Source of the DNA: Actinomycetes bacterium
GTDB taxonomy: Bacteria > Actinomycetota > Acidimicrobiia > Acidimicrobiales > Acidimicrobiaceae
Length of the DNA stretch: 33,316 nt
NCBI GenBank assembly: GCA_021786375.1
Contig: JAJYNL010000092.1
Coordinates: 1-33,316, forward strand
Direction: 5' to 3'
Below the pieces are notes generated by a model. It had not been told where the DNA came from. It worked only from the letters and a program-made list of their open reading frames with translations, and did not search any database. Numbering within the stretch: position 1 is the stretch's first letter; every line of letters begins with the position of its first letter. The position numbers were made by a program, and so were the translations under genes. This document shows positions 1 through 33,316 of the stretch, in pieces.

Positions 1-335
1 CGCGTGAACTCTGCCGCAACCGCCGCGTCAAATGGCTTGCAGGTGTAAACGTCCACACTGAAAAAGAGGCGCGGCGTGTCCCAGGCGTAGAAATGCGCGC
101 CGGAGGTCTCCCAGTGAACCCAGCCGGCCCAACCGTAGGTCTCGGAGAGGTGGGTCACCGGATCGGTTAGCACCTTCATGCCACAGACAGTGCCCAAATC
201 GCGCAAGTAGGCGACAATCTGTGCGTCGTTGATCGGTGCAGCGGGGATGCCTTCGATCACGAGCCGCTGGCGATAGATATCCGGAGCGAGGTCTACAACC
301 TCGCCCTTCACTGCATGGGCGGAGCCACTATTCAT
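1..335 (-). CDS. Divergent AdoMet decarboxylase (SpeD) family protein, C-terminal end missing
   Basis: The reading frame starts at ATG 335 and runs off the left edge after about 111 residues. After an N-terminal stretch with RQRLVIEG (residues 22-29), it has WETSGAHFYAW (75-85) and then FFSVDVYTC (91-99). This matches the layout of bacterial SpeD, where a Glu-Ser cleavage site precedes HTWPE and the VD-[VF]-TC strand with the active-site Cys. SpeD family enzymes cut themselves to make a pyruvoyl group and decarboxylate AdoMet for spermidine synthesis; some relatives act on ornithine or arginine. Here Ser78 keeps the usual distance of 7 to Trp85, but the Glu before it is Thr77, the following His is Gly79 and the second His is Tyr83. 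Processing and substrate are therefore open. A weak GGGA lies about 12 bases before the ATG. The family call rests on motif layout only, and no polyamine genes are near. Confidence 0.62.
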   Translation of the reverse strand, partial: MNSGSAHAVKGEVVDLAPDIYRQRLVIEGIPAAPINDAQIVAYLRDLGTVCGMKVLTDPVTHLSETYGWAGWVHWETSGAHFYAWDTPRLFFSVDVYTCKPFDAAVAAEFT

Positions 336-676
336 CTTTGCGATCCCACGTCCGGACGGCGCGACCCTAAAGCGCCGAACCAAGCGAACTGCCTAGCGCA
401 CGGCCCGCGGCCGCACTGACAATCCTGAAAACTCATGGCGGCCGCCGGCTGCGACCGTACGTCTATCCGACATCACTCAGCGTGAGCTGCCCAATGTCGT
501 TATGCAACTCAAAAACTTTAGCATGTAATTACAATCGAGCGCACTCGAGTAAGGCTTTCGGTGAGCCAGCCGCGGAGTGAGATCGAGCGGTCGCCCAATG
601 GATGCAGAAAGGCCGGCCCCTCGCGGATCCATCGCGGAGGAGCCGGCCCTCGAGAAGAGCCGCTTAGCGACAGCCT
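336..676. other. Intergenic region, 341 bp, no gene seen
   Basis: This lies between the start of the SpeD-like gene and the stop of the aldehyde dehydrogenase. It holds a 10-base palindrome CGTCCGGACG at 349-358, a GGCGC/GCGCC inverted repeat at 358-376, and a strikingly AT-rich island at about 499-534. The island is the best place for the promoter of the SpeD-like gene, but I could not find a convincing -35/-10 pair. If transcription starts there the mRNA would carry a leader of roughly 160-200 bases. The hairpin at 604-649 is listed separately. Short open frames here lack a ribosome site and look spurious. Confidence 0.6.
604..649 (-). terminator. Probable intrinsic terminator of the aldehyde dehydrogenase operon
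   Basis: The arms GGCCGGCCCCTCGCG (611-625) and CGCGGAGGAGCCGGCC (633-648) pair over about 14 positions with one mismatch and one bulge around a 7-base loop. Read on the minus strand, the hairpin lies 28 bases after the aldehyde dehydrogenase stop and is followed by TTTCTGC. The U-run is short, so this is a terminator of the GC-rich type at best. Its position at the end of an 11-gene minus-strand series supports the call. Confidence 0.6.
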
Positions 677-2131
677 CTACCAGCTGGTCGCTATGTACTT
701 GCTTTCAGTGAACTCGAGTAGGCCGTCATGTCCGCCCTCGCGGCCGAGGCCGCTTTGCTTCACCCCGCCGAACGGCGCAGCCGGATCCGAAACCAGGCCA
801 CGGTTGAGGCCGACCATCCCGGACTCGAGCGCCTCCGAGACGCGCATGCCGCGGCGCATATCGCCGGTGTAGACGTAGGAGACCAGGCCGAACACGGTGT
901 CATTGGCCATGGCGATCGCCTCGTCATCCGAGTCAAAGGCAACGATGGGAGCCACCGGGCCGAAGATCTCCTCCTTGAGGATGCCCGCGTCAGGCGGGAC
1001 ATCGGCGAGAACCGTGGGCTCGTAGAAGTAGCCGGCGCCGCCAATCTGGCGAGCTCCGAGTGAGACTTTGGAACCTGCGTCCAACGCACCCTGGATCAAC
1101 TCCTCGACCTTGATTCGGGCGTTCAGGTTGATGAGCGGGCCAACCTCGGTTCCCTCCGCCAGGCCGTGCCCTATGCGCAGGGCGCCCATTGCGGCCGAGA
1201 GGCGTCGCGTGAATTCGTCCGCCACCTTGCGCTGAACGTAGAAGCGATTGGCGGCGGTGCATGCCTCACCCGCGTTGCGCATCTTGGCGACCATGGCCCC
1301 CTTGATGGCTTCGTCCATGTCGGCGTCGTCGAAAACGAGGAAGGGCGCGTTCCCGCCCAGCTCCATCGAGGAGTTGACGATGGACTCCGCGGCCTTGTGC
1401 AGCAGGCTGCGGCCAACCTCGGTCGAGCCGGTGAAGGAAAGCTTGCGCACTCTCGGGTCAGCCAGCATCGCCGCAACCACATCGCCCGAGCGCCGGGAAG
1501 GGATCACGTTCACCACTCCGGCCGGCACTCCGGCCTCCTCCAGGATCGATGCCATGAGCAGCGCCGTCAGCGGGGTGTCCGAAGCGGGCTTCAGAATCAC
1601 GGTGCAACCCGCCGCCAAGGCGGGGCCAATCTTGCGGGTCGCCATGGCAGCCGGGAAATTCCAGGGCGTGACCAGTACCGACACACCAATCGGGCGCCTG
1701 AGCACCAGGATGTTATTCCCGCCGTTGGGCGCGGTGACGATTTCGCCACTCATGCGCACGGCCTCCTCGGAGTACCAGCGGAAGAACTCCGCCGCGTACG
1801 CCGTCTCCGCACGGGCGTCGGGAAGCGCCTTGCCGTTCTCGAGGACCATCAGCCTCGAGATCTCCTCGCCGCGATCGCGCATGATCTCGAAGGCGCGCCG
1901 CAATGCCTCGCCACGCTGGCGCGGAGCCGTGGCGGCCCATCCGGGAAGCGCGGCCCAGGCCGCATCCACCGCCGCCTTGGCGTCGGCCACGGTGGCGTTG
2001 GAGACCTCGGCGATCGTTCCACCGGTTGCCGGATCCACGACCTCGAACCTCCCGCCTTCGGCGCTCGGCGCAAAGCCGCCGCCAACATAAAGGTCCAGGC
2101 CCAAGTCCTTGGGCAGTTCGCTTGTAGTCAT
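677..2131 (-). CDS. NAD(P)-dependent aldehyde dehydrogenase, succinate-semialdehyde dehydrogenase type
   Basis: The 484-residue protein has the length and motifs of the aldehyde dehydrogenase superfamily. It shows PWNFP (156-160) with the oxyanion-hole Asn158, the SFTGST turn of the cofactor site (232-237), the general base Glu257 in ELGG and the catalytic Cys291 in NAGEACTAANR. The overall pattern is closest to the GabD/SSADH group, which oxidises succinate semialdehyde and related omega-oxo acids to the acid. The exact aldehyde cannot be read from sequence. ATG 2131 follows the TGA of the E1 beta gene with no gap (TGAATG), so translation is probably coupled. It is the last gene of the catabolic series and is followed by a hairpin. 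It probably acts on a semialdehyde formed by the upstream enzymes. Confidence 0.88.
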   Translation of the reverse strand: MTTSELPKDLGLDLYVGGGFAPSAEGGRFEVVDPATGGTIAEVSNATVADAKAAVDAAWAALPGWAATAPRQRGEALRRAFEIMRDRGEEISRLMVLENGKALPDARAETAYAAEFFRWYSEEAVRMSGEIVTAPNGGNNILVLRRPIGVSVLVTPWNFPAAMATRKIGPALAAGCTVILKPASDTPLTALLMASILEEAGVPAGVVNVIPSRRSGDVVAAMLADPRVRKLSFTGSTEVGRSLLHKAAESIVNSSMELGGNAPFLVFDDADMDEAIKGAMVAKMRNAGEACTAANRFYVQRKVADEFTRRLSAAMGALRIGHGLAEGTEVGPLINLNARIKVEELIQGALDAGSKVSLGARQIGGAGYFYEPTVLADVPPDAGILKEEIFGPVAPIVAFDSDDEAIAMANDTVFGLVSYVYTGDMRRGMRVSEALESGMVGLNRGLVSDPAAPFGGVKQSGLGREGGHDGLLEFTESKYIATSW

Positions 2132-3109
2132 TCAGCCCATCCGTTTCCGTATCGTCTCAACGATCGCATCTACCGAGGGGATCGTCTTGTCCTCGAGTTC
2201 GCCGGCTGCCGGCAAGGGGATGTACGGCGTGGCGATGCGCACAAGCGGACCGTCCAAGTCGTAAAAGATCTCGTCGGCAACGATCGAGGCGATCTCGGCC
2301 CCCCAACCTAGCACGCGCGGATTCTCCTCGACAGTGAAGAGTCGGCCAGTGGCCGATACCGTGTCCAGCACGCAAGCAGCATCAAGAGGGATAAGAGTGC
2401 GCAGGTCGATGACAGTGCAGGAGATCCCCTCAACCTGCTGGAGACGATCTGCCGCCTCCAGCGCCCGTGGGACCATGGTGCCTATGGTGACGATGGTGGC
2501 ATCACCGCCCTGGCGGCGGATTGCCGCCTTGCCGAGGGGCTCCACTATCTCGCCGTCCTCGACCTCACCTTTGGTTGCATAGAGCGCCTTCTGCTCCAGG
2601 AATACCACCGGGTCGTCGTCCCTCACCGAGGAGGCAAAAAGCCCGACCAGGTCGCGCGGGGTGGAGGGCATCACCACCTTTATGCCAGGCACCGCCATGG
2701 CCCAGTTCTCGATCGACTGGGAGTGCTGGGCGCCGAAGCGTAGACCTCCCCCGTTACCTGTCTTCATGACCAGGGGAAGGGATACCTGCCCGTTGGTCAT
2801 GTAGCGGGTCTTGGCCATCTGGTTGACCACAAGGTCCCAGCAGACGGCGAAGAAGTCGCTGTACATGATCTCCGCAATGGGGCGCAGGCCGGTCATGGAC
2901 GCGCCCATGATGGCGCCGAGAATCGCCTGCTCGCTGATGGGCGTATCGATGACCCGCTCCGGGCCGAACTCCTCAAGCAGGCCCACGGTTGCCTTGAAGA
3001 CACCGCCCGCGGCGGCCACGTCCTCGCCCATGAAGATCACGTTGGGGTCGCGGCGCATCTCCTGGGCTATCGCACGCCCAACCGCCTCTCTCAAGCTCAG
3101 TTCCGCCAT
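2132..3109 (-). CDS. 2-oxoacid dehydrogenase E1 component, beta subunit (transketolase-like)
   Basis: The 325-residue protein matches the E1 beta chain of pyruvate, acetoin or branched-chain 2-oxoacid dehydrogenases. These form alpha2beta2 heterotetramers that decarboxylate a 2-oxoacid on thiamine diphosphate and pass the acyl group to a lipoyl E2. It shows FMGEDVA with the Glu that activates the cofactor, DTPISEQ, the GLRFGAQHSQS segment, and a C-terminal transketolase domain with VEENPRVLGWGAEI. The start at ATG 3109 (MAELSLREAV) has GGGAG 7 bases upstream. An in-frame ATG at 3130 would add 7 residues and has a cramped ribosome site. The gene overlaps the end of the alpha gene by 13 bases. 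No E2 or E3 gene lies in the window, so the acceptor may be shared with another complex. Confidence 0.88.
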   Translation of the reverse strand: MAELSLREAVGRAIAQEMRRDPNVIFMGEDVAAAGGVFKATVGLLEEFGPERVIDTPISEQAILGAIMGASMTGLRPIAEIMYSDFFAVCWDLVVNQMAKTRYMTNGQVSLPLVMKTGNGGGLRFGAQHSQSIENWAMAVPGIKVVMPSTPRDLVGLFASSVRDDDPVVFLEQKALYATKGEVEDGEIVEPLGKAAIRRQGGDATIVTIGTMVPRALEAADRLQQVEGISCTVIDLRTLIPLDAACVLDTVSATGRLFTVEENPRVLGWGAEIASIVADEIFYDLDGPLVRIATPYIPLPAAGELEDKTIPSVDAIVETIRKRMG

Positions 3110-4125
3110 GTCGAACTCCCATCGCTCCATAGATCCTTCATGATCAGGTCCTCACCGGGCGGTGGTGAGGCCTTCGCGACCTCTGTGGCAACGTCTACCG
3201 CGGCAGCAACGTCCCTGTCGATCTGTTCGAGCACCGAGGCCTCCACGCCCTGGGAAAGCAGCCGCGCACGATAGACGTCGATGGGGTCGCGCTTCATCCA
3301 CTCCGCCACCTCGTGGTCGGGACGGTACTTGCCCGGATCGGCGCGTGAGTGCCCCGCGTGCCGATAGGTCAGCGCCTCGACCAGCGATGGCCCTTCGCCC
3401 GAGCGGGCGCGCTCCAGGGTTCGTGCCGCCGTCTCGTACATGGCGTCGGCGTCGTTGCCGTCCACCAGGATCCTCTCGAGCCCGTAAGCGCCTGCACGGT
3501 CGGCCGCGGGATGCTCCACCGCAGTGACTGCCGAGATGGCGGTGTACTCCATGTAGAGGTTGTTCTCGCAAACGAATACGATCGGCAGCTTCCACACCGC
3601 GGCAAAGTTGAGCGCCTCGTGGAACGCGCCGATGTTGGTGGTGCCGTCTCCAAAGAAGCACACAGCCACCTGCCCGCTCTTGCGGTACTTGGCCGAGAAG
3701 GCCGCCCCGTTGGCGATGGGCAGATGCGCCCCGACGATGGCGTAGGAGCCCATCATCCCATGCTCAACGGAGGTCAGGTGCATGGAGCCGCCCTTGCCGG
3801 CCATGAGGCCGCCCCGGCGACCCATGAGCTCGGCCATGATTGGAGCCATTGGCACACCGCGGGAGAGGGTATGCGCGTGGCCGCGGTAGGTGGCAAAGGT
3901 CCAGTCGTCCTTACGCATCGCCTCCCCGTAAGCAGCCGAAATCGCCTCCTCCCCCAACGAGAGATGGGTGGTACCCTTGACCAGCCCCTGCAAGAAGACG
4001 TCGTAGACGCGCTTCTCGAAGAGGCGCAGCTCGACCATCCTCCGATAGAGGGCCAGTCGCACTTGCAGCGATGGAGGCGCCCCTGTGGGCTGAGTCGGCT
4101 CGCCGGTGGTGTGGGTCATGGACAA
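3097..4125 (-). CDS. 2-oxoacid dehydrogenase E1 component, alpha subunit
   Basis: The 342-residue protein is the thiamine diphosphate-binding E1 alpha chain. The cofactor motif GDGTTN (159-164) runs through to ENN (187-189), the Mg2+/diphosphate site. HLSLGEEA near residue 54 and YRHAGHSRADPGKYR near the C-terminal third are typical of the family and match the pyruvate/acetoin dehydrogenase group more than E. coli AceE. I keep the TTG start at 4125 because AGGAG lies 6 bases upstream; the ATG at 4119 would have a spacing of 12. The gene follows the M24 gene by 46 bases and overlaps E1 beta. The real substrate could be pyruvate, acetoin or a 2-oxoacid made by this pathway; context favours a dedicated catabolic role. 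Confidence 0.88.
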   Translation of the reverse strand: MSMTHTTGEPTQPTGAPPSLQVRLALYRRMVELRLFEKRVYDVFLQGLVKGTTHLSLGEEAISAAYGEAMRKDDWTFATYRGHAHTLSRGVPMAPIMAELMGRRGGLMAGKGGSMHLTSVEHGMMGSYAIVGAHLPIANGAAFSAKYRKSGQVAVCFFGDGTTNIGAFHEALNFAAVWKLPIVFVCENNLYMEYTAISAVTAVEHPAADRAGAYGLERILVDGNDADAMYETAARTLERARSGEGPSLVEALTYRHAGHSRADPGKYRPDHEVAEWMKRDPIDVYRARLLSQGVEASVLEQIDRDVAAAVDVATEVAKASPPPGEDLIMKDLWSDGSSTWRN

Positions 4126-4171
4126 GATTCGCTCCTTTCTGGTCCGGGCGGAATCGCCGGCCCGCGGCGTC

Positions 4172-5413
4172 TCAATACTCGTTGGCCACGAAAAGCTCTT
4201 CCGCGGGGAAGAGGGTGATCACCTTCGGCCCTTCGGCGGTTACCACTATCTCCTCCTCGATGCGGGCCGCCGAGTAGCCGTCCGAGGCGGGGCAGTAGGT
4301 TTCCAATGCGAAGACCATGCCCTCCTCCAGCCGGACCGGGTGTTCGAGGGAGTTGAGCCGGGAGATGATGGGCCGCTCGTGCAGAGCCAGCCCGAGTCCG
4401 TGCCCGAACTGCAGCCCAAAGGCCTCCATCTCGTTGTCAAAGCCGAACTCGGTGGCCTTTGGCCAGGCACGGGCAATCTGGTCGGTGGTCAGGCCGGGCT
4501 TGACCATCTCGATCGCCACATCGATCCACTCGCGCGCCTTCTTGTAGGCGTCACGCTGAGCCGTCGTCGCACGACCGACCCCGAAGGTCCGGTAATAGCA
4601 GGTCCGATAGCCGTTGTAGGATTGGATGATATCAAAGAACGCCTGGTCGCCGGGGCGGATGATGCGATCCGAGAAGTTGTGCGGATGGGGGCTGCAGCGC
4701 TCACCCGATACCGCGTTTATCGCCTCCACATCGTCGGATCCCGCACCGTAAAGGTACTCGTTGACCGCGCCCACGATCTCGTTCTCGCGCACGCCCGGTT
4801 TCAGGATCTCCGAAATCAACTGGTAGGCACCGTCGACCATGGCTGCAGAGGTGGAGAGCAGCATTATCTCGTCGTTGGACTTGACGGCCCGCGCGTTCAG
4901 CATCACCTGCTGCGCATCGCGCACCTCGATGCCGGCGCGCTGAAGTGCGAAGACCATGGGAAGCTCGGCGATGTCCACTCCGAGCGGCGCGTTCCCCACG
5001 TCCGCCTCGTCCAGCATCGCCTTGATCTCCTGGGCGGCGCGATCGAAGAAGCCCGCCTCCGGAGCGACCGATCCACGCAGGCCGAGCATTCCCGCGCGCG
5101 AGTTGGACGGCTCCAGCCAGGGTGCGTAAATGCGATGATGCTTTGCCGCCGAACCGAAGTCCCAGATGACCGGATCGCCCCCTCGGGTGATCAGCGAGTA
5201 GCGGGCGACCTTGTCCCGCGCCCACTCCCCAATCTGAGTGGAGGTGGTATAGCGAATATTGTTGATGTCGAAGCACAGGAGCGCTCCGAGCTCGGATGCA
5301 TCCAGGGCCGCGCGAACACGCCCGAGCCTGTAGTCACGTAGCCGGTCGAAGTTGACGCGCTCCTCGAAGTCAACCGCCATCCTGCCCGGCGAAGGCACCA
5401 ATCCAGAACCCAT
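4172..5413 (-). CDS. M24 (creatinase/aminopeptidase P fold) protein with altered metal site
   Basis: The 413-residue protein has an N-terminal creatinase-like domain (about 25-165) and a C-terminal pita-bread domain (about 175-400). M24 peptidases bind two metals through Asp, Asp, His, Glu, Glu. Here the first Asp (261 in FFDI), His338 in FGHGLG, His345, Glu371 and a Glu in ARIEEE (386-388) remain, but the second Asp is Cys272 in GYRTCYYRTF. The spacing of 11 from Asp261 matches Asp260/Asp271 of E. coli aminopeptidase P, so the replacement looks real. It may be a non-peptidase hydrolase or lyase like creatinase or DddP, or a mono-metal peptidase. ATG 5413 has GAGGTGA 7 bases upstream. It lies between the amidohydrolase and E1 alpha genes and probably acts on an imported substrate or intermediate. 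Confidence 0.85.
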   Translation of the reverse strand: MGSGLVPSPGRMAVDFEERVNFDRLRDYRLGRVRAALDASELGALLCFDINNIRYTTSTQIGEWARDKVARYSLITRGGDPVIWDFGSAAKHHRIYAPWLEPSNSRAGMLGLRGSVAPEAGFFDRAAQEIKAMLDEADVGNAPLGVDIAELPMVFALQRAGIEVRDAQQVMLNARAVKSNDEIMLLSTSAAMVDGAYQLISEILKPGVRENEIVGAVNEYLYGAGSDDVEAINAVSGERCSPHPHNFSDRIIRPGDQAFFDIIQSYNGYRTCYYRTFGVGRATTAQRDAYKKAREWIDVAIEMVKPGLTTDQIARAWPKATEFGFDNEMEAFGLQFGHGLGLALHERPIISRLNSLEHPVRLEEGMVFALETYCPASDGYSAARIEEEIVVTAEGPKVITLFPAEELFVANEY

Positions 5414-5473
5414 GTCAGCTCACCTCTTCCATTTTGCCCGGAAGCCCGGGGCTACTCTCGAATTCGCTTCGAT

Positions 5474-6451
5474 TCATATGCCGTAGATGGAACGGGCGTT
5501 TCCCACCAGGATCGCCGCGCTCTCGGGATCCGATAGGCCGGCTGACTCGACCAGGCCCACCGGATCCTTCAGTCCCATGTCGAAGGGCCAGTCGCTGCCA
5601 AGGAGGACGTGCCCGGCTCCCAGCTTGTGGACCAGGGCCCCGAGCTGATCAGGAGAGTGCACGACCGAATCGACGTACAGCCTCGCCAGGCTCGCTCCGG
5701 GGTGTTCGCCAAGGTCCGCCTTCGCCTCCGGGCGGACCTCCCAGGAGTGCCCGATGCGATCCCAGACCGAGAGAAGCGCTCCGCCCCCGTGAGCCAGAAC
5801 CACCTTCAGCTCCGGGTGGCGTTGCAAGGTGCCGGAGAGAACCAGCCCCGCAGCGGCCATCGCCGTCTCCACCGGATTCGCCACCGAGTTCCAAAGGTAG
5901 TGCGGGGCGAAGGCGGGCAGGTCCAGCCCCCGGGTGGAGGGATGGACGAAGACGGGCACACCACGCGCGGCTGCGAAGGTGAAGAACTCCCCCATCGCCG
6001 GATCCCCGAGCGTCCTGGCTCCGTAGGTGGCCATGAGCTCCACCCCGTTCAGCCCCAGCTCGAGAGCCTCCTCGGCAACCTCCATGGCAACCTCGCCATG
6101 CTGGATCGGCACCATCGCCATCGCCGCGATCTGCCCTCCACGCCCGGCGATGGTCTCGGCCATGGCCTGGTTGTGGAGACGGCAAACCTCTGCAGCCTCC
6201 TCGGCCGGGCTTGCAGCCGGGATGAGCGAAACCCAGGGCGAGAGCACCAGGCGATCCACGCCCCTTGCTTGGGACGCATCGACGATCGCATCGAGATCGC
6301 AGAACTCATCCACCACCGAGTCGATCACCCGCCCCTGCAGGCGCACCGTTGACGGGCCGTGGGAATGCGCAACCAGCTCCGGGCGCCAATCGCTGCCGTC
6401 GCCGGCCAGCCCGGCAGGCACGAAGTGCACGTGGACATCGGTACCGCTCAC
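5474..6451 (-). CDS. Amidohydrolase 2 family protein (ACMSD-like TIM-barrel metal enzyme)
   Basis: The 325-residue protein has the metal-site pattern of the Amidohydrolase_2 (PF04909) family: HxH at the N-terminus (His7, His9 in DVHVHF), His170 in VFVHP, His221 in LAHGGG and Asp287 in GSDWPF. Members are zinc or manganese enzymes that either decarboxylate aromatic or dienoic acids, as ACMSD does, or hydrolyse lactones and amides. The sequence does not choose between these. GTG 6451 is preceded by AGAGG at about 9 bases. It lies 55 bases after livF and 60 bases before the M24 gene on the same strand, so it probably belongs to the same transcript and works on the imported compound. Confidence 0.85.
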   Translation of the reverse strand: MSGTDVHVHFVPAGLAGDGSDWRPELVAHSHGPSTVRLQGRVIDSVVDEFCDLDAIVDASQARGVDRLVLSPWVSLIPAASPAEEAAEVCRLHNQAMAETIAGRGGQIAAMAMVPIQHGEVAMEVAEEALELGLNGVELMATYGARTLGDPAMGEFFTFAAARGVPVFVHPSTRGLDLPAFAPHYLWNSVANPVETAMAAAGLVLSGTLQRHPELKVVLAHGGGALLSVWDRIGHSWEVRPEAKADLGEHPGASLARLYVDSVVHSPDQLGALVHKLGAGHVLLGSDWPFDMGLKDPVGLVESAGLSDPESAAILVGNARSIYGI

Positions 6452-6506
6452 GGTTTCAAACCTCTCCGCGATGCCGAAGCCCCGGCGCCACTTGCCCGGC
6501 TCGCAC

Positions 6507-7256
6507 TCACTTCACGCCGCTCGGCGCTTCGACCGAGCCGCCCAGATACAGGGCCGCGATCTCCGGGTGGTCGAGGACCTCCCGCCCGGTACCACGCAGG
6601 CGAACCTTCCCGTTTTCCAGCACCACTCCGTGCGACGAGGCCTTTAGGCCTGCTTTCGCGTTCTGCTCAACCAGGAGGATGGTTCTCCCTTCCTGGTTCA
6701 TCGCCCTCACGGTGGCAAAAACGTCGTGCAGTGTGCGTGGATCCAGACCCATGGAGGGCTCGTCGAGGATAACCAGCGACGGGTCTAGCATCAGGCAGCG
6801 CGCGAATTCGACAAGGCGCTGCTGGCCACCCGAGAGCGACCCGGCCTTCTCCTTGCCCTTGGCGCGAACCACCGGGAACATCTCCGCGATCTTCTCCAGC
6901 CGCTCGCGTGCCAGCTGCCGATCCTTCAGGGTGTAGGCACCGAGTTCGACGTTCTCGTAGACCGTCATGTCGGGGAAGAGCGAGTGATTCTGCGGGACCA
7001 GCACAACGCCACGCGAAAGCACCGCCCGCGGGGAGAGCCCGCCGATCGACTCGCCATTGAGATGAACCTCCCCAAGACGTGGCTTCAAGAGGCCGGTGAT
7101 GGTGGCCAGCAGGGTGGACTTCCCGGCACCGTTAGGCCCGACGATGCAGGTGATCCCGCCCTTGTAAACCTCGAACTCCACACCCTGCAACACGTCCCCG
7201 CCGCCATAGCCGGCAAAGACCCCGCTCAGTGAGAGCATCACATCGCCGCCGCTCAC
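6507..7256 (-). CDS. livF: ABC transporter ATP-binding protein, LivF type
   Basis: The 249-residue ATPase has Walker A GPNGAGKST (40-48), the signature LSGGQ (141-145), Walker B LVILDEP (162-167) and the H-loop region replaced by LLVEQN, which is typical of LivF. LivF and LivG form the paired motor of branched-chain amino acid type importers in the cytoplasm. GTG 7256 overlaps the livG stop as GTGA, giving tight coupling. In many bacteria this family also imports urea, short amides, aromatic acids or other small carboxylates, so amino acids need not be the substrate here. Confidence 0.93.
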   Translation of the reverse strand: MSGGDVMLSLSGVFAGYGGGDVLQGVEFEVYKGGITCIVGPNGAGKSTLLATITGLLKPRLGEVHLNGESIGGLSPRAVLSRGVVLVPQNHSLFPDMTVYENVELGAYTLKDRQLARERLEKIAEMFPVVRAKGKEKAGSLSGGQQRLVEFARCLMLDPSLVILDEPSMGLDPRTLHDVFATVRAMNQEGRTILLVEQNAKAGLKASSHGVVLENGKVRLRGTGREVLDHPEIAALYLGGSVEAPSGVK

Positions 7257-8047
7257 TTCGAGCCTCCCTCGGTCCGGACGGCTTCCGCCTCCAGGCCCTC
7301 ATCCTCGGCGCCTCCCAGGTATGCGTCCAGCACCCTCGGGTCGCTGCGCACCGCAGCAGGGACGTCGGTCAGGAGCGCCCGCCCCTGATGCATCACCGTG
7401 ATCCGGCCGCATATACCCATTACGAATTCCATGTTGTGCTCGACCACCAGTATGGTCTTGCCGGCGGAATTAAGCTCCTTGATCTTGTCAGCCAGCTGGT
7501 TGATGAGGGTGGGATTCACCCCTCCGGCCGGCTCGTCGAGGAGCAGCACGTCCGGGTCGGCCATCAGCAGATACGCCAACTCCAGCAGCTTGCGCTGCCC
7601 GTAGGAGAGGGCGCCGGCCTCAAGCTCGGCCAGCCTGGCGATGCCGACGAAATCGAGCAGCTCCATCGCCTTGGCACGCTCTCCCCCTTGGCCGGGGCTG
7701 CGAAGCGCCGACCTAAGCCACTTGTGCTGATGCTGGGCGGCGATGAGCATGTTGTCCAGCACCGACAACCGGATGAATACCCTGGTGAGCTGGAAAGTCC
7801 GCCCTATCCCCAGCCGGAACACCTTGCCCGGCCCGATTCCGGTGATCACCACACCATCTAGGCGCACTTCTCCGGCGTCGGGATTCTCGTACCCGGTCAA
7901 CACATTAAAAAGAGTCGTCTTTCCGGAGCCGTTCGGGCCGATCAGGCCGTGGATCATACCCCTTTCAACAGTCAGGCTGCAACCATTCAGCGCGCGTATG
8001 CCGCCGAAGGACTTCTCGATCCCGGAAACCTCGAGCAGCGCGGTCAC
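7253..8047 (-). CDS. livG: ABC transporter ATP-binding protein, LivG type
   Basis: The 264-residue ATPase shows Walker A GPNGSGKTT (37-45), the signature LSYGQ (147-151), Walker B VLLLDEP (167-173) and an H-loop in VVEHNM. The LSYGQ signature and the GIGRTFQ segment are characteristic of LivG rather than LivF. GTG 8047 overlaps the livM stop (GTGA). Together with LivF it should drive uptake through LivH and LivM. The C-terminal tail is short and hydrophilic. Confidence 0.93.
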   Translation of the reverse strand: MTALLEVSGIEKSFGGIRALNGCSLTVERGMIHGLIGPNGSGKTTLFNVLTGYENPDAGEVRLDGVVITGIGPGKVFRLGIGRTFQLTRVFIRLSVLDNMLIAAQHQHKWLRSALRSPGQGGERAKAMELLDFVGIARLAELEAGALSYGQRKLLELAYLLMADPDVLLLDEPAGGVNPTLINQLADKIKELNSAGKTILVVEHNMEFVMGICGRITVMHQGRALLTDVPAAVRSDPRVLDAYLGGAEDEGLEAEAVRTEGGSK

Positions 8048-9132
8048 TTCCCGCCCTCCTGAACCACACCGGCCAAGGATCCAGTGGCCTTACCCTCCGA
8101 CGAGGAGTCCGTGCCGCCATTATTTGTGGCAGCGATGGTTGCTTCGCCTGCGCCGCGCCTCCGGCGAAGCGCATCGCCCACGGTGGGCACGACGCCCCGG
8201 GGCATCCAGAACATGACCGCCAGGAACACCACCCCGTAGACGATCAGGTAGATGTCCGCATTCGAGAGATACAGGTTGAGGTATTGCTGCACCGACTCCA
8301 GCACCACCCCGCCGAGCAGCGGGCCGGCGATGGTGCCGATCCCTCCGACCAGGGTCATCAGGGCCCAGGAGAGGTCGAAGAGAGGGTTGAAGACCGTATT
8401 GGGATAGATCTGGCCGATCAAGAAGGCGAAGAGCGCTCCTGCCATTCCGACGGGGAAGGAGGAGATCACAAAGGCCGAGAGCTTGACACGCCAAACCGGC
8501 ACGCCCAGGCCCTTTGCCCGCTCCTCATCGTCACGGATGGCCAGGAGCTGCAGCCCGAAGGCCGAGCGCCGGATGATCCAATACAGGCCGACGGTGAAGC
8601 CGAGCAGGATCGCCGCCGCGTAGTAGAAGGGGTTGTTGAAAGTGGCGGCGTTCCAGTTGTAAGGCGTGGGCACCTGCAGACCCGAGGCTCCCGCGGTTAT
8701 CGAAAGGTTGTAGCCGAGCAGCTGGAAGATGAAGAAGACGCCGATGGTGATGACCACAAAGGTGTGGCGCTTGGTCCGGAGTGCAACGGCGCCGACCAGC
8801 ACGGCCGCCACCATCGCCACCACCCCGGCCACCGGCATCAGCAGGAAGAGCCCTGATCCAGCGGGCAGCTTGTAGTCGTTGGCGATGATTGCAAAGGTGT
8901 AGGCGCCCACCCCGAAGAAGACGGCGTGGCCCAGGGAGAAGTATCCGGACCAGCCGGCAAAGCCGTTCCAGGCCTCGGAGGTGGCCATGAACATGAGGGC
9001 GAATATCGCTATCTCGGTCACGGCCGGGTTGGTGAACACCAAGGGGAAAACGGCGATCACCGCGATGGCGGCCACGACGACCGCCGCCTTCCCCTTGGAG
9101 ATTGGCTTGGCCTTGGCACTTAGGATTGCCAC
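8044..9132 (-). CDS. livM: ABC transporter permease, LivM type
   Basis: The 362-residue protein is a membrane protein with about eight to ten hydrophobic segments between residues 17 and 320. It carries the LivM-type motif region SGYFSLGHAVFFGVGAY (about 81-97), a cytoplasmic loop with LLAIRDDEERAKGLG that contacts the ATPases, and TLVGGIGTIAGPLLGG near the C-terminus. A hydrophilic Ser/Gly-rich tail of about 45 residues follows and is longer than usual. GTG 9132 overlaps the livH stop by one base (TAGTG). It forms the membrane pore together with LivH. Confidence 0.92.
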   Translation of the reverse strand: MAILSAKAKPISKGKAAVVVAAIAVIAVFPLVFTNPAVTEIAIFALMFMATSEAWNGFAGWSGYFSLGHAVFFGVGAYTFAIIANDYKLPAGSGLFLLMPVAGVVAMVAAVLVGAVALRTKRHTFVVITIGVFFIFQLLGYNLSITAGASGLQVPTPYNWNAATFNNPFYYAAAILLGFTVGLYWIIRRSAFGLQLLAIRDDEERAKGLGVPVWRVKLSAFVISSFPVGMAGALFAFLIGQIYPNTVFNPLFDLSWALMTLVGGIGTIAGPLLGGVVLESVQQYLNLYLSNADIYLIVYGVVFLAVMFWMPRGVVPTVGDALRRRRGAGEATIAATNNGGTDSSSEGKATGSLAGVVQEGGK

Positions 9133-10013
9133 TACTGAGCCCTCACTGCTTTCTGCCCGAAGAGACCGGTGGGCCGTATTGCCAGCACCACCACCAGTAC
9201 CGCGTAGAAGACGAGCGTCGCCCAGGTGGGAGACCAGAAGGTGGACACCAGGGCCTCGATCACCAGCATCAGTACCGAAGCCCCCATCGCCCCGCCGATG
9301 CTGCCCATCCCACCAAGGATGATGATGGTGAGGAGGCGGGAGATGAGGTCGGCGCTCGAGTTGGCGTTGAAAGAGGTGGTCGCCCCGAACACCATCCCGC
9401 CCGCGGCTGTCACCGCCACCCCGATTCCGAAGGTGATGGCCGAGACCCGGTTGACATCGATACCGATCAGCCGTGCCGCCGTCCGGTTCTGCTGTGCGGC
9501 CCGCAGGCTGCGTCCGAACTCCGTCCGGTAAAGGATGAAGTAGAGGGCGCCCAAGAGGACCACGGCAAGCAGGAAGCCGAAAACGTAGATGTAGGGGAGG
9601 TAAAACCCCAGCACATGCATCGATTTGTTGACGTACCAGGCGCTCAGCTGCTGATAGCTCGGACCGAAGATCAAGTCCAATGCCCCCTCGAGGATGATCG
9701 CCACGGCGTAGGTCACAAGTATCGACATCGACACCTTTTCACGCTCGCCGAGACGGCTCATCAAGCCCCACTGAATCCCCACTCCGAGGATGAACATCAC
9801 CGGAATGGTGATGATCAGGCCGGCGAAGAGGTCGATTCCCAGATGGACCGAGAGGACGTAGCTAAGGTACGCGCCGAGTATGACCAGGATGCCCTGAGCG
9901 ATGTTGATGACCTCCATCACACCGAAGATCAGGGTAAGCCCTGCCGCCATCAGCGCGTACACGCTGCCCGATAGCACACCGTCGATGACGGCACGGATGA
10001 AATCGGTAACCAT
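9132..10013 (-). CDS. livH: ABC transporter permease, LivH type
   Basis: The 293-residue membrane protein has the LivH pattern: GSVYALMAAGLTLIFGVMEVINIAQG at the N-terminus, the ATPase-contact loop FGRSLRAAQQNRTAARLIGID in the middle and ILGGMGSIGGAMGA near the end. About eight transmembrane segments can be seen. ATG 10013 starts 5 bases after the stop of the binding-protein gene, so the two are almost certainly on one mRNA. The substrate of the pair is set by the binding protein rather than by this subunit. Confidence 0.92.
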   Translation of the reverse strand: MVTDFIRAVIDGVLSGSVYALMAAGLTLIFGVMEVINIAQGILVILGAYLSYVLSVHLGIDLFAGLIITIPVMFILGVGIQWGLMSRLGEREKVSMSILVTYAVAIILEGALDLIFGPSYQQLSAWYVNKSMHVLGFYLPYIYVFGFLLAVVLLGALYFILYRTEFGRSLRAAQQNRTAARLIGIDVNRVSAITFGIGVAVTAAGGMVFGATTSFNANSSADLISRLLTIIILGGMGSIGGAMGASVLMLVIEALVSTFWSPTWATLVFYAVLVVVLAIRPTGLFGQKAVRAQ

Positions 10014-10018
10014 TCAGA

Positions 10019-11308
10019 TCACGCGCCCCAATTCGGCTTGGGGTACTGGAGCCCGGAGGACGCCGGATCGCTCAGAGGCAGAACCTGCTGGAAATTGCCG
10101 TTCACCCACTGGAAGCCGAATATCAGCGCGGCCGTGTTCTCGCCGAGGGAGTTGAACTTGACCGGCCCCTGCACCGAGGTCAGCGTGACCCCGCTGTGGA
10201 GATAGCTGATGATGGCCTGGTTGTTCACCTTGCCCACGTGCTCGATGGCCTGCTGGGTCACCTGGCCCACCGAATAGGCCTCCGCCACGTCGGCGCTAAC
10301 CGCAGAGGCGTTTCCGCCGTACTTGGCGATGTAAGCCTGCACCAGTGCCGCGGAACCGGGTGTCTTGGCACCGGGATACCAGGTGTTGGGCACCATGGTC
10401 CCGTTGGCATTCGACTGGCCGACGGCCTGGATGAACTGGCTGCCCTGGTCGGGACCTCCGGTGGCTATGAACGCCTTGGGGTTGTAATGCTGCTGGGCGA
10501 AGTCCTGGATGAAGGCCGCGGCAGTCGGAACGTCCACCGAGCCCAGCATCACGACGTCTGCGTTGGTGGCGGCCACGGCACTGGCGATAGGCGTGAAGTC
10601 GGTGACCTCGGCTCCGAAGACGTTGAAGTAGACCGTCTTTATCCCCGCGGCCTCCATGATCTTCTTTGCGAGCAGAATCTGTGGCTCGGTGAAGGGGTCA
10701 TTGGAGGTCGGGTAGGCGGCCGTCTTGGGCCGCTGGCTCGGCGGCAGCGAAGCCAGCCACTTGGCGAAGGGCACCATCGCATTGGCCACCGGAGCCGAGA
10801 CGTCAAAGACGTTGTGCAGGCCCTGGGCAAAGACGGTTGGTCCTCCGCCGGCGCCCTCGATCATCGCGTACCCGTAACGGGCAGCCACCTTGGCAGCCGG
10901 GATGGTAAGCAGCGTCGAGAAGGGGCCGAAGGTCAAATCGACGTGATCGACCGTTATCAGCTGCTGGTAATCAGTCTGCGCCTGAGCGGGGTCGGAGTTG
11001 TCCGAGACGATCTTCAGCTGAACCTTGCGCCCGAGAATCCCCCCGTGCGCGTTGACGTTATCGGCCCAGAGCTGATACCCCTGCTTGAAGGCAAGCCCGT
11101 CAGCCGAAAAGTCGCCTCCGAGCGGAAGCGAGATGCCGATCACGATGGGCTTTGAGCTTGCGCCGCTCCCACCACTGGAGCTAGCCGACGAGCTCGAGCC
11201 GCAGGCAGCCAGGAGAGCGCCCGCCGACGCAGCCACGCCGAGCGTCCTGAAGAGCCGGCTCCTGCCCACCTTCGACCGCATCCTCCGGTTTCTTCTATTT
11301 CCTTGCAA
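10019..11308 (-). CDS. livK: Branched-chain-type ABC transporter substrate-binding lipoprotein
   Basis: The 429-residue protein starts with a basic, hydrophobic signal peptide ending in LLAACG, a lipobox with Cys36, followed by a Ser/Gly-rich linker. The mature part is a periplasmic-binding-protein type 1 domain (Peripla_BP_6) with GISLPLGGDFSADG and NAHGGILGRKVQL, which set up the ligand cleft. The protein should be anchored outside the membrane and deliver ligand to LivHM. I use TTG 11308, which has a GGGGGA ribosome-like site 5 bases upstream; ATG 11281 is the alternative, but its GGAGG touches the codon. The usual Leu/Ile/Val pocket cannot be confirmed by eye, and its neighbours suggest a different ligand. 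Confidence 0.88.
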   Translation of the reverse strand: MQGNRRNRRMRSKVGRSRLFRTLGVAASAGALLAACGSSSSASSSGGSGASSKPIVIGISLPLGGDFSADGLAFKQGYQLWADNVNAHGGILGRKVQLKIVSDNSDPAQAQTDYQQLITVDHVDLTFGPFSTLLTIPAAKVAARYGYAMIEGAGGGPTVFAQGLHNVFDVSAPVANAMVPFAKWLASLPPSQRPKTAAYPTSNDPFTEPQILLAKKIMEAAGIKTVYFNVFGAEVTDFTPIASAVAATNADVVMLGSVDVPTAAAFIQDFAQQHYNPKAFIATGGPDQGSQFIQAVGQSNANGTMVPNTWYPGAKTPGSAALVQAYIAKYGGNASAVSADVAEAYSVGQVTQQAIEHVGKVNNQAIISYLHSGVTLTSVQGPVKFNSLGENTAALIFGFQWVNGNFQQVLPLSDPASSGLQYPKPNWGA

Positions 11309-11328
11309 TTGATTCCCCCTTGATTCCC
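11309..11328 (-). repeat. Two direct GGGAATCAA repeats before the binding-protein gene
   Basis: On the minus strand GGGAATCAA occurs twice, at 11328-11320 and 11317-11309, offset by 11 bases, or one helical turn. The second copy runs into the TTG start codon and supplies its purine-rich ribosome site. The arrangement could be a protein site or a duplicated ribosome-binding region. Confidence 0.4.
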
Positions 11329-11333
11329 TTGGC

Positions 11334-11353
11334 CGGCCGCCACATTGCGGCCG
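11334..11353. other. Stem-loop in the leader of the transporter genes
   Basis: CGGCCGC (11334-11340) and GCGGCCG (11347-11353) form a perfect 7-base-pair stem with a 6-base loop. It lies about 26 bases upstream of the binding-protein start. No U-run follows on the minus strand, so a simple terminator is unlikely. It may stabilise the transporter part of the transcript. Confidence 0.45.
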
Positions 11354-11380
11354 CCCGAAACGAGATCTGGATCCGATCCA

Positions 11381-11408
11381 CAGGACACGGGCGCAATGCC
11401 CGTCCTGG
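11381..11408. other. Stem-loop after the hydroxyacid dehydrogenase gene
   Basis: CAGGA-CA-CGGGC (11381-11392) pairs with GCCCG-TCCTG (11398-11407) to give 10 base pairs with a 2-base bulge and a 5-base loop. It lies about 75 bases after the dehydrogenase stop on the minus strand. No U-run follows, so it may be a weak terminator or an RNA-processing signal that separates the dehydrogenase from the transporter genes. Confidence 0.45.
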
Positions 11409-11483
11409 GTTGTGCGACCTTATAGCTGTCCCCGCGAAGACTTGCCCCCTCCCTCTAGCAGTGCCGGCCGGACCGCATTCGCG

Positions 11484-12425
11484 TCACTCCAATCCGTCGG
11501 AGACCTCGGTGCCCTCGGGTGCAAGCTCCATGCCGGCACCCTTGGCCGCCATGACCAGCAGCGTCGCGAAATCGTCGTCGCCGAAACCTTCGCCCACGAG
11601 CTCTTGCACGATCTGGTGCACCAAAGCGGAAACAGGCATCGGCACCTCCAGCTTGCGCGCCTCGGCCAAGCCGAGGTCGAAGTCCTTGCGCAGCAGTTTC
11701 GAGGTGAAGGTGGCGTGAAAGTCCAGGTTCACGAAGGCCGGCGCCTTGTAGCCGGTAAACATCGAGCCCATCACGCTCTTGTTCAGGTAGGAGAGAAAGG
11801 TCGAACGCGGCACGCCACCCTTCTCCGCCAGCAGGGTGATCTCGGCCATGGACTGGGTCACCACCCCCAGGAAGAGGTTGTGGCACAGCTTGACCAGCCG
11901 GGCCAACTCGCCCTCGCCCACGTAGGTGGCCCCGGCACCGATCTGGTCCAGGAGCGGGGCGACAAAGCGATAGGCATCCTCGGGCCCGGATACCGCCATG
12001 GTCAGCTTTCCGGCACGCGCGACTTTGGGATTTCCCGAGACAGGCACGGCCAGCAGCGAAGTTCCCCTCGCGCCTGCCGCTGCGCGCACCCGGGCGGAGG
12101 CGTCCATGGAGACGGTCGAGGAGTCGATGATCACCTTGGGGGCGACATCCTGGCCAAGGAGACCGCCGGATCCGGTGGTCACCGCCTCGAAGTCGTCCGA
12201 AGAGGAGACGCTTACCACCACGGCTTCGCATCCCGCGAGCGCGGCCACGCTATCCGCGGCCGTCCCACCGGCCGCGATCAACGGCTCCACCTTCGAGCGC
12301 GTACGGTTGTAGATCTCCAGCTTCCATCCTTTGGCCAACAGCCGGAGCGCCATCTCGCTCCCCATGCGGCCGGCACCGATCCAGCCGATCCTCGCGCTGG
12401 AATCCAACTGCGGGTAGTAGCTCAC
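11484..12425 (-). CDS. 3-hydroxyisobutyrate dehydrogenase family oxidoreductase
   Basis: The 313-residue protein belongs to the beta-hydroxyacid dehydrogenase family. The dinucleotide motif GAGRMG (17-22) is followed by YNRTRSK (39-45), and the Arg after Asn40 points to NADP(H). The substrate segment VPVSGNPKVARAGKL (128-142) and catalytic Lys179 with Asn183 (KLCHN) are in place. Such enzymes oxidise 3-hydroxy acids to semialdehydes or reduce semialdehydes and glyoxylate-type compounds. GTG 12425 is chosen because GAGGAGG lies 3-4 bases before it and because the Rossmann motif then begins at the usual place; the open frame extends to 12509 but that part overlaps an operator-like site. It is the first gene of the long minus-strand series and could feed the aldehyde dehydrogenase at its end. 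Confidence 0.88.
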   Translation of the reverse strand: MSYYPQLDSSARIGWIGAGRMGSEMALRLLAKGWKLEIYNRTRSKVEPLIAAGGTAADSVAALAGCEAVVVSVSSSDDFEAVTTGSGGLLGQDVAPKVIIDSSTVSMDASARVRAAAGARGTSLLAVPVSGNPKVARAGKLTMAVSGPEDAYRFVAPLLDQIGAGATYVGEGELARLVKLCHNLFLGVVTQSMAEITLLAEKGGVPRSTFLSYLNKSVMGSMFTGYKAPAFVNLDFHATFTSKLLRKDFDLGLAEARKLEVPMPVSALVHQIVQELVGEGFGDDDFATLLVMAAKGAGMELAPEGTEVSDGLE

Positions 12426-12493
12426 ATTCCTCCTCGTTTCGAGGTCGGCCCCCGTCGCCGCCCACGTCCTTCCAAGACTTGAAGCAGTGTATC

Positions 12494-12505
12494 GCAAACG
12501 ATAGC
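12494..12505. promoter_or_regulatory. LacI-type operator-like site before the hydroxyacid dehydrogenase gene
   Basis: GCAAACGATAGC is an imperfect palindrome centred on CG, the mark of LacI/GalR sites. Its left half GCAAACG is identical to that of the perfect operator at 17273-17288. It sits 69 bases upstream of the GTG start at 12425, in the right place for transcriptional control. Further half-sites follow at 12516-12521 (GCAAAC), 12658-12666 and 12845-12852. Confidence 0.5.
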
Positions 12506-12814
12506 GCATACGTGTGCAAACAAACTAATTCTCCCGAGTCCCGACCATCATGGAACATTCGCCCAGTTCAGCGCGGATTTAACCGGACTAGCCAGAGAGA
12601 GATGCCCCGGCGACAGCCAATGGCCACCGGATAATCACGCCCAATTGGGGCGCGTTCCTGCAAACGAGCGGCGCCACCGAGCCTGCCGAGCAGTTTGGCG
12701 CGTATTCCCTGTCCAGGAACTAACTCACCGGATTTGTAGACGACATTTGAACGCAGAGGCAGCAATTAGCGCAACCGCGACTTCCCCAAAAGCCATCCTG
12801 GACTAACAATCGAA

Positions 12815-12823
12815 TGCAATAAT
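12815..12823 (+). promoter_or_regulatory. Extended -10 promoter element of the hydrolase gene
   Basis: TGC-AATAAT (12815-12823) matches an extended -10 box, with 5 of 6 consensus bases in the hexamer. No good -35 is seen, which fits the extended type. The hexamer ends 6 bases before ATG 12830, so transcription would start at or next to the start codon. No Shine-Dalgarno sequence is present, in line with a leaderless mRNA. Confidence 0.45.
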
Positions 12824-12829
12824 GTCCCC

Positions 12830-13906
12830 ATGAGTGAAAACCGACTGCAAACAGCCATGGACAACTGGGCTCCGCGCTTCACCGCCAACGGGGTGGAAGC
12901 CTCCGACCTTCCCCGCATCACCCACGCGGCGGGCGACTGGTCGGGGTGGTGCGGCGCATGGTCAGCCGTCGCCGCGGAGTACGAGACGATGGGCAGAGAA
13001 GCACTGGCAGCGGGCGCAACCGTCTCGGCCGGAGAGCATCTTGCGCGGGCGGCAACCTACTATCACTTCGGCAAGTTCCTGTTCACGCCGGACCGGGAGG
13101 CGATGATCGCGGCGCACCATTCCGCGGTGGCCTGTCTCAATGACTCGCTGGCACACCTGGACCCACCCGGACGGAGGATCGAGGTGCCTTACCGTGGATC
13201 GGCTCTGCCCGGCATTCTGCGCATGCCCAAGGACGCTCCCCGCCCGACAGCGGTGGTCATGCTCTTGCCCGGGCTGGACTCGACCAAGGAGGAGCTTCGC
13301 CTGGTGGAGGAATCCATGCTGGCACGGGGGTTGGCCACCTTTGCGGTCGATGGCCCCGGGCAAGGTGAGGCGGAATACTCCCTGGCCATAGAACCCGCCT
13401 ACGAAGTGGCCGGCTCCGCGGTCATCGACCGCCTGCAGGCCGAGGAAGGCATCGACCCCGAGCGCATCGGCGTTTGGGGTGTAAGCCTGGGCGGCTATTA
13501 CGCCGCCCGCGTGGCCGCCGCGGACCAGCGAATCAAGGCGGCCGTCGCCCTCTCGGGCCCATACGACCTCGGTGACAGCTGGGAACGCCTACCCGGCCTG
13601 ACCCGTGAGGCATTCCGCGAGCGCTCCAAATCGGCGGACGAAGAGGCAGCTCGGCTCAGGGCCTCGGACCTGTCGCTGCGCGGCAGAATGGCCGGGGCCA
13701 AGGCCCCGCTGCTCGTGATAGTCGGCAAGCGCGACCGGCTCTTCGACTGGCGCGAGGGGATGAGGATCGCGCAAGAGGCGGGCGGGCCGACCGAAACCAT
13801 CCTGCTCGCCGAGGGGAACCACGGCTGCGCCAATCTCATCTGGCACCACCGCCCCCAGGCGGCGGACTTCCTGGCCCGCCGCCTCCTCGTCAAGGAACAG
13901 GGCTGA
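12830..13906 (+). CDS. Alpha/beta hydrolase of the FrsA / 2,6-dihydroxypseudooxynicotine hydrolase type
   Basis: The 358-residue protein has an N-terminal helical domain of about 110 residues, then an alpha/beta hydrolase core with nucleophile Ser219 in GVSLGG, Asp302 in GKRDRLFD and His331 in GNHGCAN. The roughly 110-residue N-terminal cap is the distinguishing mark of the nicotine-pathway C-C hydrolase DHPON hydrolase and its relatives, which also include fungal polyketide-shortening hydrolases. Substrates of this group are acyl-aromatic or acyl-heterocyclic compounds, but esters and amides are possible. It is the only plus-strand gene in the catabolic region, faces the dehydrogenase operon, and its end overlaps the lacI end by 17 bases tail to tail. 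A CTGCAAAC half-site lies at codons 6-8. Translation is probably leaderless. Confidence 0.85.
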   Translation: MSENRLQTAMDNWAPRFTANGVEASDLPRITHAAGDWSGWCGAWSAVAAEYETMGREALAAGATVSAGEHLARAATYYHFGKFLFTPDREAMIAAHHSAVACLNDSLAHLDPPGRRIEVPYRGSALPGILRMPKDAPRPTAVVMLLPGLDSTKEELRLVEESMLARGLATFAVDGPGQGEAEYSLAIEPAYEVAGSAVIDRLQAEEGIDPERIGVWGVSLGGYYAARVAAADQRIKAAVALSGPYDLGDSWERLPGLTREAFRERSKSADEEAARLRASDLSLRGRMAGAKAPLLVIVGKRDRLFDWREGMRIAQEAGGPTETILLAEGNHGCANLIWHHRPQAADFLARRLLVKEQG

Positions 13907-14927
13907 CGCGCGCCGTCGACCCGCGCACGACAAGCTCGGGCGGGAGGAAGAGCACCTTGGTGGGTGCGTCGGGAGTGTTGATCCTCTCCAGCACCAACTG
14001 GGCGGCTTCGATACCCACCTGGTAGTGCGGGAACCTGACCGAGGTGAGCGGAGGCGAGAGGCGGTTGGAGAACGGTATGTCGTTAAAGCCGACCACGGAG
14101 ATGTCGGCGGGGCACTTGAGGCCGCTCTCCTCGATCGCCTGGTAGCAGCCGATGGCCAGCATGTCGTTCCCGGCCACGATCGCGGAGGGCCGATTCCGTC
14201 CCGCCAGCAGTACCCGCGCACATCGCACCCCTTCGGCGACCGAGAATGCTTCGGCAAAGGTGATGAGAGAGGGATCCGGCTCGAGGCCCGCCGCCTCCAT
14301 TCCCAGCAGGAAGCCGTTATGCCGGCCCGCGCCCGTGGAGAGGGCCTGAGGACCTGCCACGTGGGCGATGCGCGTGTGGCCTAGCGCCACCAGGTGCGCC
14401 ACCGCCATTCCGATGCCGGTTACGTCGTCGGTGGCCACCGAGGGGATGGCCCTGTCGTCGACCACCCGGTTGACCAGCACCACGGGCAGGTCGGAAAGGT
14501 TCAGCTCCGCGAGCAGGTTGTACCGCCGCCTGGCAGTGGCCAGGACCAGAGCATCGACTCGCCGCGATCGCATGCTGGTGAGGACAAGCTTCTCGCGCTC
14601 ACTGTCGTTGTCCGTATTGCCCAGAAGCACCACGTAGCCACTCTGGGCGAGGCGATCCTCGATCCCGCGAACGATCGGGGGGAAGAGCGGGTTGGTGAGG
14701 TCCGGGATGACCACGCCCACCGTATGGCTGCGCCGGGTCTTCAGCGACCGGGCCACGGGGTCGGGGTGATAGTCGAGCTCCTGGGCGGCCCTCATTACCC
14801 GGGCAACGGTGTCCGGGTTGACCAGTCCACGTGCCCGCGCCTCTTCGTTCAGGGCGCGCGAAGCGGTGGCGGGATGCACACCCGCCAGCTTGGCGACGTC
14901 GCGCAAGGTAACACTGCGTGAACTCAA
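13890..14927 (-). CDS. LacI/GalR family transcriptional regulator
   Basis: The 345-residue protein has an N-terminal LacI helix-turn-helix (VTLRDVAKLAGVHPATASRALN, residues 6-27), a hinge with VARSLKTRRSHTVG, and a two-lobed periplasmic-binding-like effector domain with VGFNDIPFSNRLSPPLTSVRFP near the end. It binds CG-centred palindromes as a dimer and usually represses until a small ligand binds. TTG 14927 has GGAGGTGA about 7 bases upstream and overlaps the hydroxylase stop as TTGA, so the two genes are cotranscribed and coupled. The perfect palindrome before the hydroxylase gene is the obvious target, which would make the regulator control itself. Related sites near 12494-12852 suggest that it also controls the dehydrogenase and hydrolase. 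Confidence 0.93.
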   Translation of the reverse strand: MSSRSVTLRDVAKLAGVHPATASRALNEEARARGLVNPDTVARVMRAAQELDYHPDPVARSLKTRRSHTVGVVIPDLTNPLFPPIVRGIEDRLAQSGYVVLLGNTDNDSEREKLVLTSMRSRRVDALVLATARRRYNLLAELNLSDLPVVLVNRVVDDRAIPSVATDDVTGIGMAVAHLVALGHTRIAHVAGPQALSTGAGRHNGFLLGMEAAGLEPDPSLITFAEAFSVAEGVRCARVLLAGRNRPSAIVAGNDMLAIGCYQAIEESGLKCPADISVVGFNDIPFSNRLSPPLTSVRFPHYQVGIEAAQLVLERINTPDAPTKVLFLPPELVVRGSTARVSPVP

Positions 14928-17242
14928 CCCAAGTCACCTCCATTGGTTTCCGGACCGCTCCCGGCGCCGGCGGCCAAGTGCCGCCAGACTCGCTCCGGTG
15001 AATACGGGGCCTCCAGAGGTTCGGCCCCAAGCTTGGCCATAGCGTCGGCCACCGCGTTGGCAATGGCGGCGGGAGCGCCTATCGTGCCCGACTCACCCAT
15101 CCCCTTGGCACCCAGGCTGGTGTAGGGGGTTGGCGTCTCGATGAATTCGCTGTGAATGCCGTAGGCGGCCTCGACGGCCGAAGGAACCAGATAGCTGGCC
15201 AGGGTTCCCGTCTGCAGCTGGCCATCGGCGTCGTAAACCACCTCCTCGAGCAGGCTGGAGGCGACGCCCTGAAGTGTGGAGCCGATCACCTGCCCTTCGG
15301 CCAGCAGGGGGTTCACCACGGTACCGCCATCGTCGACCGCCACGACTTCGTGCAAACGGATCAGGCCGAGCTGCGGGTCAACCTCGACAACCGCCCCGTA
15401 GGCCCCGTACGGGAAGACGGGGCCCTGGCTCCTGAACCTCCGGGTGAGGCTCAGCTCCTGCCCCGTTACCCGCTTGGCCGCACCGGCGGCCTCGAAGAGC
15501 GAGATCTCCCGCTCCGGGGAGCCAGCCACGTGGAAGGCACCGCTCGCGTAGCGGAGATCGGCTTGATCCGCCTCAAGCAGTTCGGCCGCCACTGTGCCGG
15601 CCAGCTCGAGAACCTCGCGCGATGCGACCGCAAGAGCCTCGCCACCCAACGTCATCGAACGGGATCCGAATGTCCCCACCCCATCCCCGTCAGCCGAGTC
15701 GCCCTCCACCACTACGACCTGCTCGGGATCGACCTCAAACTCGTCAGCCACCACCTGGGAAAACGAGGTCGCATGCCCCTGGCCGTTCGAAGCCGAACCG
15801 CTCGAAGCGATAATCCTCCCCGCCGGATCGACGGTGATGGTCCCCCGCTCCCAGAAGGCCGGTCCGGCACGCTCGATGTAGAGGGCAAGGCCGGAACCAA
15901 GCACGGCACCGGAGCCGAGGTGAGCCTCCAGGCTCTCGCGGCGCACCTCAAGCACCTCCTCAGCGGCGTCATAGGCCCGGCGGTAGTCGCCCGAGTCATA
16001 GGTCAGCCCTAAGGCGCTGCGATAGGGGAACTCCTCGGGGGCGATGAAATTGCGCCTGCGCAACTCGGAGGCGGGTATCCCTGTGGCCCGTGCGGCCATG
16101 TCCACCATCCGCTCGACCAGGTAGGCGGCCTCGGGCCTTCCCGCCCCCCGGTAGGGGCCGGTGGGCACTTTGTTGGTCAAATAACCCTCGACCTCGACGT
16201 CGGCTACCGGTATCCGATAGGAGCCGCACAGGAGTCCGCCCACCGTGACGGGAACCACCGCGGTGGTGGGGTAGAGATAGGCGCCCAGGTCCGCGCGCAC
16301 CCGACCCCTTACGGCAAGAAATCCACCCCCGGCGTCCAGCGCCAGCTCCATCTCGGCCGCGATTCCACGCCCCTGGTATGAGCTGGAAAGGTTCTCGCTC
16401 CTGTCCTCGATCCAGCGAACCGGCCTTCCCGTGCGCCGGGAGCACCAGGCTGCCAGGGCGTACTCCGGAGCGAGCGCGCCCTTGGAGCCAAAGGCTCCGC
16501 CAACCGCCGGCAACCGCACCCGTACGCTCTCTGGGTCCACCCCCAAGACCTCGGCGAGTTGCGCCTTGGGGCGATGAGGATCCTGCGCCGAGACCCAAAG
16601 GTCGAACGCACCGGTGTCCTTGTCGAACTCGGCGAGGCAGCCTCGGGGCTCCATCGGCGCAGCCGCCAGTCGAGGAATCTCGAAAGAGCCTCGAACAACC
16701 ATCGCCGCGCCTGCGCGAACCTCTTCAAAGGAGCCGCTTGCAGCGCGCCAAAAGAGTGCCCGGTTGGAACCCAGCTCCTCGTGCACCAAGGTGCCCCCCG
16801 ACACTGCATCATCCAGCCCGACAACCGGGTGGAGCCAGTCGAGCTCCACCTCCACCAGCGCAGCGGCATCCTCGGCCAAGGTTTCGCTCTCCGCCAGCAC
16901 CACTGCGACCGGTTCTCCCACGAAGCGGACCTTGCTCTCGGCCAGCAGCGGAAGCGGCACTTCGGCGATCTCGGCCCCCGCAGCCGGCTGGAGCGGCAGA
17001 CAGCCCACCGATCCGGACAAGTCGGCGGCGGTAAAGACCGCCACCACCCCTGGCATCGCGAGTGCGGACCCCGGGTCGATCGAACTCAGCCGCGCGTGGG
17101 CCGCCGTGGAACGCACCACGCGCATGTGCAGCGCGCGTGTCGCAGGCAGATCGGCCACGTAGCGCGCTTCCCCGGTCAGGAAGGCCCGGTCCTCCCGCCT
17201 TGGAAGCGCCTTGCCCACCCACCGTCTGCGCAGCTCATTCAT
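14924..17242 (-). CDS. Xanthine dehydrogenase family molybdenum hydroxylase, large subunit (CoxL-like, form II)
   Basis: The 772-residue protein has the aldehyde oxidase/xanthine dehydrogenase a/b hammerhead domain (about 20-130) and the molybdopterin-cytosine dinucleotide domain. It shows VGGAFGSKG (247-255), PYRGAGR (363-369) and GMGESG (714-719) with the catalytic Glu717. The AYRGAGR-like loop without Cys marks form II, so this is not a true CO dehydrogenase; the family hydroxylates N-heterocycles, aldehydes or aromatic acyl groups. Start ATG 17242 gives the normal family length and N-terminus; the open frame extends to 17602 but that part has no family match and overlaps the next gene. 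There is no ribosome site, and the promoter geometry suggests a leaderless mRNA. The small FeS and medium FAD subunit genes are missing from this window. Confidence 0.9.
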   Translation of the reverse strand: MNELRRRWVGKALPRREDRAFLTGEARYVADLPATRALHMRVVRSTAAHARLSSIDPGSALAMPGVVAVFTAADLSGSVGCLPLQPAAGAEIAEVPLPLLAESKVRFVGEPVAVVLAESETLAEDAAALVEVELDWLHPVVGLDDAVSGGTLVHEELGSNRALFWRAASGSFEEVRAGAAMVVRGSFEIPRLAAAPMEPRGCLAEFDKDTGAFDLWVSAQDPHRPKAQLAEVLGVDPESVRVRLPAVGGAFGSKGALAPEYALAAWCSRRTGRPVRWIEDRSENLSSSYQGRGIAAEMELALDAGGGFLAVRGRVRADLGAYLYPTTAVVPVTVGGLLCGSYRIPVADVEVEGYLTNKVPTGPYRGAGRPEAAYLVERMVDMAARATGIPASELRRRNFIAPEEFPYRSALGLTYDSGDYRRAYDAAEEVLEVRRESLEAHLGSGAVLGSGLALYIERAGPAFWERGTITVDPAGRIIASSGSASNGQGHATSFSQVVADEFEVDPEQVVVVEGDSADGDGVGTFGSRSMTLGGEALAVASREVLELAGTVAAELLEADQADLRYASGAFHVAGSPEREISLFEAAGAAKRVTGQELSLTRRFRSQGPVFPYGAYGAVVEVDPQLGLIRLHEVVAVDDGGTVVNPLLAEGQVIGSTLQGVASSLLEEVVYDADGQLQTGTLASYLVPSAVEAAYGIHSEFIETPTPYTSLGAKGMGESGTIGAPAAIANAVADAMAKLGAEPLEAPYSPERVWRHLAAGAGSGPETNGGDLG

Positions 17243-17249
17243 ACAACAG

Positions 17250-17278
17250 AGAATATCAGGACTTGAACTCACCTGCAA
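17250..17278 (-). promoter_or_regulatory. Promoter of the hydroxylase-lacI operon
   Basis: On the minus strand TTGCAG (17278-17273) and TATTCT (17255-17250) are separated by exactly 17 bases. They match sigma70-type -35 and -10 boxes at 3 and 4 of 6 positions. The -10 box ends 7 bases before the ATG, so transcription should start at the start codon. The -35 box lies inside the perfect LacI palindrome, so a bound regulator would block RNA polymerase. Confidence 0.55.
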
Positions 17279-17288
17279 ACGTTTGCAG
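17273..17288. promoter_or_regulatory. Perfect 16-bp LacI-family operator
   Basis: CTGCAAACGTTTGCAG is fully self-complementary and has the AACGTT core with central CG that LacI/GalR proteins recognise. It lies 31 bases upstream of the hydroxylase ATG and overlaps the predicted -35 box. The regulator gene is second in this operon, so negative autoregulation is the simplest reading. It could also influence the plus-strand glycosyltransferase that starts at 17427. Confidence 0.8.
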
Positions 17289-17426
17289 CTACTTCCACCT
17301 CCGAAGTCCGGCTTGCATGCGGGTGGGAGGGCCCCTTTGCACGGCAATTGCCCGCAGGGTTGACTGCACCGGCAATGGGGCCACCTCCGCCCCTTTCTTG
17401 AACACGCGTTAGGCTTGGTCTGCACC

Positions 17427-19541
17427 ATGACCAGGGTCTCCAAACAACGATATGACAGAGTCTCGGGCGTCCTGGCGAAGGTTGCCCTCAGCGCCCGGTC
17501 GGCACTGAACCCCCATGCGGCCGGCCTGGTGCCGGACCCGGGTACCGTCGCGTCGCCACAAGGGGGCTTCGTATTCGGTGCCGACGGCCTGACCATCGCC
17601 ACCTCGCGGGCCGCACCGCAAGGTCGCTATTTGCTCCTGGCCTACCCGGGAACCGACGGAGACGTGTTTTCGGCCGCCGCCGGGATAGTGCGCACCAACG
17701 GCCAAGGTGACCACACGCCCTTGGCCTCCCGGGACAAGGGCCATTGGCGCGGCGTACTCACCGTTCCCGCCGACGCCGAGCGTATATGGCTTCTCTTCGA
17801 CGCCGAGCGCCGTCACGCCCGTCCCGGCCTTCGCCTCATCCCGCTCCCCGACGCCCTCTGGCGCTACGTCGGCCCACGCATCGAGGCGCTCCTTGCGCGC
17901 GGCCTTCCCGACACGACCGACCCCTACGCACAATGGCGCCTCGCCCGACTGGTCGAAGCGGCATCACAACAGACCCGCACCGAGGCGGGGCCGCCGATCG
18001 ATGTGCTGGTCTGCGGGGACCCTATGAGCCCCGCCGAGGCGAATGCGAGCGCCATCACCCTGCTCGGCCAGTCGACCGCCCCAAGCCGGGTGATCGCCAC
18101 GCCCTCCTTCGCGGCAATGCTCGAGCAGTGGTTGCGCACAGCCCTCGAGGAGCGGTGCAACCTGGGCCTGGCGGAGCACCCGGCGCCCGCTGCCGACCGA
18201 GCGGTGGTAATTCGCGCGGGCGACCTGCTCGCCCCGGACGCAGTAGCGCAATACGCCCAAGCCGCGGCAGCGCATCCCAACGCCCGGGTCATCTATGCCG
18301 ACCACGATTACATCGATGCCTCCGGTATGCCGGCCTCCCCGTTCTTCAAGCCGGCATTCAGCCCCCTGCTGCAACTCTCCCGTGATTACCTCAGCCGCGC
18401 CTCCTGTGCCGGCGCCGAAGTCGCTACCCCGTTGCCCGCTGGACACGGTAGCTGGCCATCCTCCCTTGCCGCCCTTCCCGACGATGCCGAGGTGCTGCAT
18501 ATCCCTCGAATCCTGCACCATCTCTGCGACGAAGACGGCCTAGTGCCCGCCCGGCCCGGCTGCGAGCTCATGGATGAGTCGCCCGCCTACGCCGAACGTT
18601 TCTTCGGAGCCAGGCTCTCGCGCAGCACACCTCCGCGCGCATCCGTGCTCATTCCGACCGCCGCCCGGCCGGAGATCGTTCGCCGCTGTATCGAATCGCT
18701 CCTCTCCTTGACCGAGCACTCCGACTTCGAAGTGCTGCTCGACGTAAACGGGCCCAGAGCCGACCAGCTCACGGAGCTGGCCTGCGAGATGGCGGCCAAG
18801 GGCCCGGTGCGCATGGCCGAGAGTTCGGCCGGCCGCTACCCGGAATTCAACTTCGCAGCGCTGGTGAACGGTATGGCTGCCCAGGCCACCGGCGAGCACC
18901 TGGTGATCCTCAACGACGACACCGAAGTTCTCTCACCTCGCTGGCTGAATGATCTCTGCTGTTATCTGGAGCGGCCGCGCGTCGGGGCGGTCGGCGCGAA
19001 GCTGCTCTATCCCGGCAGCAAGCGCGTGCAGCATGCGGGAATGGTGCTCGGAGTCTCGGGCGTCGCCGCCCACTGCTTCGTCGGGGAAAGCTCGAGCGCC
19101 ATGGGGTACCAGGGTTACCTAGCCTATCCCCGCGAGGTATCCGCGCTGACCGCCGCTGCGCTGGCCATCAGAGCCGAGCTCTTTGCCCGGCTCGGTGGAA
19201 TGGACGAGGTGCACCTTGCCGTCTCCTACAACGACGTTGACCTCTGCCTCCGCGCGCAGGAGGCGGGCTATGTCAACATAATTGCACCCGAAGCCGTGCT
19301 GGTTCACCACGAGACTGTGACCAGAGCCCGCCCAACCTCCGGAGCCGCTCTCGAACGCGAGCGCACCGAGGTCGGCTACCTGCGTGCACGGTGGAAGCCC
19401 GAGATCCTGGACGCGGACCCCTACTACAACCCGAATCTGACCCTGGTCTACGAACGCCTCTTCAGCCCGGACCTCCATCCCCGGCCGCGTGCGACGCGCG
19501 CTGTGGCGCGGGTGCCCTTCGCGCGTGGTCAAGGCGCCTAG
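17427..19541 (+). CDS. Family 2 glycosyltransferase with a degenerate first domain
   Basis: The protein of about 704 residues has two GT-A-like units. The C-terminal one (about 403-650) is intact: ASVLIPTAARPEIV at the nucleotide-binding strand, NDDTEVL (about 495) as the metal-binding DXD, GYLAYPREVSALTAAALAIRAELF, and YNDVDLCLRAQEAGY (about 601) with the catalytic Asp region. The first unit keeps only its second half (about 255-330: IRAGDLLAPDAVAQ, VIYADHDYID, PFFKPAFSPLLQL), as in two-domain O-antigen and rhamnosyl transferases. It probably works on the cytoplasmic face in making a cell-surface glycan. I prefer ATG 17427 over TTG 17415; neither has a ribosome site. No other polysaccharide genes are in the window. 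A DNA methyltransferase follows after 29 bases. Confidence 0.83.
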   Translation: MTRVSKQRYDRVSGVLAKVALSARSALNPHAAGLVPDPGTVASPQGGFVFGADGLTIATSRAAPQGRYLLLAYPGTDGDVFSAAAGIVRTNGQGDHTPLASRDKGHWRGVLTVPADAERIWLLFDAERRHARPGLRLIPLPDALWRYVGPRIEALLARGLPDTTDPYAQWRLARLVEAASQQTRTEAGPPIDVLVCGDPMSPAEANASAITLLGQSTAPSRVIATPSFAAMLEQWLRTALEERCNLGLAEHPAPAADRAVVIRAGDLLAPDAVAQYAQAAAAHPNARVIYADHDYIDASGMPASPFFKPAFSPLLQLSRDYLSRASCAGAEVATPLPAGHGSWPSSLAALPDDAEVLHIPRILHHLCDEDGLVPARPGCELMDESPAYAERFFGARLSRSTPPRASVLIPTAARPEIVRRCIESLLSLTEHSDFEVLLDVNGPRADQLTELACEMAAKGPVRMAESSAGRYPEFNFAALVNGMAAQATGEHLVILNDDTEVLSPRWLNDLCCYLERPRVGAVGAKLLYPGSKRVQHAGMVLGVSGVAAHCFVGESSSAMGYQGYLAYPREVSALTAAALAIRAELFARLGGMDEVHLAVSYNDVDLCLRAQEAGYVNIIAPEAVLVHHETVTRARPTSGAALERERTEVGYLRARWKPEILDADPYYNPNLTLVYERLFSPDLHPRPRATRAVARVPFARGQGA

Positions 19542-19570
19542 CATCGCCAGCATGACTAGGAGCCGGGCCT

Positions 19571-20470
19571 TTGACTGATTCCACAACGAGCCGCGTGATC
19601 CTGGGCCTGAGCGAGGAGGTGCTCCCCGAGCTGTGCTCAGGGTATGCGCGCATGATCTACATCGACCCACCCTTCAACACCGGCAAGCGCCAGGCCCGCA
19701 AGTCGATCCGCACCGTGCCTGACGAGAACGGAGACCGCGTCGGCTTCAAAGGTCGGAGGTACTCGAGCGAAGTCGTCTCGCGTATGCACTACGCCGACTC
19801 CGTCGATGACTACGCGACCTTCATCGGACCCTTCCTGGCCGAGGCGCACCGCCTGCTCGACGAGAGCGGAACCCTCTATTTGCACCTCGACTACCGTGAG
19901 GTCCACTACGCCAAGGTCCTGTGCGACGGGATCTTCGGGCGCAAGAACTTCCTCAACGAAATCATCTGGGCCTACGACTATGGCGGCCGCCCCAAGCGCA
20001 GGTGGCCGGCCAAGCACGACAACATCCTGGTTTACGCCAAGGATCTCGACCGGTATCACTTCGACTCAGCGGAAGTGGAGCGAGAGCCTTACATGGCCCC
20101 GGGGCTGGTGACTGCAGAGAAGGCGGCGCTTGGCAAGCTTCCCACCGATGTCTGGTGGCACACCATCGTCTCCCCGACCGGCAGGGAAAAGACCGGCTAC
20201 CCCACCCAGAAGCCGCTTGGAATCCTCCGCCGGATGATTTCCGCCTCAACCCGGCCGGGCGACAGGGTACTCGACTTCTTTGCCGGCAGCGGAACGACCG
20301 GGGAAGCCGCATGGGTCCTGGGCAGGGACTTCACTCTGGTCGACGCCTCACTCCAGGCTTTCGAGGTGATGCGCTCGCGCCTGGATCAGACCGGCGCCGG
20401 ATTCGAGATACACGCGAGCGCGGCCAAGGGGTCCCCCTCGGATCACCCCGGAAACGCGATGGGCCGATAA
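19571..20470 (+). CDS. Solitary beta-class DNA methyltransferase (N6-adenine or N4-cytosine)
   Basis: The 299-residue protein has motif IV DPPFNTG (32-38) near the N-terminus and the SAM-binding motif I FFAGSGTTG (236-244) near the C-terminus. This is the beta-class order, with the target-recognition part in between (about 100-200). YPTQKP precedes motif I as in Mod and CcrM relatives. The DPPF form favours N6-adenine. TTG 19571 is supported by AGGAG 8 bases upstream. No restriction endonuclease, Res subunit or specificity subunit is adjacent, so it is a solitary methyltransferase that may mark DNA for regulation, replication or protection. Its last 28 bases overlap the end of the solute-binding gene on the other strand. 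The target site cannot be read from the sequence. Confidence 0.88.
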   Translation: MTDSTTSRVILGLSEEVLPELCSGYARMIYIDPPFNTGKRQARKSIRTVPDENGDRVGFKGRRYSSEVVSRMHYADSVDDYATFIGPFLAEAHRLLDESGTLYLHLDYREVHYAKVLCDGIFGRKNFLNEIIWAYDYGGRPKRRWPAKHDNILVYAKDLDRYHFDSAEVEREPYMAPGLVTAEKAALGKLPTDVWWHTIVSPTGREKTGYPTQKPLGILRRMISASTRPGDRVLDFFAGSGTTGEAAWVLGRDFTLVDASLQAFEVMRSRLDQTGAGFEIHASAAKGSPSDHPGNAMGR

Positions 20471-22071
20471 GTCTCGAACCCGCCCGCTGAGGCAAGCTGC
20501 AGGATCGCGGCAAGTTCCGTGGGATTCGGCTTAACCCCGGATATCTTGACGCCAACCGGTGGGGCCAGCAGTGGGAAGCTGGCCATCTCCTGCCAAATGA
20601 GCGAGTCAACCGTGGCGAAGAGCCTGGCGGAGTCCACAGAATAGATCTCGGTGTCCGCCTGAGTGACGATCGAGGAGGCATTGACCGTAAGCCATGGGCC
20701 GATGTCGGTGGACGGCGAAGAGGGATTCAGATAGGCGCCGGCAAGGGCGGAAGGCCCCAAGGTCATGTCCCGTGCCTGTACGGCCATGGTCAATGCACCG
20801 TGGTCGATGGCCGATGCCAGCGCCGCGCCGTCGGGCTCTCGCACCAGAACCACGTGGACCCCCATGTAGCCCGCCATCCTACCCACCAGCGCGGCAATCC
20901 TCCCGGCGGTGGCGTCCGCACCGTCATAGCCCAGAGTCGCGGTGAACGAGCCCGAAAGCGAGTCGAGGTAACCCGCCGGGGAATAGGTAAACCCTCCAAG
21001 GATGAAGAATTGGGTCGCCAGGGCGTAACTGGAGCGCCCAAACCCGCCCTCGGAGTAGGTGTATCCGGACTGCGAGGGAAGATAGAGATTCGAACCGGGC
21101 GCCGCGAAGCCGAGGTACGCGGCTTTGGTACCTTGGTAAAGGTGCTGGTAGAGGGTGGAGCGATCGATCGAGGCGGCTATTGCGCGCCTGAACCAGACCG
21201 TGGTCGACTGCAGGTTGAAAATCAAGCTGTAGAGCCTGGGGCCCGGAACGAAAAGAGCGGTGCCACCCAGGTCCGAAACCGAGGAGGTGGGATCCACCGT
21301 CACCGCCGCGCCGGTCGGTGCTACCGAGGTGGTAAAGACCACTGAGGAAAAGGGGGCGCCGCTGGCGGGCTTGGCCGTCAGAACCACGGCGCTCGAGTCA
21401 TAGGAGCTGATGGTGTACGGTTCGATGGTGGGAAAACCGGTCTGGCCCAGGGACATCGAGGCGACGAAGCCGTTCGCCTGAAGGTAGCGCGACGGGAGGA
21501 TCGGGTTGAAGAGGCTGCGCCAGTTGGCGTCAGGCTTCGAGAAGCGCACAGTCACCTCGTTACCGGCCTGGTTTGCCTGCACGGCGCTAACAGAGTCGTA
21601 CAGGCCGGCATGGTCGAGCAGCCCCCAGTAGCTCGGCAGCGCGCCTTGCGCGCCGGGCCGCTGCATCTCGTAGGTGTAGACGAAGTCACCGGCGCTGAGC
21701 GCATGGCCGTCGGACCAGACCGCCTTGGTGTTGATCTTGTAGACCACCACCTGCGGATCCACCGAGACCACCTCGGCAGAGGTCACATAGCGCGTGTCCA
21801 GCACGTAGTTGCCCGAGCCGTCCAAGTAGAAGGCACGAGGAAGGATAAGCGCGTCGATCTTGTCCGTCACCGCACGCGAGCCGACGGCAAGGGTCCCGTT
21901 CAGATTGCCCGGAATGGAGCCGACGTGCACCGCCACGCTCAGCTGGCGAGTGACGGCCCCGCTCGTGCCGCAACCGGCAAGAAGCGCCGCGAAGGCGAGA
22001 AACGTGGTAATGGTCGCGATCGAGCGCTTGGTGCGACGCCGCACCGCGCCGGAGCTGCCTAGGCGAGACAC
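20443..22071 (-). CDS. Family 5 (peptide/nickel-type) extracellular solute-binding lipoprotein
   Basis: The 542-residue protein begins with an Arg/Lys-rich stretch and a hydrophobic segment ending in LLAGC, a lipobox with Cys34. The rest fits the SBP_bac_5 (PF00496) fold: an early region with SPGNLN-like pattern, VVYKINTKAVWSDGHALSAGDFVYTYE (about 112-138), and later AIAASIDRSTLYQHLYQG. It should be a membrane-anchored binding protein for an oligopeptide or another larger solute. GTG 22071 lies 5 bases after the secG stop, which suggests cotranscription. No Opp/Dpp permease or ATPase gene is near, so it must use a transporter encoded elsewhere or have another role. An in-frame GTG ten codons on is a possible later start. 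Confidence 0.85.
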   Translation of the reverse strand: MSRLGSSGAVRRRTKRSIATITTFLAFAALLAGCGTSGAVTRQLSVAVHVGSIPGNLNGTLAVGSRAVTDKIDALILPRAFYLDGSGNYVLDTRYVTSAEVVSVDPQVVVYKINTKAVWSDGHALSAGDFVYTYEMQRPGAQGALPSYWGLLDHAGLYDSVSAVQANQAGNEVTVRFSKPDANWRSLFNPILPSRYLQANGFVASMSLGQTGFPTIEPYTISSYDSSAVVLTAKPASGAPFSSVVFTTSVAPTGAAVTVDPTSSVSDLGGTALFVPGPRLYSLIFNLQSTTVWFRRAIAASIDRSTLYQHLYQGTKAAYLGFAAPGSNLYLPSQSGYTYSEGGFGRSSYALATQFFILGGFTYSPAGYLDSLSGSFTATLGYDGADATAGRIAALVGRMAGYMGVHVVLVREPDGAALASAIDHGALTMAVQARDMTLGPSALAGAYLNPSSPSTDIGPWLTVNASSIVTQADTEIYSVDSARLFATVDSLIWQEMASFPLLAPPVGVKISGVKPNPTELAAILQLASAGGFETYRPIAFPG

Positions 22072-22076
22072 CCGGC

Positions 22077-22304
22077 TCAGATGCGCAGCGAGAGCGCCAC
22101 CGCGGAGAACATAAAGATTGCCGCGAAGAGGATTGTGATCCTATCCAGGTTGCGCTCGGCGACGGTGGAACCCGCAGCGGTCGCACCGACGCTGCCACCC
22201 AGCATGTCGGAGAGGCCGCCCCCCTTGCCCGAATGGAGCAGAATTAGCAGCACCAGCCCAAGAGCCGAGATGACTTCCAAAATTACGAGAACCGCGGTGA
22301 ACAC
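22077..22304 (-). CDS. secG: Preprotein translocase subunit SecG
   Basis: This is a 75-residue membrane protein with two hydrophobic segments (about 3-23 and 55-73) joined by the conserved loop SGKGGGLSDMLGG and ending in LRI. SecG sits with SecY and SecE in the plasma membrane and assists SecA-driven protein export. GTG 22304 is chosen because AGGA lies 6 bases upstream and the first membrane helix then begins at the usual place; the longer frame up to 22373 would overlap tpiA. Its place after tpiA is the conserved actinobacterial arrangement. Confidence 0.9.
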   Translation of the reverse strand: MFTAVLVILEVISALGLVLLILLHSGKGGGLSDMLGGSVGATAAGSTVAERNLDRITILFAAIFMFSAVALSLRI

Positions 22305-22323
22305 GACTATTCCTGGTAAAACC

Positions 22324-23130
22324 TCAGGCGCGGATGACCCGCGCAAATGCGTCAGCGTCCAAGCTAGCACCACCTACCAGCAGGCCGTCCACGCCCTCGG
22401 CCCCGAGCAGCTCAGCGGCGGTCGTAGGCGTGACCGAACCGCCATACTGGACCCGCACGGAGTCGGCGACACCTTCTCCGTAGAGCGAGGTCAGCTCCTC
22501 GCGGATCAGCTGGGCGCCACTGGCGGCGTCGTCAGGAGTGGCCACCCTGCCGGTGCCGATGGCCCAGATCGGCTCGTAGGCGATTACGAGCGAGGAGACC
22601 AGGTCGCCGGGCAGTTCTGAGACAGCCGCACGGACTTGACCCATGACGACGTCGTCGGTACGGCCTTCCTCGCGCTCCTCCAGGGTCTCGCCCACGCACA
22701 GAATCGGGGTCATTTGCCCGGCGAAGACGGCAGCGACCTTTTTGGCGACCACCGCGTCGGTCTCGCCGAATATCCGTCGCCGCTCGGAATGGCCCACGAT
22801 CACGTAACGCACGTTGAGCTTGGCCAGCATGGAGGCCGAAACCTCCCCGGTATACGCGCCGGAGGCCTCATAGTAGCAATTCTGGGCACCCAGCGAAAAG
22901 CGCATCCTGTCGCTCTCGATGAGCAGCTGCACCGAACGCAGATCGGTGGCCGGCGGGTGCAAGCTGATCTCGGCGAACGCGTAGTCGACGTCGCGCAACT
23001 CGAAGTAGAGCTTTTGAACCAGTTGGATCGCCTCCAGATGGTTCATGTTCATCTTCCAGTTGCCGCTGATAAGCCTGTAGCGCCCGGTCTTGGGATTCGG
23101 GCGCAGCTCGTGCCCCTTCTTAGCAGCCAC
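22324..23130 (-). CDS. tpiA: Triose-phosphate isomerase
   Basis: The 268-residue enzyme interconverts glyceraldehyde 3-phosphate and dihydroxyacetone phosphate. The active site is complete: Asn24 and Lys26 in GNWKMN, His114 in VGHSERR, Glu186 in AYEPIWAIGTG, and the phosphate-binding YGGSV and GLLVGGASL segments. GTG 23130 is preceded by AAGGAGG. It gives a basic N-terminal extension of about 18 residues before the usual start, which is slightly unusual. The gene is the third of the gap-pgk-tpiA glycolysis group, 84 bases after pgk. Confidence 0.96.
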   Translation of the reverse strand: MAAKKGHELRPNPKTGRYRLISGNWKMNMNHLEAIQLVQKLYFELRDVDYAFAEISLHPPATDLRSVQLLIESDRMRFSLGAQNCYYEASGAYTGEVSASMLAKLNVRYVIVGHSERRRIFGETDAVVAKKVAAVFAGQMTPILCVGETLEEREEGRTDDVVMGQVRAAVSELPGDLVSSLVIAYEPIWAIGTGRVATPDDAASGAQLIREELTSLYGEGVADSVRVQYGGSVTPTTAAELLGAEGVDGLLVGGASLDADAFARVIRA

Positions 23131-23214
23131 TTTGCCTCCTTGCCGATCCGCGCCGAACCGCCTCGCGCACGGCCCGAGCCTAATGGGAGCCCCGCTCGGG
23201 AGCGCACCGGCCGC

Positions 23215-24363
23215 CTAGTCGCGGAAGTTGACAGCCTCGCGCAGCGCCGCCAGCCCGGGCAGGTCACCTTTCTCGAGCAGCTCCAGCGAAGCTCCTCCAC
23301 CGGTGGAGAGATGGCTGATCTCGCCCGCCAGTCCCGCCTCTTCCACCGCAGCAGCGGAATCGCCGCCGCCGACGACACTGTATGCCCTCGAGCGCGCCAC
23401 CGCGCGTGCGATCGCGAAGGTTCCCTTGCTGAGGCGCGGGTCCTCGAAGACACCCATGGGACCGTTCCAGAGGACCGTTGCCGCTGCGGCGATCACCTCG
23501 GAGAACTGCTTGATGGTGGCGGGCCCGATGTCCAGGCCACGATGCGCTACGGGAATCGAGCCACTGACAAGCGTCGGCTCGATCCCGCTCTCACCCCGCC
23601 CGAACTTCTCCTCGCTGGGAAGCACTGCGGAGTCAACGGGCACCAGCACCTTGGAACCTGCCTCCAGGATCTTCCGGCATGCCTCCACCCGATCCGGCTC
23701 GAAGAGCGAATCCCCCACCTCGAGGCCCTGGGCGGCAAAGAAGGTGTAGGCCATCGCCCCGCCTATCAGGAGGCTGTCCACCTTGGGCAGCATCGCCTCG
23801 ATGAGAGCCAGCTTGTCCGACACCTTGGCACCGCCGATGATCGCCACAAAGGGCCGCACGGGCTCCTCCGCCAAGCCGGAGAGCACCTCATACTCCTTGG
23901 CGAGCAGCCGTCCCGCCGCGGAGGGGAGATACTTTGGCGGTCCTACGATGGAGGCATGCGCGCGGTGCGATGCCCCGAAGGCGTCGTCCACATATGCTTC
24001 GTGCCCCTCGATCAGCTTGGCCACGAAAGCGGGATCGTTCTTCTCCTCACCGGCGTCGAACCGCAGGTTCTCGAGCACCTCCACCTCCGGGTGCAGCCCG
24101 CGAAAGTAGTCTCGCACCGGCTTCATGGAGTACTTCTCCACCACCTGTCCCTTGGGCCGGCCGATGTGGGAGCAAACGGTGACCTCCGCGCCCTGGTCGA
24201 GAAGCCACTCGATGGTTGGCAGCGAGGCCCGTATGCGGAAGTCGTCGACGATGGTCGCCGTGCCGTCCTCCTGGTAGGCGAGCGGAACATTCAGGTCGGA
24301 ACGGACCAGCACCCGCTTGCCCTTGACCTTGCCCAGGTCTTCGAGCACGGGAATTCTCTTCAT
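23215..24363 (-). CDS. pgk: Phosphoglycerate kinase
   Basis: The 382-residue enzyme makes ATP from 1,3-bisphosphoglycerate. It shows the N-terminal VLVRSDLNVPL, the SHIGRP substrate loop, GGAKVSDKL, the linker and ATP-domain segments LWNGPMGVFE and VVGGGDSAAAV, and STGGGASLELLE near the C-terminus. Length is normal. ATG 24363 has AGAGAGG about 8 bases upstream; the TTG at 24369 is too close to that site. The gene lies 40 bases after gap in the same direction and is probably cotranscribed with it. Confidence 0.96.
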   Translation of the reverse strand: MKRIPVLEDLGKVKGKRVLVRSDLNVPLAYQEDGTATIVDDFRIRASLPTIEWLLDQGAEVTVCSHIGRPKGQVVEKYSMKPVRDYFRGLHPEVEVLENLRFDAGEEKNDPAFVAKLIEGHEAYVDDAFGASHRAHASIVGPPKYLPSAAGRLLAKEYEVLSGLAEEPVRPFVAIIGGAKVSDKLALIEAMLPKVDSLLIGGAMAYTFFAAQGLEVGDSLFEPDRVEACRKILEAGSKVLVPVDSAVLPSEEKFGRGESGIEPTLVSGSIPVAHRGLDIGPATIKQFSEVIAAAATVLWNGPMGVFEDPRLSKGTFAIARAVARSRAYSVVGGGDSAAAVEEAGLAGEISHLSTGGGASLELLEKGDLPGLAALREAVNFRD

Positions 24364-24403
24364 CGGCAAACCTCTCTCGCGATCCGGATGGCGCTCACAG
24401 CGC

Positions 24404-25426
24404 CTACAGGTCGGAGCCCAGCATGGCGGTCAGGTCGACCAGACGGCTCGAGTAGCCCCACTCGTTGTCGTACCAGCCGAACACCTTGGCAAGGGTGGTG
24501 CCGTTCTCCAGATCCATGACCATGGTCATGGTGGCGTCGAAGGTACAGGAGGCGGAGGTGCCAACGATATCGGAGGAGACGATCGGATCCTCCGAATAGA
24601 CCAGCACCTTGGAGAGCGGCCCGGAGCCGGCCGCGGCCGCGAAGGCCTCGTTGATCTGCTCCTTGGTATAGGTGCCGTTCAGCACCACGGTGGCGTCCGT
24701 GATGGATCCGTCCGGGATCGGCACGCGAAGCGAGGTGCCATCCAGACGCCCCTTCATCGAGGCGAGCACAAGCGCGGTGGCACGAGCAGCGCCAGTGGTG
24801 GATGGCACGATGTTGACCGCCGCCGCACGTGCGCGGCGCGGATCGCGGTGCGCGAGATCCAGGAGGTTCTGGTCATTGGTGTAAGCGTGCACCGTGCTCA
24901 TCAGACCCTTGTGCACCCCGAAGGCGTCGTCCAGAACCTTGATCATCGGCACGAAGCAGTTGGTCGTACACGAAGCGTTGGAGACGATGTTGTGCTTGGC
25001 AGGATCGTAGTCCCCGTCGTTGACCCCGACCACGAAGGTGCCGTCGACGTTGGTGGCGGGGGCGGAGATGACGACCTTCTTGGCGCCGGCCTCGATGTGC
25101 GCGCCGGCCTTGGCGCCGTCGGTGAAGATCCCTGTACTCTCCACCACTACGTCACAGCCGAGCTCACCCCAGGGTAGGGCCTTGGGGTCGCGCTCCGCCA
25201 AGACGCGGATCACGTGGTCACCGACGGCGATCCCGCCATCGACGACCTTCACCTCCTCCTTGAGCCGGCCATGGGTGGAGTCGTACTTGAGGAGGTTGGC
25301 GTTGATCTCAGCCGAGGTGAGATCATTCACCGCCACCACCTCTACATCCGCCCCGTTTGCGCGAGCGGCGCGATAGAAGTTCCTCCCGATGCGCCCAAAG
25401 CCGTTGATGCCCACCCTGACGGTCAC
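24404..25426 (-). CDS. gap: Glyceraldehyde-3-phosphate dehydrogenase, type I
   Basis: The 340-residue enzyme oxidises glyceraldehyde 3-phosphate with NAD and phosphate. It has GINGFGRIGR (5-14), Asp35 in VNDLT which favours NAD, catalytic Cys153 in SNASCTTNC, STTGAARA, and WYDNEWGYSSR close to the C-terminus. GTG 25426 has GGAGG 5 bases upstream, so it is chosen over the TTG at 25438. The gene begins the gap-pgk-tpiA-secG group. A TAGGAT box at 25503-25498 on the minus strand could be its -10 element, but no -35 box is clear. Confidence 0.96.
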   Translation of the reverse strand: MTVRVGINGFGRIGRNFYRAARANGADVEVVAVNDLTSAEINANLLKYDSTHGRLKEEVKVVDGGIAVGDHVIRVLAERDPKALPWGELGCDVVVESTGIFTDGAKAGAHIEAGAKKVVISAPATNVDGTFVVGVNDGDYDPAKHNIVSNASCTTNCFVPMIKVLDDAFGVHKGLMSTVHAYTNDQNLLDLAHRDPRRARAAAVNIVPSTTGAARATALVLASMKGRLDGTSLRVPIPDGSITDATVVLNGTYTKEQINEAFAAAAGSGPLSKVLVYSEDPIVSSDIVGTSASCTFDATMTMVMDLENGTTLAKVFGWYDNEWGYSSRLVDLTAMLGSDL

Positions 25427-25588
25427 GGTTACCTCCAATTCAATGGCCCGCTCAACGGCGCGCCACGCAAGCCTGACTACCCCTCAGAACGCCTGAAATC
25501 CTAGCCCCGTACCGCAGCACCACTCCGGTCCGGGCCGCAATTCACACGACCGAGGGATGCTTGGGCACCGGCCGTCCCCCCAAAAGAG

Positions 25589-26500
25589 TCAGGCAAGCAG
25601 CCCGGAGAGCGCCTTTGCCAGCAAGGTGGTGTCGTGCATCCTCCCGTCCGGACCCGCCAGCTCAGCCCGTGCCCAGGAGGCAGCGCTGCGCTCCACACCG
25701 ACCTCGATGGCGCTGTCGTCGTAGAGGACCACGTCGATACGTGCCCCAGCCTCCTCCAAGAGCTGCACATGACGTGAGAGCGTGAGGCCTTCGGCCTCAC
25801 CGGCTCCGGAAGCCAGGTTGGCCACCAGCAGCTTGCGCGCCGGACTTGTGGAAACCGCCTGGGCGATAGCCGGCACCTTGCAAACGGCCAACACGCTCGT
25901 GAAGATCGACCCGGGCCCGAAGATGATGGTCGTCGCGGCTCCAATGGCCTCCAGCACGAGCGGGTCGACATCGGGATTCGCAGGCGAGAGGGCTATCTCG
26001 CTGATGCCGGGGGTCTGGGCCACGCGTACCTGCCCGGCGACCTCGCCGTCCTCCTCGCACGAACGCCCCGAAAGCGTCAGCGGCTCGTTCCCGGCAGGAA
26101 GCACCAGCCCCTGCGCCCCCACCAGCGAGGCGAGCCCCACGGCCGCTTGGACGGCATCCTGGGCGGAGGCGTAGATGGCGCTGTAGAGCAGATTCCCCAG
26201 CGCGTGCCCATCCAGCTCGCCACCGGCAAAGCGATACTCGAGAAGTGGAGCCCATGGCGAGCCGTCCGGCAGCAGCGCCGCAACGCAACGGCGCAGGTCG
26301 CCGGGGGGAATGTGCTTGTAGCTTTCGCGCAGACGACCGGAGGAGCCGCCATCGTCGGCCACCGATACCACACCCACCGGGTAGCGCCCGAGAATGCGCA
26401 TTGCCTCCAGGGTCGCGGCCAAGCCGTGGCCACCTCCCACGCAGACCACGCGCTCGCGGCTCTCCACAAAACGCGGGGCCAACTCGCCGAGGCGCGTCAC
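25589..26500 (-). CDS. yvcK: Gluconeogenesis factor YvcK/CofD-like family protein
   Basis: The 303-residue protein has the YvcK pattern: VVCVGGGHGLAATLEAMR near residue 18, VADDGGSSGRLR near residue 47 and an FGPGSIFTSV motif in the middle. YvcK binds UDP-sugars and is needed in many Gram-positive bacteria for growth on gluconeogenic carbon sources and for cell-wall regulation; it resembles CofD in fold. GTG 26500 overlaps the rapZ stop as GTGA. In most actinobacteria whiA follows directly. Here the next gene is gap, after 162 bases. Confidence 0.93.
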   Translation of the reverse strand: MTRLGELAPRFVESRERVVCVGGGHGLAATLEAMRILGRYPVGVVSVADDGGSSGRLRESYKHIPPGDLRRCVAALLPDGSPWAPLLEYRFAGGELDGHALGNLLYSAIYASAQDAVQAAVGLASLVGAQGLVLPAGNEPLTLSGRSCEEDGEVAGQVRVAQTPGISEIALSPANPDVDPLVLEAIGAATTIIFGPGSIFTSVLAVCKVPAIAQAVSTSPARKLLVANLASGAGEAEGLTLSRHVQLLEEAGARIDVVLYDDSAIEVGVERSAASWARAELAGPDGRMHDTTLLAKALSGLLA

Positions 26501-27357
26501 CGATCCACATCCCGATGCATGGTCCGTGGCTCCAGACCCTTGGCGCGGAAGTAGGCGGCGAGCTCCTCGGCTAGCACCACCGAGCGGTGCCGGCCGCCAG
26601 TGCAGCCGATGGCCACAGTCAGGTAGGACTTTCCCTCGTTCTCGTAGGCGGGGACAAGGAAGTCGAATAGGTCGGTGAGCTTGGCCAAAAAGGCCTTGGT
26701 GTCCTCCTTGGCCAGCACATAGTCACGGACCGGCTGCTCCAGGCCCGTGTGGGGACGGAGCTCGGGGATCCAGTGCGGATTGGGCAGGAAACGGCAGTCA
26801 AACAGAAGATCCACGTCGCGGGGGGTGCCATAGCTGAATCCGAAGGAGACCACGGTCACTAGGAGCTTCTCGTCGGAGCCGACCCCGGCGAAGAGCTCGT
26901 TCATGCGCCGGCGCAACTCATGGATGTTGAGGCGGGAGGTGTCGATGGTTACGTCGGCAAGATCCCGTAGGGGTTGCATTATCACTCTCTCACGCGCGAT
27001 CGCCTCCGAAACCGCGTCGTCGCTCAGGGGATGGCGCCGCCTGGTGCTCTCGAACCGGGTGACTATCACCTCGTCGGTCGCCTCCAGGAAGAGCACTCGG
27101 GTACGCGGCCAGGCATCACGCAACGCGTTGATCTCGCGAGCTGCGTCCTCGGGTGTCTCGGCGCCTGAGCGTCCTATTACGAAGGCCACCCGGTCCGCGT
27201 CACGATTCATGTCGGCCAGTTCTGCGACCTTGGGTATGAGCGAGATCGGGATATTGTCAATCACGAACCAGCCCAGATCCTCAAGTGCCGCAGCGGCAGA
27301 TGAGCGGCCCGCACCCGAGAGCCCGGTTATGAAGAGGTAATCGGTCACCGCCCCCAT
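26497..27357 (-). CDS. rapZ: RapZ-type nucleotide-binding protein
   Basis: The 286-residue protein has an N-terminal P-loop domain with GLSGAGRSS (12-20) and LEDLGWFVIDNIP, and a C-terminal domain with SFGFSYGTPRDVDLLFDCRFLPNP and IGCTGGRHRSV. In E. coli RapZ guides RNase E to the sRNA GlmZ; in actinobacteria the role is less clear. The Walker Lys is Arg, which is common in actinobacterial members. ATG 27357 has only TAGG next to it; the GTG four codons on is an alternative start. It overlaps yvcK and follows the methyltransferase gene by 54 bases. Confidence 0.93.
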   Translation of the reverse strand: MGAVTDYLFITGLSGAGRSSAAAALEDLGWFVIDNIPISLIPKVAELADMNRDADRVAFVIGRSGAETPEDAAREINALRDAWPRTRVLFLEATDEVIVTRFESTRRRHPLSDDAVSEAIARERVIMQPLRDLADVTIDTSRLNIHELRRRMNELFAGVGSDEKLLVTVVSFGFSYGTPRDVDLLFDCRFLPNPHWIPELRPHTGLEQPVRDYVLAKEDTKAFLAKLTDLFDFLVPAYENEGKSYLTVAIGCTGGRHRSVVLAEELAAYFRAKGLEPRTMHRDVDR

Positions 27358-27388
27358 CCTAGGTTTCGCAGGCCGCGCTGGCGCGATA

Positions 27389-27413
27389 GACCGGCGGGCC
27401 GATGATGCCGGTC
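27389..27413. other. Inverted repeat at the end of the SAM methyltransferase gene
   Basis: GACCGGC (27389-27395) and GCCGGTC (27407-27413) form a perfect 7-base-pair stem with an 11-base loop right at the methyltransferase stop, in the short gap before rapZ. No U-run follows on the minus strand. It could be a weak terminator or an mRNA end-protecting structure. Confidence 0.4.
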
Positions 27414-28176
27414 AACTTCGTCGCAGGTGCAGCGCCAGCAGGCGGGGCACGAACCTCGCCTCGTAGTATTCGGGGGCAAGCGCCAGGAAGCCGGCCGGAG
27501 GGGCGGGCTCAACCATCTCCTCCAGCACGAGCCCGCACGCGCGTGCGGCATTCAGGTAACGCGAGAGCGGCCGATGGACGAAGGGGATGAATACCCCCTT
27601 CTCGACCTCCTCCACCGTGCGCTTCTCCTCCAGGTACCGGCCGATACGCCAGTACTGCTCCTCCAGCACCTGATCGTCGATCCACCCGGAGTCCGGCGTC
27701 TGGAAGAGCGGATGGTTGAGGAGGAAGATGAAGCCGCCCCCCGCCTCCAGCACCCTTGCCACCTCCGCCAACGCACCTTCGAGGTCGGTCACGTGCTCGA
27801 AGACCAGGCAGGCCACGACCGTGTCGAAGCATGCGTCTCGAAAAGGAAGGGCTCCCGCCTCGGCCCTCACGTATCGCTCGCCTTGTGCGCGCTCGGCCGC
27901 AAGTCGGAGCTGTTCAGGGGTGGGGTCCACCCCGACCAGAAGCCCCCGGGGCGCAGTGCGGGAAAGCTGGCGCAGCACCTGACCCTCGCCGGTGCCAACC
28001 TCCAATATCCGCTCAGCCTTGCCCACAAGCCGGGCCACCAGGGGAAGCAGCTGCTCGGTGTATTCGGGATCCGCGCCTTCGGTGAATCCCTCCTGCCACC
28101 AGCCGGCGTTGTGGCTCCACAACTCAGCTGCAATCCCTTTGAACTCGGTGCTCAGGTAATCCTCTTGCTCGTCCAT
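27412..28176 (-). CDS. Class I SAM-dependent methyltransferase
   Basis: The 254-residue protein has the Methyltransf_11 fold. Motif I ILEVGTGEG lies near residue 58, an acidic strand end GVDPT near 83, LPFRDACFDTVVACLVFEHV at motif IV, and a C-terminal part of about 90 residues rich in aromatic residues that should bind the substrate. Its target is unknown; quinones, lipids and small metabolites are all possible. ATG 28176 has AAGGAG 5 bases upstream. It overlaps the end of uvrC by 25 bases in the same direction, so it is translationally coupled to a repair gene. It sits where other actinobacteria usually have uvrC directly followed by rapZ. Confidence 0.85.
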   Translation of the reverse strand: MDEQEDYLSTEFKGIAAELWSHNAGWWQEGFTEGADPEYTEQLLPLVARLVGKAERILEVGTGEGQVLRQLSRTAPRGLLVGVDPTPEQLRLAAERAQGERYVRAEAGALPFRDACFDTVVACLVFEHVTDLEGALAEVARVLEAGGGFIFLLNHPLFQTPDSGWIDDQVLEEQYWRIGRYLEEKRTVEEVEKGVFIPFVHRPLSRYLNAARACGLVLEEMVEPAPPAGFLALAPEYYEARFVPRLLALHLRRS

Positions 28177-30110
28177 CCCGCTCCTTGCTCCGCTCCAAGC
28201 GAACGAGGCTGCTTGCCTGGCTCGTAGCCCCCACGCGCCGGGACCTCCCCCGGCCCGGGGTGCAGTACTGCATAAAGAGAGTGGCCGACCTCTTCGGGAA
28301 GCCAGCCGAGCGAGGCGATCTCCTCCTTGGAGGCCGCGCGCACGCGCTTCAGCGACCCGAAGTGCGTGAGCAGCTTCTTCCTACGTACCGGCCCCAGGCC
28401 CGGGACCTCGTCCAGGATCGAACGGGTCATGGCCTTGTCGCGCAGACTGCGGTGATAGGTGATCGCGAAGCGGTGCGCCTCGTCGCGAATCTGCTGCAGC
28501 AGGAAGAGCGCCTCGGAGGTACGAGGGATGCGCACCGCCTCGCTCCTGCCCACCAGGTAGACCTCTTCAAATTTCTTCGCGAGCGAGATCATGGGGATCT
28601 CCCCGTCCAGGCCGGCTTCGACCAGGGCGCGGTGTGCCGAGGTCAGCTGACCCTTGCCCCCGTCGACGACGATCAGCGATGGCGGGTAGGAGAAGCGCGC
28701 AGGCCTCCGGCTGTCCTCCGGCTCCTCGTCGTCCTCATGGTTCAGCCGCGCAAGGCGCCGGGAGAGGACCTCGTGCATCGCCGCGAAGTCGTCGTTCTGA
28801 CCTACGTTCACCTTGAAGCGGCGATAATCCGCCTTCTTCGGGATCCCATCCTCCATCACGACCATGGAGCCCACGTAGTTGCTCCCCCCCAGGTGGCTCA
28901 TGTCGTAGCACTCGATACGCAGCGGAAAGAGCGGCAGTTCGAGCTCGTCGGCCAGCGCCGTCAGCGCCCGCGCCCTGGCGGAATGGTCCGAGGCACGTCT
29001 AAGCCGGTGCCTCTTGAAGGACTCCTCGGCGTTCCCCCTGGCCCGGTCGGCCAGCGCCCGGCCGTGCCCGCGCTGGGGAACCCTCACCCGCACGCGCCCG
29101 CCGCGACGCTCCTCCAGCCAGGAAACCAGGGCCGGGAGGTTGGCGGGGATCCAGGGCACCAGGATCTCCGGAGGCAGTGCGGTCGGAGAATCACCGTAGA
29201 GCTCCTCCACCACCCTCTCCAGTAGTTCGGGGTTCTCCAACTCCTCCACCCGGTCGAGCACCAGTGACCGCCGCCCGCTTACCCTTCCTCCTCGGACGTT
29301 GAGCACCTCCACCAGGCACTCCAGTTCATCGGCGTGCACGCCTATCACATCCAGGTCCTCGCCGGGCGACCCAACCATCTCCTGGCGCTCCACCACGCGG
29401 GTGAGCGCGGCAAGCCGGTCTCGGATGCGAGCCGCCGCCTCGAACTCCATCTCCGAGGCGGCCCTGGCCATCTCTTGACGCAGGGCCTCCTCGATCCCCT
29501 TGCTCCGACCTCTCAGGACCGACTCGAAGCCGGCCACGTCCTGGCTGTAGGCCGCCGGCTCCACGGCTCCGATGCAGGGGCCGGAACAGCGCTCGATGTG
29601 ATAGAGCAGGCAGGGCCGTCCGAGCTTGGCCTGGCGGGAGAACTTGGCATCCGAACAGGTGCGCACCCTGAAGGTGCGAACCAACAGGTCGAGCGTCTCG
29701 CGTATCGCGCTCGCCTCCGCGTAGGGGCCGAAGTAGTGCCAGCTGCGGCGGTGCGACTGGCGTGTGACCGCGGCACGGGGCCAGCTCTGATCGGCGGTCA
29801 CCACTACATAGGGGTAGCTCTTGTCGTCACGGAGGCGGACGTTGAAACGCGGCCGGAAGCGCTTGATCAGCGAGTATTCGAGCATGATCGCCTCGACGTC
29901 GTTCTCGACCGTGATCCACTCGACCGACTCCGCCGCGTGAACCATCGAGGCGACCTTCGGCGCCAGCTGGGAGGGGGACTGCATATAGCTGGCAAGCCGC
30001 TGCCGCAGGGACTTGGCCTTGCCCACGTAGATGACTCGGCCGTCAGCGTCCTTGAACTGGTAGGAGCCTGGCAGGTCTGGCACCTTGCCGATTTCGATCC
30101 GGCTGATCAT
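28152..30110 (-). CDS. uvrC: Excinuclease ABC subunit C
   Basis: The 652-residue nuclease cuts on both sides of a lesion in nucleotide excision repair. It has the GIY-YIG domain at residues 14-40 (PGSYQFK...VIYVGKAKSLRQRL), the UVR domain that binds UvrB (about 203-238, FEAAARIRDRL), the RNase H-like domain with IECYDMSHLGG and IVVDGGKGQL, and a C-terminal helix-hairpin-helix with LDEVPGLGPVRRKKLL. Length is normal. ATG 30110 lies 29 bases after the uvrA stop and has GAGGTGG somewhat far (about 10-12 bases) upstream. It is probably cotranscribed with uvrA. Confidence 0.96.
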   Translation of the reverse strand: MISRIEIGKVPDLPGSYQFKDADGRVIYVGKAKSLRQRLASYMQSPSQLAPKVASMVHAAESVEWITVENDVEAIMLEYSLIKRFRPRFNVRLRDDKSYPYVVVTADQSWPRAAVTRQSHRRSWHYFGPYAEASAIRETLDLLVRTFRVRTCSDAKFSRQAKLGRPCLLYHIERCSGPCIGAVEPAAYSQDVAGFESVLRGRSKGIEEALRQEMARAASEMEFEAAARIRDRLAALTRVVERQEMVGSPGEDLDVIGVHADELECLVEVLNVRGGRVSGRRSLVLDRVEELENPELLERVVEELYGDSPTALPPEILVPWIPANLPALVSWLEERRGGRVRVRVPQRGHGRALADRARGNAEESFKRHRLRRASDHSARARALTALADELELPLFPLRIECYDMSHLGGSNYVGSMVVMEDGIPKKADYRRFKVNVGQNDDFAAMHEVLSRRLARLNHEDDEEPEDSRRPARFSYPPSLIVVDGGKGQLTSAHRALVEAGLDGEIPMISLAKKFEEVYLVGRSEAVRIPRTSEALFLLQQIRDEAHRFAITYHRSLRDKAMTRSILDEVPGLGPVRRKKLLTHFGSLKRVRAASKEEIASLGWLPEEVGHSLYAVLHPGPGEVPARGGYEPGKQPRSLGAEQGAGWTSKRIT

Positions 30111-30139
30111 GGCACTACGCCCACCTCATCGCTCCCGCC

Positions 30140-32959
30140 TCAGCGCAGGAACTTTCCCGTATGGCTCGCCTCAACCAGCGCGACCTGCTCCGGCGTGCCG
30201 GTGGCAACCACCTCGCCACCGCGGTCTCCGCCCTCGGGCCCTAGGTCAATTAGCCAGTCGGCGGTACGGATGACATCCAGGTTGTGCTCTATAACCAGCA
30301 CAGTATTGCCATTCTCCACCAGCCGTTCCAGCACCACCAGCAACTTCCGCACGTCTTCAAAGTGCAGGCCGGTGGTGGGCTCGTCGAGAATGTAGAAGGT
30401 ATGGCCCGTCGGCCGCTTGGCGAGTTCGCTGGCAAGCTTGACCCGCTGGGCTTCTCCTCCGGAGAGAGTGGTGGCAGGCTGTCCCAGCCGCACGTAACCC
30501 AGTCCGACCTCGGAGAGGGTGCGCAGGTGCCTCTCCACCGAAGGCAGTCTCGCGAAGAACTCGAGTGCCTCGTCGACCGGCATGTCCAGCACGTCGGCGA
30601 TGCTCTTGCCCCGGTAGAGGATCTCCAGGGTGTCGCGGTTGTAACGTGTCCCCTTGCACTGCTCGCAGGGAACGTAGACGTCGGGCAGGAAGTTCATCTC
30701 GATGCGGATGGTCCCCTCGCCGGCACAGGCCTCACAGCGGCCTCCGCGCAGGTTGAACGAGAAGCGCCCCTGCTCGTAACCCCGCACCCTGGCCTCCGGA
30801 GTGGCCGCGAACAGCGCACGGATCTTGTCGAAGACTCCGGTGTAGGTGGCCGGGTTGGAACGGGGGGTGCGGCCAATCGGGGACTGGTCGATGTCGACCA
30901 CCTTGTCGAGGTTCTCGATGCCGAGTATCTCACGATGCCGGCCGGGCACGACCTTGGATCGGTAGATCTTGAGCATCAGCGCGTTGCGCAGGATGTCATT
31001 GACCAGGCTGGACTTTCCCGAGCCGGACACGCCGGTGACCGCCACGAAACAGCCGAGCGGGATGTCGACGTCGATGCCTTTCAAATTGTTGGCCAGGGCT
31101 CCCTTCACCGAAACCCAGTGTTCGCTCGGCTCGCGCCTCCGCTTGGGAGTCTCGACGCGGCGCCTGCGGGCGAGGTAGTCCCCGGTAATCGACTCGGGCT
31201 CGGCCATGATATCCTCGACCGATCCCGCCGCAACCACCCGTCCACCTCGCTCGCCGGCACCAGGACCGATGTCGACGATGTAGTCGGCCGCCCGGATGGT
31301 GTCCTCGTCGTGTTCGACGACGATGACCGAATTGTCCAGGTCCCTAAGACGCATCAGCGTTTCGATCAGGCGATGGTTGTCACGCTGGTGCAACCCGATG
31401 GATGGTTCGTCCAGCACGTAGAGCACGCCGGTGAGCCCGCTGCCGATCTGGGATGCCAAGCGGATGCGCTGGGCTTCTCCTCCGGAGAGGGTATTGGCGG
31501 CTCGGTCGAGGGTCAGATACTCCAGGCCCACATCGAGTAGGAAGCGGAGCCGGGCGCTCACCTCACGCAGGATTGGCCCGGTGATGATCGAGCTGCGCCG
31601 GCCAAAGGAGAAGCCGGCCACGGTGGAGGCACAGCGATTGATGGACATCGCGGAGAGGTCGGCGATGGAGAGCCCCTCCACCAGGACCGCCAGGGACTCG
31701 GGCCTCAGGCGCCTCCCCTTGCAGCTCTCGCAGGGGACATCGGTCATGAAGGCGCGGATCATCTCCCGCTGCCCCTCGGAGGAGGAGGAGTCGTAGCGGC
31801 GCCTCAGCCAGGGGATCACCCCCTCCCACTTGATATTGACATTGTCTCGGCGGAAACGGGCTCCCAGCCGGACGGGAAGGCGGTGCCCTCCCCCGCCGCG
31901 AACGATCTCACCCCGGACCTTCTCAGGCAGCTGCGACCACGGGGTCTTCATGTCGAAGCCGAGCTTCTGCGCCAGGCCCTCCAGGGCAGACAGGTAGAAG
32001 TCGGAACGCATCTGGGCCCACGGTGCAATCGCTCCCTGGTAGAGGGAGAGAGTGTGGTCGGGCACCACCAGTGCCTCGTCGACCTCCAGGCTGGTTCCGA
32101 GTCCCGTGCAGGCCGAGCAGGCGCCGTAGGGTGAGTTGAAGGAGAAGTTCCTGGGGGCAAGCTCGTCGAAACTGATGCCACAGCTATTGCAGGCCAGGAG
32201 CTCGGAGAAGACAGTTTCGCGCTCCGGCTCGGCGTCGGTCGCCAAGATGAGCACCTTCAGCCTGCGGCCACCGAGCTCCAGAGCGGTCTCCACCGAGTCG
32301 GTCAGGCGCTTGGCCATCCCGTCGCGGCGAACGAGTCGGTCCACCACCACTTCGATCTGGTGCATCTCGTAGCGGGCAAGATCGGTGCCGCCCTGCTCCA
32401 GCTCGATCATCTCCCCATCCACACGAGCTCGCGCGAACCCCTTGCGCGCCAGGTCGCGCAGAAGGCCCGAGTATTCGCCCTTGCGCCCTTCGACCACCGG
32501 GGCCATCAGGTAGTAGCGCGTCCCCTCAGGCAGATCCATCAGGCGGTCGACGATCTGCTGGGGTGTCTGGCGCTCCACCATCGCCCCGCAGTTGTGGCAG
32601 TGCTGGACTCCGACCCGGGCAAAGAGAAGTCGCAGGTAGTCGTGTACCTCGGTGACCGTGCCCACCGTCGAGCGTGGGTTGCGCGGTGCGGATTTCTGGT
32701 CGATTGAGATGGCCGGGGAGAGGCCGTCGATCTGGTCGACGTCCGGCTTGTCCAGCTGCCCCAGGAACTGCCTCGCGTAAGAGGAGAGAGACTCCAGGTA
32801 GCGCCGCTGTCCCTCGGCGAAGATGGTGTCGAAGGCCAGTGAGGACTTGCCGGAGCCGGAAAGGCCGGTGAAGACCACCAACCGGTTGCGGGGAATGGCG
32901 AGGCTCACGTCCTTCAGGTTGTGCTCGCGCGCGCCTTTGACTACAAGCTCATCAGACAT
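30140..32959 (-). CDS. uvrA: Excinuclease ABC subunit A
   Basis: The 939-residue protein is the damage-recognition ATPase of nucleotide excision repair. It has two ABC ATPase units with Walker [10 protein letters not shown] near residue 32 and GVSGSGKSS in the second half, signatures LSGGEAQR in both, and LDEPSIGLH and LDEPTTGLH as Walker B. Zinc-binding pairs are visible at CNSC...CSAC and CEAC...CEQC. ATG 32959 (MSDELVVKG) has GAAGG 5 bases upstream; the open frame up to 33025 adds residues outside the family. No SOS box of the usual actinobacterial type is seen in the 58 bases before it, so it may be read from the FAD oxidase gene upstream. Confidence 0.97.
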
Positions 32960-33017
32960 GGGAACCTTCAAGGGGGGCGGACCCGGCCGCCAAGGGGCGA
33001 ATCGGCACCGGGGCCGG

Positions 33018-33316
33018 TTAAGCAAGCCTACCCGGCGCCAGGTTCTCGTTTGCGTGGCGGCCCTTCGGCGTTGGCAACAGCACCCCCGGATTCAGTATTC
33101 CGTCTGGATCGAAGGCGGCCTTCAAGGCGGTGATTGCCTCGATCTCCACCGGGCTGCGGACCAGGTGCACGAGGAACGCCTTGAGCCGGCCGATCCCGTG
33201 CTCAGCGGAGATGCTTCCCCCCATGGAGGCCGCCTTGGCCAGAACCGCCTCATCCGGGGAGAGATCGTCAGGCTCCGCGCTCACCAAGTTGACGTGCACG
33301 TTTCCGTCACCGAGGT
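33018..33316 (-). CDS. FAD-linked oxidase (GlcD/D-lactate dehydrogenase type), C-terminal end only
   Basis: The frame enters from the right edge and ends at TAA 33018, giving about 99 residues. It shows [23 protein letters not shown] and [19 protein letters not shown], the closing part of the FAD-oxidase_C (PF02913) domain of the vanillyl-alcohol oxidase superfamily. The His in EHGIG belongs to the active site. Family members oxidise D-lactate, glycolate or D-2-hydroxyglutarate. The N-terminal FAD-binding domain lies outside the window, so substrate and start cannot be judged. uvrA begins 58 bases downstream in the same direction. Confidence 0.88.

Follow-up and report, generated by a model that had tools for sequence, protein, structure and literature searches.

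A SpeD-like gene paired with a LuxI/FeeM-type acyltransferase may belong to a module for the synthesis and sensing of an acylated small molecule

Results

The stretch of DNA analysed here (the window, 33,316 nucleotides, G000:C26:1-33316) begins with a truncated SpeD-like gene that, in its relatives, is accompanied by genes for an acyltransferase and a membrane protein. This three-gene module is a solid genomic fact in the relatives, where gene order, overlap, conservation, predicted folds and the pattern of divergence were all read. With a confidence somewhat short of even, we consider the window fragment to be the first gene of a three-part module making and sensing an acylated small molecule, composed of the SpeD-like protein, the acyltransferase, and a GGDEF-EAL protein or a 7TM kinase.

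The SpeD-like gene at the contig edge

ORF calling places the SpeD-like gene on the minus strand, with its ATG at 335-333 and its reading frame open to the window start (Table 1). Because the window start is the contig edge, the gene is cut, and its neighbourhood, lying beyond that edge, is invisible in the window. The window's own genome contains the gene in one copy only, at this edge, and the full-length sequence was therefore taken from relatives. The near relatives L001 and L002 are 95 and 96% identical to the window SpeD-like protein and complete at 125 amino acids, so that 14 residues are absent from the window fragment. A sequence-only reading of the window had proposed a SpeD-family protein lacking the usual Glu-Ser-His processing motif; in L001 and L002, the 14-residue part contains no Glu-Ser-His.

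Table 1. Features of the window and the evidence on which each is based
Feature	Position	Strand	Evidence
SpeD-like gene, 5' part, 111 codons	3..335	(-)	ORF; Pfam AdoMet_dc 27.1 bits; relatives L001/L002 complete
Glu76, GAG	110-108	(-)	Read from window sequence
Thr77, ACC, Glu62 position of T. maritima	105..107	(-)	Thr 32/36, otherwise Asn (2) or Ala (2); Thr also in SpeDC-type genes
Ser78, TCC, pyruvoyl-serine position (T. maritima Ser63)	102..104	(-)	Ser 35/36; column invariant across 24 SpeD-family proteins
Gly79, GGC	101-99	(-)	Read from window sequence
Tyr83, position of processing His68	87..89	(-)	Tyr 36/36
Cys99, catalytic Cys position (T. maritima Cys83)	39..41	(-)	Cys 35/36; invariant column
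Aldehyde-dehydrogenase-like gene (named by eye), upstream	677..2131	(-)	99.0, 97.9 and 93.0% identical to L001, L002 and L003

At window positions 1-335, the contig breaks just ahead of a stretch that is hypervariable in relatives, and the contigs of L001 and L003 also stop within the module; variation between strains could be what interrupted the assemblies. Elsewhere in the window, an ORF at 19571-20470 resembles a DNA methyltransferase (Asp-Pro-Pro-Phe, by eye) and is flanked by glycosyltransferase-like and solute-binding-protein-like ORFs.

Association with an acyltransferase gene

A scan of GTDB genomes returned 39 loci related to the SpeD-like gene, 38 of which are testable for a partner, the contig of L033 ending within the SpeD-like gene. 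A LuxI/FeeM-type N-acyltransferase is encoded beside or near the SpeD-like gene in 35 of these 38 loci. In 32 of the 38, the acyltransferase belongs to one homologous cluster and lies downstream on the same strand, while a more distant acyltransferase is found directly downstream in L006 and L016, and beyond a GGDEF-EAL gene in L012. An acyltransferase profile recovers the same 35 loci, with E between 1.3e-6 and 7.7e-4 for the three distant acyltransferases; it has no match in L024, L035 and L039. The last of these also holds the sole SpeD-like sequence without the Ser and Cys discussed below; L024 and L035 are without an acyltransferase match yet retain both residues. The SpeD-like gene and the acyltransferase share a TGATG stop/start in 17 of the 33 loci measured, a count that includes L037 although its alignment row begins one codon late. 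At the genome level (23 carriers by locus, together with G000 and G284), a profile search gives exactly one acyltransferase match in 22 of 25 genomes; it gives none in the window's own assembly, G000, and none at that profile threshold in G415 and G416, which carry distant acyltransferase forms.

A nicotianamine-synthase-like candidate that follows the SpeD-like gene in L035 was set aside, having no match in Pfam, NCBIfam or PDB sequences; it is followed by an aminotransferase-class-I/II gene (Pfam).

Not all SpeD-like genes have this partner. No acyltransferase match was found in any of 14 loci from phages, 3 from plasmids and 3 with sister forms (L092 spans only 5.2 kb), and the SpeD-like protein therefore has a use on its own. 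The existence of these forms would suit a further SpeD-derived decarboxylase of ornithine, arginine or another amino acid that serves polyamine supply and whose neighbours are incidental, and SpeD-derived ornithine and arginine decarboxylases are indeed widespread according to excerpts of PMC10407285. We nevertheless regard this explanation as very improbable, since the gene overlap and a constant partner in nearly all testable loci are hard to call incidental.

Family membership and predicted fold

The window fragment exceeds the Pfam AdoMet_dc cut-off of 25 bits (Table 1), the full-length L002 protein reaches 38.7 bits, and all 36 aligned members (35 loci and the window) match this model at E 0.01 or better. 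The scores against the NCBIfam SpeD equivalog TIGR03330, 12.2 (window) and 15.4 bits, are far below its cut-off of 75.65. The AlphaFold2 model of the L002 SpeD-like protein has a pLDDT of 92.2, and its nearest solved structure is the AdoMetDC of T. maritima, with a Foldseek E of 1.3e-8 for 1tmi_A and the best match to 1vr7_B (VIA Z 14.2, rmsd 2.5 over 106 residues). The model also matches human spermine synthase (3c6k_B, Z 10.0) and, at Z 8.4 and rmsd 11.4, the AdoMetDC/prozyme entry 5tvm_F from T. brucei. AdoMetDC was found by fold search only; sequence searches with the SpeD-like protein missed it and returned RNA-binding proteins (U2AF, TDP-43, hnRNP) at E 0.036 or worse, which were taken as chance. 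The assignment to the SpeD family made from the window alone is thus upheld by profile and fold searches.

In a tree of 56 proteins, the SpeD-like family forms one clade with cyanobacterial, Halioglobus and sister forms (100/99), and seven SpeDC-type rows form a separate clade (100/99). Within its clade the strict SpeD-like family is not monophyletic, and the program warns of long branches meeting. In this tree, the clade that holds the SpeD-like family is distinct from both the SpeD rows and the SpeDC-type rows. A canonical SpeD was not found in the 25 carrier genomes by an AdoMet_dc search that was positive in 8 of 14 control genomes and that is insensitive to the SpeD-like family itself, as it detected the family in only 3 of the 25 carriers. 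The suggestion that the protein might have another function agrees with its separate clade, with the carrier genomes lacking a canonical SpeD in this search, and with the recurrent acyltransferase partner.

Conserved and altered active-site residues

The residue comparison of the sequence-only reading was correct: Thr77 stands in place of Glu, followed by Ser78, Gly79, Tyr83 in place of His, Trp85 (between Tyr83 and Cys99 in the window fragment) and Cys99. The Ser and Cys positions are each kept in 35 of 36 SpeD-like sequences, both being lost only in L039. Every residue from Gly79 to Trp85 (G-A-H-F-Y-A-W) is found in 36 of 36, and the residue before the Ser varies (Table 1). When 24 SpeD-family proteins of mixed kinds are aligned, no column is invariant except Gly67, Ser77 and Cys97 (numbered by the first row); the latter two columns hold the Ser and Cys of the SpeD-like family.

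Compared to the class 1b AdoMetDC of T. maritima (SpeD, TM0655), the SpeD-like family has the same predicted fold and the equivalents of Ser63, Trp70 and Cys83, but Thr replaces Glu62, Gly replaces His64, Tyr replaces His68 and Ala replaces Ser55. One additional residue ahead of the Cys strand and the acyltransferase partner are further differences. Self-cleavage is not assured, because in all 36 sequences Tyr occupies the column of His68 and Ala that of Ser55, a residue that helps processing.

Excerpts of PMC10407285 state that Ser63, His68 and Cys83 are needed in SpeD, and place Thr among four residues diagnostic of the SpeDC ornithine decarboxylases. With SpeDC, described there as a SpeD-derived pyruvoyl L-ornithine decarboxylase, the SpeD-like family shares the Thr ahead of the pyruvoyl Ser as well as the retained Ser and Cys; it differs in having Tyr for His at +5 and in belonging to a separate clade. 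Glu-Thr-Ser is found in L053, L056, L078, L082, L086, L088 and L089, whose SpeDC-type label was assigned in this analysis, and His-Trp-Lys-Glu-Ser-Gly in 14 of 14 phage relatives. Since Thr-Ser occurs in SpeDC-type genes and Glu-Ser-Gly in phage relatives, the changes that really depart from the norm are the Gly at +1 and the Tyr at +5. The earlier description of a protein lacking the processing motif is therefore right as to the absence of Glu-Ser-His and the Tyr in the His68 column, but overstated in view of the conserved Ser and Cys and of these parallels.

The altered positions give weight to the main rival, which comes next after the signal reading. The SpeD-like protein could be a non-catalytic regulatory or structural subunit without a pyruvoyl group, binding the acyltransferase or its substrate. 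The trypanosome prozyme and the N-terminal domain of spermine synthase are examples of such partner roles, and the structural matches of the model include 3c6k_B and 5tvm_F; the replacement of both His68 and Ser55 in every sequence and the tight overlap with the acyltransferase gene point the same way. What makes a non-catalytic subunit doubtful is that Ser and Cys, both residues of the chemistry, persist in all family members but one, and that the sister forms and those of plasmids and phages, all without an acyltransferase to bind, keep them too.

The acyltransferase

The acyltransferase is only weakly matched in sequence searches. Two acyltransferases scored singly against Pfam Autoind_synth gave 13 and 20.2 bits, compared to a cut-off of 24. 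Of 30 acyltransferases, nine match this model with an E of at most 0.1, the strongest at 1.7e-4, and nine likewise match Acetyltransf_5 at this threshold. The family profile has one match among PDB sequences, LasI, at E 0.0019. The predicted acyltransferase model (pLDDT 91.1) has FeeM as its best structural match (2g0b_B, Z 16.0, rmsd 3.1 over 181 residues), with LasI at Z 15.0 and BjaI at Z 14.8. Ordinary GNATs reach Z 14.6, and because they score nearly as high as the LuxI types, the fold alone leaves the substrate of the acyltransferase unfixed.

Like the LuxI-type AHL synthases LasI and BjaI, the acyltransferase has the fold, an acid at the Glu101 column of LasI (Asp 22, Glu 8) and an Arg in the G-x-x-R strand (30/30). 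Unlike them, it has Thr (28) or Ser (2) at the Arg104 column, and its sensor, where seen, is a membrane GGDEF-EAL protein or a kinase. The counts at both LasI columns refer to 30 sequences in a remote profile alignment. Glu101 and Arg104 of LasI are both listed as active-site residues in Table 1 of PMC9654057, the part of that paper drawn on here. These residues of the acyltransferase would fit an acceptor unlike SAM, as far as so remote an alignment can be trusted. With FeeM and the PEP-CTERM-associated N-acyl amino acid synthases, the acyltransferase shares its best fold match and a weak match to TIGR03694. It differs from them in falling far below the TIGR03694 cut-off in the three proteins scored, and the FeeM Pfam model is matched by only 1 of 30, at E 0.049.

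A GNAT encoded beside the Acaryochloris plasmid relative L057 was considered as a LuxI-like partner and rejected, as it matches general acetyltransferase models and not the LuxI-like profile.

The putative membrane sensor and divergence of the module

A membrane GGDEF-EAL protein (27 loci) or a histidine kinase (5 loci) is also present in 32 of the 33 testable acyltransferase loci. The contigs of L003 and L007 end ahead of the receptor position, which places both loci outside the 33, and L021 shows neither protein in the fetched flank. These numbers are based on clusters of similar ORFs, and Pfam was run on six of the 32 loci. Among the 27, GGDEF and EAL were both detected by a motif search in 24; L022 is a contig-cut fragment, and L027 and L036 showed a single motif. 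The L006 kinase escaped this search. In the GGDEF-EAL protein of L002, hydrophobic stretches precede the GGDEF at 333, and the L008 kinase matches HisKA_7TM (Pfam). The module is also found in two further genomes: in G284 it includes a GGDEF-EAL protein, and in G656 a kinase together with what was read by eye as a response regulator. In the window's genome, 18 GGDEF/EAL matches were considered as the missing receptor and discarded, since they share only the common GGDEF/EAL part, at 28-43%.

The aldehyde-dehydrogenase-like gene (Table 1), which is syntenic in L001, L002 and L003 and lies outside the module, was used as a yardstick of divergence. Between L001 and L002, protein identity is 92.8% for the SpeD-like protein, 54.1% for the acyltransferase and 69.8% for the GGDEF-EAL protein. 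The blastn match between these loci, at 84%, stops at the stop codon of the SpeD-like gene and resumes at 70% within the GGDEF-EAL gene. The dN of the acyltransferase exceeds that of the SpeD-like gene in 8 of 8 pairs compared. Between the window and L002, the SpeD-like gene has a dN of 0.024 and a dS of 0.62, and it is clearly under purifying selection. A conserved enzyme combined with a fast-changing synthase fits the pattern expected of signal specificity, and recombinational replacement would look alike.

Both the sensor and the divergence bear on whether the product is a signal. It could instead be a lipid or metabolite of the acyl-amine type that serves in structure or defence and is merely controlled by the c-di-GMP protein or kinase; palmitoylputrescine, a known eDNA antibiotic, speaks for this. 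We find a non-signal product distinctly unlikely, because the near-constant membrane sensor and the rapid divergence of the acyltransferase among near relatives both better fit a signal and its receptor.

Proposed working of the module

From these observations in relatives we infer cleavage, catalysis, substrate, product, secretion and sensing, together with the rest of the module in the window's own genome. Under the signal reading, the SpeD-like proenzyme would cleave itself before Ser78, converting this residue into a pyruvoyl group. The resulting enzyme would decarboxylate an amino-acid-like substrate to an amine, the head group of an N-acyl signal, to which the co-translated acyltransferase would attach an acyl chain. 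The acylated product would exit the cell and be read by the membrane protein, leading to a change in c-di-GMP or phosphorylation. The SpeD-like protein would then be an amine-supplying enzyme, one among several accessory enzymes to have been recruited into a signal module.

A more specific version can be put forward only tentatively. The pyruvoyl decarboxylase might act on an amino-acid-like precursor, possibly SAM, and the LuxI-fold enzyme without Arg104 might acylate the amine to give a new class of acyl-amine signal. This signal would be sensed by membrane c-di-GMP enzymes or kinases, would perhaps be common to Saccharibacteria and their actinobacterial hosts, and would represent an undescribed system. 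No description of a SpeD homologue paired with a LuxI-type enzyme was found in the open-licence literature searched. Among LuxI homologues of the CPR, 18 adjoin a sensory kinase and are proposed as candidate quorum-sensing systems in excerpts of PMC7567580, where the word decarboxylase is absent from the main text. Solitary luxI homologues in Actinomycetota have already been reported (PMC13136126, in excerpt).

If the signal reading holds, an acyl-type signalling module would be named in bacteria with little-known chemical communication, and the two small genes expressed together are predicted to yield one new compound. It would also add a branch to the SpeD family in which residues held essential for self-processing are changed and Ser and Cys are kept, and which would test what pyruvoyl formation really needs.

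Distribution of the module and of related forms

By title, the 39 loci comprise 31 from Actinomycetota, 4 from Saccharibacteria and 4 others (Acidobacteria, Uhrbacteria, Planctomycetaceae and Micavibrio), the last four of which may include binning errors. Among 396 genomes drawn from the window's phylum, eight match the SpeD-like profile: by eye, three belong to the SpeD-like family (G000, G284 and G186), one is a sister form, and four are SpeDC-type genes beside SpeD-/SpeE-like genes. The acyltransferase profile has nine matches in the same 396 genomes, a strong one in G284, a weak one in G186, and seven that are not accompanied by a strict SpeD-like match. For the phylum to which G415 belongs, 286 genomes gave 17 SpeD-like profile matches, which divide into 2 of the SpeD-like family, 3 sister forms and 12 weaker ones, and the acyltransferase profile gives eight matches (G656, G629 and six weaker). 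LuxI-like genes of this kind are thus also found where the SpeD-like gene is absent.

One such case is L124 (G629, 5339-8807), where a response regulator, an acyltransferase and a kinase follow the order of L093/G656 with no SpeD-like gene between them; the acyltransferase and kinase are 39.5% and 52.4% identical to their L093 counterparts. L124 counts against a simple form of the signal reading and is a natural test case for the need of the SpeD-like gene. In L097 and L125, weaker acyltransferase matches (FeeM/LuxI-like) lie beside ThiF-family genes, with a GGDEF-HD protein as the adjacent sensor in L097 and a HisKA_7TM kinase in L125. These two loci possibly represent a related module type that has a different accessory enzyme.

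In the viral-collection contigs L110-L123, a saccharopine-dehydrogenase-like gene adjoins or shortly follows the SpeD-like gene in 4 of 14 (Pfam on one). In L053-L056, from one genus of the window's phylum, a SpeDC-type gene lies in a row with a SpeD gene that has Glu-Ser-His and a gene judged by eye to be SpeE-like. In L091, the sister-form SpeD-like gene (930-1295) directly adjoins an ATP-synthase-subunit-a-like gene (by eye).
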